64,000 nt of DNA, from NCBI GenBank assembly GCA_001898145.1, contig MKSR01000006.1, positions 124,001-188,000 of the forward strand, written 5' to 3'. The stretch comes from Dyadobacter sp. 50-39 (GTDB lineage Bacteria; Bacteroidota; Bacteroidia; Cytophagales; Spirosomataceae). The position numbers and the translations under genes are program-made. Positions 1-64,000 of this stretch are shown here, in pieces (positions within the stretch are counted from its first letter, which is position 1; every line of letters begins with the position of its first letter). Under the pieces are notes generated by a model. The model did not search any database, had not been told where the DNA came from, and saw only the letters and a list, made by a program, of their open reading frames with translations.

Positions 1-3000
1 AGTCACATTCACCCGCGCCTTATTCCCGACTCGATCCGTGCGTCGGTTACTTCCACCTACAACCAGCTGCTTACGCCCGGTGGCTCTTTTCTGAAACAAT
101 TTGTACTGAACGACCCGCTGGGCATTACCGGCAGGTATTTCAAAGACCTCAACGCCGCCAACAACAGCAATGCGATGGTAATGGACGACGGCATTATGTT
201 CACCGCCGACCGCAAAAGCGTCCTCATCTTCGCGTCCACCAGCTTTGATTCGGGGGCTTCGGACAAGAATGTGGAGCTGTTTGAATTAATGGAGGCATTC
301 AAAACCAAATGGAACCGCCAGCACCGCTATAACAAGTTCTCCTATTTCGGTACCTTCGAAATCGCTGCCCGGAATGCGATCCAGGTCAAACAGGATTCCT
401 ATTTCACCTCGTTCCTCGCGCTGGCAGGCATTCTGGCGCTGCTCATCGCCTATTACCGCAAGCTGCTGATACCGGTCTATATCACCATGCCGGGCATTTT
501 CGGCGCTTTGTTTGCGCTGGGGATCATCGGCTACGTCCGGCCCGAAATTTCCGGCATTTCCCTTGCGACAGGTGCAGTAATCTTCGGTATTCTGCTCGAT
601 TATGCATTCCATTTTTTCACACACCTCCGCCACACGCATTCCATTCCCGTGGCCATCAAAGAAGTAAGCGGGCCGCTGCTGACGGGCAGCTTCACCACCG
701 TCATGGCATTCAGCGCATTGCATTTTGCCAACTCCACCGTTTTGCAGGATTTCGGGCTGTTTTCGTCGCTGGCACTTTTCGGGGCGGCGCTGTTCACCCT
801 CACCGCATTGCCGGTGATCCTCTCCACCACCCGTTTTGATATACAAAAAATACCCGGCGAGCACAGCTCCTTTCGCATTCCGACTATTCCCGACAAATGG
901 CGCGGCGCTACATTAGCCGGTATTGCGGTACTGACCGTCATATTCCTCTATTTCTCGGGCGGCACCGAGTTCGACGCCAGTTTTGAAAACCTCAGCATCC
1001 AGGATGCGGAGCTGAGCGGGCGCGAGGAAGCGCTCACAGGCATTAACCCGCGCAAACAGAAGCGCATTTACGTCTTTGCATCCAATCCGCGCCGCGCCGT
1101 GGCCGAGCAGATTAACCACAATGCTTATCAAAAACTGGCTGCATTGCGGAGCGAAGGCCGCATCGTCAGCTTTGTATCTTCCGGTTCGCTGCTCATTCCG
1201 CAAGACCTTAAACAGGAGCGGATGCGCCGCTGGCAGGATTTCTGGACGCCCGGCCGCACCGATTCCACATTCCGCGTTTTCAACCAGGCAGCTGCCCGGA
1301 ATGGCTTCAATGCCTATGCATTCAATGATTTCAAGGGCTGGATCGCCGGGCGGAGCAGTTCCAATGTGTCGCTCGATACCCTTTTCAACGAGTTGGGCAT
1401 CGATAACCTGATCGACGTCAAAGCTTCCGGTACCACGTTCATTTCCACCGTAGTCGCCGAGCAATCCCAGCTTACCGATGTGAAAAAAGAACTGCGGGCT
1501 ATCGATGGCGTGGCGCTTTTCGACCGGGGTGAGCTCGCGGGCGAGTTGCTGACCATGGTGAAGGACGATTTCAATTACCTGCTATTGATATCGGCTTCCA
1601 TTGTGTTCTTTACATTATTAATCGTGTACGGACGCATCGAGCTCACATTGCTTTCCTTCCTGCCGATGGTGATCAGCTGGATCTGGATTTTGGGCATCGC
1701 AGCCATGCTTGGTATCAAATTCAATTTCGTGAATGTGATCGTGACCACCTTCATTTTCGGCTTGGGCGACGATTTCAGCATTTTCGTCACCGACGGACTT
1801 TTGAGCAAGTACAGATCGGGCAAAGACACGCTCCGCTCCTACCAGGCAGCCATTGCATTGTCCGCAACCACTACGCTGATAGGTACCGGCGTGCTGATTT
1901 TCGCCAGGCATCCCGCGATCCATTCGATTTCGCTCATCAGCGTGCTCGGCATTGTATGCATTCTGTTCATTTCTTTCGTATTCCAGCCTGTCGTCTTCGA
2001 TCTTTTTGTTCAGAAACGCATCGCGAAGAAGAAAGCACCTGTCACCATGCTGCCGTTCCTGATCAGCATTTCCAGCTTCACTTATTTCCTTTCTGGCTGC
2101 CTGTTTTTGCATTCCAAACTGGTAACCATCCTGCTGCTGCCGATGTCGAGAAAGAAAAAGAAGGCGGCCATCAACAATTCGCTCTCTTTTTACGCCAAAA
2201 CGGTGATCTATTCCGGGCCGCACGTGAGGAAGAATATTTCGGGGCGCGAAAACCTGGATATGAACAGACCGGTGATCTTTATCGCCAACCATACATCGTT
2301 TCTCGACATCCTGCTCGCCATTATGCTCCATCCGAAAATCGTACTGATGGTCAAAGGCTGGGTATACAAATCGCCTTTTTTCGGGCCCATCATCCGTTTT
2401 GCAGGTTATATATACAGTGAAGACGGCCCCGAAGAGAACATCGGAAAAGTGCGTTCGCTGGTGGCAGATGGCTATTCCATCCTCATTTTCCCCGAAGGCA
2501 CACGCTCGGAAGATGGCGACATTGCACGTTTTCACAAGGGCGCATTTTACCTGGCCGAGCAGCTGAACCTCGACATTCAACCGATATTGCTCCATGGCGC
2601 ACACGACGTGCTTCCTAAAAACGACTTTCTCATCCGTCCGGGCGCGCTCAACGTGCGCGTACTCCCACGCATTACCTATGCGGACGAGCGCTGGGGCACG
2701 ACGTTGCGCGACAAGACCAAAAGCATCGCCGCGCTTTTCAGGCAGGAATTCGCTTCGTATAAGGATGAAATGGAGGATACACGCTATTTGAAACACAAAA
2801 TTTTCACCAATTACGTGTTTAAAGGCCCGGTGCTCGAATGGTATTTTAAGATCAAATGGCGTCTGGAAAGTACCAACTTCACCTACTATAATGCGCTGAT
2901 CGGCGGCCGGAAGCGGATCCTCGACGTAGGCTGCGGGTATGGTTACCTTTCATTTTTCCTGCATTACAAAGATGCGGAGCGGCTCGTCACCGGCGTGGAT

Positions 3001-3459
3001 TACGACGAAGAAAAGGTCGAAATTGCAGAAAACAGCTACCACAAAACCGGCAACCTCCGGTTTATTCACCAGGACATTATGGCCGCCGCGCTGGGTACGC
3101 AGGATGTGATATTTTTAAATGATGTGCTCCATTACTTATCCGCGGAAAAACAACGTATTTTGCTCGATCGGTGTGCCGGGGCATTGGCGCCGGACGGGCT
3201 GCTTTTCATCCGTGACGGCATTACCGACCTGTCGACCAGGCACGAAAATACCCGGAAGACCGAAGCGCTGTCGACGGGCCTGTTCGCATTCAACCGTAAA
3301 ACCGATGATTTCCATTTCTTTTCATCGCAGGATATCCGCGATTTTGCGGTGCGGTATGGTTTTAGTTATGAAATGAAAGAGCATTCGGCCAGCACTTCCA
3401 ATGTGCTGTTCGTACTGCGCAAACTTTCCGCTCCTGTTGTTAAGCCGATTACTAATTAG
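1..3459 (+). CDS. MMPL exporter / acyltransferase / methyltransferase fusion (partial, 5' end outside)
   Basis: The frame is open from base 1, so the start lies before the window; 1152 codons are visible. Counting codons from base 1, there are three fused parts. First is an RND/MMPL-type exporter with a helix cluster near codons 137-310, a periplasmic part, and a second helix cluster near 525-670. Second is a PlsC-type acyltransferase with NHTSFLD (His764, Asp769) and PEGTR (831-835). Third is a class I SAM methyltransferase with DVGCGYG (975-981). This trifunctional architecture is known from flexirubin and aryl-polyene clusters of Bacteroidetes, where it is thought to move the polyene-lipid to the outer membrane and modify it. 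The next two genes follow closely on the same strand, which supports that setting. The exact substrate is inferred. Confidence 0.9.
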   Translation, partial: SHIHPRLIPDSIRASVTSTYNQLLTPGGSFLKQFVLNDPLGITGRYFKDLNAANNSNAMVMDDGIMFTADRKSVLIFASTSFDSGASDKNVELFELMEAFKTKWNRQHRYNKFSYFGTFEIAARNAIQVKQDSYFTSFLALAGILALLIAYYRKLLIPVYITMPGIFGALFALGIIGYVRPEISGISLATGAVIFGILLDYAFHFFTHLRHTHSIPVAIKEVSGPLLTGSFTTVMAFSALHFANSTVLQDFGLFSSLALFGAALFTLTALPVILSTTRFDIQKIPGEHSSFRIPTIPDKWRGATLAGIAVLTVIFLYFSGGTEFDASFENLSIQDAELSGREEALTGINPRKQKRIYVFASNPRRAVAEQINHNAYQKLAALRSEGRIVSFVSSGSLLIPQDLKQERMRRWQDFWTPGRTDSTFRVFNQAAARNGFNAYAFNDFKGWIAGRSSSNVSLDTLFNELGIDNLIDVKASGTTFISTVVAEQSQLTDVKKELRAIDGVALFDRGELAGELLTMVKDDFNYLLLISASIVFFTLLIVYGRIELTLLSFLPMVISWIWILGIAAMLGIKFNFVNVIVTTFIFGLGDDFSIFVTDGLLSKYRSGKDTLRSYQAAIALSATTTLIGTGVLIFARHPAIHSISLISVLGIVCILFISFVFQPVVFDLFVQKRIAKKKAPVTMLPFLISISSFTYFLSGCLFLHSKLVTILLLPMSRKKKKAAINNSLSFYAKTVIYSGPHVRKNISGRENLDMNRPVIFIANHTSFLDILLAIMLHPKIVLMVKGWVYKSPFFGPIIRFAGYIYSEDGPEENIGKVRSLVADGYSILIFPEGTRSEDGDIARFHKGAFYLAEQLNLDIQPILLHGAHDVLPKNDFLIRPGALNVRVLPRITYADERWGTTLRDKTKSIAALFRQEFASYKDEMEDTRYLKHKIFTNYVFKGPVLEWYFKIKWRLESTNFTYYNALIGGRKRILDVGCGYGYLSFFLHYKDAERLVTGVDYDEEKVEIAENSYHKTGNLRFIHQDIMAAALGTQDVIFLNDVLHYLSAEKQRILLDRCAGALAPDGLLFIRDGITDLSTRHENTRKTEALSTGLFAFNRKTDDFHFFSSQDIRDFAVRYGFSYEMKEHSASTSNVLFVLRKLSAPVVKPITN

Positions 3460-3481
3460 GATTTCTCCATTCGCTATTTAA

Positions 3482-5014
3482 ATGCAAACTTCCGCCGTGC
3501 AAAAGGAATACGATTTTGTGATTGTGGGAAGCGGACTGGGCGGTCTGGCTTGCGCCAACATTCTGGCTATGGAGGGTCACAGCGTGGTGGTCCTGGAAAA
3601 AAACCACCAGATCGGCGGGCATTTGCAGGTATACAGCCGCGACAAGAGTATTTTCGACACCGGCGTGCATTATGTAGGGGGGCTGGACGAAGGCGAAAAC
3701 CTCTACCAGTTCTTCAAATACTTCGGCATTCTCGATAAACTGAAAGTGAAACGGCTCGACGACGACCAGTTTGACCTCATCCGGTTCGACGACGGCTGCG
3801 AATACGCATATGCGCAGGGAATGGAGCATTTTGAGCAGAAACTTATCTCCTATTTCCCGGACGACGCCGACGCCATCCGTACCTACTGCGACAAGCTGAC
3901 CGAAACCTGCAAAAAATTCCCGCTTTACAATCTCGAAACAGCCGGAGACAGCTACCTGGCCGACGAAAACTTACTTTCGTTGAATGCCTACGATTACATC
4001 GCTTCCCTGACCGACAACATCCGGCTCCGGAATGTGCTCGCGGGCAGCAACCTGTTGTATGCAGGTGTGAAGCAAAAGACGCCGTTTTACGTGCACGCGC
4101 TGATCATGAAAAGCTACCTGACGGGCGCCTACAAATTTGTGGATGGCGGCTCGCAGATCGCCATTCAGCTCAGCCGCTCGGTACGGCAGCATGGCGGGGA
4201 GATTTACAAGCATAAAAAGGTGGTATCGGCCCATTACAACGACAAGGGCCGCATTACCGAAGTGGTGTGCGAAAACGGGGAGACCTTCAGGGGAAAGGAA
4301 TTCATTTCCAACGTACACCCGGCCGTCACCATCGATATTTTCGGTTCTGAACGGTTCCTGAGTGTCTACAAAAACCGTGTTCAGACCCTGGAAAACAGCA
4401 TTTCGACATTTCTGGTACACATTACATTCCAGGAAAAAAGCTTCGCATACCTGAATTATAATATTTACCAGCACCATATCGACGACGTTTGGGACGGTGT
4501 GGAATACGCCCGGGCCACCTGGCCGCAAACCTATTTTATTTGCACGCCATACATCTCCAAAAAAGGGGAATTTGCCGATTCGATGTCGGTGATGTGCTAC
4601 ATGGACGCCTGCGAAACGGAACAGTGGGCCGGGACATTCAGTACCGTAGCCGAGCCGGGTAAACGCGACGAGGCTTATGCGCAATTTAAAAAGGATAAGG
4701 AGGCACAGGTGATTGCGAAACTGGAAACCGTTTTTCCGGGCATTTCGTCCAAAATCAAGTCCGTTCACAGCGCGTCGCCGCTCACATTCCGGGATTACAT
4801 CGGCAATGGTAACGGCACCATGTACGGCATCGTGAAAGATTCGACCTCGCCGATGAAGACGCGAATCAATACCCGCACTAAAATACCCAACCTGCACCTG
4901 ACCGGCCAGAATGTGTCGCTGCACGGGATTTTAGGGGTTACAGTCAGCGCATTTGTAACGTGCTTCTCATTTGTAGATAAAGAAAAACTCATCCAAAAAG
5001 TAAAAAACGCCTAA
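3482..5014 (+). CDS. CrtI/retinol-saturase-like FAD oxidoreductase of flexirubin cluster
   Basis: 510 aa, beginning 22 nt after the exporter fusion and ending 1 nt before the next gene, so co-transcribed. The N-terminus carries a Rossmann FAD motif (VGSGLGGLACA, about residues 13-23) followed by an acidic residue at the end of strand 2 (VLEKN). The C-terminus has the GILGVTVSAF stretch typical of the phytoene desaturase/retinol saturase superfamily. Members of this family desaturate or saturate long conjugated chains. In this setting the likely substrate is the polyene chain of a flexirubin-type pigment rather than phytoene, because a separate crtI at 31947 sits with crtB. Reaction direction cannot be told from sequence. 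Confidence 0.8.
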   Translation: MQTSAVQKEYDFVIVGSGLGGLACANILAMEGHSVVVLEKNHQIGGHLQVYSRDKSIFDTGVHYVGGLDEGENLYQFFKYFGILDKLKVKRLDDDQFDLIRFDDGCEYAYAQGMEHFEQKLISYFPDDADAIRTYCDKLTETCKKFPLYNLETAGDSYLADENLLSLNAYDYIASLTDNIRLRNVLAGSNLLYAGVKQKTPFYVHALIMKSYLTGAYKFVDGGSQIAIQLSRSVRQHGGEIYKHKKVVSAHYNDKGRITEVVCENGETFRGKEFISNVHPAVTIDIFGSERFLSVYKNRVQTLENSISTFLVHITFQEKSFAYLNYNIYQHHIDDVWDGVEYARATWPQTYFICTPYISKKGEFADSMSVMCYMDACETEQWAGTFSTVAEPGKRDEAYAQFKKDKEAQVIAKLETVFPGISSKIKSVHSASPLTFRDYIGNGNGTMYGIVKDSTSPMKTRINTRTKIPNLHLTGQNVSLHGILGVTVSAFVTCFSFVDKEKLIQKVKNA

Positions 5015-5015
5015 T

Positions 5016-6260
5016 ATGCAAACTGTCGATGTGCTGGTTATTGGGGCCGGCCCTGCCGGAACTGTCGCTGCCTCTTACCTGAAAAAGCAGGGCTACGACG
5101 TTACCATCCTGGAAAAAGAAAAATTCCCCCGGTTCCAGATCGGGGAAAGCCTGCTGCCGTGCTGCATGGAACATCTCACAGAAGCCGGGCTGCGCGAGGC
5201 GATCGAACCAATGAACTTCCAGAAAAAAACGGGGGCGGCGTTCATGCGGGGCGAGAAGCGCTGTGAGTTCTTTTTCGAAGACCAGTACACCAAAGGCTGG
5301 ACCTGGACCTGGCAGGTCAAGCGGGCCGATTTCGACAGCAAGCTGGCCGAGGCAACACGGGAAAAAGGGGTGGACGTCAACTTTGAATGCGAGGTAACCG
5401 CGGTAACATGCGGTCCCGAGAAGCAGGTGGTCGACTATACGGATGCCGAAGGTAATGCGCACCGCATCGAAGCGAAGTTTATCATTGATTCCTCCGGTTA
5501 CGGGCGTGTTTTACCCAGGCTTTTCAATCTCAGCAAGCCATCGGCGTTTACACCGCGCGGAGCTGTGTTCTCGCATTTGGAAGACAAAAAGCGCTCGGTG
5601 GAAGCCAGCAACAATATTTTCGTCCATTCATTCGACAACAACCGTTCATGGATCTGGGCGATCCCGTTCTCCGACGGCTCGACGTCCGTCGGCATTGTAG
5701 GTGACCGCGAGCGGATCGAAGCCCTGGCCGAAAACAACGGCGAGAAGTATAAGGAATTCATCCGCAACTTCGACGACCTGAGTGGCCGCTTCCGGGAGTC
5801 CGATTTCAAATTTGAGCCTCGGGCTATTCTGGGCTATTCGATCGGCGTAACGCAGATGTCGGGCGAAGGTTTTGTATTATCCGGCAATAGTACAGAGTTC
5901 CTCGACCCGATTTTCTCCTCCGGCGTAACATTTGCCACAGCCTCCGGCCTGCTCTCCGCGAAAATGACGCACCGGCATTTGCAGGGAGAAGCCGTGGATT
6001 GGAAAAAAGAGTACGAGGAGGTGATCCAGAAAGGTATCAACGTATTCCGGAGCTATGTAAGCGGATGGTATTCCGGTGATTTCCAAACCATTGTCTTTGC
6101 AAAATATATCGATGAGGACATTAAGCGGCAAATCTGCTCGGTACTGGCCGGTTATGTATGGGACCAATCCAATCCGTTTGTAAGGAAACACGACACCATT
6201 CTGGCTACGCTGGCGAAGGTGATCAAAATGAAGGAACAATCCGAGGAGACTGAGCCCTGA
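5016..6260 (+). CDS. Flavin-dependent halogenase-like monooxygenase
   Basis: 414 aa, starting 1 nt after the preceding stop. An FAD motif GAGPAGTVAA lies near residues 9-18, followed by a GESLLP loop. The segment WIWAIP near residue 212 fits the WxWxIP motif of flavin-dependent halogenases, and a lysine pair (FQKKTGAAF) lies where phenol-type halogenases keep the catalytic lysine. Several flexirubins carry ring chlorine, so a halogenase in this cluster is plausible. The geranylgeranyl reductase/hydroxylase superfamily shares the same fold, so halogenation remains an inference. It is convergent with the ketosynthase-like gene, 6 nt away. Confidence 0.72.
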   Translation: MQTVDVLVIGAGPAGTVAASYLKKQGYDVTILEKEKFPRFQIGESLLPCCMEHLTEAGLREAIEPMNFQKKTGAAFMRGEKRCEFFFEDQYTKGWTWTWQVKRADFDSKLAEATREKGVDVNFECEVTAVTCGPEKQVVDYTDAEGNAHRIEAKFIIDSSGYGRVLPRLFNLSKPSAFTPRGAVFSHLEDKKRSVEASNNIFVHSFDNNRSWIWAIPFSDGSTSVGIVGDRERIEALAENNGEKYKEFIRNFDDLSGRFRESDFKFEPRAILGYSIGVTQMSGEGFVLSGNSTEFLDPIFSSGVTFATASGLLSAKMTHRHLQGEAVDWKKEYEEVIQKGINVFRSYVSGWYSGDFQTIVFAKYIDEDIKRQICSVLAGYVWDQSNPFVRKHDTILATLAKVIKMKEQSEETEP

Positions 6261-6266
6261 ACAAAA

Positions 6267-7310
6267 TCAGGAGGCCAGTAATATCAGCCCGTGCTGCGAA
6301 GCTTTGTAATGATTGTAGATCAGGATATGCTTTGGAGCGCAGGTATTTTTTTGCCCCCACACGCACGCCTCGGGTATGCGCTTGCCTGCGATCGCCTTCG
6401 CGCCCATCCATGTGGCGAATGCGGAAGCCGTCGGGTAATCACCCACCATATTTTTGTAGGTATAGCAATTGGCTTCTTCAAATAATGTCTTTTGAAGATT
6501 GAAATACCAATGATCGGTACGGTTATCGCCGCTGATACCCATGATCACCGCGTCGATACCGGCCGCTTGCAGGCCATTGCGTTCCAGAAATGCATTCACC
6601 ATCGGCACAAGGTCAGTTTCGTCCAGGCTGTTGCCCTGGAAAACATCCCTGATCTGTGCAATCGTGTTGGCAGAGTCCTCCGCATTGACGATAAACATGG
6701 CCGCCCCTTCCCCATTCGCGGAACCGGGTGAATCGAGGGTGAGCATGTTCTCGGATGTGAAATGTCCCGATTTGAAAGAGCCCGCGAGTAGATCTATATT
6801 GTGATTGTAATCCGAAATTTCGTCAATGCTCCCCACCAGGAACGATTTGCCTTGCTTCTCTTCCAGCAGCAGCATCGTATCCAGCAAAGCGGCTTCAAAT
6901 GCAAGGCCCTTATGCACGTGGGTGGTGTTGTAGCCGGTCGTTTTGCTCATCAATGCGAGATTACCCGCCACCGCATTGGGTGTGCTCTGTACGAAGTTGG
7001 TTGGGGTAAGCGTACCTTCTTCGTAATCGACGATCTGGTTCAGGAACTTTAAACAATCTTCGAGCCCGCCATTCGCGGTGCCCAGGATAATCCCTTCTAC
7101 CTGTGCTCGCTGAATGAGCGGAAGCCCTGCTCCTACTCCCATACGGACCGCCTTGCCCATCCTGCGGAGCAAGCCTGCTGGAATGAGCTGACCGTAGGCA
7201 GGTTCAACAGCGATGTACCTGTCGCCTTCATGCACCGCTATATTGCCTTCAAAAAAAGCATTGTCAAATGTGCGCTGGGGCGATATGCAGGCTGAATCGG
7301 TAATATACAT
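6267..7310 (-). CDS. Beta-ketoacyl synthase-like protein without nucleophile cysteine
   Basis: 347 aa from the ATG at 7308-7310 (MYITDSACISPQ). The frame extends upstream to 7370, but that part would read through a tandem palindromic repeat, so the internal ATG is preferred. The chain resembles thiolase-fold ketosynthases of aryl-polyene/flexirubin clusters: a GTANGGLEDC segment, then QSTPNAVAGN. The nucleophilic elbow expected to read like TACxS is instead THVHKGLAFEAALLD, with no cysteine. This recalls chain-length-factor partners, which lack the catalytic Cys and work as the silent half of a heterodimer. No partner ketosynthase is in the window; it could lie upstream of base 1. Function inferred from family resemblance. 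Confidence 0.65.
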   Translation of the reverse strand: MYITDSACISPQRTFDNAFFEGNIAVHEGDRYIAVEPAYGQLIPAGLLRRMGKAVRMGVGAGLPLIQRAQVEGIILGTANGGLEDCLKFLNQIVDYEEGTLTPTNFVQSTPNAVAGNLALMSKTTGYNTTHVHKGLAFEAALLDTMLLLEEKQGKSFLVGSIDEISDYNHNIDLLAGSFKSGHFTSENMLTLDSPGSANGEGAAMFIVNAEDSANTIAQIRDVFQGNSLDETDLVPMVNAFLERNGLQAAGIDAVIMGISGDNRTDHWYFNLQKTLFEEANCYTYKNMVGDYPTASAFATWMGAKAIAGKRIPEACVWGQKNTCAPKHILIYNHYKASQHGLILLAS

Positions 7311-7336
7311 CGTGAAAATTAACGCTGGTGGTTCCT

Positions 7337-7380
7337 GGCAAACGGTTTCCGGGCAAACGGTTTGCGGCAAACGGTTTGCG
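7337..7380. repeat. Three tandem copies of the odd palindrome CAAACGGTTTG
   Basis: GGCAAACGGTTT occurs at 7337-7348, 7352-7363 and 7366-7377, spaced 15 and 14 nt. Each copy holds the arms CAAAC/GTTTG around one central G. The array fills the 72-nt gap between glpD and the ketosynthase-like gene on the minus strand. It could be a protein-binding array, an mRNA structure or a slippage-prone repeat. Confidence 0.75.
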
Positions 7381-7381
7381 G

Positions 7382-9013
7382 CTAACGGGCATCGGCAATG
7401 AACTTCCCGATTTCGCGTGCATACCCCTCGGCATGTCCCGCTTTCTGCTCATCGGTCCATCCTAATTCCCGTGCCATCAGATCAGCAACAACCGGCAGGG
7501 AGTTTAAGGTTTCATCCCAATCGGTAATTTCCAGGCGAATTCGACGGGCCAGGAAGTCACGCGGCGTTACCACCATTTCGTTCCGTACAGCATACACCAC
7601 CTCGGCCCGAATGTAGGGGTAGGCTTGGCTGAGCCTCTCTTTCAGCTGCGCATCCTCGCGTGCAAGCGACGCGACCAGGTGTGCGCGGGAGCCGTATTTC
7701 AACACCAGGTGCCGCGCAATGTCTTCTGGTAACGCATACTGCGCCTGAATGTCCTGCCAGCTTTTTTTGCGGTAGTTCTCGCCGCCGGCCAGTATGTAAT
7801 CCGCCGTTTTGCATGCCCGCGCGTCGCCCAGCACCTTGTCGGCCTCATCGATCGTGTCTTTCGCCATGAGGCGGTAGGTGGTCCATTTACCACCGAGCAG
7901 GCTGATCATCCCCGAAGTTTCGTCAAGCTCCACCTCATGATCGCGCACGAGGCTTTTGGTGGATTTGGACGGGTCTGCTGCCAGCAATGGCCGCAATCCC
8001 CCAAAACCGGCCCGGAGTTCGCTGGGGTCGATCGGTTTGGCCAGGTATGGATTCAATGTGGCGGCCAGGTATTCCCTTTCCGAGCGGTTAAGCGTCGGTT
8101 CGGCATCGATTTCGTCGCATTCGGTATCGGTGGTACCGATCATCGTCGAGCCTTCGAACGGGATCGCGAACACAACGCGCCCGTCGGAAGTTTTCGGGAT
8201 CAGCATAGCATATTCGCTGTTCAGCGTATGGCGGGGTAATGCGAGGTGCACACCTTTGCTCGGGCGTATACGTTCGCTGAGCGAAGCGTTCGCCATGAGC
8301 CTGACATGGTCCGAGAATGGCCCCGTGCAGTTGATGACCAGCTTCGCCCGGATGGTCAATGCCTGGCCCGTCAGCGTGTCCGTGGCTTGTACCGCGCTCA
8401 GTTTACCATTCTCCGCTTTTTCGAAACCACTCACTGCCACATAATTGGCCACCGCTGCGCCGTTTTCCGAAGCCGACTGGGCCAATGCAAGGCAGTACCG
8501 CGCATCGTCGAGCTGGCCGTCGTAATACAACACGCCGCTATGGAGCTTTTTCCGGTCGAGGGTCGGAATTTTTTCCAGCACCTCCTTCTTGCTGAGCCAT
8601 TTGCTTTTCGGCAATGTATCATTGGTAGCGAATGTATCGTACAGCGAAAGCCCGATTTTGAAATACAATCCCTCGAACCACGAGTTCACCGGGGTCATCA
8701 GCGCCAGCGGGCGCGCCAGGTGCGGCGCATTTTTCAACACAATGTGTCGCTCTTCCAATCCGTGCCGGACCTGTTTGAGTTGTGCAAAATCGAGCTTTTT
8801 GAATGCCTGTTCCAGGTAACGTACGCCCCCGTGGATGAGCTTGGTAGAGCGGGATGAAGTTTCGGAAGCAAAGTCCTTTTTATCGATCAGGGCCACTTTA
8901 TACCCTCTCAAAACCGCATCCAGGGCACACCCGGCCCCACTGGCACCAGCGCCGATGATAACGATATCGAACAATTCATTTTGTAACCTGGCAAGTGATG
9001 TGGTGCGGTTCAT
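7382..9013 (-). CDS. glpD: Aerobic glycerol-3-phosphate dehydrogenase (FAD)
   Basis: 543 aa from the ATG at 9011-9013 (MNRTTSLARL); the longer frame to 9121 adds a non-conserved leader and is rejected. The N-terminal FAD motif is GAGASGAGCA, followed by KKDFASETSSRSTKLIHGG, a hallmark of the GlpD/GlpO family. The C-terminal DAO_C-like domain contains LVARDHEVE-like and LGGKWTTYR segments that bind substrate and FAD. The enzyme is peripheral on the inner membrane, oxidises sn-glycerol-3-phosphate to dihydroxyacetone phosphate and passes electrons to menaquinone. No glpK or glpF is adjacent. It is followed by the ketosynthase-like gene on the same strand, probably by chance. Confidence 0.93.
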   Translation of the reverse strand: MNRTTSLARLQNELFDIVIIGAGASGAGCALDAVLRGYKVALIDKKDFASETSSRSTKLIHGGVRYLEQAFKKLDFAQLKQVRHGLEERHIVLKNAPHLARPLALMTPVNSWFEGLYFKIGLSLYDTFATNDTLPKSKWLSKKEVLEKIPTLDRKKLHSGVLYYDGQLDDARYCLALAQSASENGAAVANYVAVSGFEKAENGKLSAVQATDTLTGQALTIRAKLVINCTGPFSDHVRLMANASLSERIRPSKGVHLALPRHTLNSEYAMLIPKTSDGRVVFAIPFEGSTMIGTTDTECDEIDAEPTLNRSEREYLAATLNPYLAKPIDPSELRAGFGGLRPLLAADPSKSTKSLVRDHEVELDETSGMISLLGGKWTTYRLMAKDTIDEADKVLGDARACKTADYILAGGENYRKKSWQDIQAQYALPEDIARHLVLKYGSRAHLVASLAREDAQLKERLSQAYPYIRAEVVYAVRNEMVVTPRDFLARRIRLEITDWDETLNSLPVVADLMARELGWTDEQKAGHAEGYAREIGKFIADAR

Positions 9014-9053
9014 TGAGACTAAAAGCGGATTCGGCGGAAGTTGGGACGAGTTG

Positions 9054-9061
9054 CAAAAGTA
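9054..9061 (-). promoter_or_regulatory. Candidate -7 element of glpD promoter
   Basis: On the minus strand this reads TACTTTTG, matching the Bacteroidetes TAnnTTTG consensus, 41 nt upstream of the chosen glpD ATG. I find no TTG at the usual spacing of about 20 nt, so support is limited to one half of the promoter. Confidence 0.3.
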
Positions 9062-9212
9062 CAAAGTTGCACCGGGAAAAACCCATATTATCAAATCAAT
9101 GTGAGACGCCAATTTTGGCACAATAATTGCACCCTGTCCCTGGGAAAGTCAACATTTCCGATACTTTCATTTACACACTCAAATTCAATTCATTAACCAA
9201 AATCTCACAAAC

Positions 9213-9698
9213 ATGGGCTTAATCTCTTTTATTAAAGACGTTGGAGAAAAAGTATTCGGCGGTAAAGACGCTCCTGCCGCCGCCGCTACCCCGGAAGCCG
9301 AGCCGCTGCGTGCCAGCGCCTTGCTCGCGCACGTGAAGTCGCTCGGGCTGTCGTATAACAACCTCACGGTAAAAACATCCGGTGATACGGTAACGCTCGA
9401 AGGCGAAGTAGCCAGACAGGAAGATGCCGAGAAAATCGCGTTGGCAGTGGGGAACGTGGAAGGGGTTGAGGTGGTGGACAACCGTTTGAAAGTGGCTACC
9501 CCCGAACCGGAAGCGACTTACCACACCGTAGTGAAAGGTGATACGCTATCCAAAATCGCACAGACGGTTTACGGCGACATGATGAAGTATCCCATCATCT
9601 TCGAAGCCAACAAACCCATGCTGAAAGACCCCGACCTGATTTATCCAGGGCAAGTACTGCGGATTCCGGCGGTGGGTAAGCAGTGGAGTAGGCTGTAA
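9213..9698 (+). CDS. BON-LysM domain protein (Kbp/YgaU-like)
   Basis: 161 aa, close to the 149 aa of E. coli Kbp. A short amphipathic N-terminus (MGLISFIKDVGEKVFGGKD) and an Ala-rich linker precede a BON domain (about residues 30-95; VTLEGEVARQEDAEKIALAVGNV-like) and a C-terminal LysM domain (about 105-157; YHTVVKGDTLSKIAQ, then IYPGQVLRIP). There is no signal peptide, in keeping with the E. coli protein, a cytoplasmic K+-binding sensor. The stop codon lies inside the first unit of a heptamer repeat array. It is monocistronic and convergent with the ribosomal operon across a shared terminator. Confidence 0.9.
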   Translation: MGLISFIKDVGEKVFGGKDAPAAAATPEAEPLRASALLAHVKSLGLSYNNLTVKTSGDTVTLEGEVARQEDAEKIALAVGNVEGVEVVDNRLKVATPEPEATYHTVVKGDTLSKIAQTVYGDMMKYPIIFEANKPMLKDPDLIYPGQVLRIPAVGKQWSRL

Positions 9699-9775
9699 GC
9701 TATAAGCGGTAGGCTGTAAGCTGTAAGCTATAAGCTATAAGCTATAAGCTGTAAGCTGTAAGCTATAAGCAGTGG
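9686..9775. repeat. Heptamer microsatellite TAAGCTR
   Basis: About ten copies of a 7-nt unit (TAAGCTA or TAAGCTG) run in the same direction, broken once by GCGGTAGGC. The array starts within the last codons of the BON-LysM gene. Inverted copies (GCTTATAGC and similar) follow at about 9796-9826, so the transcript can fold on itself. Confidence 0.8.
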
Positions 9776-9831
9776 ACTGTTGGCAATTTACATAGTCAAA
9801 GCATATAGCTTAAAGCTTATAGCCTAAAGCA

Positions 9832-9890
9832 TTTCGCAACTCATAAAAAAAGGCAACCTTTCGAGTTGCCTTTTTTTATGAGTTGCGAAA
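9832..9890. terminator. Bidirectional terminator with 26-bp perfect arms
   Basis: The arms at 9832-9857 and 9865-9890 are perfect inverted repeats around a 7-nt loop (CTTTCGA). The core is GGCAAC/GTTGCC flanked by A7 and T7, so each strand has a hairpin followed by a U-run. It lies between the convergent BON-LysM gene and rplI and serves both. The arms extend 10 bp beyond what a terminator needs. Confidence 0.9.
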
Positions 9891-9893
9891 CAA

Positions 9894-10340
9894 CTAGTCT
9901 TCCGCTGCAACAACGTTCAACGTCACTTTGTGTTTCACTTCTTTATGAAGGTCGATCAATGCGGAGTAAGAACCGATTGATTTTACGTCATCAACAGTGA
10001 TTTTCTTACGGTCGATATCGAAGCCTTTTGCTTTCAGGATATCTGAAACCTGCGTGTTGGTCACACGTCCGAAGATACGGCCGCTTTCACCTACCACAGT
10101 TTTGATATCGATTACCAGGTCGCCGATCGCCGATGCGATATCCTCTGCATCTTTTTTCAGCTTCTCAGCTTTGTGCGCAGCCTGACGTACGTTTTCAGTA
10201 ACGATTTTGCGGTTGGAGGCATTTGCCAGCAACGCAAAACCCTGAGGGATCAGGTAGTTACGACCGTAACCTGCTTTCACAGTCACGATATCGTTCTTGT
10301 AACCTACCCCTGCTATATCTGTTAAAAGTATGATTTCCAT
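9894..10340 (-). CDS. rplI: 50S ribosomal protein L9
   Basis: 148 aa, the usual L9 length. The N-terminal domain has the conserved VGYKNDIVTVKAGYGRNYLIPQGFA pattern (residues about 11-35), then the long connecting helix and the C-terminal domain. It binds 23S rRNA domain V and limits frameshifting. It is the last gene of the S6-S18-L9 operon, 20 nt after rpsR. Confidence 0.97.
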   Translation of the reverse strand: MEIILLTDIAGVGYKNDIVTVKAGYGRNYLIPQGFALLANASNRKIVTENVRQAAHKAEKLKKDAEDIASAIGDLVIDIKTVVGESGRIFGRVTNTQVSDILKAKGFDIDRKKITVDDVKSIGSYSALIDLHKEVKHKVTLNVVAAED

Positions 10341-10360
10341 TATGATAGCTCTTTACTGTA

Positions 10361-10612
10361 TTATTTCAATTGGTCAGCAACAAACGGCAACAGGGCCAGG
10401 TGACGTGCTCTTTTAATTGCCTGTGATACTTTGCGCTGATATTTCAGGCTGGTACCGGTGAGGCGGCGCGGGAGGATTTTACCTTGCTCGTTCACAAGTT
10501 TCAGGAGGAAATCCGGGTTCTTGTAATCGATGTATTTGATGCCTGCTTTTTTGAAACGGCAGTATTTTTTGCGGTTAATGTTTTTTTCAACCGGCTCGTT
10601 TACGAGTGACAT
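10361..10612 (-). CDS. rpsR: 30S ribosomal protein S18
   Basis: 83 aa, with the [17 protein letters not shown] start and the C-terminal [20 protein letters not shown] segment typical of S18. It partners with S6 on the 30S platform. The start lies 3 nt after the rpsF stop, so the two are translationally coupled. Confidence 0.97.
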
Positions 10613-10615
10613 AGC

Positions 10616-10996
10616 TTATGCGTTTTCGGTTTTTGATTCAGTTGCTTCTTCTTTCTTCCTGCCTACCAGACCCTTACGTTTCTTCTCGTTGTAAGCAATG
10701 GAATGCTTATCCAGGGCGATAGTCATAAAACGCAAAACGCGCTCGTCACGACGGAACTCGGTTTCCAAAACATCCACCACGTTTCCTTCATTCGCAGTAT
10801 ATTCTACTACATGATAGAAACCAGAGTTTTTCTTTTGGATGGGGTAGGCCAGCTTACGCAATCCCCAGTTTTCTTCATGTACAATCTTAGCACCGTTGGA
10901 AGTGATGATTGTCGTGAATTTTTCAACGGCGTCCTTTGCCTGGGCCTCAGACAAAATGGGAGTTAGAATGAACACCGTTTCATATTGCTTAGACAT
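10616..10996 (-). CDS. rpsF: 30S ribosomal protein S6
   Basis: 126 aa from the ATG at 10994-10996 ([13 protein letters not shown]). The longer frame to 11065 runs through the promoter described below and is rejected. The fold is ferredoxin-like, with [16 protein letters not shown] in the conserved centre and a Lys/Glu-rich C-terminal tail. It is the first gene of the S6-S18-L9 operon. No ssb or priB gene lies between rpsF and rpsR. Confidence 0.96.
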
Positions 10997-11062
10997 ACGG
11001 TAATTGGTTATTGTATGATAAAATAAAAACCTCATTCTGACACAATGATCAAAATGAGGGTG

Positions 11063-11093
11063 CAAAAATAGGGCTTGAAATTTAAAATTCCAA
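11063..11093 (-). promoter_or_regulatory. Promoter of the rpsF operon (Bacteroidetes type)
   Basis: On the minus strand TTG (11093-11091) is followed after exactly 20 nt by TATTTTTG (11070-11063), an excellent match to the Bacteroidetes -33/-7 consensus. The expected transcript start is near 11056, about 60 nt before the rpsF ATG. Both elements lie on the terminator hairpin of the upstream gene. Confidence 0.75.
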
Positions 11094-11098
11094 GCCCT
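11070..11098 (-). terminator. Terminator of the coiled-coil gene, overlapping the rpsF promoter
   Basis: On the minus strand AGGGCTTG (11098-11091) pairs with CAAGCCCT (11077-11070) across an AT-rich 13-nt loop that can pair further, followed by ATTTTTG. It lies 30 nt after the stop of the gene at 11128-12069. The U-run is the same sequence as the -7 element of the rpsF promoter. Confidence 0.7.
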
Positions 11099-11127
11099 CC
11101 AATGACTTAACTAAAAGTTACCGGCTG

Positions 11128-12069
11128 TTATTTCACCGTGAAATCGCCCTGGCCGATCTTGAAGCCTTCGCTGTACAGCTCGATCACGTACTTGCCGTCT
11201 TTCATCGGAATGCCGCCGCGGCCATAGAAAATGTCGACCGACTGACCTGTATTCGTGAAACTAACCGTTTGTTTCGAGCTGAAAATCAATTCTTTGCCAT
11301 TGTGCATGAACGAGCCGGAGCCGGTCGCCATATCAGAAAGTACCGCCCCATCCGGATCGAGCACGCGGAGGTAAATGTCTTTCTCGTTCTGTTTCGCTAC
11401 CGCATTTTCGGCCAGTTTGAAGTTTACTCTAAGCTTATCGATCCGCTTCGCCTTGTATTTGCCGCCCTCACGCTCTTTGCCTTTGGATGATACCGCATTG
11501 ACGGTCACGCTCTCGGCGCGAAGTGCCGACGCCAGCGTTACTTTCTCAGCCAGCTCCCGGTTTTGAGCGGAATAGGTCGATACCGAGTCGGCAAGCACCT
11601 GCTTTTCCGATTCCAGGCCGGTCACTTTCTGGTTCAGCTCTTCGTTTTTAGAAGTGGCAATACCCAACTCCTGCCTCAGACGCGCGATTTCGCCATCCTT
11701 TTCAGATAGTACCGATTCGTAGTTCTTGATTTTCTGGTTATAGTTCGCAGCAGAATACGTGTTGGCATTTTTCAGCTCTTTCTTGTCTTTTTCAAGCTGC
11801 GCCTTCAATGCCACCAGGGAGTCGACGCTTCCGCCCAGCTTCTGGATTTCTGCTATTTTAATGTCAAGCTCTGTGGAAATGGAGTCCAGTTTGGTTTTGA
11901 TGGAAAGTACCTCTTCGGTTTTGGCGGTGATGATCTCGTCTTTCGCGAGGTTTTCCTGCTTCTCGTGGTATATAAAGTATACAAGCACCAAATTAAGCAA
12001 CAGCAAAACGGCCAATGCGGCCCATAGGAGAGTTTTTCTGTCTTGCTTTTGTTCCTGGTTGTAGTCCAT
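11128..12069 (-). CDS. Membrane-anchored coiled-coil protein of unknown function
   Basis: 313 aa. One N-terminal transmembrane helix (about residues 14-33, ALAVLLLLNLVLVYFIY) follows a short charged cytoplasmic tail. Residues about 38-195 are a long heptad-rich coiled coil (EEVLSIKTKLDSI, ELNQKVTGLESEK). The C-terminal third (about 200-313) is a beta-rich globular domain ending YVIELYSEGFKIGQGDFTVK. There are no catalytic motifs. Proteins of this design are common and conserved in Bacteroidetes and usually carry only generic annotations. The topology suggests a periplasmic spacer plus sensor or tether. It is monocistronic, upstream of the S6 operon, with its terminator overlapping that operon's promoter. 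Confidence 0.75.
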   Translation of the reverse strand: MDYNQEQKQDRKTLLWAALAVLLLLNLVLVYFIYHEKQENLAKDEIITAKTEEVLSIKTKLDSISTELDIKIAEIQKLGGSVDSLVALKAQLEKDKKELKNANTYSAANYNQKIKNYESVLSEKDGEIARLRQELGIATSKNEELNQKVTGLESEKQVLADSVSTYSAQNRELAEKVTLASALRAESVTVNAVSSKGKEREGGKYKAKRIDKLRVNFKLAENAVAKQNEKDIYLRVLDPDGAVLSDMATGSGSFMHNGKELIFSSKQTVSFTNTGQSVDIFYGRGGIPMKDGKYVIELYSEGFKIGQGDFTVK

Positions 12070-12209
12070 ACAGAAGGTTAAATTTTGAATTTAGTTGGTA
12101 AAAGAAGTATGTTTTTTTCAATTTTGAAACACGCAAACCCCGATTTATAGCGTCCGGTCAATAAATTTCTGATTTAACCGACTAATTATCAATTTTTTAA
12201 CACCTCCCC

Positions 12210-12872
12210 ATGCCTTCGATAGCCGACAATCTGGCCCGCATACAACAAGGATTACGTAAGGAAACACGCCTGGTAGCGGTTACAAAAACCAAGCCAGTCA
12301 ACCTCTTAACGGAGGCGTACGAGGCCGGGGCAAGGCTTTTCGGCGAAAATAAGGTGCAGGAAATGGTGGCCAAGTACGAAGAACTGCCCAAAGACATCGA
12401 ATGGCACATGATCGGGCATTTACAGACCAACAAGGTAAAGTACATGGCGCCGTTTGTTAACCTGGTGCATTCGGTGGATAGTTTCAAACTGCTGAAGGAA
12501 ATTAATAAGGAGGCAAAGAAGAACGATCGCGTCATCAACTGCCTGTTACAGATCTACATTGCCCGCGAAGAAACCAAATTCGGCCTTTCAGAAGAAGAAG
12601 CATTGGAAATCATTACTTCCTCCGAGCTTGGGTCACTCCATTATGTAAAAATCGTGGGGCTCATGGGTATGGCGTCGAATACAGAAGACCAGAATGCGGT
12701 TCGGGCCGAATTCCGCAGTTTGAAAAACACATTCGAACTATTCAAAAACCACGAAAATGAGCGGGTTACCATGCTTGAACTGTCGATGGGCATGAGCGGC
12801 GATTACCACATCGCGCAGGAAGAAGGCAGCACGCTCGTACGCGTGGGGAGCGCCATTTTCGGGTCACGATAG
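12210..12872 (+). CDS. YggS-family PLP homeostasis protein
   Basis: 220 aa, a usual length for YggS/PROSC. The motif VAVTKTKPV near residue 26 holds the PLP-binding lysine. GENKVQEM, WHMIGHLQTNK and the C-terminal SMGMSGDYHIAQEEGSTLVRVGSAIFG segment are the family signature. The fold is a single alanine-racemase-type TIM barrel with no catalytic partner domain. The role is in pyridoxal phosphate supply and homeostasis. Its last 9 nt overlap the convergent GT9 gene, and no terminator is visible. Confidence 0.95.
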   Translation: MPSIADNLARIQQGLRKETRLVAVTKTKPVNLLTEAYEAGARLFGENKVQEMVAKYEELPKDIEWHMIGHLQTNKVKYMAPFVNLVHSVDSFKLLKEINKEAKKNDRVINCLLQIYIAREETKFGLSEEEALEIITSSELGSLHYVKIVGLMGMASNTEDQNAVRAEFRSLKNTFELFKNHENERVTMLELSMGMSGDYHIAQEEGSTLVRVGSAIFGSR

Positions 12873-13937
12873 AACCTTCGGCGCATTGTCGGCGCTCTTT
12901 TCCAGTACCGATTTCACCTGCTCCTGCACAAATTCAAACGGCAGCTGCGCACAAGGCAAGCCCGCCTGCCTTACCAGCAATGCATTCTCCTGCCTGCCAT
13001 AGCGCCCCGAATAGGGATTGTAATTCAAGAAGTTGTTCAGCGCACCCATCAGAATAATTCCGAACGTTCCGGTTGCATTACCCAAATGCGACGGCCCGCT
13101 GTCAAGGCCGATGAAGAACGAAGCGCGGCGGATTACTTCCGCGGTTTCCAGAATGCTCAGCTGGCCGCACAGGTTCCGATAGGCGGCTGTTTTCACATTC
13201 AGATTACTTTCCAGACCGATTTCGATCAGCTGATAGTCATACTTATCCGCCATCCAGTGAATGAGCTGGTTCCAGCGGTCGGCGGGCCAGTCTTTCGGCT
13301 CGTAGTTCGAGCGGCAATGCATCACAATGAATTTCTCCGGCAAACCGAGGCTGTCGACCTTCGTTTTATGCGACGGTTGCAGGTACAAACGCGGCTGATC
13401 GTCCGCCGGGAAGGCTGTTTTGGGGGGAATAAGGCCGCCTGTCTGCGCAAACACTTCCAGCAGGTTACCGTAATCAAAGTAGTTGAACACGTTGATGTCC
13501 CGTTCCAATGCCACCGGATTTTCAGTAAATACCTGACATTTAGGACAATGGTTGTTATTCCTGAATTGCAGTTCAAACACTTGGTCAAACACCCTGCCTT
13601 CCAGCAGCACGCGCCGCTCGGTCACGCAAAACTCCTTAAAAACCTCATTCACATTCGGATTGTGGCTCACAAGCTCCGCAAAAGCCGGCTTGGCAAACCA
13701 TACGACATAGGCATCTGGGTACTGCTCACGCACGTAACGGGAGATCGGCTCGGCGGCCACGATGTCTCCGAAATGCTCCGTCCGGATGATCGCGATCAGC
13801 TCCTGACCCTTTTTCAATCCCCGCTTGATACCCCGGAAATGCGCCCGCGCCTGACGGCCCTTTAAATGTGCCTGGGCAATGTGTGTGTATTTATGATAGC
13901 GGTGTGTCCACAGCTGAATGAAGCGTTCTATGGTCAT
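12864..13937 (-). CDS. Glycosyltransferase family 9 (heptosyltransferase-like)
   Basis: 357 aa from the ATG at 13935-13937 (MTIERFIQLW); a longer frame reaches 13994. The pattern is that of ADP-heptose:LPS transferases: an N-terminal AIIRTEHFGDIVAAEPI region and a C-terminal FIGLDSGPSHLGNATG nucleotide-sugar site (about residue 285). There is no signal peptide; the N-terminus is basic and probably membrane-associated. A CxxC-type cluster (NNHCPKCQVF) in the middle is unusual and could bind metal. The role is probably LPS core or surface glycan synthesis. It stands alone, overlapping the yggS-like gene end to end by 9 nt. Confidence 0.85.
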   Translation of the reverse strand: MTIERFIQLWTHRYHKYTHIAQAHLKGRQARAHFRGIKRGLKKGQELIAIIRTEHFGDIVAAEPISRYVREQYPDAYVVWFAKPAFAELVSHNPNVNEVFKEFCVTERRVLLEGRVFDQVFELQFRNNNHCPKCQVFTENPVALERDINVFNYFDYGNLLEVFAQTGGLIPPKTAFPADDQPRLYLQPSHKTKVDSLGLPEKFIVMHCRSNYEPKDWPADRWNQLIHWMADKYDYQLIEIGLESNLNVKTAAYRNLCGQLSILETAEVIRRASFFIGLDSGPSHLGNATGTFGIILMGALNNFLNYNPYSGRYGRQENALLVRQAGLPCAQLPFEFVQEQVKSVLEKSADNAPKVLS

Positions 13938-14130
13938 TGGTTGAGTCTTTTCCACGATGAGCGGCATTCCGAAATGCCATTCCGAAGCGCGCAAGTTAAT
14001 AAAATTGCCATAAAGAGTTGGTCGCGCCTGCGTCCGGGACTAACTTTACCGGGCCGATTTGCGCGTGATCCTATTGAACGGCAGATGGCCTTCATTACCA
14101 ATCAATCCATATTCAATACCGGTTTAAGAT

Positions 14131-14508
14131 ATGAAATTCATGATACAGGCGGGCGGCATACTGGGCGCCCTCGCGGTTGCCCTCGGTGCATTCGGTGCGC
14201 ACGCTTTGAAAGGAATGCTGGAAGCTTCGGGCCGCAGCGAAACATTTGAAACGGCTGTGAAATACCAGTTTTACCACGCGCTCGCGATGGTGCTCGTGGG
14301 TATTCTCATGCAACGTGCGGGCGAAGATGCCGTAAAACTGCTGGGCTGGTCCGGCAATGCATTTGCCATAGGCGTCATCATTTTCTCAGGATCATTGTAC
14401 GCGATCTGCTTCACCGGTATCACCAAGTTCGGAGCGACGGCACCGATTGGCGGTCTGGCCCTGATTGTCGGATGGGTACTGCTGGTGCTGGCGGCGGGGA
14501 AGATTTAA
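14131..14508 (+). CDS. DUF423 small membrane protein (YgdD-like)
   Basis: 125 aa with four hydrophobic helices. The N-terminal GALAVALGAFGAHALKG and the YQFYHALAMVLVG segment are the DUF423 signature, and the C-terminus ends APIGGLALIVGWVLLVLAAGKI. Inner-membrane protein of unknown biochemical role. It is monocistronic and convergent with rodA across the octamer repeat region. Confidence 0.92.
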   Translation: MKFMIQAGGILGALAVALGAFGAHALKGMLEASGRSETFETAVKYQFYHALAMVLVGILMQRAGEDAVKLLGWSGNAFAIGVIIFSGSLYAICFTGITKFGATAPIGGLALIVGWVLLVLAAGKI

Positions 14509-14690
14509 TGAGTGAATGGGTGAATGAGTGAATTTTGAATGATTGAATGATTGAATGAGTGAATGCAAAAATTAGTCAGGAATGGTCATGATGGTCATTT
14601 GTTGTTTTATTAATACTTACAAAAATAACTCCCTAACCTTCTGACTATTCACTCATTCACTCATTCACTCATTCACTCATTCATTCAAAA
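14509..14690. repeat. Inverted octamer microsatellites between DUF423 gene and rodA
   Basis: The left part (14509-14566) is made of TGAATGAT/TGAATGAG units. The right part (about 14647-14689) has five CATTCACT-type units, the complement of the left ones. Between them TTAGTCAG (about 14572) and CTGACTA (about 14641) also pair, so the whole gap can form a long imperfect hairpin serving as 3' end for both convergent genes. A stretch of about 28 nt of the left part recurs at 22501. Confidence 0.8.
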
Positions 14691-15974
14691 TCACCCCCGC
14701 GAAAGCGTAAACGGTCGTTGGGCATCGATTTTCAGGAAAATGAATAGAAGTAAAGAAAACGACCACAATGACGATCCGCCGTAACTGAAAAACGGCAGCG
14801 GAATACCGATTACGGGCATCAAACCGATGGTCATGCCGATGTTGACCATGAAGTGGAAGAAAATAATCCCCGCCACACAGTAGCCATATACCCGCGCGAA
14901 GCGGCTACGCTGTCGCTCGGCAAGCACTACAAGCCTGGATATCAATGCAATAAACAGGAACACCACCACGGCTGTACCCAAAAAGCCATGCTCCTCTCCT
15001 ACTGTACAGAAAATAAAGTCGGTACTTTGTTCGGGTACAAAGTCGAATTTGGTTTGCGTGCCCTGTAAAAAGCCCTTACCCGTCATACCGCCGGAACCGA
15101 TAGCGATTTTGGACTGGATTACATTCCAGCCGATGCCGCGCGGGTCGGAATCGGGATCGAGCAATACCATAATGCGGCCCCGCTGGTGTTTTTGAAGCAC
15201 ATTGTTCATGAAGAAGTCCACGCCGAAGACAATCCCGATCATGATCAGTGCGACGATAATCGTGGCCCATAGCCCTCCCCGGCGGCGTGTCATCACCGGC
15301 ATCAGCCAGATCACCAGCCCTGCAATAACGACGATGGCCCCGGCGATGTACCATTTCACAAAGAGCAATGTAATGATCAGCAAAGCTGCCCCGATGATCC
15401 CGATCGCTGGAATGAACCCGGGCATTCCTTCGCGGTAGAGCACGATTGCAAACGAGGCAAAAACGAGCATGGAGCCCGTTTCGTTGGATAACAGGATCAG
15501 AAATGCAGGCAATGCGATGATACCCATGATCGGGTAGTAATCCTTTAATTTCCGGTTCAGGCTGATGGCCGGGTCGCTCAGGTATTTGGAAATCGCCAGG
15601 CTTATCGCAAGCTTCGAAAACTCGGCAGGCTGCAATGAAAACGCACCTAGCTTGATCCAGGAACGTGATCCGTTAATATTGGAGCCGGCAAAAAGCACTA
15701 CTACCAGCAGGAATATCACCACCGCATAGATCACGAAAGAAAAAGTTTCGTAGAACTTATAGTCGATCACGAGAATGCAAATGATCAGCAATGCGGCCGT
15801 TCCGATCCACATCAGTTGTTTACCGGCATTGTTCGAAAGGTCGAACATGCTGGTTTGTGTCTCCGGGTTGTACACGGCGGCGTAGATATTCACCCAGCCA
15901 ATGATCAGGCAAGCGATGTAAATCAGCACCACCATCCAGTCCACATTCTTGGTAATCGGCTTGCTTTCAGCCAT
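14691..15974 (-). CDS. rodA: Rod shape-determining SEDS glycosyltransferase RodA
   Basis: 427 aa with about ten transmembrane helices. SEDS hallmarks include SWIKLGAFSLQPAEFSKLAI (about residues 105-124), DPDSDPRGIGWNVIQSKIAIGSGG, FVPEQSTDFIFCTVGEEHGF and GIPLPFFSYGGSSLW near the C-terminus. It polymerises lipid II for the elongasome together with PBP2, encoded 33 nt upstream on the same strand. mreBCD are not next to it in this window. Confidence 0.95.
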   Translation of the reverse strand: MAESKPITKNVDWMVVLIYIACLIIGWVNIYAAVYNPETQTSMFDLSNNAGKQLMWIGTAALLIICILVIDYKFYETFSFVIYAVVIFLLVVVLFAGSNINGSRSWIKLGAFSLQPAEFSKLAISLAISKYLSDPAISLNRKLKDYYPIMGIIALPAFLILLSNETGSMLVFASFAIVLYREGMPGFIPAIGIIGAALLIITLLFVKWYIAGAIVVIAGLVIWLMPVMTRRRGGLWATIIVALIMIGIVFGVDFFMNNVLQKHQRGRIMVLLDPDSDPRGIGWNVIQSKIAIGSGGMTGKGFLQGTQTKFDFVPEQSTDFIFCTVGEEHGFLGTAVVVFLFIALISRLVVLAERQRSRFARVYGYCVAGIIFFHFMVNIGMTIGLMPVIGIPLPFFSYGGSSLWSFSLLLFIFLKIDAQRPFTLSRG

Positions 15975-16007
15975 TTCAATATCAGTTTGTAAGTTCTTAA
16001 AGTGCTT

Positions 16008-17987
16008 TTACTGGCGTTGTTTCGGCAGGGACACCGGCCCTCTCATGGCAGCAGGATTGGCTGGGTGCGGCGTACCGGGCACGCGGTTGGCAGGATCGTT
16101 CGGGTCTCCGGTCGGCTTTTTCACTTCTTCCGTTTTCTTCTTCGTTTCCGTTTCAGCCGGCTTTTTCGTGGTAGGCAGCACCACTTTGCTCATCAGGTCG
16201 AGCTTCATCATGCGCTCTTCCAGCGCTTTGTTGGTCACCTTGCGGCTGAGGTATTTCTCAATGATCAGGTTGGCAATGGGTGCCGCTGCGGATCCGCCCG
16301 CGCCTGCGTTTTCCACAAAAACGGCGATGGCGATCTTAGGATCCTCCACCGGTGCGAAAGCGATAAAAATCGAGTGGTCGTCCCCGCGTTTGTTCTGAGA
16401 AGTACCGGTCTTGCCGGCAATCGTAATGCCTTCCACTTTGGAGCGCCGCGCGGTACCAGCCTCCACCGCCCCGATCATCCCTTCGATCACCGGCTCGAAA
16501 TTGTGGGCCTCCACACCGGTTTCATGCCTTTCGAGGAACTCGGGCTTGACAGATTTCTTGTCGCCAACGCCGTGGATCACGTGCGGTGTGTAGAAATAGC
16601 CTCTATTGGCGATAATGGCTGCCACATTCGCCATTTTCAAAGGTGTAATCAGCAACTCGCCTTCACCGATGCTGAGCGAGTAAATATTGGAAAACTTCCA
16701 GCGGTACTCGCCGTAAAAGCGGTCGTAGTATTTTTTATCAGGCAAATTCCCCTTGTATTCACTCGGCAAATCGATCCCCAGCCGCTGCCCGATCCCGAAT
16801 TTGGCGATATCGTCGTGCCACGCGTCCAGCCCTACGGCCGAAGCTTTAAAGGTATTTTTAATGTTGTTTTTATAAATCAACCTCCTGAATACATTGTAGA
16901 AATAGGGGTTGCAGGAATGCGTCACACCGAGCGCCACTGTACTCGTCGCGGGGTGATTGTGGCACCCCACCGGGCAATTGGCATGCGTGAAACCGCTTCC
17001 GGGCGTGATGACTCCCTCCTGCAAGCCGATCAGCGCCTGGATCAGCTTGAATGTCGACCCCGGACGGTAACTCGCCATAACCGGCCGGTTGAACAGCGGC
17101 TTATAGGGGTTACGCGCCAGTGCGGCAAAGTTTTTGGAGAAATAGCGGCTCGCCAGGCTGTTGGGGTCATACGTAGGGGCCGACACCATGGAAATGATCT
17201 GGCCCGTTTTGGGCTCTATCGCCACCACGCTGCCTACCTTGTTGAGCATCAGGCTATCCGCATATTGCTGCACTTCCAGGTCCAGACCGGTGTAAAGGTT
17301 TTCCCCCGCCACAGCCATTGTATCGAGCTCCCCGCTTTTCCAGGGGCCCTTGTACACCCCGGCCACGTTCTGCATGACAAACTTCGTCCCCCTTTTGCCC
17401 CTCAGCTCATTTTCATAAATGCGTTCTATCCCACTCTGCCCAATGTAATCCCCCTGCCGGTAGTAAGGCTCTTCCTGTTTTTCAAGCTGGCCCTTCGTGA
17501 TTTCACTCACGTACCCGAGCGTGTTCGCCAGCGTAGGAGCCGTGTACGTGCGCAGGGAGCTTTTGGCAAATTCAAACCCCGAATAGTCGACCATGATGTC
17601 CTGGATCGACGCAAAATCCTCTTTGGAAAGCTGCCGCAGGAACAGGGACGGTTTCACCCGGCTGTAAGCGCTGGCCGCGGCCATGAGGCTGTCGAAATCA
17701 CGCCTCTCTATACCCAGCACCTGACAAAATCGGAGTGTATCGTCCATTCTGACCCGGTTGGGCGTAACCAGAAGGTCGTAAACGGGCGTATTATATACGA
17801 TGAGCTTTCCATAGCGGTCGTAGATCTGCCCGCGGAAAGGGATTTCGGTAACGCGTTTGATGGAGTTGCTGGACGATTCAATAGAATAGCTTTCATCCAG
17901 CACCTGGAGGTAGAAAAGTCGTAATAAGTATATGACACCTACTAAAGCGAAAAAACCAATGATAACAAATCGACGACTTTCGAGCAT
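16008..17987 (-). CDS. mrdA: Penicillin-binding protein 2, peptidoglycan transpeptidase
   Basis: 659 aa. There is one N-terminal transmembrane helix (FVIIGFFALVGVIYLLRLFYL), a PBP dimerisation domain, and a transpeptidase domain with active-site STFK (YRPGSTFKLIQ, near residue 317), SCN (THSCNPYF) and KTGTS (AGKTGTSQ). The last 60 residues are a Lys/Pro/Thr-rich tail (TTKKPAETETKKKTEEVKK) of low complexity. It works with RodA in lateral wall synthesis. It is the first gene of a two-gene operon, with about 120 nt of non-coding DNA upstream. Confidence 0.95.
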   Translation of the reverse strand: MLESRRFVIIGFFALVGVIYLLRLFYLQVLDESYSIESSSNSIKRVTEIPFRGQIYDRYGKLIVYNTPVYDLLVTPNRVRMDDTLRFCQVLGIERRDFDSLMAAASAYSRVKPSLFLRQLSKEDFASIQDIMVDYSGFEFAKSSLRTYTAPTLANTLGYVSEITKGQLEKQEEPYYRQGDYIGQSGIERIYENELRGKRGTKFVMQNVAGVYKGPWKSGELDTMAVAGENLYTGLDLEVQQYADSLMLNKVGSVVAIEPKTGQIISMVSAPTYDPNSLASRYFSKNFAALARNPYKPLFNRPVMASYRPGSTFKLIQALIGLQEGVITPGSGFTHANCPVGCHNHPATSTVALGVTHSCNPYFYNVFRRLIYKNNIKNTFKASAVGLDAWHDDIAKFGIGQRLGIDLPSEYKGNLPDKKYYDRFYGEYRWKFSNIYSLSIGEGELLITPLKMANVAAIIANRGYFYTPHVIHGVGDKKSVKPEFLERHETGVEAHNFEPVIEGMIGAVEAGTARRSKVEGITIAGKTGTSQNKRGDDHSIFIAFAPVEDPKIAIAVFVENAGAGGSAAAPIANLIIEKYLSRKVTNKALEERMMKLDLMSKVVLPTTKKPAETETKKKTEEVKKPTGDPNDPANRVPGTPHPANPAAMRGPVSLPKQRQ

Positions 17988-18107
17988 TCTGCACTAAAAT
18001 TCCGGTTCTCAAATTTCACACGAAGTTCGCAATAGCAAAAGATTATTCAAAGGGGGATTTCGGTTAATAAGTAATAAAAACTTCATTTTTAGGACATTCG
18101 GCACAAC

Positions 18108-19706
18108 TCACTCACCCTTAGCCACCACCATCACAATATCCTCCTTGTCGAGCAACACCAGGCCGTCGGGCAGGCCTTTGGGTTTCCGCACAAATTTCTT
18201 CGGCGTCACGATCACCGGGCACAGCGAATCGTTTTTCCGCTTCGAATAGAATGCCGCGATTTCCGCTGCCCGCTCGATCACCGGCGCGGGAAATTTCTTA
18301 CCCGGCTGGTTTTTCACGACCACATGCGAGCCGGTAACATCCTTTGCGTGCAGCCACAGATCCTCTTTATGCGCCTGTTTGGTAAGCAGGTCGCTGTTCT
18401 TCGCATTACGGCCGATAAGGATTGTGTAACCCATAAAATCCAGCCGCTTGAAAAGGTCGCCGACCGCCGGGCCGGCATTGCCCTGTTCCAGTTTATGTGT
18501 TTTGATATACGCCCGCATGTCACGCAGCGACTCGATGCCTTCTATATGCTCCAAATGTTCCTGCAACCGCTTCCTGTCCGCCTCGCGTGCCGTGAGGCTG
18601 TCGTTCAGCCGGTCTAGCTCGATCTTCTCGTTTTTAGCTTTCCGGTAATACCCCTCCGCATTCTTCTGGGCGGAAAGGTCTTTCTTTAATTTGATGGTAA
18701 TCGGCTGATCGCGATAGAAATCATACAGTTCCGCCTTCTCCGCCCGTTCGGGAATGATGTGCAAGTTCGCCATGATAATGTTGGCCAGCTCGTCGTTCTT
18801 CGTCGCGTTTTCCAGGTCGACGAGTTTTTGGAAAGTGTTTTCGAGATAGTTGTCCGTCTGCTGCATACGCTTTCGGAGCAACCTCAATATATCCGCCTTC
18901 TCCTTATCCAGGCCGCTCAGGCGGATGTAAGTCAGGTAAAATGCATTCAGCGCCTCGATGGGATCGTGCAAAACCTGCACGACTTCCCCCGTTTCAAAGA
19001 GTGTGAGCGCAGGAATATTTTCAATTCTGGTAATGTAAAAAACGGATGATTCCATTTCCTTCAAAACTTCCTGCACCACTGCCCAGCGCTGCGCTAAGTC
19101 TTCTTTTCCAGCCAGTTTCGCCGAAAGGTATTTGTTAGCCACCTTTCCAAAAGTCGGGAACAATGCTTCCACACGACCATTGCTCTCCACAAACGCCTCC
19201 CACGACTGATCTATCGCACGGTTCAGCGAGGCTACCGTAAGGCTGCGGTCAGTGGAAAGTTTATTGTTGAAAAGCTGCGTAACCTCTCCTTCCGCATTCA
19301 AGGCAATGAAATTGGAGCGATTACCGAAAAGCTTGAAAATGAGATCCCTGCCACTTTCGAAATGCACCTGAATGGCCCGCTCGTTTTTACAAACCTTTAC
19401 AAATCCGACCTTGTCGTTGGCAAAATCGTTGAACAGGTTCACGCTGTTCCGCCGCGCCCGGTCGAAGCGTTCGGGGAAGCTGAGGCAGGAAAAGCTATTG
19501 GTTAACGTCGCTTTGATAAAGAATGGCTTTTCCAACAGCTGCTCCCGCTCCGCCTCATGTTCCGGCAAACCCTCCTGCGTGCCCTGCGCAAAAACGATGA
19601 TCAATTCATCCTTTTGCTGGCTGAATGCTTCAATAAAGCACTTTCCGGCCAGTTCGGCATGCAGTCGTGGGGCAAGTTGTTTCAGGAAATGATAATTCTG
19701 ATGCAC
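18108..19706 (-). CDS. NFACT-domain protein, RqcH/Rqc2-type (GTG start)
   Basis: 532 aa if it starts at GTG 19706-19704, giving (M)HQNYHFLKQLAPRLH, which is where family members begin. The frame extends to 19871, but that would overlap the upstream MFS gene and its terminator. Domains: NFACT-N (about 1-200), a helical coiled-coil middle (about 280-420), and a C-terminal NFACT-R/DUF814 domain with DLWLHAKDVTGSHVVVKN. RqcH-type proteins bind obstructed 50S subunits and recruit tRNA-Ala to add C-terminal alanine tails. That role is known for the family and inferred here. Confidence 0.88.
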   Translation of the reverse strand: MHQNYHFLKQLAPRLHAELAGKCFIEAFSQQKDELIIVFAQGTQEGLPEHEAEREQLLEKPFFIKATLTNSFSCLSFPERFDRARRNSVNLFNDFANDKVGFVKVCKNERAIQVHFESGRDLIFKLFGNRSNFIALNAEGEVTQLFNNKLSTDRSLTVASLNRAIDQSWEAFVESNGRVEALFPTFGKVANKYLSAKLAGKEDLAQRWAVVQEVLKEMESSVFYITRIENIPALTLFETGEVVQVLHDPIEALNAFYLTYIRLSGLDKEKADILRLLRKRMQQTDNYLENTFQKLVDLENATKNDELANIIMANLHIIPERAEKAELYDFYRDQPITIKLKKDLSAQKNAEGYYRKAKNEKIELDRLNDSLTAREADRKRLQEHLEHIEGIESLRDMRAYIKTHKLEQGNAGPAVGDLFKRLDFMGYTILIGRNAKNSDLLTKQAHKEDLWLHAKDVTGSHVVVKNQPGKKFPAPVIERAAEIAAFYSKRKNDSLCPVIVTPKKFVRKPKGLPDGLVLLDKEDIVMVVAKGE

Positions 19707-19751
19707 TGGGTAATCGGGATTGGTTGGAGGGCAAATGTAGGATAAAACAAG

Positions 19752-19779
19752 AGAAGCCCACCGATTCCGGAGGGCTTCT
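19752..19779 (-). terminator. Terminator after the efflux operon
   Basis: AGAAGCCC (19752-19759) pairs with GGGCTTCT (19772-19779), and on the minus strand the hairpin is followed by TTGTTTT. It lies 28 nt downstream of the MFS stop codon. Confidence 0.75.
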
Positions 19780-19806
19780 TCTGCAATACTACTACACTTA
19801 AAAACA

Positions 19807-21381
19807 CTAGTGCACGGACGAAGCGTCGACTTTCGTTTTGCCGCTCCGCGTCCATAACACAAAGGGAACACAAATCAAAAACATCACGCCCAGGTACAGG
19901 AACACGTCCATGTAGGACATCACCTGGGCTTGTTTGGACACGGTGTAGTCCAGTATTTTGTAGCCGCTGTTCAGCGCCACATCCGGCGCCATACCTTTGG
20001 CCATAAAGCTACGCTGCAGGCCTTCAACACGCTGCTGTACAATGGGGTTGTTCACGTCGAGCTTAGTCACGAGGTCGTTGCGGTGGGCCATGTTCTGACG
20101 TGCGATAAATGTGGTAATCACCGCCACACCGAACGAGCCGCCCAGTTGCCGCATCATACCGGTGAATGCTGCGCCTTCGCCGATCTCCCGGCCTTTCAGC
20201 GTGGATAATGCCAGCGTGGTAATTGGGACAAAAAGCAAACCCAGGCCGATCCCGCGAACGATGAGCATGTTGAAAAACGCGTCCTTACCGGTATCCGGTG
20301 TCAGGATGAGGTAACCCCAGTAACTGTATATGAAAAAGAATATCATCCCGATCGCTACGAGGTATTGCTGTTTCACACCGCGTTGCAGCAGTTGGCCTAC
20401 GACTGGCATCATCATGGCGGTCACGATGGCAGCGGGCACCATGAGCATACCCGACTGTGTGGCCGTCCAGCCCAGCGTAGCCTGGGTGTAGAGCGGGATA
20501 ATGAATGTAGAACCGTACAATCCGAAGCCCAGTATGAACGATAGTATCGTCCCCACGCGCAGGTTACCGTTGGCAAGCACGCGCAAGTTCACGATCGGGT
20601 TTTTATAGGTCCATTCCCGCCAGATGAAGAAGAAAAATGAAAATACCGACACGACTGTGAGGATGAGGATGATCTCGTCGTTAAACCAGTCTTCTTCCTG
20701 GCCTTTCTCCAAAACATATTGCAGTGAGCCCACGGCCACGGCCAGCAGGATAATACCCCACCAGTCGATTTCGTTAGCCGCCTTTTTGTTGGCGAACTTC
20801 GGACTTCTTACAAACTCCATCGTCAGCATCGCCGCGATGATACCCAGGGGAATGTTGATATAGAAAATGTAAGGCCAGCTATAATTATCTACAATATAAC
20901 CACCCAGCGGCGGGCCCAATGTAGGGCCTACGATCACGCCAAGACCGTAAATGGCCTGTGCGATCCCGCGCTTTTCGGGCGGGTAGCTTTCGGTGATCAG
21001 CGTTTGGGCGGTTACGAGCAATGCACCGCCACCGAAGCCCTGGATCAATCTGAAAAATACCAACTCCCAGATGTTATCGGCATTACCGCAAAGAAATGAG
21101 GCGACTGTGAATATGATAATGGAAGCGGCGAAGTAGTTGCGGCGACCGAACTGCTGCGAGAGCCAGCTCGTCATGGGCACGATGATTACGTTACCGATTG
21201 CGTAGGCGGTAATCACCCAGCTCACCTCCGACAATGTGCCGCCCAGGTTTCCGCGCATGTCGTTGAGCGCCACGTTCACGATCGTGGTATCCACGATTTC
21301 GAGCAGCGCACACAATACGGCTGTGATGGTAATAATTACCCTGCGGTAGCCGTATTCGACGAGTGATTCCTGTAATTCCAT
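19807..21381 (-). CDS. DHA2-family MFS drug efflux permease (EmrB-like)
   Basis: 524 aa with 14 predicted helices. The N-terminus has LEIVDTTIVNVALNDM (DHA2 motif D1), and YGLGVIVGPTLGPPLGGYI is the antiporter motif C. It pairs with the HlyD-family adaptor and the TolC-like protein encoded just upstream to form a tripartite pump across both membranes; proton-driven drug or lipid export is expected. It is the last gene of the operon, 14 nt after the adaptor, and is followed by a terminator. Confidence 0.92.
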   Translation of the reverse strand: MELQESLVEYGYRRVIITITAVLCALLEIVDTTIVNVALNDMRGNLGGTLSEVSWVITAYAIGNVIIVPMTSWLSQQFGRRNYFAASIIIFTVASFLCGNADNIWELVFFRLIQGFGGGALLVTAQTLITESYPPEKRGIAQAIYGLGVIVGPTLGPPLGGYIVDNYSWPYIFYINIPLGIIAAMLTMEFVRSPKFANKKAANEIDWWGIILLAVAVGSLQYVLEKGQEEDWFNDEIILILTVVSVFSFFFFIWREWTYKNPIVNLRVLANGNLRVGTILSFILGFGLYGSTFIIPLYTQATLGWTATQSGMLMVPAAIVTAMMMPVVGQLLQRGVKQQYLVAIGMIFFFIYSYWGYLILTPDTGKDAFFNMLIVRGIGLGLLFVPITTLALSTLKGREIGEGAAFTGMMRQLGGSFGVAVITTFIARQNMAHRNDLVTKLDVNNPIVQQRVEGLQRSFMAKGMAPDVALNSGYKILDYTVSKQAQVMSYMDVFLYLGVMFLICVPFVLWTRSGKTKVDASSVH

Positions 21382-21395
21382 GGGTGATATGGTTT

Positions 21396-22496
21396 TTAGT
21401 TGAGCTCCACGTCCACGAACACGTTCATGCCCGGACGCAGCTGCGCGATCTTTTCGTCATCCGCTTTGGTAAATTCGATGCGTACCGGCAGACGTTGCAC
21501 CACTTTCACAAAGTTACCGCTCGCGTTATCAGGCGGCAGCAGCGCAAAACGAGCGCCGGTGGCAGGCGAGAACGACGCAACCTGTGCTTCGAATTCGTGC
21601 TCCGGATAAGCGTCCACGTGAATTTTCACGTGCTGACCGATCTTCATCTTAGTAAGCTGAGTCTCTTTGAAGTTTGCAGTTACCCATGGTTTGTGGGTTG
21701 AGATGATGCTGAACAGGGATTGACCGGCTTGCAGGTACTGGCCCAATTGCGCATTCACTTTCGATACGCGGCCGTCGGTTGGTGCGGTAATGACGGTGTA
21801 CGACAGGTTCAATTCCGCATTCGCGATTTCCGCCTGGCGTGACTTGATATTCGCATTCGCCACGGCCGATTGTACCGAGGTTGCTTTGGTTTGGCGGCCG
21901 GCTGCTTTGGCCTGACGTTCGGCTGCGGATTTTTGCGCTTCCAAAACGGCCAGTGCGCGTTCTGCTTTCTGCTTGGTAGCCTGCGCCTGCTCAAATTCCT
22001 GCTGTGTGATCGAATGGTCTTTGATCAGGTTCTCGTAACGGGCGTAGTCCTGGTTGGCTCTCCACAAATTCACCTTCGCTTCCTCGATTTGCGCGGCTAC
22101 TACTGCCACATTCGCTTCGTAGGTAATGCCGCTGGCGGCAGAGGCATTGGTCGTTTCGTGCGCAACGGTGAGGCTGCCTTCCGATCCCAGCAGGCCTGCT
22201 TTCGCTTGTTCCAGTTTGATGATCTGGTCGCGGTTATCGAGAACGATCAGTGTGTCGCCTTTTTTAACGGTCTGGTTGTCTTTCACCCGGATCTCGGTCA
22301 CATAACCTGATATTCTCGGGATAACGGGGCTGATGTCCGAGTCGATCTGCGCGTCGTCGGTTTCTTCGTGGTGGAGTCCGTGGTTATATTTGGTAAAACC
22401 CCAGGTACCGCCGCCAATAATGAGGACGGCAAGGATAATGAGGAAGCGGTTATTCTTCTTTTTAGGTGCTTCTTCGGTGGTGTTTTTCGTTTCCAT
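21396..22496 (-). CDS. HlyD-family periplasmic adaptor (EmrA-like)
   Basis: 366 aa from the ATG at 22494-22496 (METKNTTEEAPKK); the upstream extension to 22562 reads through repeat DNA. A single transmembrane helix (FLIILAVLIIGGGTWGF) is followed by a split biotinyl-lipoyl domain (GYVTEIRVKDNQTVKKGDTLIVLDN; LSYTVITAPTDGRVSKVNAQLGQYLQAGQ), an alpha-hairpin of about 110 residues rich in Ala, Lys and Gln, and a beta-barrel. It bridges the MFS pump and the TolC channel. Confidence 0.93.
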   Translation of the reverse strand: METKNTTEEAPKKKNNRFLIILAVLIIGGGTWGFTKYNHGLHHEETDDAQIDSDISPVIPRISGYVTEIRVKDNQTVKKGDTLIVLDNRDQIIKLEQAKAGLLGSEGSLTVAHETTNASAASGITYEANVAVVAAQIEEAKVNLWRANQDYARYENLIKDHSITQQEFEQAQATKQKAERALAVLEAQKSAAERQAKAAGRQTKATSVQSAVANANIKSRQAEIANAELNLSYTVITAPTDGRVSKVNAQLGQYLQAGQSLFSIISTHKPWVTANFKETQLTKMKIGQHVKIHVDAYPEHEFEAQVASFSPATGARFALLPPDNASGNFVKVVQRLPVRIEFTKADDEKIAQLRPGMNVFVDVELN

Positions 22497-22500
22497 TATC

Positions 22501-22535
22501 AATTTTGAATGATTGAATGATTGAATGACTGAATA
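22501..22535. repeat. Short octamer repeat (TGAATGAT) before the adaptor gene
   Basis: Four copies of TGAATGAT-like units, identical over about 28 nt with the array at about 14532-14560. It is followed by a small perfect hairpin CGAAGC-TTT-GCTTCG at 22539-22553. It occupies the 91-nt gap between the tolC-like gene and the adaptor gene. Confidence 0.7.
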
Positions 22536-22587
22536 GTTCGAAGCTTTGCTTCGGAAGGCCAATTGTCAGGCCTCTGGCCGGGCTTGT

Positions 22588-23928
22588 TTAGTTGATGACG
22601 CCGGCTGTTTGCTCTAATTTTTTATACGCCACGACCGCGTCGGCTTTCGCTGCTTCGTAATCGATTCGCGACTGTACCTGCGCCACGTCCGCATCGAGCA
22701 ATTCGGTGGTGGTTACCAGGCTATTATCATATTTATTTTTGGTAATGCGATAATTTTCGTTGGCCTGCTCCACAGCTTTCGCATACACGTCGATCTTTCT
22801 TTTGCTCAGCACATAGTTGTAGTAAGCGGTATTCACTTCGAGGTGGATTTTGTCGAGGATAATCTGCTCGTTGGTTTTCAGCTGGTAGGCTTTAGTGCGG
22901 GCTTCCGCGATTCTGGCGTGTGATTTCCAGAGTGAGGCAATGTCATATTTGAAACCGATACCCGCGTTCACCGCATTGGGAACGGTCACCACACCCGGGA
23001 TGCTCAATGCCACATAACCGGCTGTGAGCGCTACGCTTGGGTATAAATCCGCTTTGGCCACCTTAATATCGCTATCCGCGGCCTTCTGACGAATGCCGTT
23101 AGCCGCGAAGTCCTTGCGGTGTGTAAGCGCTGTCTGCTCCCATTCGGCTGCATTACCTTCTTCTTTTAATGCTGAAAAACTGTTGGAATCGGCTTCGAGC
23201 ACTGTTTCCTCGGGCAGCCCCAGCAGCAGGTTCATGTTGATGGTAGTGATTTTCAAATCGTTCTGCGCATTCAGTAACGCCAGTTCCACATTCGACTCCT
23301 GCAATTTGGCTTTCATCAGGTCGTTGCGGGCGAGCATTCCGTTCTTCTCGCGGTTGGTAAACTCCTGCACGCGTTCCCGCTCGCTGGCGAGGTTTTCGGT
23401 AACCAGGTCCACTGCTTTCTGCGCTTTATAGAGATTACCATAGGCGCCGACCGTGTTCTGGATGACGAGCTGCCGGTCATTGTCGGCGTCCAGTTTTACA
23501 GCTTGCTCCACATATTTGGCCGATTCGAGGCCATATTTGAAGCGAAAACCGGAAAACAGTGGAAGCGAAGCGCTTGCCATGCCGTACATTGCCTGGTGTA
23601 CATTGGGCATTCCGCCCGAGTTACCGGTGCTGTCGTTACCTTCCTGTTTGATTTTCAGGTTCACATTCGGAGAGTTCACCCGGAGGTAAGAGCCAGATAC
23701 GCTCAGGCTGGGAAGCTGGTCTTCCTTAATCTGACGGATCCCCAGTCCGGCCAGGTCTACATTGCTCTGGCTTAGTTTCAATTGCTTGCTGTTTTGCAGG
23801 CTCATGGTAATGGCCTCTTCCAGCTTGATCGTGCGTGCGCTTTGGGCGTACGAATGGTTGGTCATGGCGATCCAGACGATCCCGGCTGCCAGACTGACCA
23901 TTCTTTTAATTCTGGATGTGGTGTTCAT
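22588..23928 (-). CDS. TolC-family outer-membrane efflux channel
   Basis: 446 aa with an N-terminal signal peptide ending near SYAQS. Two OEP repeats (about 30-230 and 235-440) are rich in long amphipathic helices, for example TEELLDADVAQVQSRIDYEAAK, typical of TolC. It provides the outer-membrane duct for the EmrAB-like pump. The start overlaps the end of the tetR-like gene by 23 nt, indicating a single transcript. Confidence 0.92.
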   Translation of the reverse strand: MNTTSRIKRMVSLAAGIVWIAMTNHSYAQSARTIKLEEAITMSLQNSKQLKLSQSNVDLAGLGIRQIKEDQLPSLSVSGSYLRVNSPNVNLKIKQEGNDSTGNSGGMPNVHQAMYGMASASLPLFSGFRFKYGLESAKYVEQAVKLDADNDRQLVIQNTVGAYGNLYKAQKAVDLVTENLASERERVQEFTNREKNGMLARNDLMKAKLQESNVELALLNAQNDLKITTINMNLLLGLPEETVLEADSNSFSALKEEGNAAEWEQTALTHRKDFAANGIRQKAADSDIKVAKADLYPSVALTAGYVALSIPGVVTVPNAVNAGIGFKYDIASLWKSHARIAEARTKAYQLKTNEQIILDKIHLEVNTAYYNYVLSKRKIDVYAKAVEQANENYRITKNKYDNSLVTTTELLDADVAQVQSRIDYEAAKADAVVAYKKLEQTAGVIN

Positions 23929-24550
23929 TGGTTATTGTTGATTTAAATAGGTTCTTGAGATGCTGGCTCAGTTCATTGCGTAAATGCTTCTGAAATTCCT
24001 CATCCGACTGATGTTCGAGCCCGTTGATGATCTTGTAAAAGTCCTGTGTAGCGATGGCATAATTAACCGTGCCATAGAGTGTAGTAGTGACCAGGCTCAC
24101 ATTGATATCCTTGCGGAACTCTCCTGCCTCCTGCCCTTCTTCGATCATCCGTTTGATCAGCTCCACATTCCGCATTTTCAATCCGCGGATGTATTCGGAA
24201 ATGACCGGCGTCCGGTCCGATGACAGTTGCTCCCGCAGCATGATGTTGTGAAAGCACTGGTTGCTCATCAGGCGGTCGATCACGCTATCGATAAAAACAT
24301 TGAATTTCTGGAGTGCCGACAGCTCGCTGGCCATCATCAGCATTTCGAGCCGGGACCTCGACTCCGTCATACGTAGCTGGAAAAGCGCCTCGATCAGCTT
24401 TTCCTTCGAACCGAAGTAGTAGGATATCATAGAGACGTTCACATCTGCTTCCTGGGCGATATCCCTTACCGAAGTACCGGCAAAACCTTTCTGTGAAAAC
24501 AGCCGCTCCGCTACCTCTATTATCTGCAATTGTTTGGCGTTGTAGTCCAT
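23906..24550 (-). CDS. TetR/AcrR-family repressor of the efflux operon
   Basis: 214 aa. The N-terminal helix-turn-helix (about residues 8-52) has the TetR pattern AERLFSQKGFAGTSVRDIA, then VSMISYYFGSKEKLI. The C-terminal ligand domain is helical and not typed. It is the first gene of the tetR-tolC-hlyD-MFS operon. Two matching palindromes lie 75-115 nt upstream, one over the -33 element of the promoter, so self-repression released by an exported compound is the likely mode. Confidence 0.92.
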   Translation of the reverse strand: MDYNAKQLQIIEVAERLFSQKGFAGTSVRDIAQEADVNVSMISYYFGSKEKLIEALFQLRMTESRSRLEMLMMASELSALQKFNVFIDSVIDRLMSNQCFHNIMLREQLSSDRTPVISEYIRGLKMRNVELIKRMIEEGQEAGEFRKDINVSLVTTTLYGTVNYAIATQDFYKIINGLEHQSDEEFQKHLRNELSQHLKNLFKSTITNEHHIQN

Positions 24551-24600
24551 TTAAATAGGTCACCGGCAGGGATTCTTTCTTGATTTTGCCAATGACCATA

Positions 24601-24631
24601 CAAAGGTAACGGCCTCATAAATGAAAATCAA
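24601..24631 (-). promoter_or_regulatory. Promoter of the tetR-efflux operon
   Basis: On the minus strand TTG (24631-24629), a 20-nt spacer and TACCTTTG (24608-24601) match the Bacteroidetes -33/-7 consensus. The expected start of transcription is about 45 nt before the tetR-like ATG. Confidence 0.7.
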
Positions 24632-24666
24632 ACAATCGTTTGATTTTATTAAACAAACGTTTGATT
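24626..24666. promoter_or_regulatory. Two TetR operator candidates
   Basis: Site 1 (24626-24645) is AATCAAAC-AATC-GTTTGATT with perfect 8-bp arms and covers the -33 TTG. Site 2 (24651-24666) is AAACAAAC-GTTTGATT, with one arm identical and one differing at a single base. Similar sequence and close spacing suggest cooperative binding of two dimers. Confidence 0.7.
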
Positions 24667-24814
24667 AGTAAAAGCAAATGTTGAATTAATACCATTAAAG
24701 TTTTTTAATCTCAACATTAAAATGAAATTAACTTCTGAATATCAAAGAGTTATAACATAGCAGTACCAGCCACATCACCGATGCCGCTACAATTACATTT
24801 GGAAACAATGGGGA

Positions 24815-25399
24815 TTATTTGACTCGCCCGGGGTTTTCGCTGACGAAAGCACCCCATCCGCCCTTCTTGGCCTTTTTGGAGCTCCCCGAAGCCGCCGCGG
24901 CGGGGGAATTGGCGTGATATTGATGACAGATCGCGATAGCAATGCCGTCCGTAGCATCCATGAACTCGCGGCTGAGTTCCATTTTCAGGATCTTCTCGAG
25001 CATGTAGGCCACCTGCTCTTTGGAGGCATTGCCACTGCCGGTGACGGACTGCTTTACTTTCTTGGGAGAATACTCAACGATGGGTATGTTCCGTGCAAGC
25101 GCGGCGGCCATCGCTACGCCCTGTGCGCGGCCCAGTTTGAGCATGGATTGTGCATTTTTACCATAAAAAGGATCTTCAATGGCCATTTCATCGGGCAGGT
25201 AGTCCTCGATCAGCTGGGTAAGACGCTCAAAGATTTTCTTCAACTTCAACTCGTGCGTACTATATTTGCTCAAATGAATCACCCCATATTGCACCAGCGA
25301 AATCTGCTGTCCTTTGACCGATATTACTCCGTAACCCATCACTTGCGTGCCGGGATCTACCCCAATAATGACCTTTTCCGAAACCTCCGTTTTTAGCAT
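24815..25399 (-). CDS. ruvC: Holliday junction resolvase RuvC
   Basis: 194 aa from the ATG at 25397-25399 (MLKTEVSEK). Catalytic acids are visible: the Asp of IIGVDPGTQVMGYG, the Glu of MAIEDPFYGKN, and the DATDGIAIAICH pair. SPKKVKQSVTGSGNASKEQV is also family-typical. The C-terminal 25 residues are an Ala/Ser/Lys-rich extension beyond the core. It cuts four-way junctions with RuvAB, which are not in the window. Its start codon overlaps that of the divergent gene. Confidence 0.95.
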   Translation of the reverse strand: MLKTEVSEKVIIGVDPGTQVMGYGVISVKGQQISLVQYGVIHLSKYSTHELKLKKIFERLTQLIEDYLPDEMAIEDPFYGKNAQSMLKLGRAQGVAMAAALARNIPIVEYSPKKVKQSVTGSGNASKEQVAYMLEKILKMELSREFMDATDGIAIAICHQYHANSPAAAASGSSKKAKKGGWGAFVSENPGRVK

Positions 25400-26399
25400 G
25401 GTGCAAGATAAGGAACTCTCCCCGCCAAAGCCAAAAAGCAACCAGGCAAACCTGCTATGGGTAGTCAAACTGGTCGTGACGGCACTGGTACTGAGTTACA
25501 TTTACCGCACATTCCGGAATGAGCAGAAAGGGATCGGCGACATTAGCACGGTGTTCGGCTCCATCTGGTCGGTGCAGCATGCGCCGGTTTTGGTGCTGAT
25601 GCTCCTGTTAGTACCCGTCAATTGGGCGCTGGAAAGCCTCAAATGGCAGAAACTCATCTCCCGGATCACCCCGCTATCGTTCCTTGAAGCGCTCCGCGGC
25701 ACATTGACGGGCCTCGCAGTAGGCGTGGCCGTACCCGCCCAGCTGGGCGACACGCTCGGGCGCGTGGCCGCACTCCGGTCGGACCGGCGGCTGGAAGCGA
25801 TCGGCGCCGCGCTCATTTCAAACGGCATCCAGTTTTACATATCGGTACTGGCCGGCGCATTCGGGTGGGTTTATCTGAACGGCCAGCTTGCCATTCCTCA
25901 AACCCTCAGGGTTACGGTGAACTGCGTTTTATTCAGCATTGTGTTCCTGGGCCCGGCATTGCTCCCGTTCCGCAAGCGCATCGACGATTGGCAGCCTTCG
26001 CGTCGGATTCTGGTTAAAATGAAGGAGTATTTCAATGTAATAGGCCGCTATACACCCGCCGAGCTTGCCGCCGGCACGGGATATGGCATCCTTCGCTACC
26101 TGGTATTTCTGTCTCAATTCGTACTGGCATTATCGCTTTTCTACTTCCCGGTGAGCGCGGGGCAGCTGGCAGCGTGCGTTACCCTGATTTTCCTCGCCAA
26201 AACCCTGATACCCGCAATCAATGTGCTGGGCGACCTGGGTTTACGTGAATTCACCGCATTGGTCGTGTTCGGCCCATTCAACTTGCCAGCTGAACAGATC
26301 ATCGCCGCCACGTTCCTGATCTGGATTCTGAATGTTCTCGGCCCCATCCTGGTGGGCATATTTCTGGTCTGGAAATATAAATGGAAAAAATCCAGATGA
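25398..26399 (+). CDS. Lysylphosphatidylglycerol synthase TM-region family membrane protein
   Basis: 333 aa from ATG 25398 (MVQDKELSPPK); the longer frame from 25347 would run inside ruvC. About eight transmembrane helices. The family (UPF0104, the flippase half of MprF) shows here as NWALESLKWQKL and LRGTLTGLAVGVAVPAQLGDTLGRVAAL. There is no synthase domain, so aminoacylation is not expected; such proteins are thought to flip or help export lipids or glycolipids. It overlaps the downstream GT2 gene by 19 nt, suggesting a joint role in a lipid-linked glycan. Confidence 0.85.
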   Translation: MVQDKELSPPKPKSNQANLLWVVKLVVTALVLSYIYRTFRNEQKGIGDISTVFGSIWSVQHAPVLVLMLLLVPVNWALESLKWQKLISRITPLSFLEALRGTLTGLAVGVAVPAQLGDTLGRVAALRSDRRLEAIGAALISNGIQFYISVLAGAFGWVYLNGQLAIPQTLRVTVNCVLFSIVFLGPALLPFRKRIDDWQPSRRILVKMKEYFNVIGRYTPAELAAGTGYGILRYLVFLSQFVLALSLFYFPVSAGQLAACVTLIFLAKTLIPAINVLGDLGLREFTALVVFGPFNLPAEQIIAATFLIWILNVLGPILVGIFLVWKYKWKKSR

Positions 26400-27550
26400 A
26401 CAGCATGGCATTCATTTCCTGGGCTGTGGCGGCTATATGGATACTGCTGGGCAGCTATGCGGTTTTCACGTTGGCCCTGACCTGGCTCTGGACCCGCATC
26501 CGGAAACGCGCGGAACCGGCAGACATTCCCCGGGATTTTTTCATAACCGTCATCATACCCGTCCGGAATGAGGCCGGGAACATTATTTCCCTGCTCGAAG
26601 ACCTCAACCGGCAAACCTTGCCTCTCCCGCATTTTGAAGTACTGGTGATGGACGACAGTTCCACGGACAATACCGCGGCCATCGTTCGCGCATTCGCAGA
26701 ACATTCGCAGGCGCGGATCAAACTCATTCCGCTGCCCGACGAGCGCACCTCCGCGCCGAAAAAACGGGCGATCGAAACGGCCATTGCACACGCTCAGGGC
26801 AAACTGATCGTCACTACCGATGGCGATTGTCGCGCGCAGGCAGGCTGGCTGCACGCCATCGCTACCTGCTACCTGCACACGGGTGCGAAACTAATCAGTT
26901 CCCCGGTCACATTTACCCGCGAAGCCACATTCACCGATCACCTGCAAACCGTAGAATTCGCGAGCCTGATCGGCAGCGGTGCGGCGTCCATGTCGGCAGG
27001 TTACCCGTCCATGTGCAATGGCGCCAACCTGGCCTACGAAAAAGAAACTTTTCTGGAAGTTCATGGCTATGAGGGTGTCAGGCACATCGCCTCGGGCGAC
27101 GACGAGTTCCTGATGCACAAAATTGCGGCGCGCTACCCCGGTTCGGTGTATTTTCTGCGCCACCGCGATGCCGTCATCCGCACCGCGCCGCACCGCAACT
27201 GGGCCAGTTTTTACCGGCAGCGCAAGCGATGGGCCAGCAAATGGAAACATTACCAAAGCAAAACCCCGCTTGTCCTGGCCATTTATATTTTCGCTAGCAA
27301 TTTCTCGCTGCTGCTCGCCGGCGCATTTGTGCTGGCAGGCAGCATTCCATTATCCGTCTTCTCTGGGATGCTGGCGCTGAAATGCGTACCCGAATGGCTT
27401 TTTCTGGGTTCGGTGCTAGGTTTTCTACAAAAAAGGAAGTCGCTGATATTCATTCCCGTAACCCAGGTATTTTATCCGTTTTATGTCTGCTTCTTCGGCC
27501 TTGCTGCGCAGAAGGGCCAGTACGAATGGAAAGGCCGCAGGCTTTCCTGA
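26381..27550 (+). CDS. Membrane-bound family 2 glycosyltransferase
   Basis: 389 aa. One N-terminal helix precedes a GT-A domain with VIIPVRNEAGNI, VMDDSSTDNT, the DGD metal site (VTTDGDCRAQ), GDDEFLMHKI and the acceptor-side RQRKRW motif, followed by three C-terminal helices. This is the arrangement of processive or lipid-acceptor GT2 enzymes. The start overlaps the preceding gene, so they are translationally coupled. Alternative ATGs lie at 26396 and 26405. A strong terminator follows. Confidence 0.88.
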   Translation: MEKIQMNSMAFISWAVAAIWILLGSYAVFTLALTWLWTRIRKRAEPADIPRDFFITVIIPVRNEAGNIISLLEDLNRQTLPLPHFEVLVMDDSSTDNTAAIVRAFAEHSQARIKLIPLPDERTSAPKKRAIETAIAHAQGKLIVTTDGDCRAQAGWLHAIATCYLHTGAKLISSPVTFTREATFTDHLQTVEFASLIGSGAASMSAGYPSMCNGANLAYEKETFLEVHGYEGVRHIASGDDEFLMHKIAARYPGSVYFLRHRDAVIRTAPHRNWASFYRQRKRWASKWKHYQSKTPLVLAIYIFASNFSLLLAGAFVLAGSIPLSVFSGMLALKCVPEWLFLGSVLGFLQKRKSLIFIPVTQVFYPFYVCFFGLAAQKGQYEWKGRRLS

Positions 27551-27568
27551 AATGGAATGGTATATAAA

Positions 27569-27597
27569 AAAGCTGCCGGCAAAATGCCGGCAGCTTT
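27569..27597 (+). terminator. Terminator after the GT2 gene
   Basis: AAAGCTGCCGGC (27569-27580) and GCCGGCAGCTTT (27586-27597) form a perfect 12-bp stem with a 5-nt loop. The facing gene ends at 27633, so the symmetrical hairpin may serve both strands. Confidence 0.88.
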
Positions 27598-27632
27598 AAG
27601 TTTCACATAACGCTATATAAGATCAATTCATT

Positions 27633-29714
27633 CTACTTTTTGAGCAGCTTGGAAGAATACTTCCCTTCCGCATTTACCACGTTCACAATATACATTCCTT
27701 GCGCAAAAGCCTGAACATTAACTTTGATTTCTGTTTGAACGGTCGCAGGCATGGCCTGATAAACCCGCTTTCCTTCTAGTGTGAATATTTCGATTTTTTT
27801 CACCGGCGAGAAACTTCTGACATTCATTTCGTCCTGACTTGGATTGGGGAAGAAATCCACTGCCAACCGGGCGTCGCATGTTCCGGCTTGTACGCTACGG
27901 ATTGCGCTGTATTCGAATGTCTCGTCGGTATCTACCTGTTTAAGACGATAATAATAGGTCTTTACAGGTACAGACTCTGATGAAAATGGTGTGTCGTTGA
28001 AACTATATGTGGCTTTGTTGGCGTCGTAACCGATCCGGGCAACCATCTGATAAGTCTTCGCATCTGGCGAGCGTTCGACCTCAAAATGTGAGAAATTCCT
28101 GGCCTCGGTTACCTTCCATTTCAGTTCCGCATTGCAATTTACATTTTGTACAGCAAAAAATGCTAATGTTACCGGTAAAGGTGTTGAAGGTGGCGGAGTT
28201 GTGCGGCAGGAAGTGGTGGTTGCGGGGAAGGTAATGTTCACCACGGTTGATGGGCTGAGGGTCACGCGGATCTTCGCGCCATCGGTACGAAGGGAGCCGT
28301 TACGGTCGGTCGGATCCTCTACCCACTTGTCACCATCCTGCTTGTATCCGGGCCATGCAATGCCGTTTCCGTTGATATCTACCGAGGCACCAGGGAAAAG
28401 GAGGCTGCCCGTCAGCGGCAGTCCGTTGTCCTCCTGGATCACCTTTCCTTCGGAATTGATCCATTCTATTTTCGCTGTTTCGCCGGTCGCGTCATAGTTC
28501 GGGGTAACGTTGTAATCCAGCCAGGGCGCATTTTTCAAACATTTTGAACTCGCCGTTGCGTCAATCTTCTTTTCGACCGGCTCCGGGATCGACGGCAGGA
28601 ATGGCCAGAAGTGCACTTCGTCGCTTTTGTGTACAAAACTTTTTGCAATGATCTGGCCGTTGATATTCCCATTATTTTCCTTCACAACGTCAGCCTGCGG
28701 CGCAAAAATAGTCCCGCTGATCTGTGCATTGCCACCCAGGGTAAGACCTTTCGTCGCGTCCGGAAAGTTGTAGATCACATAGCTGCCCTGCGGGTCGGAC
28801 AAACCGCCGAAACCGGGGAAATTAATTTTGTTGCTGCCCGTCTGTCCGCAGAAAGTGGGAAAGTCGACAATATTGATAATGAGCGCAAAGTTGTTGCCGG
28901 AGGATGTTTGTCCCAGCTGGGGTCCCTGCGGAATACCTTCGATGTTGGAGTTTCCGATCTTGTTCCATACGGCTGCGGAAACGGTCAGTACGTTCACCTT
29001 GCCCGGATCAACGATGATTTTCGGGTTATTGCCGATCACGTTCGGGTCGAGGTACGGCCCCATGGGAGCGGAGGACATAATATTGCCATTCTGATCGCGG
29101 ATTGGCAGGTTATCTGCCATTTCTTTCAGCTGGTTCGACCGTTTAATAAATGTCGTGAAAGCGCCGTCGATGTCGATCTGGTTCGTACCCGTTCCGAAAA
29201 CGTTTTCACAAACCGGGTTTACGGTTTCGCTCACACTGGGAGACCATGTATTGATGTTGGCATTGATCGTGATATTCGGGGTTTCCCAGTATTGTTTGCC
29301 GGTTTCAGTAATGCGGATCGTGGAAGCGGCATTGTTGTTATCCTTATACCACACTTTCAGGTTGGTACCCGAGCTGCTGGAAGGGCTGCAATTCCCGATT
29401 TTAACATAGTTATTTCCGTTTACCGTGAGGCTTCCGCTATTGAGCTTCACCGCCCCGCGGACCGCCAGGCCGATCGATGCATTGTTGACAAATAGTACGC
29501 CGTGCTGATTGTTGAAGCTGATCTGGTACTGATTGGTAGTTACATTGCCGCCTACCGCGATTGGGCCTTCGGTTTCATTGGATTGCAATGTGGCATCGCC
29601 CTTGACAAAAATGTTGAATCGCTGCGCTGCAGAAGTTGGGCTCTGGGCGGATACTTGATACACCGTTAACGAGAGGAGCGCTAAAATACTTAAGAATAGA
29701 GGTTTGGCATTCAT
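27633..29714 (-). CDS. Secreted choice-of-anchor A protein with T9SS sorting domain
   Basis: 693 aa. A signal peptide (LALLSLTVYQVSAQS) precedes a choice-of-anchor A domain (about 28-370) with the typical RFNIFVKGDATLQSNETEGPIAVGGN opening and GTIFAPQADVVKENNGNINGQIIAKSF close. A Pro/Thr linker and a beta-sandwich with VERSPDAKTYQMVARI follow. The last about 75 residues are a type IX secretion sorting domain (FFPNPSQDEMNVRS, then GMYIVNVVNAEGKYSSKLLKK). It is exported and probably attached to the cell surface. No catalytic residues are seen, so an adhesin or surface-layer role is possible. It stands alone with long flanking gaps. Confidence 0.85.
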   Translation of the reverse strand: MNAKPLFLSILALLSLTVYQVSAQSPTSAAQRFNIFVKGDATLQSNETEGPIAVGGNVTTNQYQISFNNQHGVLFVNNASIGLAVRGAVKLNSGSLTVNGNNYVKIGNCSPSSSSGTNLKVWYKDNNNAASTIRITETGKQYWETPNITINANINTWSPSVSETVNPVCENVFGTGTNQIDIDGAFTTFIKRSNQLKEMADNLPIRDQNGNIMSSAPMGPYLDPNVIGNNPKIIVDPGKVNVLTVSAAVWNKIGNSNIEGIPQGPQLGQTSSGNNFALIINIVDFPTFCGQTGSNKINFPGFGGLSDPQGSYVIYNFPDATKGLTLGGNAQISGTIFAPQADVVKENNGNINGQIIAKSFVHKSDEVHFWPFLPSIPEPVEKKIDATASSKCLKNAPWLDYNVTPNYDATGETAKIEWINSEGKVIQEDNGLPLTGSLLFPGASVDINGNGIAWPGYKQDGDKWVEDPTDRNGSLRTDGAKIRVTLSPSTVVNITFPATTTSCRTTPPPSTPLPVTLAFFAVQNVNCNAELKWKVTEARNFSHFEVERSPDAKTYQMVARIGYDANKATYSFNDTPFSSESVPVKTYYYRLKQVDTDETFEYSAIRSVQAGTCDARLAVDFFPNPSQDEMNVRSFSPVKKIEIFTLEGKRVYQAMPATVQTEIKVNVQAFAQGMYIVNVVNAEGKYSSKLLKK

Positions 29715-30069
29715 GAAGTTGAGTCGTTTTTTCTAACTCAACGAATTTAGACGGCCCCTTTCGAACCGTTATCCTTTTTGTGACCACTTTGGGGTAGTTT
29801 GGGGTGACTTCAACGTTTTGAGGGGTGACAACTTCCGTAAAAATTGCACTAATCGAAGACAATCCATCTCCCACTGCGATATAGTGCGCGTAATGAGCCT
29901 ACCTTTTTTATGACCACACACCCACACTATTTCTACATTAATGCAATAAAAATGCTTAATAGTTCTAGAATTTCCTATTTGAGCAAATGCAAAATGTTCG
30001 ATTTTGTCTCTTGACCTCATTTTAATATTTATAACATTTCCAAGAATACCAAATCCCGTTCACAAAAAA
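29715..30069. other. Non-coding gap upstream of the T9SS protein gene
   Basis: I see no convincing gene. The 5' leader of the T9SS protein contains a hairpin GTTGAGT/ACTCAAC (29718-29724, 29736-29742) ending 3 nt before the start codon. Further out there are two direct TTTGGGGT copies near 29787-29804 and an A+T-rich stretch. Short frames here have no family features. Confidence 0.6.
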
Positions 30070-30090
30070 AGCCGGACGTGAAGCCCGGCT
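30070..30090 (-). terminator. Terminator of the XRE/S24 gene
   Basis: AGCCGG (30070-30075) pairs with CCGGCT (30085-30090). On the minus strand the hairpin is followed by T7 and lies 29 nt past the stop codon. Confidence 0.8.
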
Positions 30091-30118
30091 GTCTAATTAT
30101 TTGTAGCCTTTCCGATTT

Positions 30119-30940
30119 CTATTTGTAGCTGGACCGTTTTTTCAATTCCTTTAGCTCATTCTGCATTTCCTGCAACATCCGCATAAGCTGCTGCATATCA
30201 GTTTGCGGCTCGGGGAGTGCCTTGCTGTGGAAGCTGTAATATTCCCACAGCTCAATTACCTCTCCCACCGGGACGGTGTAGGCGAAATATTGCTTATTGA
30301 ACGATTGCAGCAGCATTGTCCCCGCCTCCTGGTTGATCGTTACCTGCTTGAATACAAAATCCTGATCGCCTTTCAGGATCACAATGCAGGGTGTTTCGGG
30401 CTTCACGGTAGTCCAGTCCTGCACATACCTGGTAATGATGTCCGCGCCCTCGGGTACCGGCAGCATGGAGTCCCCGACGGTCGGGAACATCCGGAAAGTC
30501 CCGTTTTTGGGCACGGTAGGCAGGTTGAAACGTGGTAATGTAGCCAGGAACTCCGGATCGGCATAACCAGAGCGGTAACCCGCGCGCGCCTGCACGGGCA
30601 CGTATTCGATATTCTCCTTATCTTCCTTATCAACCGTGATGGCCAGGACGCGGATCTGGCTGCCTTTCATAAACAGCTCGCTTCCCTCTTCCAGGTCTTT
30701 CAGCTTCTGGTCCGAAAGCTTGCTGAGCTCCATTTTAAGGAGGCTGTCGATGCTCATCCGGAAATACTCCGAAAAGTTGATCAGGTCATCGACCGTCGGA
30801 TTAGCGGTACGGCCGCTTTCGATCGCATTCAGTTTCACCCTGCTGATGCCGAGCTTTTCTGCGAGCGCTTCCTGGCTCAATTTCTGACGCAAACGGAGGA
30901 ACTTGATATTAACCGACCAGAATATATCCTGCGCACCCAT
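30119..30940 (-). CDS. XRE helix-turn-helix / S24 peptidase-type repressor
   Basis: 273 aa. An N-terminal XRE HTH (about residues 10-65; LSQEALAEKLGISRVKLNAIESGR) is followed by a LexA/CI-type C-terminal domain (about 120-235). The latter has an Ala-Gly bond in QARAGYRSGY, a serine in VGDSMLP and a lysine in FVFKQV, matching the cleavage site and Ser-Lys dyad of self-cleaving repressors. The tail (about 240-273) is a short coiled coil. Bacteroidetes have many such proteins, and self-cleavage is rarely tested. It is divergent from the light-regulator/carotenoid operon with 129 nt between, so it may control its own gene, the crt operon, or both. Confidence 0.85.
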   Translation of the reverse strand: MGAQDIFWSVNIKFLRLRQKLSQEALAEKLGISRVKLNAIESGRTANPTVDDLINFSEYFRMSIDSLLKMELSKLSDQKLKDLEEGSELFMKGSQIRVLAITVDKEDKENIEYVPVQARAGYRSGYADPEFLATLPRFNLPTVPKNGTFRMFPTVGDSMLPVPEGADIITRYVQDWTTVKPETPCIVILKGDQDFVFKQVTINQEAGTMLLQSFNKQYFAYTVPVGEVIELWEYYSFHSKALPEPQTDMQQLMRMLQEMQNELKELKKRSSYK

Positions 30941-30968
30941 GAGTTGATATTTTTAAAATCAGACATAA

Positions 30969-31015
30969 GATATTATCAATATCAAAAGTAGCAGCAATTT
31001 TTATTTTTCCTACAA
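30969..31015 (-). promoter_or_regulatory. Promoter and palindrome of the XRE/S24 gene
   Basis: On the minus strand TACTTTTG (30990-30983) is a -7 match with TTG at 31015-31013, 22 nt upstream. A dyad GATATT-ATC-AATATC at 30969-30983 touches the -7 element and would suit autorepression. Confidence 0.45.
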
Positions 31016-31020
31016 AAAAG

Positions 31021-31066
31021 TAAACAAATAATTTTGTTTAACTATTTTTGAAAAACATTAAACAAA
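31021..31066 (+). promoter_or_regulatory. Candidate operator/promoter of the light-regulated crt operon
   Basis: TAAACAAA (31021-31028) and TTTGTTTA (31033-31040) form a 20-bp dyad with perfect 8-bp arms, and a third copy TAAACAAA lies at 31059-31066. The dyad covers TAATTTTG (31029-31036), a -7 match; another, TATTTTTG, lies at 31043-31050. No TTG is found at -33, as is common for promoters under MerR-type control. The site ends 4 nt before the regulator's ATG. Confidence 0.5.
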
Positions 31067-31069
31067 CAT

Positions 31070-31966
31070 ATGTCCACCTACTCGATAAGGGACCTCGAAC
31101 GCATTACCAGCACCAGGGCGCACACAATCCGCATCTGGGAGCAACGTTACGGCCTTCTCGCACCGGAACGGACAGATACCAACATCCGGTATTACAACGA
31201 CGAGCACGTCAAAAAACTGCTCAATGTGTGCACGTTACTGAACCGCGGGATGAAAATTTCGCAGATCAGCCAGCTTAGCAACACAGAAATCTCCGATGAG
31301 ATCGACCGCATTATCTCGGAGTCGATGGAAACCGATGCGCATGCCGAAGCGTGGATCAACCAGGCCATGGCCGCGATTGCAGCGTACGATGCGCCGGCAT
31401 TTCATCAACTGTTTGCGGATGCCGTACAACGGCTGGGACTGGTCAGTACCTACGAAAAAATCCTTTACCCCTTGCTGGTCCGAACCGGCCTGATGTGGAC
31501 GAAGGACGCATTGCTTCCCTCGCAGGAACATTTCTTATCGAACCTGATCCGGCAGAAGCTGTTTTCCGCGATTGACGCATTACCGATACCGGAAGAAAGC
31601 GACCAGACATGGCTGCTTTTCCTGCACGAGGGCGAGGAACATGAAATCGGTTTGCTCTTCGCGTACTACCTGCTCACACAGGCGGGCCAGCGTGCCACCT
31701 ATCTGGGCACACGCGTGCCGTACGCAAACCTGCGGGCGGTGGCGGGCGGGATAGCGCCCACGCACATGTATACCTTCTTTGTCGGCAACCAGCCTGAAAG
31801 CATGGCACCGGCATTGCTAAGCCAGCTGGTGCATGATTTTCCGGATTGCCGGATCTGCTTTTCAGGCGGCGTAGACGGCCCCGCGAATGAGCCCCGCGTG
31901 CGCCATATTAAATCGATTGACGACCTATTTGAAACCATCGGGAAGAATGCACACACCAATCCATAA
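31070..31966 (+). CDS. MerR-family B12-binding photoreceptor regulator (CarH/LitR-like)
   Basis: 298 aa. MerR DNA-binding domain, residues 4-75 (YSIRDLERITSTRAHTIRIWEQRYG). A four-helix B12-capping domain follows, with W143, nine residues, then E153-H154: the Wx9EH motif of CarH. The cobalamin-binding Rossmann domain has E189-x-H191-x-x-G194, the ExHxxG variant in which the His ligates cobalt. CarH-type proteins repress carotenoid genes in the dark as AdoCbl-bound tetramers, and light breaks the Co-C bond and releases DNA. It is the first gene of the crt operon, with crtI starting 20 nt before its end. Light control is inferred from motifs and location. Confidence 0.88.
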   Translation: MSTYSIRDLERITSTRAHTIRIWEQRYGLLAPERTDTNIRYYNDEHVKKLLNVCTLLNRGMKISQISQLSNTEISDEIDRIISESMETDAHAEAWINQAMAAIAAYDAPAFHQLFADAVQRLGLVSTYEKILYPLLVRTGLMWTKDALLPSQEHFLSNLIRQKLFSAIDALPIPEESDQTWLLFLHEGEEHEIGLLFAYYLLTQAGQRATYLGTRVPYANLRAVAGGIAPTHMYTFFVGNQPESMAPALLSQLVHDFPDCRICFSGGVDGPANEPRVRHIKSIDDLFETIGKNAHTNP

Positions 31967-33452
31967 GCAAACAAGCAAGAACGTCGGCATAATCGGTGCC
32001 GGATTTGCGGGAATGGCGGCAGGCGCGCTTCTCGCAAAGGAGGGCCACGACGTCACGGTATTTGAAAAAAATGATTCGATCGGCGGCCGGGCACGCACCT
32101 TTTCCGAGAATGGTTTCACCTTCGACATGGGCCCCAGCTGGTACTGGATGCCCGATGTGTACGAGCGCTTTTTCGCGCGGTTTGACCGGGCGGTGGCCGA
32201 TTTATACGAGCTCAAACAGCTTGATCCGGGTTTCGCGGTGGTTTTCGCCGACCATGAAGCAGTAGATATCCCGGCCGATTTCGAGCAGCTATGCCTCTTA
32301 TTTGAACAGATAGAAACGGGCGCAGCGGAAAAGCTCCGCCGGTTCATCGCCGACGGGGAATTCAAGTACCGCGTCGGGATGGATGACATGGTGTACAAAC
32401 CCGGCCATTCCATTACCGAGTTCATGAGCTTGCGGCTGTTCGGCCAGGCATTGCAATTGCAGCTTTTCAGCTCTTTCAGCAGCCATGCGCGGCGGTTTTT
32501 CAAAGATCCCCGGCTGCTTGCGCTGATCGAATTCCCGGTCCTTTTCCTGGGGGCCATGCCCAAGGATACGCCTGCGCTGTATAGCCTGATGAACTATTCC
32601 GGCTTGAAACAGGGCACTTTCTACCCCATGGGCGGGTTCGGAAAAGTGGCCGATACATTCCGCGACATTGCCCGGCAGGCCGGCGTACAGTTCCGTACTT
32701 CCGAACGGGTGGAAAACCTTGAAACATCAGCCGGCCGCATCCGGCATATCCATACCACCAGCCAGTCCGTGGCCGCGGATGTGGTAATAGGAAGCGCCGA
32801 TTACCAGCATATCGAGCAATCATTACTATCCTCGCCAGACCGGCATTACAAAGAAAGCTACTGGGCCGACCGCACATTTGCCCCGTCGTGCCTGCTGTTT
32901 TACCTCGGTGTGGATAAGCGCATTACCAGGTTACGGCACCATAACCTGTTTTTCGACCAGGATTTCGGCCTGCATGCCGAGGAAATTTACAAGGATAAGA
33001 AATGGCCAACGGCACCGCTGTTTTACGTATGCTGCCCCTCGGTTACCGACCCGTCGGTGGCACCTGAAGGACATGAGAACCTCTTCATTCTCATGCCGAT
33101 CGCCACCGGACTGTCCGATCCGGAATCCATCCGGGAGCATTACTACCAGCTGCTGATGGACCGCCTCGAAAAATTCGCCGGCGAACCCATCCGCGATCAC
33201 GTCGTACTGAAAAGAAGCTATTGCGTTTCCGATTTCAAAAACGACTACAATGCCTACCAGGGCAATGCATACGGGCTTGCCAATACGCTTGGTCAGACCG
33301 CGATTTTCAAACCCAAACTTAGAAGTCCGAAAGTCAGTAACCTGTTTTTCGCCGGCCAGCTCACCGTTCCTGGCCCCGGCGTGCCCCCTGCAATCATTTC
33401 CGGCACCATAGCCGCCCATGAAGTTCTCAAATACCTAAACAGCCAATTATGA
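31947..33452 (+). CDS. crtI: Phytoene desaturase
   Basis: 501 aa from ATG 31947 (MHTPIHKQTSKN), overlapping the regulator gene by 20 nt. The FAD motif is GIIGAGFAGMAAGALLAKEG (about 14-33), followed by VFEKNDSIGGRA. The C-terminus has the CrtI signature PGPGVPPAIISGTIAAHEVL. Bacterial CrtI introduces the double bonds that turn phytoene into lycopene. The neighbouring crtB, cyclase and crtZ supply the steps before and after. It overlaps crtB by four bases (ATGA). Confidence 0.95.
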   Translation: MHTPIHKQTSKNVGIIGAGFAGMAAGALLAKEGHDVTVFEKNDSIGGRARTFSENGFTFDMGPSWYWMPDVYERFFARFDRAVADLYELKQLDPGFAVVFADHEAVDIPADFEQLCLLFEQIETGAAEKLRRFIADGEFKYRVGMDDMVYKPGHSITEFMSLRLFGQALQLQLFSSFSSHARRFFKDPRLLALIEFPVLFLGAMPKDTPALYSLMNYSGLKQGTFYPMGGFGKVADTFRDIARQAGVQFRTSERVENLETSAGRIRHIHTTSQSVAADVVIGSADYQHIEQSLLSSPDRHYKESYWADRTFAPSCLLFYLGVDKRITRLRHHNLFFDQDFGLHAEEIYKDKKWPTAPLFYVCCPSVTDPSVAPEGHENLFILMPIATGLSDPESIREHYYQLLMDRLEKFAGEPIRDHVVLKRSYCVSDFKNDYNAYQGNAYGLANTLGQTAIFKPKLRSPKVSNLFFAGQLTVPGPGVPPAIISGTIAAHEVLKYLNSQL

Positions 33453-34285
33453 AGAGCCTCTTTGATGATTTATCAGCATCGTGCAGCAAAAAAACGACGC
33501 AGCTATACAGCACCTCGTTTTCCCTGGGAATTTACTTCCTGAAACCCTCACTGCACAAGGCTATCTACGGAATTTACGGGTTTGTGCGGCTGGCCGACGA
33601 GATCGTCGACAGCTTTCACGGCTACGACCAGGAAGTGATGATGGCGCGCATTCGCAAAGAAACGCATGATGCCATCCGTGAGCGGATCAGCATTAACCCT
33701 ATTTTAAACAGTTTTCAGCATGTCGTACACACCTACCAGATCGAATGGCAGCTTATCCATACTTTCTTGAAGAGCATGGAAATGGATCTGCTCCAAAAGG
33801 AACACACGCAGGACTCTTATCAGGAATATGTGCTGGGCTCGGCAGAGGTGGTGGGCCTGATGTGCCTGCGTGTTTTTACAGAAAATGACACCGTCCTGTA
33901 CGACGCTTTGAAGCCCTATGCGATGAAGCTCGGCGCGGCTTTTCAGAAAGTGAATTTCCTGCGCGATCTGAAAGCCGATTATCAGACGCTGGGTCGTACT
34001 TATTTTCCGGGTGTAAATTTCAACCATTTCTCCTACGCCGACAAAGTGCAGATCCAGCAGGAGATCGAAGCCGATTTTGCCGAAGCGCTGATCGGCATCC
34101 GTCAATTGCCCGCCAGCTCGCGCAGGGGCGTTTACCTGGCGTATTATTATTACAAAAAATTGTTTCTGAGAATCAAGGAAACGCCGCCGGAGAAAGTGAT
34201 GAATGCCAGGATCAGGATCCCGGATATCGACAAGTTCGGACTGATGTTTCGGTCGCTGCTGAGGCACCAGTTTGATCTTTTATGA
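33449..34285 (+). CDS. crtB: Phytoene synthase
   Basis: 278 aa. The first Asp-rich motif is DEIVD (RLADEIVDSFHG, about residue 50). The second is the RDLKADYQTLGRTYFP segment (about residue 170). Condenses two geranylgeranyl diphosphates to phytoene. Starts on the crtI stop (ATGA), so coupled. Trans-isoprenyl diphosphate synthase is not in the window. Confidence 0.95.
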   Translation: MKSLFDDLSASCSKKTTQLYSTSFSLGIYFLKPSLHKAIYGIYGFVRLADEIVDSFHGYDQEVMMARIRKETHDAIRERISINPILNSFQHVVHTYQIEWQLIHTFLKSMEMDLLQKEHTQDSYQEYVLGSAEVVGLMCLRVFTENDTVLYDALKPYAMKLGAAFQKVNFLRDLKADYQTLGRTYFPGVNFNHFSYADKVQIQQEIEADFAEALIGIRQLPASSRRGVYLAYYYYKKLFLRIKETPPEKVMNARIRIPDIDKFGLMFRSLLRHQFDLL

Positions 34286-34288
34286 CGT

Positions 34289-34327
34289 TTTTGTGTTGTA
34301 CAGGGAGAATATTCCCACAACACAAAA
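34289..34327. promoter_or_regulatory. Long inverted repeat between crtB and idi
   Basis: TTTTGTGTTGT (34289-34299) and ACAACACAAAA (34317-34327) are perfect 11-bp arms, with an inner GGGA/TCCC pair. No U-run follows on either strand, so it is not a normal terminator. It fills most of the only sizeable gap (60 nt) in the operon. Confidence 0.7.
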
Positions 34328-34345
34328 CCTGAAACCCACCATCCT

Positions 34346-34861
34346 ATGAACGACCAAGTTGTGCTGGTAACGGAAAACGACGAAGCCATTGGCCTGATGC
34401 CCAAGCTGGAAGCACACGAGAAAGGTGTACTGCACCGCGCATTTTCGGTGTTTATTTTTAATTCAAAAAACGAAATGCTGTTGCAAAGGCGTGCATTCGG
34501 CAAATACCACTCGGAAGGGCTTTGGTCCAACACCTGTTGCAGCCACCCGCTCCCGGGCGAACCCGTACACGACGGGGCCGTGCGGCGCCTGCGTGAAGAA
34601 ATGGGTATCGAGGCCGATCTAGAATTCCTTTATACATTTCAATACCGGGCCGACCTGGAAAACGGATTGACTGAAAATGAGCTGGACCACGTGTTTTACG
34701 GTGTTTCCGATGCAGTACCAACCATCGACCCCGCAGAAGCCAGCGATTACAAATACCTGACGATTCATGAAATACAAGCCGATATCCAGCAAAACCCGCA
34801 TACCTACACCGAGTGGTTCAAGATATGCATGCCGGTAATGGCCCGCAGGATCGGTAGTTAA
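34346..34861 (+). CDS. idi: Isopentenyl-diphosphate delta-isomerase, type I
   Basis: 171 aa. Nudix-fold IDI with the catalytic cysteine in SNTCCSHP and the REEMGIE Nudix-like helix with its metal-binding Glu; the second Glu is in ENELDHV. Interconverts IPP and DMAPP, feeding the carotenoid pathway whose genes flank it. The 60-nt gap before it contains a strong inverted repeat. Confidence 0.95.
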   Translation: MNDQVVLVTENDEAIGLMPKLEAHEKGVLHRAFSVFIFNSKNEMLLQRRAFGKYHSEGLWSNTCCSHPLPGEPVHDGAVRRLREEMGIEADLEFLYTFQYRADLENGLTENELDHVFYGVSDAVPTIDPAEASDYKYLTIHEIQADIQQNPHTYTEWFKICMPVMARRIGS

Positions 34862-34884
34862 CGCAACACTAACCTTGAAAAAGC

Positions 34885-35358
34885 ATGATGCCGCATTGGA
34901 CACTCAACGTTTTGATCACCCTCGGCGCATTTGTGGCGATGGAATGCGTGGCCTGGCTGGCGCATAAGTACCTGATGCACGGGCTACTATGGTCGCTGCA
35001 CCACGATCACCACCAGCGCGACGACGGGGATTTCTTCGAGAAGAACGATTATTTCTTTGTCATTTTCGCCACGCCCGGCATTACCTTCCTGTGGCTGGGG
35101 CTCAATGCAGGTTTCAATTACCTGTTTTGGATCGGCCTGGGCATCACCATTTACGGCTTTACCTACTTCCTGGTCCACGATGTGTTCATTCACCAGCGGT
35201 TCCGGGTGTTCCGGAACACGGATTCCGTCTACCTGAAAGCCATTCGCCGGGCGCATAAAATGCACCATAAACACCTGGGCAAGCATGGGGGCGAATGCTT
35301 TGGCATGCTTTGGGTCCCGCTGAGATATTTCCGTGAAGCCCAAAAAGCGACGAAATGA
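34885..35358 (+). CDS. crtZ: Beta-carotene hydroxylase
   Basis: 157 aa, four helices, with the His clusters of the fatty-acid-hydroxylase superfamily: HKYLMH, HHDHH, and HKMHHKHLGKHGGE. These bind the di-iron centre. Adds 3-hydroxyl groups to beta-rings, giving zeaxanthin. The ATG at 34888 is an equally possible start. Overlaps the cyclase gene by four bases. Confidence 0.93.
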   Translation: MMPHWTLNVLITLGAFVAMECVAWLAHKYLMHGLLWSLHHDHHQRDDGDFFEKNDYFFVIFATPGITFLWLGLNAGFNYLFWIGLGITIYGFTYFLVHDVFIHQRFRVFRNTDSVYLKAIRRAHKMHHKHLGKHGGECFGMLWVPLRYFREAQKATK

Positions 35359-36089
35359 AACTGCTGTACCTGCTGGTGGACCTGGGCGCCATTTCCGTGC
35401 CGCTCCTGGCATCATTCCATCCTAAAATCCGGCTTGACAGGCATTGGAAAGCACTTTGGCCTGCTATACTGATCTCGGCGGTGCCGTTTGTCATCTGGGA
35501 TAGCTATTTTACCCAAATCGGCGTGTGGGGATTTACACCGGCGTACCTGACAGGTTTCAGTCTGTTCGGTTTGCCTGTTGAAGAGCTTCTGTTCTTTATC
35601 TGCATTCCTTACGCCTGCATGTTTACGTACTATTGTTTCAGGCTTTGGAAAGGGCAGCTGCATTTGAGAGCGGAGCAAACCGTTACCTGGATTTTCATCG
35701 GTCTTTGCCTGGTCCTCGGCCTGTTTGGCGCGGGCCGCTATTACACCTCTTCGACCATGAGCTGGCTGGCCATTTTTCTGATTTACCTGAAATGGCAGGC
35801 CAAACCGAAATGGCTCGGCTTATTCTACTATTCACACCAGTTCCTGCTCATTCCATTCGTGATCGTCAACGGCATTCTCACAGGTACCGGCCCGGATAAA
35901 CCGATCGTTTGGTATAATAATGCCGAAAATCTGGGTGTGCGCATGCTCACGATCCCTATTGAAGACATCTTCTACGGAATGCTCCTGCTGCTCCTGAATG
36001 CATTTCTTTTCGAGTATTTTCTCCAAAAATCAGAATCCCGGCAGGCGGCATCAGAACACCTCCCCGTGCGTGAGCGCAACGAGTTTTGA
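35355..36089 (+). CDS. Lycopene beta-cyclase, CrtYcd-type integral membrane
   Basis: 244 aa with about seven helices and two homologous lycopene-cyclase domains, carrying PVEELLFFICIPYA (about residue 75) and PIEDIFYGMLLLLLNAFLF (about 200). These PxE motifs are those of the fused heterodimeric cyclase found in Bacteroidetes and archaea, unrelated to FAD-dependent CrtY. Cyclises lycopene to beta-carotene. Its 3' end overlaps the convergent flavoprotein gene by 39 nt. Confidence 0.92.
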   Translation: MKLLYLLVDLGAISVPLLASFHPKIRLDRHWKALWPAILISAVPFVIWDSYFTQIGVWGFTPAYLTGFSLFGLPVEELLFFICIPYACMFTYYCFRLWKGQLHLRAEQTVTWIFIGLCLVLGLFGAGRYYTSSTMSWLAIFLIYLKWQAKPKWLGLFYYSHQFLLIPFVIVNGILTGTGPDKPIVWYNNAENLGVRMLTIPIEDIFYGMLLLLLNAFLFEYFLQKSESRQAASEHLPVRERNEF

Positions 36090-37190
36090 GGTAAGCCACG
36101 GCGTTTTATCGAGCAGTCTCAATGCAATGTCCGTCGTACGGCTCTTACCGAACAGCTTTTGAAGATGGTAACCAGCCTTGATCCTCGTTCCGAATGCCGC
36201 ATTCCATTCGCGGTGATAGTTTTCCAGGGCCTGCCGGTAGGTTTGTTTGCGCTGGAATAGCAGCAGCAATTGTGCCGCCAGCAACCTGGAAGCGCGCATA
36301 CCCATGCTCATACCATTCCCGCAGAGCGGCGTGATAGAACCTGCAGCATCGCCGAGCAGAAAGATACCCTCCGATTCGGTTTGCTTTTTATTGAATTGCA
36401 CATTGCTGATCACCAGTGGCTGTGCATGCACAAATTCGGATTGGGTAAAGTAGTGTTTCAGAAATGGATTTTGAAATAGAACAGCTTCCTCCATTTGTTT
36501 TACATCCTTTCCATTTTCCGTCAGATTGCGGGCCGTAGTGAGGTAACACAGGCAATGCCAGTCGCGGTCTACTGCTGAAATGCCGCAATAGCCATCGCTG
36601 AAATTATGCAATTCAATTCGATTGGAGGGAAAATCGGTTTTGATATGATACTTGACTCCGATATAATTCTGGTTATCGGCACCCGGCGCATTCGTTTCCG
36701 GCAGATGAATAAATTGCGGGGTGTATTTGCCATAACTCCCGCAGACCACTTTCGAAGCAAACAGGCCAGAAGAAGTACGGATCCGGAAGCCTTCGTTCGT
36801 ATTCCCCTGCACGTCCGTCACGCGGCATTCCTGCACCACACGCACGCCCTTACGTGAAGCTATCTCGAAAAGGTAGTGATCGAGGCTGTACCGGCTAATG
36901 CCAAACCCGCCCATTCCAAGGTGATGGTTCAATATAAAACCACGATCGGAACTGATGCCCAGGTGATGGATTTTGGGTAATGCAAGATCCGCCAGCGGCA
37001 AACCCAGGCTTTCCAGAAAGGGCCAGCTTTCCATTGAAATATACTCACCGCAAACCTTATGGAATGGATACTTCCCTTTTTCAAAAACGGCTGTCGAAAT
37101 GCCGTTGTCCGCCAATTGAATAGCCAGGCAAAGCCCCGCCAGCCCGCCCCCGATGATCGCGCATTCGAAATGTTCAGTCTGCGTTTCCAT
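36051..37190 (-). CDS. FAD-dependent oxidoreductase (geranylgeranyl reductase/hydroxylase superfamily)
   Basis: 379 aa. FAD motif GGGLAGLCLAIQLADNG (about 13-29), then VFEKGKYPFHKVCGEYIS, the KVCGE pattern of geranylgeranyl-reductase and related hydroxylases. A second FAD segment LLGDAAGSITPLCGNGMSMGM lies near 285. Third gene of the PKS operon, overlapping the methyltransferase gene by 17 nt. In srsABC-type operons the flavoprotein oxidises the alkylresorcinol ring to a quinone; here either ring hydroxylation or reduction of a prenyl chain is possible. Confidence 0.8.
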   Translation of the reverse strand: METQTEHFECAIIGGGLAGLCLAIQLADNGISTAVFEKGKYPFHKVCGEYISMESWPFLESLGLPLADLALPKIHHLGISSDRGFILNHHLGMGGFGISRYSLDHYLFEIASRKGVRVVQECRVTDVQGNTNEGFRIRTSSGLFASKVVCGSYGKYTPQFIHLPETNAPGADNQNYIGVKYHIKTDFPSNRIELHNFSDGYCGISAVDRDWHCLCYLTTARNLTENGKDVKQMEEAVLFQNPFLKHYFTQSEFVHAQPLVISNVQFNKKQTESEGIFLLGDAAGSITPLCGNGMSMGMRASRLLAAQLLLLFQRKQTYRQALENYHREWNAAFGTRIKAGYHLQKLFGKSRTTDIALRLLDKTPWLTSKLVALTHGEVF

Positions 37191-37851
37191 AAACGATCAC
37201 TTCATGACGGAATGCCCATTTATTTTGTACAGAAAACCGGGTGGCGCCCGATTGTTTCAAAATTTCCAGCCATTCTTTCTTTTTAAACCCTCTCAAGACA
37301 GACAACGGCGCATCGTTTTTCACCAGGTATGATTTTGAAAAAAAACGGGTAAGCCATTTGATGGAATAATAGGCGAGCGGGTTCCTTTCCAGGTCGTTGA
37401 TAACGAGTATTGCCCGGTTGCTCAATGCAAATCGGACAAGCTCTGTGAGATCTGTATCCGTGAGGTGATGGCAAAACAGGCACGCGTGAATCACATCCAC
37501 CTTTTCTAAATGCCGGTAAGTGTTTCGGTAATCGTCACAAATGAGCGTGACACCCGTTTTTCCCAGGTTTTCACCGGCATAGGCAATGCAGTCGGGTTTG
37601 AGGTCCACGCCATAAAGATCCAGGTTAAACCCGGCCTTCCTGTTCCAGGTGGAAATGCGTTTGAGCGTGTCTCCTCCCCCGCAACCGATATCGACCAATG
37701 CATATCGCTTCCCATGTTGCAGCACGCGCTTCAATGCGTTGAACGAGATATCGTAACCGCCGAGCCAGTGGTTGATAAAATCCAGTTCGCGAAGATTTTG
37801 AAAAAGGTCCGCTGTCGGAATATCGTCCCGGTCGAGCAGTTCCTTGTTCAT
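37174..37851 (-). CDS. Class I SAM-dependent methyltransferase of the PKS operon
   Basis: 225 aa from the ATG at 37849-37851 (MNKELLDRDD); another ATG at 37869 would overlap the PKS gene. Motif I is VDIGCGGGDTLKR (about 66-78) and motif II YGVDLKPDCIAYA. It starts 4 nt after the PKS stop. By analogy with SrsB it may methylate the phenolic product on carbon or oxygen. Substrate inferred only from context. Confidence 0.85.
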   Translation of the reverse strand: MNKELLDRDDIPTADLFQNLRELDFINHWLGGYDISFNALKRVLQHGKRYALVDIGCGGGDTLKRISTWNRKAGFNLDLYGVDLKPDCIAYAGENLGKTGVTLICDDYRNTYRHLEKVDVIHACLFCHHLTDTDLTELVRFALSNRAILVINDLERNPLAYYSIKWLTRFFSKSYLVKNDAPLSVLRGFKKKEWLEILKQSGATRFSVQNKWAFRHEVIVYGNAD

Positions 37852-37855
37852 GCTC

Positions 37856-39820
37856 CTATGCCTGAACATAGCGCAGCTGCATGGTTTCGATGCTCAGTCC
37901 CGGACCAAACGCAGCGGCAAAAATACGCTCGCCGGCATGTTCCGGCTTTGCCTTTTCCAACACATCTTTCAGGACGAACAGGACGGTAGGCGACGACATA
38001 TTTCCGTAATTTTTGAGCACGTTGTAGGTGGGACCAAGCAGACATTTGTCCAATTCCAATGCCGAAGCAAAGTCGTCCACAATGCGCTTTCCGCCTGGAT
38101 GCACGGCCCAATGCCGGTAATCATTCGGTTTCAGGCCAACCGCTTTCAGCATAGGCCGGATGTTTTCGCGGATCAGATCGGGCACATACGACGACAGGTT
38201 CATAATAAATCCTGTTTCGGAAAGCTGCCAGGCCATGTCGGAATACCCATTATGCAGCACCATCGAATTAAATCCGTCGATTCTGACCGGGTGCAGGTAG
38301 CGATCGTCCGGCTCCGACGACACCAGCAGCGCCGCCGCACCATCGCCAAAAATCATATTGGAAAGCAGGTAGTCGTCATTATAACGCTTCTGGAAATGGA
38401 TCGTACAAAGTTCCGTGCAAACTACCAGCACCTTCGCATTGGGATGACTTTTACAAATGGCATCCGCATTCTTCAATGCGAGAATGGCTGCATTACATCC
38501 CATGAAATTCACGCTGCTGCGCTGGATCGAAGGGTTCAACCGCAGGTCGCGCATGAGTTCCACGTCCAGTCCGGGCGCGAATAATCCGGTACAGGTAACC
38601 GTGATCAGATGCGTAATGCCGCGTTTCATGTTTTCAAAACCGGGGATTTGCTCAATCGCCTTCCTCGACAATGCCGTCACATGTCTCTGGTAAAGCTGCA
38701 TGCGTTCCGAAAGTGTGGGCTCCGGCATCAAGGCCGCATCCCGGTTGAAAAATGTAAAATCTTCTGGATTTTGATCAAAATCGGGAATGACGGAGTAACG
38801 CTTTTCAATGCCTGTCTTGCCGGAGACAATCCTGATCTTGCGGCGGGTATTGAGGTCATCAGTCGATCGCAGGTAGAAATCGGTAAGCGTTTCCTGCGCA
38901 TAACCATATTCGGGAACGGCTGTTTCAATAGAGGATAGATAACTCAATGGAATTCTGTTGATAATAATTAAAACGATGAAACAACTATTCATGCAAATCG
39001 CCGCCACCCAGTTCATCCGCATGGTATTCCTGAAATTAGCCTGGCGACGGTCTTTCAAGACCAGCATAAACCAGGTCCCGAACCAGATCACAATGGGGAT
39101 GAAGAACACCTGGACAATGTAAAAAATCATTCCAAGTTCCCTGGTTGTAAAGTACAAATAATAAAACACATTGCAGAGCACAAACATGGCGGCCGTGAAT
39201 GCAAAAGTGCCGATATAACCCAGTTTATAGCTCAACGTCTCCACGCCGTCGCGCAGGTCCTGCTCGTGCTGGTACACCTGTGTGAGCGGATAGGCACCCC
39301 CGATCTGGAAAGAGCAGCCCAGCAAGACGAAGATATTGGCCGTATCCAACCGCAAAGCGCCACCCGAAACACCCGCTATCGACATATAGTAGGTAAATGC
39401 CCCCTGAAAAACTACCACAGTAAGAAACCCCAGTACCGGGTACTTCTTCAGTCGGATCTGTCGCGAGCTGTATGCCCTCGACGCCCCGATGTAGAGTACC
39501 AGGCAAAGCGCGAACAATGTATTTACGAAAACGAGCGCCAGTAGGGTTGCGGCAGCATCCAGGAAAATCGTGACGTAAAAAAGGTCTTTGGTAGGAAGCG
39601 GCGGCTTCTCCAGCCCGCCAATACTGTCCTCGTCCCGGTCCACATAGCTATTGTAGCCGTTGCTGGCCGGGTAAACGAGGAAATGGATGATCAGAAAGCT
39701 CCATAATGCCTGCCGGTGCACCACCGTCTCGGCCTGGCTGTATGCGAAAAGAAACAGCGGGGCGAGGAAAAACGAGAATGGGATTCTCAGGAGCTTAATG
39801 GTATTGCGGTCGATCGGCAT
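37856..39820 (-). CDS. UbiA prenyltransferase / type III polyketide synthase fusion
   Basis: 654 aa in one frame. Residues 1-289 are UbiA-like: about eight helices, with Asp motif 1 NSYVDRDED (N57, D61, D65) and motif 2 HEQDLRDG (D188, D191). Residues about 292-654 are a full-length type III PKS with Cys442 (FMGCNAA), His574 (AVHPGG) and Asn607 (NYGNMSS), the complete catalytic triad. The PKS part begins SYLSSIETAVPEYGY directly after the last helix, with almost no linker. A TTG at 38945-38947 sits exactly where a free PKS would start, so separate translation is possible. The product is probably a prenylated phenol/quinone or membrane-tethered alkylresorcinol; this is an inference. Confidence 0.85.
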   Translation of the reverse strand: MPIDRNTIKLLRIPFSFFLAPLFLFAYSQAETVVHRQALWSFLIIHFLVYPASNGYNSYVDRDEDSIGGLEKPPLPTKDLFYVTIFLDAAATLLALVFVNTLFALCLVLYIGASRAYSSRQIRLKKYPVLGFLTVVVFQGAFTYYMSIAGVSGGALRLDTANIFVLLGCSFQIGGAYPLTQVYQHEQDLRDGVETLSYKLGYIGTFAFTAAMFVLCNVFYYLYFTTRELGMIFYIVQVFFIPIVIWFGTWFMLVLKDRRQANFRNTMRMNWVAAICMNSCFIVLIIINRIPLSYLSSIETAVPEYGYAQETLTDFYLRSTDDLNTRRKIRIVSGKTGIEKRYSVIPDFDQNPEDFTFFNRDAALMPEPTLSERMQLYQRHVTALSRKAIEQIPGFENMKRGITHLITVTCTGLFAPGLDVELMRDLRLNPSIQRSSVNFMGCNAAILALKNADAICKSHPNAKVLVVCTELCTIHFQKRYNDDYLLSNMIFGDGAAALLVSSEPDDRYLHPVRIDGFNSMVLHNGYSDMAWQLSETGFIMNLSSYVPDLIRENIRPMLKAVGLKPNDYRHWAVHPGGKRIVDDFASALELDKCLLGPTYNVLKNYGNMSSPTVLFVLKDVLEKAKPEHAGERIFAAAFGPGLSIETMQLRYVQA

Positions 39821-39834
39821 GGAGCAATTTATGC

Positions 39835-39873
39835 AAAAAAGCGATAGCTCGGCGTACGACGGCCGGCTATCGC
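39835..39873 (-). terminator. Terminator between the lipoprotein gene and the PKS operon
   Basis: GCGATAGC (39841-39848) pairs with GCTATCGC (39866-39873). On the minus strand the stem is followed by T6 at 39840-39835. It lies 88 nt after the lipoprotein stop and 15 nt before the UbiA-PKS start, so the PKS operon would need its own promoter. Confidence 0.65.
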
Positions 39874-39960
39874 CAGATGCTTAACAGTGCTAATCGACCT
39901 GGCAGAGCTTTGCAACTACCATCTGGTCACAAGGAAGTTCCGGGACCAGGCCGTTCGGAA

Positions 39961-40425
39961 TTAGTATGTTTTGGTAAAATCGTTATCGGCATAGCGTACC
40001 TCGCCGCCTTTCAGCTTCACGTAGGCGCGATACGACAGCGCATGGGTCCCGCTTGGAAAACCGATCTTAAAAGACTCGGTCATGAGCCCCTCTTTCGCAG
40101 CGGCCTTGAACTTCGCCGCTGGATAAGGGCCGTCGACAACAAGATCCACCAACTTGGTTTCGGGCAAAAACGCGTACACAACGCCATATTCATCGATCGG
40201 AATATTGCCGATCTTTTCAAAATTGACCGTAAAGGTCTCGATCACACCACCCAGCACATGAAAGGTGGCAGCGCCCGTATGAATTTCCGGGAAGATTTTT
40301 TCCTGCGGCTTGACGTCGTTCTTGTGCGTGTGGTTGGTGCATGAAAGCATTGCAACGAGGGCCAACAGAATAGTGAGCCATGAAAATAGTTGTGTACAGC
40401 CGATTTGTTTGCGATTGCTTGCCAT
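39961..40425 (-). CDS. Small lipoprotein, paralogue A
   Basis: 154 aa from the ATG at 40423-40425 (MASNRKQIG). Signal peptide with lipobox LVAMLSC, so the mature lipoprotein begins near Cys29. The body (about 45-154) is predicted beta-rich. It aligns end to end with the neighbouring gene product (shared GNxPIxEYGxVYAFLP and ALSYRAYxKxxGGEVRYA). The YG(I/V)V...YRAYxK...G..RYA pattern recalls the FN3-like domains of Bacteroidetes surface proteins. Function unknown. A terminator separates it from the PKS operon. Confidence 0.75.
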   Translation of the reverse strand: MASNRKQIGCTQLFSWLTILLALVAMLSCTNHTHKNDVKPQEKIFPEIHTGAATFHVLGGVIETFTVNFEKIGNIPIDEYGVVYAFLPETKLVDLVVDGPYPAAKFKAAAKEGLMTESFKIGFPSGTHALSYRAYVKLKGGEVRYADNDFTKTY

Positions 40426-40594
40426 AGTTTTGTTTGTTTTCGGCAAGTATAGCATCCCACACGGCGCATTTCGGTATGCAACCACCAAGCGGCTATGGCG
40501 CGATTACCAATCGGTATTTTTGTACAAATCCTCTCAAAGGATTTCCTCCATTTCCGCGAGGCTAGCCGAGAGTTCCGCCACCGGCAGTCGGGGG

Positions 40595-41050
40595 TCAATA
40601 AGTCTTATTAAGCCGGTTCGGGGCGTAGCGCACTTCGCCGCCCACCACTTTGGCATAGGCGCGGTAGGATAAGGCGTGCATTCCAGAGGGAAGATTGATG
40701 TTGAAAGTCTCCGAATTCGCTCCGATTTTAGGCGCATTCTTGAACTTGGCCGTGGGATAAGTACTTCCGATCACGAGGTTTACGGCATTAGTATCAGGCA
40801 AAAACGCGTACACGATGCCGTATTCTTCGATCGGTACATTTCCGAGACTTTTGAAATTGAGGTAAAAATTTTCCACCACCTTGCCTGACGGGCCGAAAGT
40901 GGCGTTAACCGTTTGTATTTCAGGAAGCAACCTATCCGGTGCGGGCGTTGGGGTATATTTCGGCGCACACGAAACCGCGACGATAATCATCAGCAGGCCA
41001 AACAATGAGAAGAGGTTTTTGCGGTGGGTAAGTCTGTGAATGAAAGTCAT
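40595..41050 (-). CDS. Small lipoprotein, paralogue B
   Basis: 151 aa from the ATG at 41048-41050 (MTFIHRLTHRK); an ATG six codons earlier is also open. Signal peptide with lipobox IVAVSC. The mature part aligns with paralogue A over its whole length at roughly half identity by eye, ending in NKTY against TKTY. A tandem duplicate with 169 nt between the two genes. Function unknown. Confidence 0.75.
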   Translation of the reverse strand: MTFIHRLTHRKNLFSLFGLLMIIVAVSCAPKYTPTPAPDRLLPEIQTVNATFGPSGKVVENFYLNFKSLGNVPIEEYGIVYAFLPDTNAVNLVIGSTYPTAKFKNAPKIGANSETFNINLPSGMHALSYRAYAKVVGGEVRYAPNRLNKTY

Positions 41051-41099
41051 AAACCGTTTTTTCAGCAATTTTATATTAATCCTAACTCTGAAAACGCAA

Positions 41100-42209
41100 T
41101 TATTTATATACGTCCTTCAAATCCTTCTCAAACAAAGTGTATGGGTCATGGTAAAATTTCACGAAATCGGCTTCGCTTACCTGGCCGGGAAAGGGCGCGT
41201 AGAAGTGGGTAGGGCTTTTGGTGTCGTTACGCCACACGAGCACATAGGCGAGTTGCAGTTTTTCTGATTTCAATGTTTTAAGCAAAGTCTCCGTCCACCA
41301 CGTGGGATTGGGAATGCTTTCCAGGCCGGTTTCAGTGAATGCGGCCAGTTTACCGGCCTTTTGGGCATAGTCCGATACAATTTTGAGCTTTTTCACACCG
41401 GCTTCCGGATTGTATTTGCCATCGCGGCCAAAGTCGCCATAGTTGTCCATTCCTACCATATCCACCCATTCGTTGCCCGGGTAGCGTTCCAGGAACTCAT
41501 ACTCGGACGTGAATTTGTTATCGGGAGAAAACGCATACAGGAAATTATGCACGCCGAGTTGGTCGCGCAGATACGAGACGGTAAAGCGCCAGACGGCGAT
41601 AAAATCTTCCTTCGAAGTGTGGCTCTTTCCCCACCAGAACCAATCTCCGTCGAACTCGTGGAACGGGCGGAATATCATCGGGGCGAGCGTGCCATCCCTG
41701 CCTTTCACCGAGTGCGCAAAATCGGCAACGGTTTTGAGTATCAGCTTATATTGCTCATGATGCGAACCACCCGGCTTGATAAGCGCCATGGCCGGTTTGG
41801 AAACGCCGTCTTTCCAGTAAAAGCCGCCTTCGGAAGCCGGATTGGAGAAATGCCAGGCGACAGTGGTGATGCCGCCACGGTTGTAGGTCGCCACCACATT
41901 CTTCCGCAATGCTTCGGCTGTTTTGGCGATTTCATCCTCCGGCCGCCCGGAAAGACCCATGAAATCGATACCGATTACTGCCGGATGGGAGCCGGTCACC
42001 GATTTCACATCCGACCGTTCGGCATCGCCCGACCATCCGTGACCGTACTCGGTGGCATGCTGGTGCCCGAAAAGAATGTACTGCTCGGAAAGCCTTTTGA
42101 GATTGCGGTAGAGTGCGGCGGTCTCCGGTGTTGCTTTGGGGTCGATTTGGCCCATTGTATTGCCGAAAGGGGTCAATACTACTAACAGGCTCATTAATAG
42201 TCTTTTCAT
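41100..42209 (-). CDS. Glycoside hydrolase family 26 (beta-mannanase-like)
   Basis: 369 aa from the ATG at 42207-42209 (MKRLLMSLLV), with a signal peptide ending near NTMGQ. GH26 hallmarks: ILFGHQHATEYGHGW near the N-terminus, the acid/base Glu185 in RPFHEFDGDWFWWG, and the nucleophile Glu293 in AFTETGLESIP. It should cleave beta-1,4-mannan or a related beta-glycan in the periplasm or outside. No SusCD pair or other hydrolase is beside it. Confidence 0.92.
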   Translation of the reverse strand: MKRLLMSLLVVLTPFGNTMGQIDPKATPETAALYRNLKRLSEQYILFGHQHATEYGHGWSGDAERSDVKSVTGSHPAVIGIDFMGLSGRPEDEIAKTAEALRKNVVATYNRGGITTVAWHFSNPASEGGFYWKDGVSKPAMALIKPGGSHHEQYKLILKTVADFAHSVKGRDGTLAPMIFRPFHEFDGDWFWWGKSHTSKEDFIAVWRFTVSYLRDQLGVHNFLYAFSPDNKFTSEYEFLERYPGNEWVDMVGMDNYGDFGRDGKYNPEAGVKKLKIVSDYAQKAGKLAAFTETGLESIPNPTWWTETLLKTLKSEKLQLAYVLVWRNDTKSPTHFYAPFPGQVSEADFVKFYHDPYTLFEKDLKDVYK

Positions 42210-42361
42210 GCGTGTATGGTTCAGGATTTGAGATCTTACAAAGATGGGAAAATATCCCATTCCGCACGATTGTCATTTATTTTCCGCTCATTCCGAATAA
42301 AATTCGAAAATTAGCCACTCATGACGAACTTTTATAAAACACCCATTGTATTAGCTGAACA

Positions 42362-42393
42362 ATATTCAAAATATAAGTCATATTTCTGAATAT
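42362..42393. promoter_or_regulatory. 32-bp near-palindrome upstream of the Lrp-type gene
   Basis: ATATTCA-AAATAT and ATATTT-CTGAATAT are inverted with a single-base slip, 30 nt before the Lrp-family ATG. AT-rich dyads like this are usual Lrp/AsnC autoregulatory sites. Confidence 0.5.
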
Positions 42394-42423
42394 AATTCTA
42401 CCAAACCCCGATCCCGCAGCATT

Positions 42424-42900
42424 ATGAACGGCTCCGATATTGTGCTCGACAAAACCGACCTCAGCATTCTCCGACTCATGCAGGAGAATGCACGTATGAC
42501 CAATGCGGACCTGGCGCGCGAACTGGAAATGGCCCCCTCGGCGGTACTCGAAAGGGTCAAAAAGCTGGAACAAAAGCAGGTCATTGTCAAATACACCACG
42601 CGGATCAGTCCGGTGGCATTGGGACAAACGCTGCTGGCATTTATCGCGATGAAATCGTCCGAGGGAATGGGCAGCAACAATACCGCCAAAGAACTCGCCA
42701 AAATCCCGGAAGTGCAGGAAGTACACCACATTGCGGGCGAAGATTGCTACATGGTCAAAGTCCGCACGGCCGATTCGGCCTCGCTTATGGAACTGATGCG
42801 CAACAAATTCAGTAAAATACAGAATATCACCTCCACACGAACCACGATCGTCCTCGAAACGGTCAAGGAAGAGCAGCAATTAGTTATACCTGAAAAATGA
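42424..42900 (+). CDS. Lrp/AsnC-family transcriptional regulator
   Basis: 158 aa. N-terminal winged HTH (about 5-55; LDKTDLSILRLMQENARMTNADLARELEMAPSAV-like) and a C-terminal RAM/effector domain (about 70-150) with HIAGEDCYMVKVR. Binds amino acids or related small molecules. It lies 7 nt upstream of the EamA transporter gene, which it probably regulates, as is common for Lrp-exporter pairs. Confidence 0.92.
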   Translation: MNGSDIVLDKTDLSILRLMQENARMTNADLARELEMAPSAVLERVKKLEQKQVIVKYTTRISPVALGQTLLAFIAMKSSEGMGSNNTAKELAKIPEVQEVHHIAGEDCYMVKVRTADSASLMELMRNKFSKIQNITSTRTTIVLETVKEEQQLVIPEK

Positions 42901-42907
42901 AATCGCC

Positions 42908-43855
42908 ATGCAAACGTCAACAAAAACTCCGTCAACTTTAATGGTGGTACTGGCATTCGCCACCGTGTACATCGTTTGGGGATCCACCTACTTCTTCATT
43001 CAGCGGGCGCTGGAAGGGTTTCCGCCATTCTTCCTGGGGGCTTTCCGCTTTATCATCGCCGGCCTGCTGATGCTCGGATGGAGCCTGATGCAGGGCGAGA
43101 AAGTATTTTCCTGGAAAATTATGAAACCCGCCCTTGTGACGGGTTTATTATTGTTGTTTGTCGGCAACGGAGTGGTGATTTGGGTGGAGCAGTTCCTGCC
43201 GAGTGCGATGGTCGCGATTATGGTATCGTCGGCACCGCTGTGGTTTGTGCTGCTGGATAAACCCAGATGGTCGGAAAACCTCAGCAGCAAATCCACGATC
43301 CTGGGCCTCGTAGTCGGCTTTGCGGGTGTGATATTGCTGTTTTATGAAAAAATAATGGCCACAATGTCGTCGCTGAACAGCGGCCGCGACCTGTTCGCGA
43401 TGGGCCTCGTGGTAGTAGGCTCGATGGCCTGGGCGGGCGGTTCCCTGTATTCCAAATACAACTCGGTATCCACTTCCGCGACCGTCAATTCGACCTGGCA
43501 GATGCTGGCTGCCGGCGTCGCATTCATTCCAGGCGCATTGTTTTCGGGAGAACTGGCGTCCGTTGATCTGTCGGCGATCCCCGTCAATGCTTGGCTTGCG
43601 ACGGGCTACCTGGTCATGTTCGGCTCCATTGCGGGGTTCAGTGCTTACGTATGGCTTCTGAAAGTGCAGCCCGCTACCAAAGTGAGCACCTACGCTTACG
43701 TAAATCCCGTGGTAGCCGTGCTGCTAGGTATTTTCTTCGCGCATGAATCCATTACCCCTTTACAGATTTCCGGGTTGATCGTCATTCTGGGAAGCGTTCT
43801 TTTAATTAATTTACACCAATACAGAAAGCCCAAGCAAGTAGCGACTACCTATTGA
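42908..43855 (+). CDS. EamA-family (DMT) metabolite exporter
   Basis: 315 aa, ten helices in two EamA repeats. Motifs include YIVWGSTYFFIQRALEGFPPF at the start and AYVWLLKVQPATKVSTYAYVNPVVAVLLG in the second repeat, close to YedA-type exporters. Probably exports an amino acid or similar metabolite under control of the adjacent Lrp-family protein. Followed after 2 nt by the ChrB-AraC gene. Confidence 0.9.
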   Translation: MQTSTKTPSTLMVVLAFATVYIVWGSTYFFIQRALEGFPPFFLGAFRFIIAGLLMLGWSLMQGEKVFSWKIMKPALVTGLLLLFVGNGVVIWVEQFLPSAMVAIMVSSAPLWFVLLDKPRWSENLSSKSTILGLVVGFAGVILLFYEKIMATMSSLNSGRDLFAMGLVVVGSMAWAGGSLYSKYNSVSTSATVNSTWQMLAAGVAFIPGALFSGELASVDLSAIPVNAWLATGYLVMFGSIAGFSAYVWLLKVQPATKVSTYAYVNPVVAVLLGIFFAHESITPLQISGLIVILGSVLLINLHQYRKPKQVATTY

Positions 43856-43857
43856 CG

Positions 43858-44721
43858 ATGAAATGGATCACACGCGAGCGCCCGAAAATTGACCGTCTCG
43901 CCTGTCCGTGGCTTATACGGCGGTTTATCGACGCCACTGCGGAAATCATTTACGTTCCTGAAAATGAGGTATTGAGCCTGGCGGAGTCGCTCGGCGCAAC
44001 ACCTTTCGACATTCCCGGCGTGGAGTTCACGCATTATGAGGATCAATGCACGTTCGACTATTTTATTAAGAAATATGAACTGAAAGACCCTGCATTGGGT
44101 GTACTGGCGCCCATCGTGCGCGGTGCCGATACCGACGACCATACATTGGCAGTGCAATCGTCGGGGCTCTGGGCGATCTCGGCGGGGCTGGCGTACAATA
44201 CAAAGGACGATTACGAACTCCTGGAAAAAGGTATACTCATTTACGACGCCCTGTACAGCTGGGCATTGCATTTGCGCAAGGAAAAACACACGCAAAGTCC
44301 CACGGAGCATTTGCTTTTGCAGATTTACAAAACTTATATCAGCAGCAAAGGGAAAAAGAAAACGAAGGTACCGGCCTGGACCAAAGAGCTCAAAAACCTC
44401 ATCCAGGACCATATCGATACCAACTTAAACTTCAATCTCAGAATCGCGTCCGAAGAACTGGACGTGAATCCGGCCTACCTTTCGAGGGAGTTTTCGCGTT
44501 ATTTCGACAATCTTTCATTCGGAGAATACATCCGGAAACTTCGGATTGAAAAGGCCATCCAGCTACTGGAATCCACGGACGACACTCTGGCGGAGATCGC
44601 TTATCTCACCGGCTTTTCAGACCAAAGCCACTTCAACCGGGTTTTCAAGGCCCATACCGGGCAGACGCCCTCGGAATACAGAAAATTTGTCCGAAAAAGT
44701 AAAGGAAATACAAAACGTTAA
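43858..44721 (+). CDS. ChrB-domain / AraC-type HTH fusion regulator
   Basis: 287 aa from ATG 43858 (MKWITRERPKID), 2 nt after the EamA stop. Residues about 1-140 match the C-terminal (Chrome_Resist) domain of ChrB: WITRERPKIDRLACPWLIRRFID, then HYEDQCTFDYFI and LAPIVRGADTDD. Residues about 185-280 are a double AraC HTH with LAEIAYLTGFSDQSHFNRVFKAHTGQTPSEYR. In ChrB the domain is linked to chromate resistance and has its own DNA-binding half; here it is the sensor half of an AraC regulator. No chrA is present. It may regulate the upstream exporter. The ligand is unknown. Confidence 0.82.
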   Translation: MKWITRERPKIDRLACPWLIRRFIDATAEIIYVPENEVLSLAESLGATPFDIPGVEFTHYEDQCTFDYFIKKYELKDPALGVLAPIVRGADTDDHTLAVQSSGLWAISAGLAYNTKDDYELLEKGILIYDALYSWALHLRKEKHTQSPTEHLLLQIYKTYISSKGKKKTKVPAWTKELKNLIQDHIDTNLNFNLRIASEELDVNPAYLSREFSRYFDNLSFGEYIRKLRIEKAIQLLESTDDTLAEIAYLTGFSDQSHFNRVFKAHTGQTPSEYRKFVRKSKGNTKR

Positions 44722-44798
44722 AACCGTTCTATCCTGCCTGCACATTGGTTTTTAGAATTGCATTGCGGTTCACCGCTTTCATTCTAACCAACCCGTTT

Positions 44799-45344
44799 AT
44801 GCTCCGTCTTTTTCCCGGAAAACTCCTTATAACACTCTTTACCTTCGGTCCGTTTGTATTCAGCGCCGCCCAGGCGCAACAGCAGGCACAACCCACCCCC
44901 ACTCCGGCGCCCGTGTATCCGCGGGTGGCAGGCTACGTGGGCATTCTGCACCCCATCGTGACTTTCAGTAATGAGGGTACCAGCACCAACTTCGACAGTT
45001 ATTATGTAGTAGGATTGCCCACGGGCATTAATATCTGGAAAAGCCCCAAAATTGGCTTTTCAGCCGAGTTTGTGCCATTGGTAAGGGCTGAAAACGGCAG
45101 CAGTAAGATGGCAAACTTCCTCTTTCACCCAGGCATTCTGGTGACATTAGCACCCGGGCTTACCTTCGCCGGCCGTGCCGCTTTTGAAACGGCCGGGAGG
45201 TATGGCTTTACACCGGTCCTCAATAAAATCGTGAAGAAAAATAAGAACAGCGGCTATTTCGTAGCGGTGCCGGTGCCCTTCCGGTTCGGGAACGGGCACC
45301 CGGCTTCCGTTACAGTAGGATTTCAGTTTGGAATAACATTCTGA
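44799..45344 (+). CDS. Predicted outer-membrane beta-barrel protein
   Basis: 181 aa from ATG 44799. Signal peptide ending SAAQAQQ, then a Pro/Thr/Gln-rich stretch, then alternating hydrophobic strands (YVGILHPIVTF, SYYVVGLPTGINIW, LVTLAPGLTFAGRAAFE) and a C-terminal aromatic (FGITF), as in small 8-stranded barrels. No family recognised. Convergent with the next small gene, 6 nt apart. Confidence 0.65.
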   Translation: MLRLFPGKLLITLFTFGPFVFSAAQAQQQAQPTPTPAPVYPRVAGYVGILHPIVTFSNEGTSTNFDSYYVVGLPTGINIWKSPKIGFSAEFVPLVRAENGSSKMANFLFHPGILVTLAPGLTFAGRAAFETAGRYGFTPVLNKIVKKNKNSGYFVAVPVPFRFGNGHPASVTVGFQFGITF

Positions 45345-45350
45345 CAACGA

Positions 45351-45605
45351 TCAACAACAAAGGGAGCTATCCATGATCGGTTCAACTGCTGAAATGTCGC
45401 GGTTACGGCGGATCAGCGTCATGATTTTTTCAAAATCGATCAGTTGCGACGCTTCGAACGCGATCACGCCCACGAAACTTTTGCCCTTACTGATGAAATT
45501 GAGGTGCTTGATCTTCGCCCCGTTTACGGATTCCACACTGGAAGTAATCTTGTGCAGGTTCCAGGCATTCCGGTAAATGACCCGGAGAAAAAAGGTTTTA
45601 CTCAT
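45351..45605 (-). CDS. Small protein, ACT-like fold possible
   Basis: 84 aa, from an ATG at 45603-45605. The order of strand, helix, two strands, helix, strand (RVIYRNAWNLHKITSSVESV; KSFVGVIAFEASQLIDFEKIMTLIRR; ISAVEPI) fits a ferredoxin/ACT-like domain that could bind a small ligand. No family recognised. Confidence 0.5.
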   Translation of the reverse strand: MSKTFFLRVIYRNAWNLHKITSSVESVNGAKIKHLNFISKGKSFVGVIAFEASQLIDFEKIMTLIRRNRDISAVEPIMDSSLCC

Positions 45606-45766
45606 TGTTAGTTGATGTTTATGTGGTTTGTTGAGAATTTTTGGGCCGCCGGTAATCGGCGTCCTATACTATCATTACGCCCCCTAGCTGCGTTTGGTGC
45701 CAATTGCTGAGATTAAATTTTGTTAAAATCAGAAAGGTTGCAGGCGAGGCAGGCATTAACTATCCA

Positions 45767-46945
45767 TTACGCCCAGCTGGCAATCCTCTTCCATGCTTTA
45801 TGCGTAGCTGCGGCCGGGTCCGATTCGTAAATCCTTACGATGGCTTCCACCACGTGATCGAGCTCCTCGAAGGTGTTGAATTTGCTGAACGAGAACCGCA
45901 CATTTTCCTTGTTGGCCTCGCACGCGAGCGCCTGCATCACATGCGACGCGCCGCCTCCCTGGCAGGCGCTCCCGCCGGAAACCCCGATGCCCAGCTGATC
46001 CAGCTTCGCCACGATACTCCCCGTTCCCAAACAGGGAAACGACACATTCAGCACATTGGGCACGCTATTCTCGACCGATTTACTCTCGCCGTTGTAACAA
46101 ATCCCCTCGATCCCGCTGATCGCCAGCTTCGACACCAGGTATTGTTTCAATTTGCTCACTTTGTTTCGGGTCGCTTCCAGATGACGGTACGATATTTCCA
46201 GCGCCTTTGCCAGTCCCACGATTCCGATTACGTTTTCCGTACCGCCGCGCTGGCCCCGCTCCTGCCCTCCGCCGTAAATGAGCGGTTTCAGTTGGTGTTT
46301 CCGATTGATATAAACAAAACCTGCCCCTTTCGGACCATGAAACTTGTGCGCCGAGCCTACCAGGAAATCAATCCCGGCATCTTGCAAATCAAAATGCTCC
46401 TTGCCCACTGTCTGCGTGGTGTCTGTGAAAAACACCGCATTATACCTTTTGGCCAATACGGCTATCGCATGAATGTCTGTCAGGTTACCGATTTCATTGT
46501 TCCCATGCATGAGTGCGATGAGCGTGCGCGGGTTTGCCCGCAGGAGGTTCTCGAGATGGTATAAATCCACGTTGCCGCGCTCGTCGAGCTTGACGAAGCT
46601 CGTCTCGATATCACCCTCTTTCTCGTGGCGCTTCAATGTCTGCAACACGGCCTTGTGCTCGATCCGGCTCGTAATGGCGTGGTTCAGATCGTAGGCCTGG
46701 ATCGCTCCCGACAAGGTGAGGTTGATCCCTTCCGTCGCACCAGCTGTGAAGTAAATTTCCTCCGGTGAAGCGCCCAGCCAGTGCGCTACCGTACGCCTTG
46801 CCTGGTCGACGGCCTCTTTCACCCTTTTTCCAGCAGCGTGCGCAGACGATGGATTGGCGTAATGGGTGGTCAAAAACGGCAGAATTGCCTCAATCACTTC
46901 CGGGTCCGGGGCGGTCGTAGCCGCATTATCCAGATAAATTTCCAT
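45767..46945 (-). CDS. Cysteine desulfurase (IscS/NifS family)
   Basis: 392 aa. PLP lysine in SAHKFHGPKGAGF (near residue 203); catalytic cysteine loop GVSGGSACQGGGASHV (near residue 320). The N-terminus YLDNAATTAPDPEV is standard. Supplies sulfane sulfur for Fe-S clusters or thiolation. No iscU, sufBCD or mnmA next to it, so the acceptor pathway is not defined here. Confidence 0.92.
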   Translation of the reverse strand: MEIYLDNAATTAPDPEVIEAILPFLTTHYANPSSAHAAGKRVKEAVDQARRTVAHWLGASPEEIYFTAGATEGINLTLSGAIQAYDLNHAITSRIEHKAVLQTLKRHEKEGDIETSFVKLDERGNVDLYHLENLLRANPRTLIALMHGNNEIGNLTDIHAIAVLAKRYNAVFFTDTTQTVGKEHFDLQDAGIDFLVGSAHKFHGPKGAGFVYINRKHQLKPLIYGGGQERGQRGGTENVIGIVGLAKALEISYRHLEATRNKVSKLKQYLVSKLAISGIEGICYNGESKSVENSVPNVLNVSFPCLGTGSIVAKLDQLGIGVSGGSACQGGGASHVMQALACEANKENVRFSFSKFNTFEELDHVVEAIVRIYESDPAAATHKAWKRIASWA

Positions 46946-47344
46946 GTGTCTCTGGTTTGTTGTTGATCAAAATTTACTGTCGGCAAGGCACAGGATCTCC
47001 AAGGCCCAAGCAGCCTGATCAACTGTGCAATACCTCATTCACTCAGTGGTTGGATTTTCAGATTTATCAATAGAATTAGGTTGGGGCACCTTGACGAGTC
47101 ACAGGTTGCCAGAAGATCACAGAGCCTAACCTCTCCCTTCGTTCTCAATAAATCTATAAATTCGATAGACAAAGATTGATAAAAGATTTTAAGAATGCAA
47201 GGGGTGATGTTGGGAAGGTGAAAAAAATTTTCGGACAAGGGTCGAAAACCGTTTGCCTATCCATCACGTGAGTTTGCACATTAAGTACACGGCGTGAGCA
47301 AATGCACTTCTATCTTGTGCGGGATCTTTCTCTATTTTAAAAAA
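46946..47344. other. Non-coding gap
   Basis: About 400 nt with no credible gene. It should hold the promoters of the divergent cysteine desulfurase and small unknown genes, but I cannot identify -33/-7 pairs. Two imperfect direct copies of GTGAGxxxxTGCAC lie near 47270-47305. Confidence 0.6.
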
Positions 47345-47707
47345 ATGGCTACAACAGCATTGGTAGAAACACTTAAAACCGTGTTTCGGGAAGCAAAAAG
47401 TGAGGGCGTGATAATAGATGCCATCGGATTGGCACCAGCGTATCACGGCATGGTGAAGGATAGATATACCCTGGGCGTGAGCATACCCATCGTTCCGGCC
47501 ACAGAAACGAAGGATAAGATGGAGATTGTCTTCAATATCATCTGGCGACATCTGACAATGGATGAGCGTAGGTTTATCGACCGGGTACGTGTTTTCGATA
47601 GTATCGAGGAGCTCGACGACCACAAATACAATGATTTTGAACAGTACCCTTACGAAGGCTATTTCGGAATTCAGCGAAAACTGCCTGAATTGTATCCTAT
47701 TGACTAG
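47345..47707 (+). CDS. Small protein of unknown function
   Basis: 120 aa from ATG 47345 (MATTALVETLK); a GTG at 47294 is also in frame but adds a non-conserved leader. Acidic, soluble, mixed alpha/beta, with no signal peptide: AIGLAPAYHGMVKDRYTLGVSIPIV suggests strands, then RHLTMDERRFIDRVRVFDSIEEL a helix. No family recognised. It has its own terminator, shared with the convergent sulfatase operon. Confidence 0.6.
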   Translation: MATTALVETLKTVFREAKSEGVIIDAIGLAPAYHGMVKDRYTLGVSIPIVPATETKDKMEIVFNIIWRHLTMDERRFIDRVRVFDSIEELDDHKYNDFEQYPYEGYFGIQRKLPELYPID

Positions 47708-47713
47708 CAAAAA

Positions 47714-47755
47714 AACAAACGAGGGCGCTCTTCTCCTATTTCGCCCTCGTTTGTT
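47714..47755. terminator. Bidirectional terminator at the end of the sulfatase operon
   Basis: AACAAACGAGGGCG (47714-47727) and CGCCCTCGTTTGTT (47742-47755) are perfect 14-bp arms with a 14-nt loop, with A- and T-rich ends. It closes both the small unknown gene and the sus-sulfatase operon. Confidence 0.85.
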
Positions 47756-47777
47756 GAACAGGTAATTCCTACACTGC

Positions 47778-49151
47778 TTACTTCACCTCCTTCTTCAACA
47801 CCTCATACCGCTTTCTCATTTTTTCCAGTCTACCCTTTTCCGAGGATCGTTGGGCCAGGTTAGTCGTCTCATGCGGATCCTTTGTGGTATCATAAAGCTC
47901 CTCATACCCATGTTCCGTGTAACGCATGTATTTCAAACCCGGACTCACCACCCCTTCGACTTTCGGCAAGCGTGGACTGCCGAGGTAGGTATGTTCGTAG
48001 AAAAAATCCTTCCGAGGGGTAGCCATCTTTTGCTCGACGGCCAGAAGATCGTAGCCCTGAATAGCCTTTGGCACGGCGATGCCGGCGAATGCGAGAATGG
48101 TAGGTGCAATATCGATATTTAGCGCAAGCTGCCCGGAGGTGCGCCCTCTCATGTTCGCGGGTAATGCGCCACCGGAGATGATGAGCGGGACACGGATGGA
48201 TTCTTCGAAACCAAACCATTTACCTTCCAGGCCGTGCTCGCCCAGCGAGAAGCCATTGTCGCCCATGAAAATAATGAGCGTATTGTCATCGATTTTCAGG
48301 TTTTCAAGCTGGGTGACCATGTTTCCTACCACCTCGTCGACGCCGGTAATGAGGCGGTAGTAGTCGCGGGTGGTTTGCCGGCGGAGTTCCGGTGTCGATA
48401 GCAGCGGTTTCCACCGGTCGCGGCCGATGTTCTGGTCGGTACGGAAGAATGCGGGCAGACTGTCCCAATACTGCGGTGCAGCCGTAAGCGGGTCAGGAAT
48501 GTCGGCATTTTCATATAATCCTTTAAAACGCGCCTGAATGGGATACTTCGGCGGATTGCCATCGAGCTCGTGCGGGGCTTTGAAGCTTACCGAAAGACAA
48601 AACGGTGCATCCCGGCCTGCAAAACGGTCGAGAAATTGCGCGATGTCTTTGCCGACGCTGTCGGTATGGTGGATAGTATGACCGCTTTGGTTAACGAGCT
48701 CATATTGCGGCTGCCCCTCTTTTTTGGCAGCCCAATAATCAAACAGCGTGTCAGGCTGGTTCTTGACGCCGATGCCGAATTTTCCGATAAACCCGATATT
48801 ATAACCTGCGTTTTTCAGCAATGCCGGATAGGTCTCCGAGAGCGCTTCCGATTTGAAATCGGTATTGAAATCGTTAATCCCGTGTCGCGACATGTACTGC
48901 CCGCTCAGCAGGCTGGCTCGGCTCACCATGCAAATAGCGGTCGTCACATGCGCATTTGTATACAAAATGCCTCGTTTAGCCAGTGCGTCGAGATGCGGCG
49001 TCCGGATTATTTTGTTCCCCATCGCACCCAGCGCGTCCCAACGGTGGTCGTCGGTGAGGAGAAAAATGATGTTCGGCCTCTTCACTGTTTGCGCGATGGC
49101 GGTAAAAGCGTGCGCAAACAAAAGCAGGACAAGTATGAATGTCTTTTGCAT
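47778..49151 (-). CDS. Sulfatase with CMVSR active site
   Basis: 457 aa from the ATG at 49149-49151 (MQKTFILVLL), signal peptide ending AIAQT. Metal site FLLTDDHRWDALG (Asp34-Asp35); formylglycine site C74-M-V-S-R78, a CxVSR variant of the usual CxPSR that is also known among arylsulfatase-A-like enzymes. IIFMGDNGFSLGEHG provides further metal ligands. Last gene of the operon. Removes sulfate from a glycan in the periplasm; the sugar position cannot be told. Confidence 0.9.
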   Translation of the reverse strand: MQKTFILVLLLFAHAFTAIAQTVKRPNIIFLLTDDHRWDALGAMGNKIIRTPHLDALAKRGILYTNAHVTTAICMVSRASLLSGQYMSRHGINDFNTDFKSEALSETYPALLKNAGYNIGFIGKFGIGVKNQPDTLFDYWAAKKEGQPQYELVNQSGHTIHHTDSVGKDIAQFLDRFAGRDAPFCLSVSFKAPHELDGNPPKYPIQARFKGLYENADIPDPLTAAPQYWDSLPAFFRTDQNIGRDRWKPLLSTPELRRQTTRDYYRLITGVDEVVGNMVTQLENLKIDDNTLIIFMGDNGFSLGEHGLEGKWFGFEESIRVPLIISGGALPANMRGRTSGQLALNIDIAPTILAFAGIAVPKAIQGYDLLAVEQKMATPRKDFFYEHTYLGSPRLPKVEGVVSPGLKYMRYTEHGYEELYDTTKDPHETTNLAQRSSEKGRLEKMRKRYEVLKKEVK

Positions 49152-49216
49152 ATTACAAACCAATTACGCGAGGACTAAGCCCGCCGCCGACCGGACTACT
49201 TTCCGATACTCCGCCA

Positions 49217-50644
49217 TCATTTACCTGTCTGCTGCTCGGCCTCGGGATAGCCCTTTTTCAACAAAACAGCCAGCTCGTTCACCGTAATAACAAAGTTATT
49301 GTCTTTGGCCAGGTTGGTAAACTCCCCGGGGTCTTTCTGGTGGTCGTACAGCTCCACCCCTGCTTTCCCACCGTCCCATTCGGTATAGCGGAAGCGCTCC
49401 GTACGCACGCTGCGACCAAAAATCTGGCCCCGGCGCACCTGGGTATAAGCGGGTTTATTCCAAGGGGCAGATGGGTTTTTCAGCAACGGCAGAAGGCTTT
49501 TACCTTGCAGATTCTGTTTCGGATCAAGGCCGCAAAGCTCAGCCAGCGTAGGGTAAATGTCCACCAGTTCCACCGTGCGGGCGGATGCTTTTCCTTTGGT
49601 ACCACCCGGAACGGAAATGATGAGCGGCACGCGCGCGGAGTTTTCAAACAAACTTTGCTTCATCCATTGTCCGTGCTGGCCTACATTGTAGCCATGGTCG
49701 CTCCAAAGCACGATGATCGTCTTTTCGGCCAGTTTCAATTTGTCAACGGCATCGATAAGCCTACCTACCTGCGCGTCCATGAAAGTGATGGTCGCATAGT
49801 AGGCACGCAAGGCTTCGCGGCGTTTCGCCTCGTCGAGGCCCCAATGCGGCGGTTTAGTGAATAATGCCGCTTCCGGTACGTCGTCTAGGTCATTCGGGAT
49901 CTCTTTGGGGAGAGGTACCTTATCCACGTCGTACATATCGAAGTATTTCTGAGGCGCCACATAGGGCGTATGCGGCCTGAAAAAGCCAACAGCAAGGAAA
50001 AACGGCTCGTTCTTTTTCTCGGTCATGAGCTTGATTGCCTCCGTTGCGATCATCCCGTCGGTTTGCTCCTCGTCGGTACCTTCCGTGGCGCGCCATGCCA
50101 ATGCACTCCCGAGCGCGCGGTCGGGCGTGAGATTTTTGATCAGCGGCTCCTCGGTTTTATCGCGGCCTTTCGGGTTCACACGGTGGTTCCACGAATCGGG
50201 ATCGTCCAAGCCGTCGGTACCGATCTGGCCCGGCACGCCGTAATGGAAGATCTTCCCTACCCTCGCACTGTAATAGTCATTGTTTTTAAAAAGCTGGGGT
50301 AATGTGACGATATCCGGCAGGTTTTTACGAAAATGCGTCTGGAGTTCATAAATCTTAGTCACATCCGGCCGCTGGCCGGTAAGCAGCGACGAGCGGCTCG
50401 GGCTGCAAAGCGGAAACTGGGTATAAGCCTTATCGAAACGGACGCCGCGTTTGGCCAGGCGGTCGATGTTCGGGGATTTCACGAAGGTATTACCGTACGT
50501 ACCAAGGTCGTTGTTCAGGTCGTCGACCGCGATGAACAGGACATTATACTTCGGCTTGGCCCTCCCGTCGCCATCGGCGGACGTCGTAAAAGAAGTGAGT
50601 GATAGCGCTGCCAGCGCCAGCCATGCATATTTTTTCATCATCAT
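49217..50644 (-). CDS. Iduronate-2-sulfatase-like sulfatase
   Basis: 475 aa; three ATGs in a row at the start; signal peptide about 1-23. Metal site FIAVDDLNNDLG, formylglycine site C80-S-P-S-R84, then KIFHYGVPGQ and VLWSDHGYNVGQHGQWMK, the pattern of iduronate-2-sulfatase/choline-sulfatase-like enzymes. Its nearest relative in the window is the broken gene just upstream. Likely a 2-O-sulfate esterase on uronic or related sugars (inference). Confidence 0.9.
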   Translation of the reverse strand: MMMKKYAWLALAALSLTSFTTSADGDGRAKPKYNVLFIAVDDLNNDLGTYGNTFVKSPNIDRLAKRGVRFDKAYTQFPLCSPSRSSLLTGQRPDVTKIYELQTHFRKNLPDIVTLPQLFKNNDYYSARVGKIFHYGVPGQIGTDGLDDPDSWNHRVNPKGRDKTEEPLIKNLTPDRALGSALAWRATEGTDEEQTDGMIATEAIKLMTEKKNEPFFLAVGFFRPHTPYVAPQKYFDMYDVDKVPLPKEIPNDLDDVPEAALFTKPPHWGLDEAKRREALRAYYATITFMDAQVGRLIDAVDKLKLAEKTIIVLWSDHGYNVGQHGQWMKQSLFENSARVPLIISVPGGTKGKASARTVELVDIYPTLAELCGLDPKQNLQGKSLLPLLKNPSAPWNKPAYTQVRRGQIFGRSVRTERFRYTEWDGGKAGVELYDHQKDPGEFTNLAKDNNFVITVNELAVLLKKGYPEAEQQTGK

Positions 50645-50657
50645 AATGGTTTTTGAT

Positions 50658-51789
50658 TTACTCCTTATCCTCTTTCACAGTAGGCGCATCTTTCGCATTG
50701 ACCGCCGGCAACGACTTCGCCAGCTCCGCTTTCACAGATGCATATTTTACATCCTTAGCCAGGTTTTTGAATTCCTGCGGATCGGTATCATGGTCATAGA
50801 GTTCTTCCGAACCGTCGTTGTAGCGGATGTACCGGTATTTTTCGGACCGCACCGCGTGGTTGCCGAACCCGTGCGTCGTAATGGAAGGATGGTGCCAGGC
50901 CGCGGCCGGATTTTTAAGCAGCGGTACGATGCTGTTGCCTTCCACACCCTTTTTCGCAGGTAATTTACACAGTTCGGTCAGCGTGGGATAAATGTCCATC
51001 AAATTCACCGTACGTTCAGAAACGCCGCTGGTTTTCGACAAACCCGGCGCGTACACGATAAACGGCACGCGCGAAGCCTCCTCCCACAATGCAAACTTCC
51101 GCCAATGCTCCTTCTCGCCCAGGTGCCAGCCGTGGTCGCCGAAGAAGACGATCACCGTATTTTGGGCATACTCGCTGTTTTCCAATGCATTCAGCAAACG
51201 GCCGATCTGACCGTCGGCAAACGTAATGCTCGCCAGATACCCCTGCACCGCTTTTTCCCATTGCTTATTTTCCACAATGAATTTGTGATCCCCCTTCGGT
51301 TTGGCGATTTTCACCCCTGCACCCGGCACATCGTCCAGGTCGTTGGCCATGGTTTTGGGCAGCTTGATGGAAGACAACGGATACTGGTCGAAGTACTTTT
51401 GCGGCACATACCAGGGCAAATGCGGCCTCGTAAAACCAACCGCCAGGAAGAACGGCTTCGCATGTTTCTCATTCAGGAAGCCAATACCTGCATTCACAAC
51501 CTTAAAATCACCCATATCCTCGTCCTGCACATCCACCGGGCTCCAGTCGAAATGCGCGAAACCATTCACCGGCGCTTTGGGCGGCTCGGGCGATTTCGGA
51601 ATATCGAAGTAGGAAGGCCAGGAAGCATCGTCATTGAATGCCGGGATACCCGCCAAACGGCCCGATCCAATCGTTCATATCGTCGACCGCAATGAAGAGC
51701 ACGTTGTATTTCGTGTTTTGGGCAAATACATTCAGGCCGGGCAAAAGTGCCATCAGTATGAATGCAATGCGTCGGAATCTGGTAACCAT
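50658..51789 (-). pseudogene. Sulfatase with internal deletion removing the active site
   Basis: The ATG at 51787-51789 opens a normal start: signal peptide (FILMALLPGLNVFAQ) and the metal motif FIAVDDMNDWIGPFGGYPGIQ, but a stop follows at codon 53 (51631-51633). The rest of a sulfatase (from about SWPSYFDIP; VVFFGDHGWHLGEKEHW; YPTLTELC) continues in another frame to 50658. Compared with the neighbour at 49217, about 90-110 codons holding the CxPSR site and substrate-pocket residues are missing at the frame change. The product cannot be an active sulfatase. The flanking genes are intact. An assembly error is the alternative. Confidence 0.85.
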
Positions 51790-51809
51790 ATCGTTGATTT
51801 TTAAATACA

Positions 51810-53174
51810 TTAATCCCCTTTTTCTGCAAATGCCGGATCAGGCTCCAGTCCTGGCAAAATCACTTTGGCCACACCCGGATCGCCATATTTCCACGCCGGC
51901 AACTTGTCCATTTCAGCCTGAAATACTTTTCTGATTTTTTCCCCCTCCGGCCCCGCTTTACCCACTGCAATCCGGCTCGTTTCTTCAATATCCTTTTGCA
52001 AATCATAAAAACGACCGTCGGAATACAGCTTGTAGCGGCGGTCGCGGAAGAAACGCGCCGAATGCTTGTTGATCGCCTCGACGTGGATTGGCTGGTAATG
52101 CGAGAAAATCCATTTGCGCGGCGTGCCTTTTTCGCCTTTGATCTGCGGGAGAATGCTGGTACCGTCTGTATTCCAGCCAGCGGGCACTTTTACATTCACC
52201 GCCTGCGCAATCGTCGGAAGCATATCCGTAAAATCGACGAGGTCGTCTGTCACGTGTGTTTTGTAACGTCCTGTTCCCCAGTTCACGATCAGCGGCACGT
52301 GGTGGCCGCGGTCGATGGTGAGCCCCTTACCGCCTTGCAGTTTAGTGCCGTCTTTCAGTTGCGTCACAATCGGCCGACCGGTACCATTGTCGCCGGTGAA
52401 AATGATGATGGTATTCTCATACAACCCGAGGTCTTTCAGCTTCTGCACGATTTTGCCCACATTTTTATCCAGATACGAAACCATATCCCTAAAATTGGCC
52501 GTATCCTTTTTAAAACGCCCTTCCACATCGGATTTCCAGCTTTTGCTGTCGGGCGTCGGCAGGAACGGGTCGTGTACAAGCGCCATCGGGAAATAGGCCA
52601 GGAACTTGCGGTCCTTGTTCTTTTCAATGAAATCGAGCATGTAGTCGGTAAAAATATCCGGACCGTAATCGTCGGCATCGGTTTTCAGGATTTCACCGTC
52701 GCGGTCGATGAGCGGCTTCGCGTAACGCTCGCCCTCGCGGCGCGGCCTGCTGAGCTGCCAGAGGCAATACTGGTCGAAACCGAAATGCTTCGGCAGTTTC
52801 TGGTTCGCGCCGAGCTGCCATTTGCCGGCAATGGCGGTGGTATAGCCCGCTTCCTTCGCCAAATGCGCAAAGGTCTTTTGGTCCTGGTTCAGAAAACCGA
52901 ACTCGGAGTAATTCTTGTAATTGTATTTCCCGGTCATGATCTGCACGCGGGAAGGCGTGCAAAGCGGCTGGGAAAAGCCGTAGTTGAACTTCAACCCCTC
53001 CTTCGCGAGCTGGTCGATATTCGGGGTTTGGTAAGTGCTTCCGTAGGTACCGATGCATTGCTTGCCCATGTCGTCGGCGAGTATAAGGACGATATTAGGC
53101 GATTGCTTCTGCGCCATCGCAGGCGTGAGCGCGAGGAATGCCAGGAGGAGCGTGAGGTATTTTGGAAAATGCAT
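51810..53174 (-). CDS. Arylsulfatase-like sulfatase
   Basis: 454 aa, signal peptide ending TPAMAQK. Metal site LILADDMGKQCIG, formylglycine site C72-T-P-S-R76 (LCTPSRVQIMTGKY), KWQLG after the helix, and IIIFTGDNGTG. It starts 18 nt after the next upstream gene's stop. Sulfate ester hydrolysis on a polysaccharide is inferred from the SusCD context. Confidence 0.9.
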   Translation of the reverse strand: MHFPKYLTLLLAFLALTPAMAQKQSPNIVLILADDMGKQCIGTYGSTYQTPNIDQLAKEGLKFNYGFSQPLCTPSRVQIMTGKYNYKNYSEFGFLNQDQKTFAHLAKEAGYTTAIAGKWQLGANQKLPKHFGFDQYCLWQLSRPRREGERYAKPLIDRDGEILKTDADDYGPDIFTDYMLDFIEKNKDRKFLAYFPMALVHDPFLPTPDSKSWKSDVEGRFKKDTANFRDMVSYLDKNVGKIVQKLKDLGLYENTIIIFTGDNGTGRPIVTQLKDGTKLQGGKGLTIDRGHHVPLIVNWGTGRYKTHVTDDLVDFTDMLPTIAQAVNVKVPAGWNTDGTSILPQIKGEKGTPRKWIFSHYQPIHVEAINKHSARFFRDRRYKLYSDGRFYDLQKDIEETSRIAVGKAGPEGEKIRKVFQAEMDKLPAWKYGDPGVAKVILPGLEPDPAFAEKGD

Positions 53175-53192
53175 AATGAATAAAATTAAACC

Positions 53193-55532
53193 TTACTGAT
53201 ATTTGATCGTCACTTTCTTCAACTTGCCTGTAAATGCAAATGGCGCCTGGTACAGGTCCGAAACGGCGAATTTCTGGTCGCGCCCCACGTCGGTACCGTC
53301 GATCTGGCGCGGGCCCTGGACCTGCGCCTGCGTGGCCGCGAAACTGCGTTCGCCTACCTTTTCATCATTGATGTATACGGTCTCCTTCCCTACCGACTTG
53401 CTTCCTTCCGAGGGTCCGTTGAATTCGTAAACCAGCCTGAAATGCACGCGTCCCGTTGGAACAGCACCGGTAGAAGCGAGATGATAAGCATCCCGCGCCG
53501 TTTTGTGGGCGTAATGCAGTTTCCCATCTTTTAAAAACAAGCTGATCCCGCTTTTCTCCCCTCCTACCGCAAAAAGCACACCCTCTTCCTTGCCGGTAAC
53601 CATGTCGGCCTCGGCATCCACGGTGAACGACCGCCCGTCGTACAGCGGACTGCTTACGCCTACGAGGTTGTCAATACCCGGAAAAAGGATAATCTCGGGC
53701 ATTTTACCGTATACTGTCCGACCCGCAGGCATGTCATGCGCGGTGAAATCTTTGAGCGGGTACACATTGTATTTTTTCGCTTCCTGGTCGAACACGGCCT
53801 GTAACTCTTTCAGCTTTTCGGGATTTTTAGCGGCCAGGTTTGTGCGCTCATTAAAATCCTCATTCAAATTATACAACTCCCACACATCTTTGCTGAAATC
53901 CACCGACTTGCCCGACAGATCGGCCTTGCTGCCCGCATCGAAACCTTCCCACACCGAATGCCCCTTAGATGCCTTCCAGCCATCCTTGTAAATCGATAAT
54001 GCCCCTGCGATTTCGTAATACTGCACCGTGTGCCGGGACGACGCTTTGGGCTGGTCAATTGCATAGGCAAGGCTGGTACCTTCAAACGGCTCCTGCTTAT
54101 AACCGTTGATCACCTTCGGCGCCTCGGCTCGGGCCAATTCGAGGGTAGTCGGCAAAATATCGTTCACATGTCCGTACTGGTTGCGGATGCCGCCTTTCTC
54201 CCGGATGCCTTTGGGATAATGCAAAATCATCGGGTTGCGTGTACCACCTTCGGTGTTGGCGTCGCCCTTCCAGTAGCGGAACGGCGTATTTGCTGCGGCA
54301 GCCCAGCCTATCGGGTAGTCGGTGCTCGACTCGTCGGTACCGATCAGGTCGCGGGCATTCAGGATGGCGTCGATGCGCGCTTCGCCCTGCAACCGGTTGA
54401 TTTGCGGATTGATGGTACCATGCTGGGTACCGCCCTTGCTGGCGCCATTATCGCCCAAAATCACAGCGATGACCGTATTATCCAACTGGTCGATCTGTTC
54501 GAGGTAATTCACAATGCGGCCGATTTCGTAGTCGGTGTAGGTGTAAAATGCCGCATATACCTCCATGAAATGCGCGTACGCCTTCTTCTCTTTGTCGGAA
54601 AGGGCGTCCCACTCCTTCACCCCGGGATTACGCTCGGGCAATACGGCATTCTGCGGAATGATGCCCAGTTTCTTCTGCTTTTCGATCACGATCTCCCGGT
54701 ATTTGTCCCAGCCCATGTCGAACTTGCCCTTGTATTGGTCAATCCACTCTTTCGCAACCTGGTGCGGCGAATGCGTGGCGCCGGTGGCGAGGTAGAGAAA
54801 GAATGGCTTCTCCGCATCCACCGATTTCTGGTTGGCAATGTATTTGATCGCCTTGTCGGCCAGGAGTTCGTTCAAATGCCTGGAATTGGGTTCGATGTCG
54901 AGCTTCGTCACGTCCTCCCAAAGCTCGGGGTGCCACTGATCGGTAGCGCCGGGCAGGAAGCCATAGTAATGGTCGAACCCGCGTCCGGTCGGCCAGCGAT
55001 TGAACGGTCCGGCCTGCGAGTTTTCCGTAACCGGCGTCAGGTGCCATTTGCCCAATGCAAAAGTGGCGTAACCATTCTCGCGCAGCACCTCGGCGGCGGT
55101 AGCTTTCTCAAATGGAATGTAGGTGTCATATCCCGGAAAATCAACGGCAGCGGGCGTGAGCAAACCCACGTGCGCCGAATGATGGTTCCTGCCCGTGAGC
55201 AGGGCCGCGCGGGTGGGCGAGCAAATGGCCGTCGTGTGGAAATTGGTAAACCGCAGGCCATTGTTGGCAAGCTTCTCAATATTCGGGGTTTCTACAAGTC
55301 CTCCGAATGCCGTGGTCGCACCAAAGCCGGCGTCGTCGATCAGTATCCAAACCACATTCGGTGCGCCTTTCGCGGCTTTTTTATTGTATTCGATATGGAA
55401 CGGGGTCGATTCCTGCAATGTCTTCCCGGCCTTTCCGTTCCAGGGCTGCTGCGGACTATGCTGCGCCATGAGCGACTGAACGGCCAGACTGCCAGCCAGC
55501 ACAATCGCGCTGATTTTGAACAAGTTTTTCAT
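53193..55532 (-). CDS. Large arylsulfatase with C-terminal jelly-roll domain
   Basis: 779 aa from the ATG at 55530-55532 (MKNLFKISAI), signal peptide ending SLMAQH. Metal site ILIDDAGFG, formylglycine site C104-S-P-T-R108 (CxPTR, an accepted variant), KWHLTP, and IAVILGDNGAS. About 200 residues beyond the sulfatase core (from RSFTVDAEADMVTGKEEGVLFAVGG) look like a LamG/ConA-type beta-sandwich that may bind glycan. This long type resembles the large AtsA-like arylsulfatases. Confidence 0.9.
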   Translation of the reverse strand: MKNLFKISAIVLAGSLAVQSLMAQHSPQQPWNGKAGKTLQESTPFHIEYNKKAAKGAPNVVWILIDDAGFGATTAFGGLVETPNIEKLANNGLRFTNFHTTAICSPTRAALLTGRNHHSAHVGLLTPAAVDFPGYDTYIPFEKATAAEVLRENGYATFALGKWHLTPVTENSQAGPFNRWPTGRGFDHYYGFLPGATDQWHPELWEDVTKLDIEPNSRHLNELLADKAIKYIANQKSVDAEKPFFLYLATGATHSPHQVAKEWIDQYKGKFDMGWDKYREIVIEKQKKLGIIPQNAVLPERNPGVKEWDALSDKEKKAYAHFMEVYAAFYTYTDYEIGRIVNYLEQIDQLDNTVIAVILGDNGASKGGTQHGTINPQINRLQGEARIDAILNARDLIGTDESSTDYPIGWAAAANTPFRYWKGDANTEGGTRNPMILHYPKGIREKGGIRNQYGHVNDILPTTLELARAEAPKVINGYKQEPFEGTSLAYAIDQPKASSRHTVQYYEIAGALSIYKDGWKASKGHSVWEGFDAGSKADLSGKSVDFSKDVWELYNLNEDFNERTNLAAKNPEKLKELQAVFDQEAKKYNVYPLKDFTAHDMPAGRTVYGKMPEIILFPGIDNLVGVSSPLYDGRSFTVDAEADMVTGKEEGVLFAVGGEKSGISLFLKDGKLHYAHKTARDAYHLASTGAVPTGRVHFRLVYEFNGPSEGSKSVGKETVYINDEKVGERSFAATQAQVQGPRQIDGTDVGRDQKFAVSDLYQAPFAFTGKLKKVTIKYQ

Positions 55533-55557
55533 TTCAGTTTGGGTGTTAAAAAAATGA

Positions 55558-57018
55558 CTATTCTTCCGCAGCGGCTGCTGGCGCACTACCTGGTTTTACT
55601 TTTGTACCATATTCCGGGTTCAACTTCGTCGGGATCGGCGCATGGGTTTGCAGCTTCCACGCTTCGAGCTTCTCCGTCAGCTCCTTCGTTTTGGCAGGGT
55701 TGGATTTGGACAGGTCTTTCGTTTCACCAATGTCTGTCCGGATATTGTACAGCTCCACGTGCCCGTCTTCATAAAACTGGTGCAGCTTGAAATCCCCCGA
55801 ACGAATCGTGCTCACAGGCCGGGTGCGGAATGTGTCCTTGTTGCGGTTATCACCTTTGTAAGCTTCGAGGTAAGCGGGAAAATGCCAGAAGATATCCCTT
55901 TGCGACAGTGGTTTTTGGAGCAAAAGCGGCACAAAACTCCGGCCGTCTACCTCCGTGTTCAGCGGCTTCCGGATGTTCGCTGCTTCCAGCAAAGTAGGGT
56001 AAAAATCCACCCCGATCACCGGAGCGTCGGTTTGCGAGCCGGCGCGGGTCTTGCCCGGCCATTTCACGATCAGCGGCACACGCACGCCGCCTTCATACAG
56101 CATGCCCTTCGAGCCCCGCAATGGATGCTGGGCTGTCACCGCGCCCATTCCGCCATTGTCGGAAAAGAACACGACCAGCGTATTTTCGGCCAGTTTCAAC
56201 TCATCCAACTGCTGCAATACCCGGCCGATCCCCTCGTCGGCGCTCTGGATCATGGCCGCGTAAACAGGGTTGTGGTGGTAAGCGTCGCCTTTTTTGGATT
56301 TGTATTTTGAAATAATTTCCCCTTTGGCCTCGATCGGCGTATGCACGGCGAAGTACGAGAGGTACAGAAAAAAGGGTTTCTGCCGGTTGTTATCGAGGAA
56401 TTTCAGTGCCTCGTCGGTCAGCCGGTCGGTCAGGTACTCGCCTTCCTGCCCGGTGGTAACGCCCTCGTGCGGCGAGGTTTTGCCTTCTTTGTTATAAGGA
56501 TAAAAATAGGCGCTCGTGCCGCCCGTACCGCCAATCACATGCCCGAAGCCCTGCGCGTGTGCATCGGCTCCCTTGCCCTTCCCGCCCAGCTGCCATTTTC
56601 CGATCAGGCCCGTGCTGTAACCGGCGTTTTTCAGTTCTTCGGCAATGGTGGTAAATGCAGGATTGAGCACAGTATTGTTCTCGATCGGGATCAGTCTGCG
56701 ATCCGCAGAGTTGCCGCGATCCGCATTACCGACGGTATAAATGCCGTGGCGCGGCGTGTATTTGCCGGTCATCAGCGAAGCGCGGCTCGGCGCGCAGTTC
56801 GGCCCGACGGAATAGGCCTGCGAAAACCACATGCCCTCTTTGCGGAGCCGGTCGATGTTCGGTGTTTCGTAGTATTTACTGCCTTGCGAACTCATGTCCG
56901 TCCAGCCCCAGTCGTCGACCAGGATGAAGAGGATATTGGGCTTGTCGGCCTGCTGCGCGAATGCATAGGCTGGCAGCAAGCTCAGCAATGCGGCGATTGT
57001 AAGAATGGTTTTGTGCAT
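55558..57018 (-). CDS. Arylsulfatase-like sulfatase
   Basis: 486 aa, signal peptide ending YAFAQQ. Metal site FILVDDWGWTDM, formylglycine site C75-A-P-S-R79 (NCAPSRASLMTGKY), KWQLGGKG, and VVFFSDNGGMG. First sulfatase after susD, 22 nt downstream of it. The low-complexity C-terminus (SAPAAAAEE) is not part of the fold. Confidence 0.92.
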   Translation of the reverse strand: MHKTILTIAALLSLLPAYAFAQQADKPNILFILVDDWGWTDMSSQGSKYYETPNIDRLRKEGMWFSQAYSVGPNCAPSRASLMTGKYTPRHGIYTVGNADRGNSADRRLIPIENNTVLNPAFTTIAEELKNAGYSTGLIGKWQLGGKGKGADAHAQGFGHVIGGTGGTSAYFYPYNKEGKTSPHEGVTTGQEGEYLTDRLTDEALKFLDNNRQKPFFLYLSYFAVHTPIEAKGEIISKYKSKKGDAYHHNPVYAAMIQSADEGIGRVLQQLDELKLAENTLVVFFSDNGGMGAVTAQHPLRGSKGMLYEGGVRVPLIVKWPGKTRAGSQTDAPVIGVDFYPTLLEAANIRKPLNTEVDGRSFVPLLLQKPLSQRDIFWHFPAYLEAYKGDNRNKDTFRTRPVSTIRSGDFKLHQFYEDGHVELYNIRTDIGETKDLSKSNPAKTKELTEKLEAWKLQTHAPIPTKLNPEYGTKVKPGSAPAAAAEE

Positions 57019-57040
57019 TGTTTCAGATCATTTAAAAACC

Positions 57041-58468
57041 TCACTCCCAGCCCGGATTCTGCACCAATTTGGGGTTCAAATCCATTTCCCGCTGCGGGAT
57101 CGGGTGCAGGTAGTGCTTCTCGGCGGCGTTGGTTTTGCCGGCAGCGTGCAATGCAGTGACCATCCTTTTGGTACGCACCAGGTCGAACCAGCGCTGGAAT
57201 TCGAACATCAGTTCCAGACGGCGTTCCAGGTAAATAGCCTCTCGGAACTGGTCCTTGGTCAAACCGGCCAACGCATCCAGCCCGGCACGTTTGCGGACGC
57301 GGTTGACAGCGGCGAGCGCATCGGCCGTCGGGCCGCTGGCTTCGTTCACGGCCTCGGCATAAATCAGCAGGATTTCCGCAAAACGGATCACTGGAATATT
57401 CTTCGCCGATTCGGTAGGATTCACGATCTGCGCCGGGTCGAAATATTTAAAAAAACGGGGCGGAAAGGTGATTTCCTTACCAGTAGTAGGGCTCACGAGC
57501 GAGGTAAAAAAGGTAACCTCCCGGCGCTTGTCCTTCTCGCTGAACAACTTGTACACATCGGCCTGGGGCTCATCCGTACCCGCAGAAGCCACACCCGGAA
57601 TTCCTACCGGCGTCGCCGACGAGGCGAGACGGTTCCCCTGCCCGTTCACATTGGATTTACACTGCGCCGAGAAAATGTGCTCTTTACCGTTCTTGGTAGC
57701 AACATTGAACACATCTGCGAAATTCTCGAACAAATCGTAACCATACGGCCCATTGATCACTTCGAGGCTCTTGGAAGCGGCCTTGTCCCACTCCTGGCGT
57801 GTGAGGTACACCTTCGCTAGGATGGATTTGGCGGCACCTCCCGTCGCCCGACCCGCATTCGCGCCCGTGAAGGAATTAGGCAGTGCTTCTGCGTCGGTCA
57901 GGTCCCGGATAATCTGCTTGTACACCTCTTCCTTCGGCGCACGCGCCACCTGGATGGCCTCATTGTTCAGCGACCCGTTTTCTTCCAGGATCAGCGGCAC
58001 GTCTCCCCAGAGCCGCACCATGTTGAAGTACGTCAGCGCACGCAGGAACTTTGCTTCATTCACGAGCCGGGTACGCAGGGCAGCGTCCATTTCAATGCCT
58101 GGAATACGCGCAATGGCGATATTGGCGCGGTTAATGGCCACATAGCTCTCGCGCCACAACTCGTCCACACGGTCGTTGGTAGTCGAATGCGCCAGTACGG
58201 AAATCGTGCGCACATCGGCATTCGTCACCCGCAGGCCCGCAATCGCATCGTCGGACATGATTTCGAATGCGAGGTGGAAAAGCCGGTTGTACATTGTGAG
58301 CCCGCCGTTGTTCAATGCGGCATTGTATACGGCCGTAACGGCTGCCAGCGCATCGCTTTCGGTTTTGTAAAACTGTTCGGTGGTAATGAGGGAGGCGGGA
58401 TCTTCATTCAGGTCCGTGCAGGCCGTGAAGCTGAAAATGCCCAGGATCAAGAAAAATAGCTTTTTCAT
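57041..58468 (-). CDS. SusD/RagB-family glycan-binding lipoprotein
   Basis: 475 aa, lipoprotein signal FSFTACTD (Cys18). TPR-like helices with the SusD pattern LRALTYFNMVRLWGDVPLI (about 135) and the C-terminal RRLELMFEFQRWFDLVRTKRM. Pairs with the SusC-like porin to bind glycan at the cell surface. Together with the linked sulfatases this marks a sulfated-polysaccharide system. Confidence 0.95.
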   Translation of the reverse strand: MKKLFFLILGIFSFTACTDLNEDPASLITTEQFYKTESDALAAVTAVYNAALNNGGLTMYNRLFHLAFEIMSDDAIAGLRVTNADVRTISVLAHSTTNDRVDELWRESYVAINRANIAIARIPGIEMDAALRTRLVNEAKFLRALTYFNMVRLWGDVPLILEENGSLNNEAIQVARAPKEEVYKQIIRDLTDAEALPNSFTGANAGRATGGAAKSILAKVYLTRQEWDKAASKSLEVINGPYGYDLFENFADVFNVATKNGKEHIFSAQCKSNVNGQGNRLASSATPVGIPGVASAGTDEPQADVYKLFSEKDKRREVTFFTSLVSPTTGKEITFPPRFFKYFDPAQIVNPTESAKNIPVIRFAEILLIYAEAVNEASGPTADALAAVNRVRKRAGLDALAGLTKDQFREAIYLERRLELMFEFQRWFDLVRTKRMVTALHAAGKTNAAEKHYLHPIPQREMDLNPKLVQNPGWE

Positions 58469-58548
58469 ATGTTGTCAATTGTGGTCATGAATTGCCATGT
58501 GTTCGTCAGCCCGACTACCCACAGCAAAGCCTGACTTTTCGAATTTGC

Positions 58549-61500
58549 TTAAAATGAGATACTTAAACCACCCAGAAACGACTTACTGCCGGGGTACACG
58601 CTGTAATCGATCCCCTGGGCGAGCGTGCTCTGTTCATTGCGGCTTACCTCGGGATCAAAGCCGGTGTACCTGGTGAAAGTGAGCAGGTTGGCGGCGGACA
58701 CATATACTTTGATCTGGCTGGCGCGGATTTTCGAAGCCAGCGCTTTCGGCAGGTTGTAACCCAGCGTCACGTTTTTCAGGCGTAGGAACGACGCATCTTC
58801 TACATACCGGCTCGTGTTCACCGGCGCCGGATCTTCAAATGCCCGTTGGATGACGTTAGTCGGGTTGGACGGCGTCCAGCGTTCCAACGCGGTTACCGAT
58901 GCATTCTGCTGGCCGGTGAGGAGTTCGAGCTGCTGTTTGTTCTGGTTGAAGAGCTTGTTTCCGTAGGTGCCCTGGAAGAAAAAGCTCAGGTCGAAATTGA
59001 GATAGGACAAGGTGTTGGTAATGCCTCCCTGAAATTTCGGCTGGGCATTTCCGATAATCATGCGGTCGTCTGCCTGGGTGATTTTACCATCTCCGTTGAT
59101 ATCCACATAGCGGCGGTCGCCGGGCTTGGTGGTAGCAGGGTTAATGGTCGGCAGGTTCGCAATGTCGTCGCCGGTCTGGAAAAGGCCATTGGTTTTATAC
59201 CCATAAAATGATCCCAATGGCTGCCCTACCTGCGCAATGTTGGCCCCTGAAATGATGTAGTTGGCACCGTCACCGAGTGTCAGCACTTTATTGCGGTTTA
59301 TGGAAAACACAAAATTGGTATTCCAGGTAAATGCGCCGGTGAAATTTTCTGTATTAATGCCGAGTTCAATGCCTTTGTTCTCAACCGAGCCATAGTTCTG
59401 CAACGCGGTCGACTGCCCGGTGGTGTAAGGGATCGGCACGTTCAGCAACAGGTTCGTCGTCTTTTTGTAGTACGCATCGAACACCAGGTTAATGCGGTTT
59501 TTGTAAAGCGAAAGGTCGATACCGGCATCATATTGGGCAGTGGTTTCCCAGCCGAGTTCGGGGTTAGCAATGCGGTTGGGCGCAAAACCTATGTAGGTTT
59601 GGCCACCGAAGAAATAAGTATTGGAATTCAAAGTCGCCAGCGAAAGGTACTGCCCGATTTCCTGGTTGCCCGTCACACCTGCGCTCAGGCGCAGTTTGAG
59701 GTTACTGATATGCTTGTAGTTAGCCAAAAAATCCTCCCTCGAAATATTCCAAGCAAATGCGGCGGAGGGGAAATATCCCCATTTCTTGTCTTCGCCAAAC
59801 CGGGAGGAACCGTCGGCGCGGCCGCTCACAGTAAAAATGTACTTCTGGTCGATGGAGTAGTTGATCCGCCCCAGCCAGGAGTTCAGTGCCCAGGCCGACG
59901 AACCCGACGAAGGCTGGCTGTATACCGACCCGCTGCCCAGATCATTGTATTCCAACTGATCGGTCACAAACGCTTCGGACGCAGCAATGGCACTCTCCGT
60001 TTCGAATGCCTGCTGCGTGTACCCGACGACAACGTTGAGCGAATGCGTTTGGTTAAATGTTTTGGAATAGCTTAATGTATTTTCATTCAGCCAGGTAGAC
60101 GAAAACTTGCTACCTACCGACGCTTTGCCGGTGGGATTGGAGTTCGCACCCTGGTATAGGTCCGACGGCACATAGCGGTTCTGCTTGTTGTTGATCACAT
60201 CCGTGCCGAACGACACTTTTCCCACCAGTCCGTCCAGAAAAGTATATTCACCAAACACATTACCCAGCACGCGGTAAGTCTTGGTTTGGTTTACTTCTTT
60301 TTCCAACGTGGCGATGGGATTACCGAGCGGCGTTTCGAACTCGCTCTGGTAGGTATATTTTCCGGTAGCGTCGTACACATTAACGGCCGGAGGCATGGCG
60401 AGCAATGCGTTCACAACGCCGTTGTTGGCCACCTGTGCCGTGATTTTACTGGCCGTCAGGTTCACACCAACCTTGAATTTGGCAGAAAAATCACGGTCGA
60501 GGTTGATACGGCCGGAGTAGCGCTCGAAGTCGGTGTTGCGCAGTACGCCGTTCTGTTTGAAATAGTTACCCGAAATCGAGTAACGCGTGCGATCGTCACC
60601 GCCGGTGAGCGACAGCTGATGGTTCTGGATGGGTGCCGAGCGGAAAGCTTCGCCCTGCCAGTCGGTACCGTCGCCCAATGCGTCGATCTGTGCCTGGGTG
60701 TAGTAAGGTGCTTTTCCGGAATTCACGCGGGCGTCGTTTTTCAGCAATGCCCAATCGCGTGCGCTGGTAAGAACATCCACTTTTTTCAATACCTTCTGGG
60801 TACCGTAGTAAGCGTCGTAGGTCAGTGTATTCTGCCCGGCCTTCCCTTTTTTGGTCGTAATAATCACTACCCCATTGGCACCGCGAGAGCCGTAAATGGC
60901 TGTGGCAGAAGCATCTTTCAACACTTCTATGGATTCGATATCGCTCGGGTTGAGGCTGGACAATGCATTGATGCTCGGCCCGGCGGTCACACCGGCGCTG
61001 GCGTCGGCATTGCTGTTGTACACCGGAAAGCCATCGATCACATACAGCGGCTCGTTACCGCCCGTGATGGAATTGCCCCCGCGTATGCGTATGCTCACGG
61101 CCGCACCCGGCTGCCCCGATGTTTGCGTCACCTGCACGCCCGCGGCGGCTCCCTGCAAGGCGCGATCGAACGAGCTGATGGGCTGTTTCAGAGCCAGTTG
61201 CGGCACCGATGACACCGACCCGGTAATGTCGCCTTTTTTCTGGGTACCATAGCCGATCACCACCACCTCGTCGAGCACGTTGGCGGTTTTCAGCACTATT
61301 TCCGCGGCTTCGCCGGTCAGTTCGTAAATATCGATTTCCTGCTGCTGGTAGCCGGTCAGGTTCACTTGCAATGTGAATGGGAAGTCGTCGGGTGCAGGGA
61401 TGGAAAATTTGCCGTCGAGGTCAGTGGCGGCATAGCGCGAAGTGCCCTTCAACACCACGGTCGCACCGGGTATCGTTTGCCCGGAAGCGTCTTTCACGAC

Positions 61501-61578
61501 CCCGGAGACGGTTTCCTGGGCATAGGAATGACTTAAAAAGCCTGTCAGGAACAGGACCACGTAAAGGTACCTTCTCAT
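58549..61578 (-). CDS. SusC/RagA-family TonB-dependent glycan transporter
   Basis: 1009 aa. Signal peptide ending SHSYAQE, an N-terminal CarboxypepD_reg-like domain (about 22-95, SGVVKDASGQTIPGATVVLKG), the DEVVVIGYGTQKKGDITGSV lead into the plug, then a 22-strand barrel ending SKSFLGGLSISF. Energised by TonB-ExbBD from elsewhere. No STN domain or anti-sigma partner is seen, so control is not through an ECF sigma pair in this window. First gene of the long operon. Confidence 0.95.
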   Translation of the reverse strand: MRRYLYVVLFLTGFLSHSYAQETVSGVVKDASGQTIPGATVVLKGTSRYAATDLDGKFSIPAPDDFPFTLQVNLTGYQQQEIDIYELTGEAAEIVLKTANVLDEVVVIGYGTQKKGDITGSVSSVPQLALKQPISSFDRALQGAAAGVQVTQTSGQPGAAVSIRIRGGNSITGGNEPLYVIDGFPVYNSNADASAGVTAGPSINALSSLNPSDIESIEVLKDASATAIYGSRGANGVVIITTKKGKAGQNTLTYDAYYGTQKVLKKVDVLTSARDWALLKNDARVNSGKAPYYTQAQIDALGDGTDWQGEAFRSAPIQNHQLSLTGGDDRTRYSISGNYFKQNGVLRNTDFERYSGRINLDRDFSAKFKVGVNLTASKITAQVANNGVVNALLAMPPAVNVYDATGKYTYQSEFETPLGNPIATLEKEVNQTKTYRVLGNVFGEYTFLDGLVGKVSFGTDVINNKQNRYVPSDLYQGANSNPTGKASVGSKFSSTWLNENTLSYSKTFNQTHSLNVVVGYTQQAFETESAIAASEAFVTDQLEYNDLGSGSVYSQPSSGSSAWALNSWLGRINYSIDQKYIFTVSGRADGSSRFGEDKKWGYFPSAAFAWNISREDFLANYKHISNLKLRLSAGVTGNQEIGQYLSLATLNSNTYFFGGQTYIGFAPNRIANPELGWETTAQYDAGIDLSLYKNRINLVFDAYYKKTTNLLLNVPIPYTTGQSTALQNYGSVENKGIELGINTENFTGAFTWNTNFVFSINRNKVLTLGDGANYIISGANIAQVGQPLGSFYGYKTNGLFQTGDDIANLPTINPATTKPGDRRYVDINGDGKITQADDRMIIGNAQPKFQGGITNTLSYLNFDLSFFFQGTYGNKLFNQNKQQLELLTGQQNASVTALERWTPSNPTNVIQRAFEDPAPVNTSRYVEDASFLRLKNVTLGYNLPKALASKIRASQIKVYVSAANLLTFTRYTGFDPEVSRNEQSTLAQGIDYSVYPGSKSFLGGLSISF

Positions 61579-61879
61579 TAGTTAGTAGTAAGCGGGTTTG
61601 GTAAATGTTAAGTAAAACGGGTTTAACTGAACTTTGGAAAAATGATTATGATATGGATACGTCCTTAGCCAACGACTACCGGAATGGCAGCACGCAGCAA
61701 GTGAGCGTTAACGTTAATTCATATACGCAATGCAGCGCATACGCGAAACCCGCCCCTGTGTTTAAAGCAATACAGGCATTTGCAGATGTACCGTCTTGGA
61801 AATGGTGGTTATTTCCGGTCGACAGGGTTTCAATAAAATAGTTACTCTATAAATTCGGTAGGCAAAGTAAATTTATCAA
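61579..61879. other. Leader region of the susC operon
   Basis: About 300 nt without a gene. It includes a perfect 10-bp palindrome TTAACGTTAA at 61708-61717, a possible regulator site, 130 nt upstream of the susC-like ATG. I do not find a clear -33/-7 pair. Confidence 0.45.
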
Positions 61880-61915
61880 TCCCAATAATCCAAGGATCTT
61901 CCTCGATTATTGGGA
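61880..61915 (-). terminator. Terminator after the ConA-like gene
   Basis: TCCCAATAATC (61880-61890) and GATTATTGGGA (61905-61915) are perfect 11-bp arms with a 14-nt loop, 35 nt past the stop of the gene at 61950. The following T-run is weak on the minus strand and better on the plus strand. Confidence 0.6.
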
Positions 61916-61949
61916 TATTTTAAGCGTGAAATGCTGTCAGGAAATTGGG

Positions 61950-62630
61950 TTAATCCGCTTTGGTCACTTTAACTTCCGAAAAATGCCCGAGCGTGCCGGG
62001 TCCTATCCATAGGCCAATGCTCCCGCGCAGGTCTTTCCCCTGTTTGAGGTCGTTCACGATTAAGGTCGGCTGCGAAGCGCCATTGACATAGAATTTCGCC
62101 GTCTGGTCCTTCACTTCGATCTTCACCCTGGTCCATTCGGCGGGCTGCATATCCGCATATGCCTCGTATTTTTCAGGCGTTTCTTTCCGCAGCTTCTCCC
62201 ACGGGAACCCGGGCATGGACACGTACTGCGTGGAATGGTTACGGCGTACCTGGTCATCGGCGCGGCCATTGGTGGGGCGGATGTAGAACAACTCCATTTT
62301 GGAAGTGTCGGCCGCCACCCGGAAAGCTATCCCGACAAACCCGCGGGCGCCTTCCCCGGAATTCGCTTTGGGCTGGCCCGAAATGGTCGCTTCTATCGTT
62401 CCATTATGAAAATCGACGCCTTTCAACACTGCAACAGTCTTCTCATTCACAGCTACTTGTGCCATTTCTACGGCGACAGCCGGTTTGCCTTTATAATCGG
62501 CGGCGACGGCAGTTACCTGATAAGGCGTAAGTGACGCGGGTTTAAGGTCGATCGCCTGCGCATTGGCAGACGCAGCGAATATGGACAATGCAAATGCCAG
62601 TCCCAGGGCAGTGGTTGTGATTTTCTTCAT
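61950..62630 (-). CDS. Secreted ConA-like (DUF1080-type) protein
   Basis: 226 aa from the ATG at 62628-62630 (MKKITTTALG), signal peptide ending ASANAQA. A beta-sandwich pattern follows: DFHNGTIEATISGQ, GFVGIAFRVAADTSKMELFYIRP, WTRVKIEVKDQTAKFYVNGAS and GSIGLWIGPGTLGHFSEVKV, as in laminin-G/3-keto-disaccharide-hydrolase-like (DUF1080) proteins. Possibly binds or cuts glycans; no catalytic pair is certain. It lies between the decayed sulfatase and the susCD operon. Confidence 0.8.
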   Translation of the reverse strand: MKKITTTALGLAFALSIFAASANAQAIDLKPASLTPYQVTAVAADYKGKPAVAVEMAQVAVNEKTVAVLKGVDFHNGTIEATISGQPKANSGEGARGFVGIAFRVAADTSKMELFYIRPTNGRADDQVRRNHSTQYVSMPGFPWEKLRKETPEKYEAYADMQPAEWTRVKIEVKDQTAKFYVNGASQPTLIVNDLKQGKDLRGSIGLWIGPGTLGHFSEVKVTKAD

Positions 62631-62690
62631 GGCTTGTTTTAAGGTAAAAAGGTAATGGTTAGCAAAATACGAAACCATTCCACAAACTAC

Positions 62691-63461
62691 CTATTTTCCG
62701 GCATTTTTCCCGGCTGCCCGCTCGGCCCTTTTCCGGATATGGCTATCGTCGGAAGGCATCCGCTGAACGAGCGGCGGCGGGGTATTGCCTATTTGCCTTT
62801 TATAAACTTCCAGCGAGGCCAACAGCTCCCTGGCTTTCGCGGGGTTCGATTTCAGTAAATTATTCTGCTCGCCCAGGTCGGTTTTAAGGTTAAAAAGCAA
62901 GGTATCCTCCGCAGCGACGATTACCGCATTGCCCTGTTTCACCTCTTTTTGCGGCAGCCTGATCTTCCAGTCGCCCTTGCGATATGCTTCGATAATGCCA
63001 TTTGAATAATAGGCAAACTCATTGCCCTTCCGCTTGCCGGTACCGAACAGCACCGGACTGATATCTTCTCCGTCGAGCGGCTTTTTGGTTTGCGATTTCT
63101 GGCTGCCTGTGAGACCGATAATCGTTGGATAGAGGTCCAGGTGCGACGCCAGGTCGTCGTACACCGTACCGGGTTTGATTTTGCCTGGCCAGCAGGCTAC
63201 GGTCGGCACGCGTTGCCCCCTTCGAACGTAGTGCCTTTCCCTGCCGCAGCGACGCTGCCGAGCCACCCTCCACGTCGAAAATCGGGTAATGTACAGAAAG
63301 AACGGCTTGTCCCTGTTCTGATCGATGAAACGCACGGCTTCCCTCGTATAAGTCTGCGTGATATACTTCTGATTCACCTTAATGCTATCGACGTCATTAC
63401 CCCGCAGGTACGCCACGCCCATCATATCATTGCTGTACGGAATGCCGTAGTATTTTTCCAA
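62691..63461 (-). pseudogene. Remnant of an arylsulfatase (N-terminus and centre missing)
   Basis: The readable part starts EKYYGIPYSNDMMGVAYL, which in arylsulfatase-A-like enzymes lies about 150 residues into the protein; no ATG, signal peptide or CxPSR lies before it (the frame can only open on TTG). After KPFFLYI the expected metal-binding DNG region is absent. The text from about 63220 to 63280 makes sense only by changing frame twice: VEGGSAASLRQGK in frame 2, then GTTFEGGQRVP if one G is restored at 63233-63234 and one at 63216-63220. The C-terminal third is normal to 62691. Non-functional as a sulfatase; an assembly error is the alternative. Confidence 0.8.
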
Positions 63462-63547
63462 TAAACCTACTTTTTTCCGGGATAATGAATGGGGGGTAAA
63501 GAAAAAGCGGGCACTACATGAAGTCGTACCCGCTTGGCATGCAAACC

Positions 63548-64000
63548 TTACTTTACAGCCTGAAATCGTTCCAGTTTCTCTTTTTCGTCGGCCAGGCGCT
63601 TGGCGTCGGCTTTCAGGTAACCAAACTGGTGAAGGTCTTTATCAGCATTCGCCGCCACCCAAAGCAGGAATTTCTTGGCTTCGGGGTTCGAATTGTTTTT
63701 AGCAATGGAAAAATGGATGTTTTCAACCGGCACGTTTTTCACTTTTCCAGCTTCCAGAGTTGCAATCACCTGGTCCAGGTTTTCCAATGCCTTTTCTTCT
63801 TTCGAAACCCGGCCATTGCCATCCAGGTCTACGGGGATGATCGTTAACCCGTCCAGCGGTTTCCGGCTTTGCAGGTCGTAAGCGAGGCCAGGCGTCGTAT
63901 AAGTAATTCCCGTCTCATCTTTCAGCAGTGCTTTGATCAAATGCTCGTCGGCACCCGCGATCGCCTTTCCTTTGATATTCTGCTGCTCGTAACCAAAATA
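63548..64000 (-). CDS. PstS-like periplasmic binding protein with EF-hand-type loop (partial)
   Basis: The frame is open to the window end, so the N-terminal part is outside; 150 codons are seen. GITYTTPGLAYDL, VENIHFSIAKNNSNPEAKKFLLWVAAN and HQFGYLKA follow the C-terminal lobe of phosphate-binding-type (PstS/PBP-like) proteins. Between them sits DLDGNGRVSKEE, a 12-residue loop with Asp, Asp, Asn, Ser and Glu at EF-hand positions 1, 3, 5, 9 and 12. This suggests calcium binding in the substrate protein. Ligand identity is unknown. Confidence 0.7.
   Translation of the reverse strand, partial: YFGYEQQNIKGKAIAGADEHLIKALLKDETGITYTTPGLAYDLQSRKPLDGLTIIPVDLDGNGRVSKEEKALENLDQVIATLEAGKVKNVPVENIHFSIAKNNSNPEAKKFLLWVAANADKDLHQFGYLKADAKRLADEKEKLERFQAVK

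Follow-up and report, generated by a model that had tools for sequence, protein, structure and literature searches.

The window, i.e. the whole stretch of 64,000 nucleotides that was analysed, comes from a species of the soil bacterium Dyadobacter and contains an operon on its reverse strand, in which a UbiA-like membrane enzyme and a type III PKS are joined in one frame and are followed by a methyltransferase and a flavoprotein. The features referred to in the text are the following.

37856..39820, reverse strand: fused UbiA and type III PKS frame, 654 aa (list of open reading frames, Pfam)
38957..39820, reverse strand: UbiA domain, codons 1-288, nine transmembrane helices
39632..39661, reverse strand: first UbiA motif, N54..N57-S-Y-x-D61-x-D63, from the alignments
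39257..39280, reverse strand: second UbiA motif, Q181-x-Y183-Q184-x-x-x-D188, with Gln at the canonical Asp places
38912..38986, reverse strand: synonymously constrained junction, codons 279-303, from the end of TM9 through the linker and the TTG to the first PKS strand
38945..38947, reverse strand: TTG codon 292, the ancestral PKS start kept in the fused frame
37856..38947, reverse strand: PKS frame opened by the internal TTG (363 aa and a stop codon), the proposed free PKS (putative start)
38495..38497, reverse strand: PKS catalytic Cys442, in 32/32 fused genes and invariant in alignment A2
38099..38101, reverse strand: PKS catalytic His574, in 32/32 fused genes and invariant in A2
38000..38002, reverse strand: PKS catalytic Asn607, in 32/32 fused genes and invariant in A2
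37174..37869, reverse strand: class I methyltransferase (Pfam Methyltransf_25), its first 14 nt shared with the PKS end
36051..37190, reverse strand: FAD-dependent oxidoreductase (Pfam FAD_binding_3), sharing 17 nt with the end of the methyltransferase
31887..36089, forward strand: facing operon crtI - crtB - idi - small protein - lycopene cyclase (context)

Open reading frame analysis and Pfam agree on a single frame of 654 codons, with UbiA at residues 20-268 (PF01040, 64.7 bits against a curated cut-off of 34.2) and the N- and C-terminal chalcone/stilbene synthase domains at 296-504 and 522-652 (PF00195 and PF02797 score 96.7 and 80.5 bits on the PKS half, with a cut-off of 27); all matches exceed the curated cut-offs. 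Both domains are folded in the AlphaFold2 model of the fusion (pLDDT 90.4), built from an alignment of 45 rows (A4), which leaves a linker of about four residues between the end of TM9 (289) and the first PKS strand (from 294). The initial annotation had described such a frame, with practically no linker and with an intact Cys-His-Asn triad, and was right on all these points. The PKS model matches solved type III PKS folds (7d41_B, TMt 0.88, E 1.5e-23; PKS18 1tee_B, TMt 0.87), and no second type III PKS was found above the Pfam cut-off elsewhere in the genome.

The UbiA half has the nine-helix UbiA fold. The canonical motifs of the family are NDxxDxxxD and DxxxDxxxD, and both Asp motifs had been reported here; the first does contain Asp, as NSYxDxD, but the second reads QxxQxxxD, so that the canonical pair is not present. 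The first motif is invariant in 40 aligned relatives (A5, chosen rows rather than every UbiA-bearing locus) and constant in the 32 fused genes except at Y59 (Y in 27, F in 5), while the second is invariant in both sets (40/40 and 32/32). A phmmer search of the UbiA half against the PDB gave no match at E up to 1, and a profile of the 40 relatives matched 4od4 with E 0.0064. On the basis of fold and profile, this half is a divergent subfamily of the UbiA superfamily, for which we do not claim the status of a canonical aromatic prenyltransferase.

The positive charge of the UbiA loops, counted between limits set by hand, alternates in a way that fits an N-in/C-out topology. E. coli UbiA has nine transmembrane helices and a periplasmic C-tail, and the addition of four hydrophilic residues to this tail abolished the insertion of TM9, according to PMC11589881. 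By this analogy, and from the loop charges and the nine helices, the UbiA of Dyadobacter also looks N-in/C-out, in which case a PKS placed directly after TM9 would either leave the cytoplasm or prevent this helix from inserting. The idea, put forward in the initial annotation, that the product is both synthesised and prenylated on the surface of the membrane conflicts with a UbiA C-end that points out of the cytoplasm.

The methyltransferase and the flavoprotein are present and overlapping as had been noted, although the latter lies outside the region then delimited, and both genes occur in 45/45 Dyadobacter loci, the methyltransferase always downstream of the PKS. The methyltransferase matches Methyltransf_25/31/11/12 (Rossmann-type), and the ICMT family is not among its matches; the best NCBIfam match of the flavoprotein is GG-red-SF (geranylgeranyl reductase superfamily), with 87.9 bits, below the cut-off of 158.8. 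PMC6669644 describes a cluster with 51-63% identity to the srs operon of Streptomyces griseus and assigns its srsB gene to the isoprenylcysteine carboxyl methyltransferases. The suggested equality with srsABC is therefore not exact: the methyltransferase is of another kind, and the flavoprotein, set beside the flavin monooxygenase SrsC, combines its FAD_binding_3 match with the sub-threshold GG-red-SF match. The facing carotenoid operon is real, judging from its family matches: idi faces the PKS operon in 45/45 Dyadobacter loci, and crtB and crtI do so in 39 of the 45 stretches examined. Its small protein, which has no family match, might at a guess be crtZ-like. Judging by the families represented, the PKS operon would most likely make a polyketide phenol that is prenylated, methylated and either oxidised or reduced.

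Among 48 Dyadobacter genomes, the joined frame was found in 32, two genes in 13, and the pair was missing in 3. In a tree of the 45 Dyadobacter loci and 6 of 15 loci from other genera, the joined loci form one clade among split ones (support 1.0). In all 13 split species the UbiA stop and the PKS start overlap as TTGA, and the fused genes differ from them by a net +1 shift, a single-base frame step, just upstream of the TTG. Since the joined species are one clade inside the split ones, this net +1 change made the fusion once. The fusion is thus conserved, being fixed within this clade; the finding of two separate genes in all close relatives, which had been named as evidence against it, applies outside the clade. 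The single-base difference between the two forms is what a sequencing or assembly error merging two genes would also produce, but 32 genomes forming one clade, five of which (G005, G017, G439, G444, G452) are listed as single-contig, rule this out and leave it a negligible probability. The UbiA-PKS fusion is confirmed as a real natural gene fusion.

At a wider scale, 395 Bacteroidota genomes were covered by two surveys that overlap (class and phylum, sampling the larger groups evenly, with one listing limited to E better than about 1e-37), and among the matches listed the window's own frame was the only joined one. Eight relatives with unusually long frames were read and none joins UbiA to the PKS: the length lies in a hydrophilic stretch before the PKS, or the long frame is that of an adjoining methyltransferase. 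The order UbiA - PKS - methyltransferase - flavoprotein is found in 13/13 split Dyadobacter loci and in 38/66 named loci outside the genus, some loci of which end at contig ends. Programmed -1 frameshifting in the split species was considered and rejected, as a T TTT TTC run precedes the stop only in three of the 13 (L113, L114, L115). In the titles and abstract openings listed by searches of the open-licence PMC literature, no description of this UbiA-PKS fusion was found.

The TTG had been placed exactly at the PKS boundary, and indeed it is codon 292, the point at which the PKS genes of the 13 split species begin when they are aligned with the internal PKS frame. It is present in 32/32 fused genes and as the PKS start in 13/13 split ones, and is followed by AGT (codon 293) in 32/32 fused genes. 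Among 37 invariant Leu columns, no other than codon 292 keeps to one codon throughout, and the same is true of codon 293 among 18 Ser columns. By parsimony, no codon change occurred at 292, while the next lowest of 46 Leu columns has 3 and a typical one about 11; at 293 the count is also 0, and the next lowest of 23 Ser columns has 2. When columns with at least 26/32 equal residues were scanned, Met and Trp excluded, the strongest synonymous constraint of the gene fell on codons 289-303 (z -6.1, 0/2000 permutations, a permutation which ignores the correlation among neighbouring codons). Codons 651-652, at the methyltransferase start, had zero changes and served as the positive control. GC3 drops to 0.34/0.27 at codons 281-300, compared with mostly 0.4-0.7 in the rest of the gene. 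It should be added that codons 215-234, for no known reason, are also constrained (z -5.5, below the 1% permutation limit of -4.1), so that constraint by itself is no proof of a start. Nevertheless, the comparison of the sequences shows that the TTG and its surroundings are kept under nucleotide-level selection, i.e. that an in-frame internal start codon is conserved as such.

The mRNA around the TTG is also unusually open. Many species have a folding energy of -1.1 from -20 to +20, with a range of 0.0 to -2.4, whereas the gene means lie between -4.4 and -7.3, and on average 6.3% of windows elsewhere in the gene reach such openness; in L095, L098 and L099 the junction is unexceptional, with 17-20% of windows equally open. 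In Flavobacterium johnsoniae, according to PMC6847099, the corresponding mRNA stretch at start sites is unstructured, and A at -6 and at -12 are positive start determinants. A at -6 is found in 30/32 fused and 0/13 split genes, and A at -12 in 31/32 and 2/13, with the basal fused species L102 and L104 having T at -6; being common to one clade, these bases may stand for few events. The start codon is TTG and has C at -3 in 32/32 fused genes, so that its resemblance to the optimum described for F. johnsoniae is not strong. An internal promoter for a PKS transcript was unsupported by the searches for two promoter types: the fused gene has no TTTG-N15-25-TANNTTTG match, and a sigma-70 scan gave one site only, on the other strand and at chance level.

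We propose that the locus probably makes two products, a UbiA-PKS chain and a free PKS, a proposal that holds irrespective of the role of the long form. Translation begun at the start of UbiA would yield one long chain, while other ribosomes would initiate at the internal TTG, giving a free cytoplasmic PKS; for this dual-start scheme, which the initial annotation had left open, the conservation of the TTG in 32/32 genes and the constraint around it are the strongest evidence, with internal initiation itself the inferred step. The frame runs from one domain into the other without a stop, so that UbiA always bears a PKS tail unless cleavage removes it. Because type III PKSs are dimers, a free protomer could combine with the tethered one, docking PKS on UbiA. 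A tentative extension, which we consider somewhat unlikely, is a self-titrating assembly with one PKS protomer per UbiA, in which the retained start supplies the free PKS that dimerises with it and so fixes PKS on the prenyltransferase. This would require the last UbiA helix to be outside the membrane or re-entrant, keeping the PKS inside; otherwise the PKS domain would have to lie beyond the cytoplasm, which would be even more surprising.

As a special case of the two-product reading, the locus could produce two separate working proteins, with the PKS made from the TTG and the long form serving as a tolerated UbiA whose tail is idle, cut or degraded, so that the fusion as such has no function. 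The evidence for the start (the invariance of TTG and AGT, the constraint, the open mRNA) speaks for it equally, as do the topology conflict of the long form and the widespread split operons of identical order. Yet the frame is open in all 32 species and UbiA is made only with its tail, and the conservation of the UbiA active site implies that the tailed UbiA works or is released by cutting; we regard this version as a serious possibility, but a doubtful one. If instead the fusion were the sole product, a single bifunctional membrane enzyme, its PKS would lie against the membrane and pass its product to UbiA, the TTG would be ordinary sequence, and the AT-rich junction would slow translation at the domain boundary. 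The continuous frame in 32/32 clade species, the intact catalytic residues of both domains in the same 32 and their confident folding in the model favour such an enzyme. So, weakly, does the lack of a stop before codon 292 in 32/32, though AGA289 (26/32) is one step from TGA; neutrality predicts, by our estimate, only about one AGA289 to TGA change, and stop avoidance at this codon is too weak to prove that the long form is needed. But a single enzyme leaves the invariance of TTG and AGT, against their synonymous codons, unexplained; a rare-codon pause provides no reason, as TTG (21.5% of Leu) and AGT (17.9% of Ser) are both common; and TM9 leads to the outer face, away from the CoA substrates. 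We consider it unlikely.

The junction might also be constrained by some other nucleotide signal, such as a promoter, an mRNA structure or a processing site, rather than by initiation, and the constrained codons 215-234 show that further signals may exist in the gene. However, the constraint is centred on the exact start codon of the split relatives, the promoter-like matches searched for yielded nothing on the coding strand at the junction, and the junction mRNA is unusually unstructured in most species, which makes such a signal quite improbable. The genus offers a natural series with both states, 13 species with overlapping genes and 32 with one frame, a single-base step apart and with the old start still under selection. 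It raises the testable questions of how a fused gene continues to supply its second protein in free form, how an enzyme of the cytoplasm can be attached behind a membrane protein with an outward-pointing end, and whether tethering a polyketide synthase to a prenyltransferase alters the product. It also cautions that an annotated fusion need not equal one protein.

Bacterial genes in which an internal start gives long and short forms include cheA and sctQ/spaO, where a second in-frame start in one frame produces the C-terminal part alone. The Dyadobacter gene would resemble them in this respect, but its internal start once belonged to a gene of its own and is a remnant of the fusion, and its N-terminal part is a nine-helix membrane enzyme. 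The UbiA homologues of Archaeoglobus and Aeropyrum (4tq3/4tq4, 4od5) are 15-19% identical to the UbiA half, which differs from them by its second motif, QxxQxxxD. The split operons of other Bacteroidia have the same four genes in the same order as the fusion operon but separate UbiA and PKS genes, which overlap as TTGA in Dyadobacter, the other junctions read having short overlaps, or gaps that reach some tens of bases; in some loci UbiA is on the opposite strand or after the flavoprotein. The alkylresorcinol operon srsABC of S. griseus, compared by gene content, resembles the fusion operon in having a methyltransferase beside the type III PKS, with an oxygenase as its third member, whereas the Dyadobacter operon has a Rossmann class I methyltransferase and an additional UbiA. 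Finally, the PKS encoded by losA (loseolamycin) of Micromonospora endolithica makes alkylresorcinols, and in the losA fragment a UbiA family prenyltransferase, a methyltransferase, an acyl-CoA dehydrogenase and the type III PKS adjoin one another (PMC7587189); the likeness is again one of gene content, and the genes of that locus, unlike those of the Dyadobacter fusion, are separate.

The fusion of a UbiA domain to a type III polyketide synthase (PKS) is real and conserved, as far as surveyed it is confined to one Dyadobacter clade, and two proteins are most probably made from the fused locus. The features discussed are the following.

37856-39820, minus strand: fused gene of 654 codons, UbiA domain followed by type III PKS
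38945-38947, minus strand: codon 292 (TTG), the PKS start codon in relatives with two separate genes
39119-39178, minus strand: codons 215-234, a second constrained stretch
39961-40488 and 40595-41068, minus strand: two small predicted proteins

With the fused protein as query, a continuous frame was found in 32 of 48 Dyadobacter genomes, which bears out the natural fusion proposed in the initial annotation, and adjacent separate UbiA and PKS genes in 13; its proviso that close relatives might all carry two genes thus holds for these 13 and fails for the 32, which belong to one clade. The other three (G001, G007 and G437) gave no match to the fused protein at 1e-40, the sole match in the first two being a weak PKS relative (31% identity). 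All 45 fetched Dyadobacter loci show the order UbiA, PKS, methyltransferase, flavoprotein, with idi on the facing strand. In a draw of 395 genomes from the class, 116 had a match at 1e-20, and among the matches listed an unbroken frame over both halves occurred only in the window's own genome; the same was true of the joined frame in an overlapping draw of 395 genomes from the phylum (103 matching at 1e-60). Reading eight relatives whose frames were listed as long revealed no UbiA-PKS fusion. Among the best 80 named loci, which are the best kept and no census, the fusion was present in 10 of 14 from Dyadobacter and in none of 66 from elsewhere, 38 of the latter having all four genes in the UbiA-PKS-methyltransferase-flavoprotein order.

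Some relatives are rearranged. UbiA lies behind the flavoprotein in three Runella loci (L175, L201, L204); the flavoprotein precedes the PKS in six from Hymenobacter (L166, L176, L179, L194, L197, L207), with no UbiA found within the fetched stretch; and in L217 (genome G388, from the family to which the window's genome belongs) adjacent UbiA and PKS relatives diverge on opposite strands. The two small related proteins upstream of the fused gene appear lipoprotein-like by eye and have no Pfam match; their relatives were seen only in fetched stretches L074-L085 (12 of 45 genus loci).

In a tree of the four proteins, the 32 fused species form one clade (support 1.0) nested inside split Dyadobacter lineages. 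In all 13 split species the two genes overlap as TTGA, UbiA stopping with TGA and the PKS starting with TTG; TTGAGT is common to the fused species too, but their bases just upstream are one frame step away from the split form. From the single clade and this one-step difference beside a retained TTGAGT, we infer that a net +1 change produced the fusion, once. Beside the junction, a basal fused locus (L102) and a split one (L106) have short T runs whose lengths differ by a single T, and no reversion was seen among the 32 fused descendants surveyed. Four-base overlaps are described as typical of translational coupling and enriched among complex subunits (in the part of PMC10666635 consulted), and the overlap fits UbiA and PKS working together before fusion.

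Mean K+R counts per loop in the 32 fused proteins, with loop limits drawn by hand, were 1.66, 0.62, 2.31, 0, 3.94, 0.88, 2.5, 0.91 and 4.28, with 0.94 at the junction, an alternation that predicts an N-in/C-out UbiA part. For Escherichia coli UbiA, nine helices, a three-residue periplasmic C-tail and a loss of last-helix insertion on addition of four hydrophilic residues are reported (excerpt of PMC11589881); split Dyadobacter UbiA proteins end only a few residues past the last helix, TM9. A PKS fused behind TM9 would either be exported or prevent TM9 insertion, and the long UbiA-PKS chain is therefore unlikely to be the sole PKS source. Elsewhere in the genome, no type III PKS passes the Pfam cut-off.

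The old PKS start would offer a second source. Codons 292 and 293 are TTG and AGT in 32 of 32 fused genes, the only columns with a single codon among 37 invariant Leu and 18 invariant Ser columns, respectively. By parsimony on the tree, codon 292 shows 0 changes (next lowest of 46 Leu columns 3, typically about 11) and codon 293 also 0 (next lowest of 23 Ser columns 2, typically about 8). With all columns tested, the most constrained 15-codon window of the gene is 289-303 (z -6.1), a value reached in 0 of 2000 permutations (mean of minima -2.8); codons 651 and 652, at the methyltransferase start, are also zero-change and serve as a built-in positive control. GC3 drops to 0.34 and 0.27 within codons 281-300. 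For the 40 bases around the TTG, folding energies lie between 0.0 and -2.4 kcal/mol, with -1.1 in many species, whereas the gene means are -4.4 to -7.3; equally open windows make up 6.3% of the same gene on average and 17-20% in loci L095, L098 and L099.

Flavobacterium johnsoniae, of the same phylum, is reported to have mRNAs without Shine-Dalgarno sequences, with better initiation where positions -20 to +20 are little structured and where A stands at 0, -3, -6, -12 and -13 (PMC6847099, in part). Because A occurs at -6 of the TTG in 30 of 32 fused against 0 of 13 split genes, and at -12 in 31 of 32 against 2 of 13, the site appears to have shifted from reinitiation to independent starting. 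Against this, the codon is TTG rather than ATG, all 32 fused genes have C at -3, and the A positions reflect a single clade; moreover, constraint need not signify a start, since codons 215-234 of the same gene are almost as constrained. We nevertheless consider it probable that a free PKS, started at the internal TTG, accompanies the long form. Less likely is a reading in which UbiA and the free PKS work as separate proteins, the PKS tail of the long form having no function of its own; being a special case of the preferred reading, it shares the internal start and part of the confidence, and what separates the two is whether the long form acts as a tether.

Within the stretch of codons 215-234 (window 219-233, z -5.5), fused genes and most split Dyadobacter genes read carry GGA-A(T/C)(G/A)-(A/G)TT-TTT, which was not seen in the genes read from other genera. 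In the window, the stretch coincides with a weak terminator-like stem that has T behind it (1 found, 1.2 expected).

Canonical UbiA carries two Asp motifs. Both had been annotated here, and the claim is right only in part: this subfamily has NSYxDxD and QxxQxxxD in their place, so that the prenyl donor is uncertain. In L130, a locus outside Dyadobacter with the PKS on the plus strand, idi (10810-11304) comes immediately after the UbiA-PKS-methyltransferase-flavoprotein genes and shares their strand, a placement hinting that the operon might use isoprenoid. The best match of the flavoprotein, below cut-off, is the geranylgeranyl reductase superfamily, so that ring hydroxylation or reduction of the prenyl chain is a possible role. 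By sequence, the PKS is nearest in the PDB to PKS18 and plant type III PKSs; against the DpgA model it reaches 151.5 bits, well short of the cut-off of 425.

The gene content had been equated with srsABC, an equation that is inexact at the methyltransferase, which is class I here, whereas srsB is termed an isoprenylcysteine carboxyl methyltransferase gene in the portion of PMC6669644 consulted. In a Micromonospora fragment described in PMC7587189, genes for a UbiA and a methyltransferase adjoin that of the loseolamycin PKS; it parallels the operon in gene set only.
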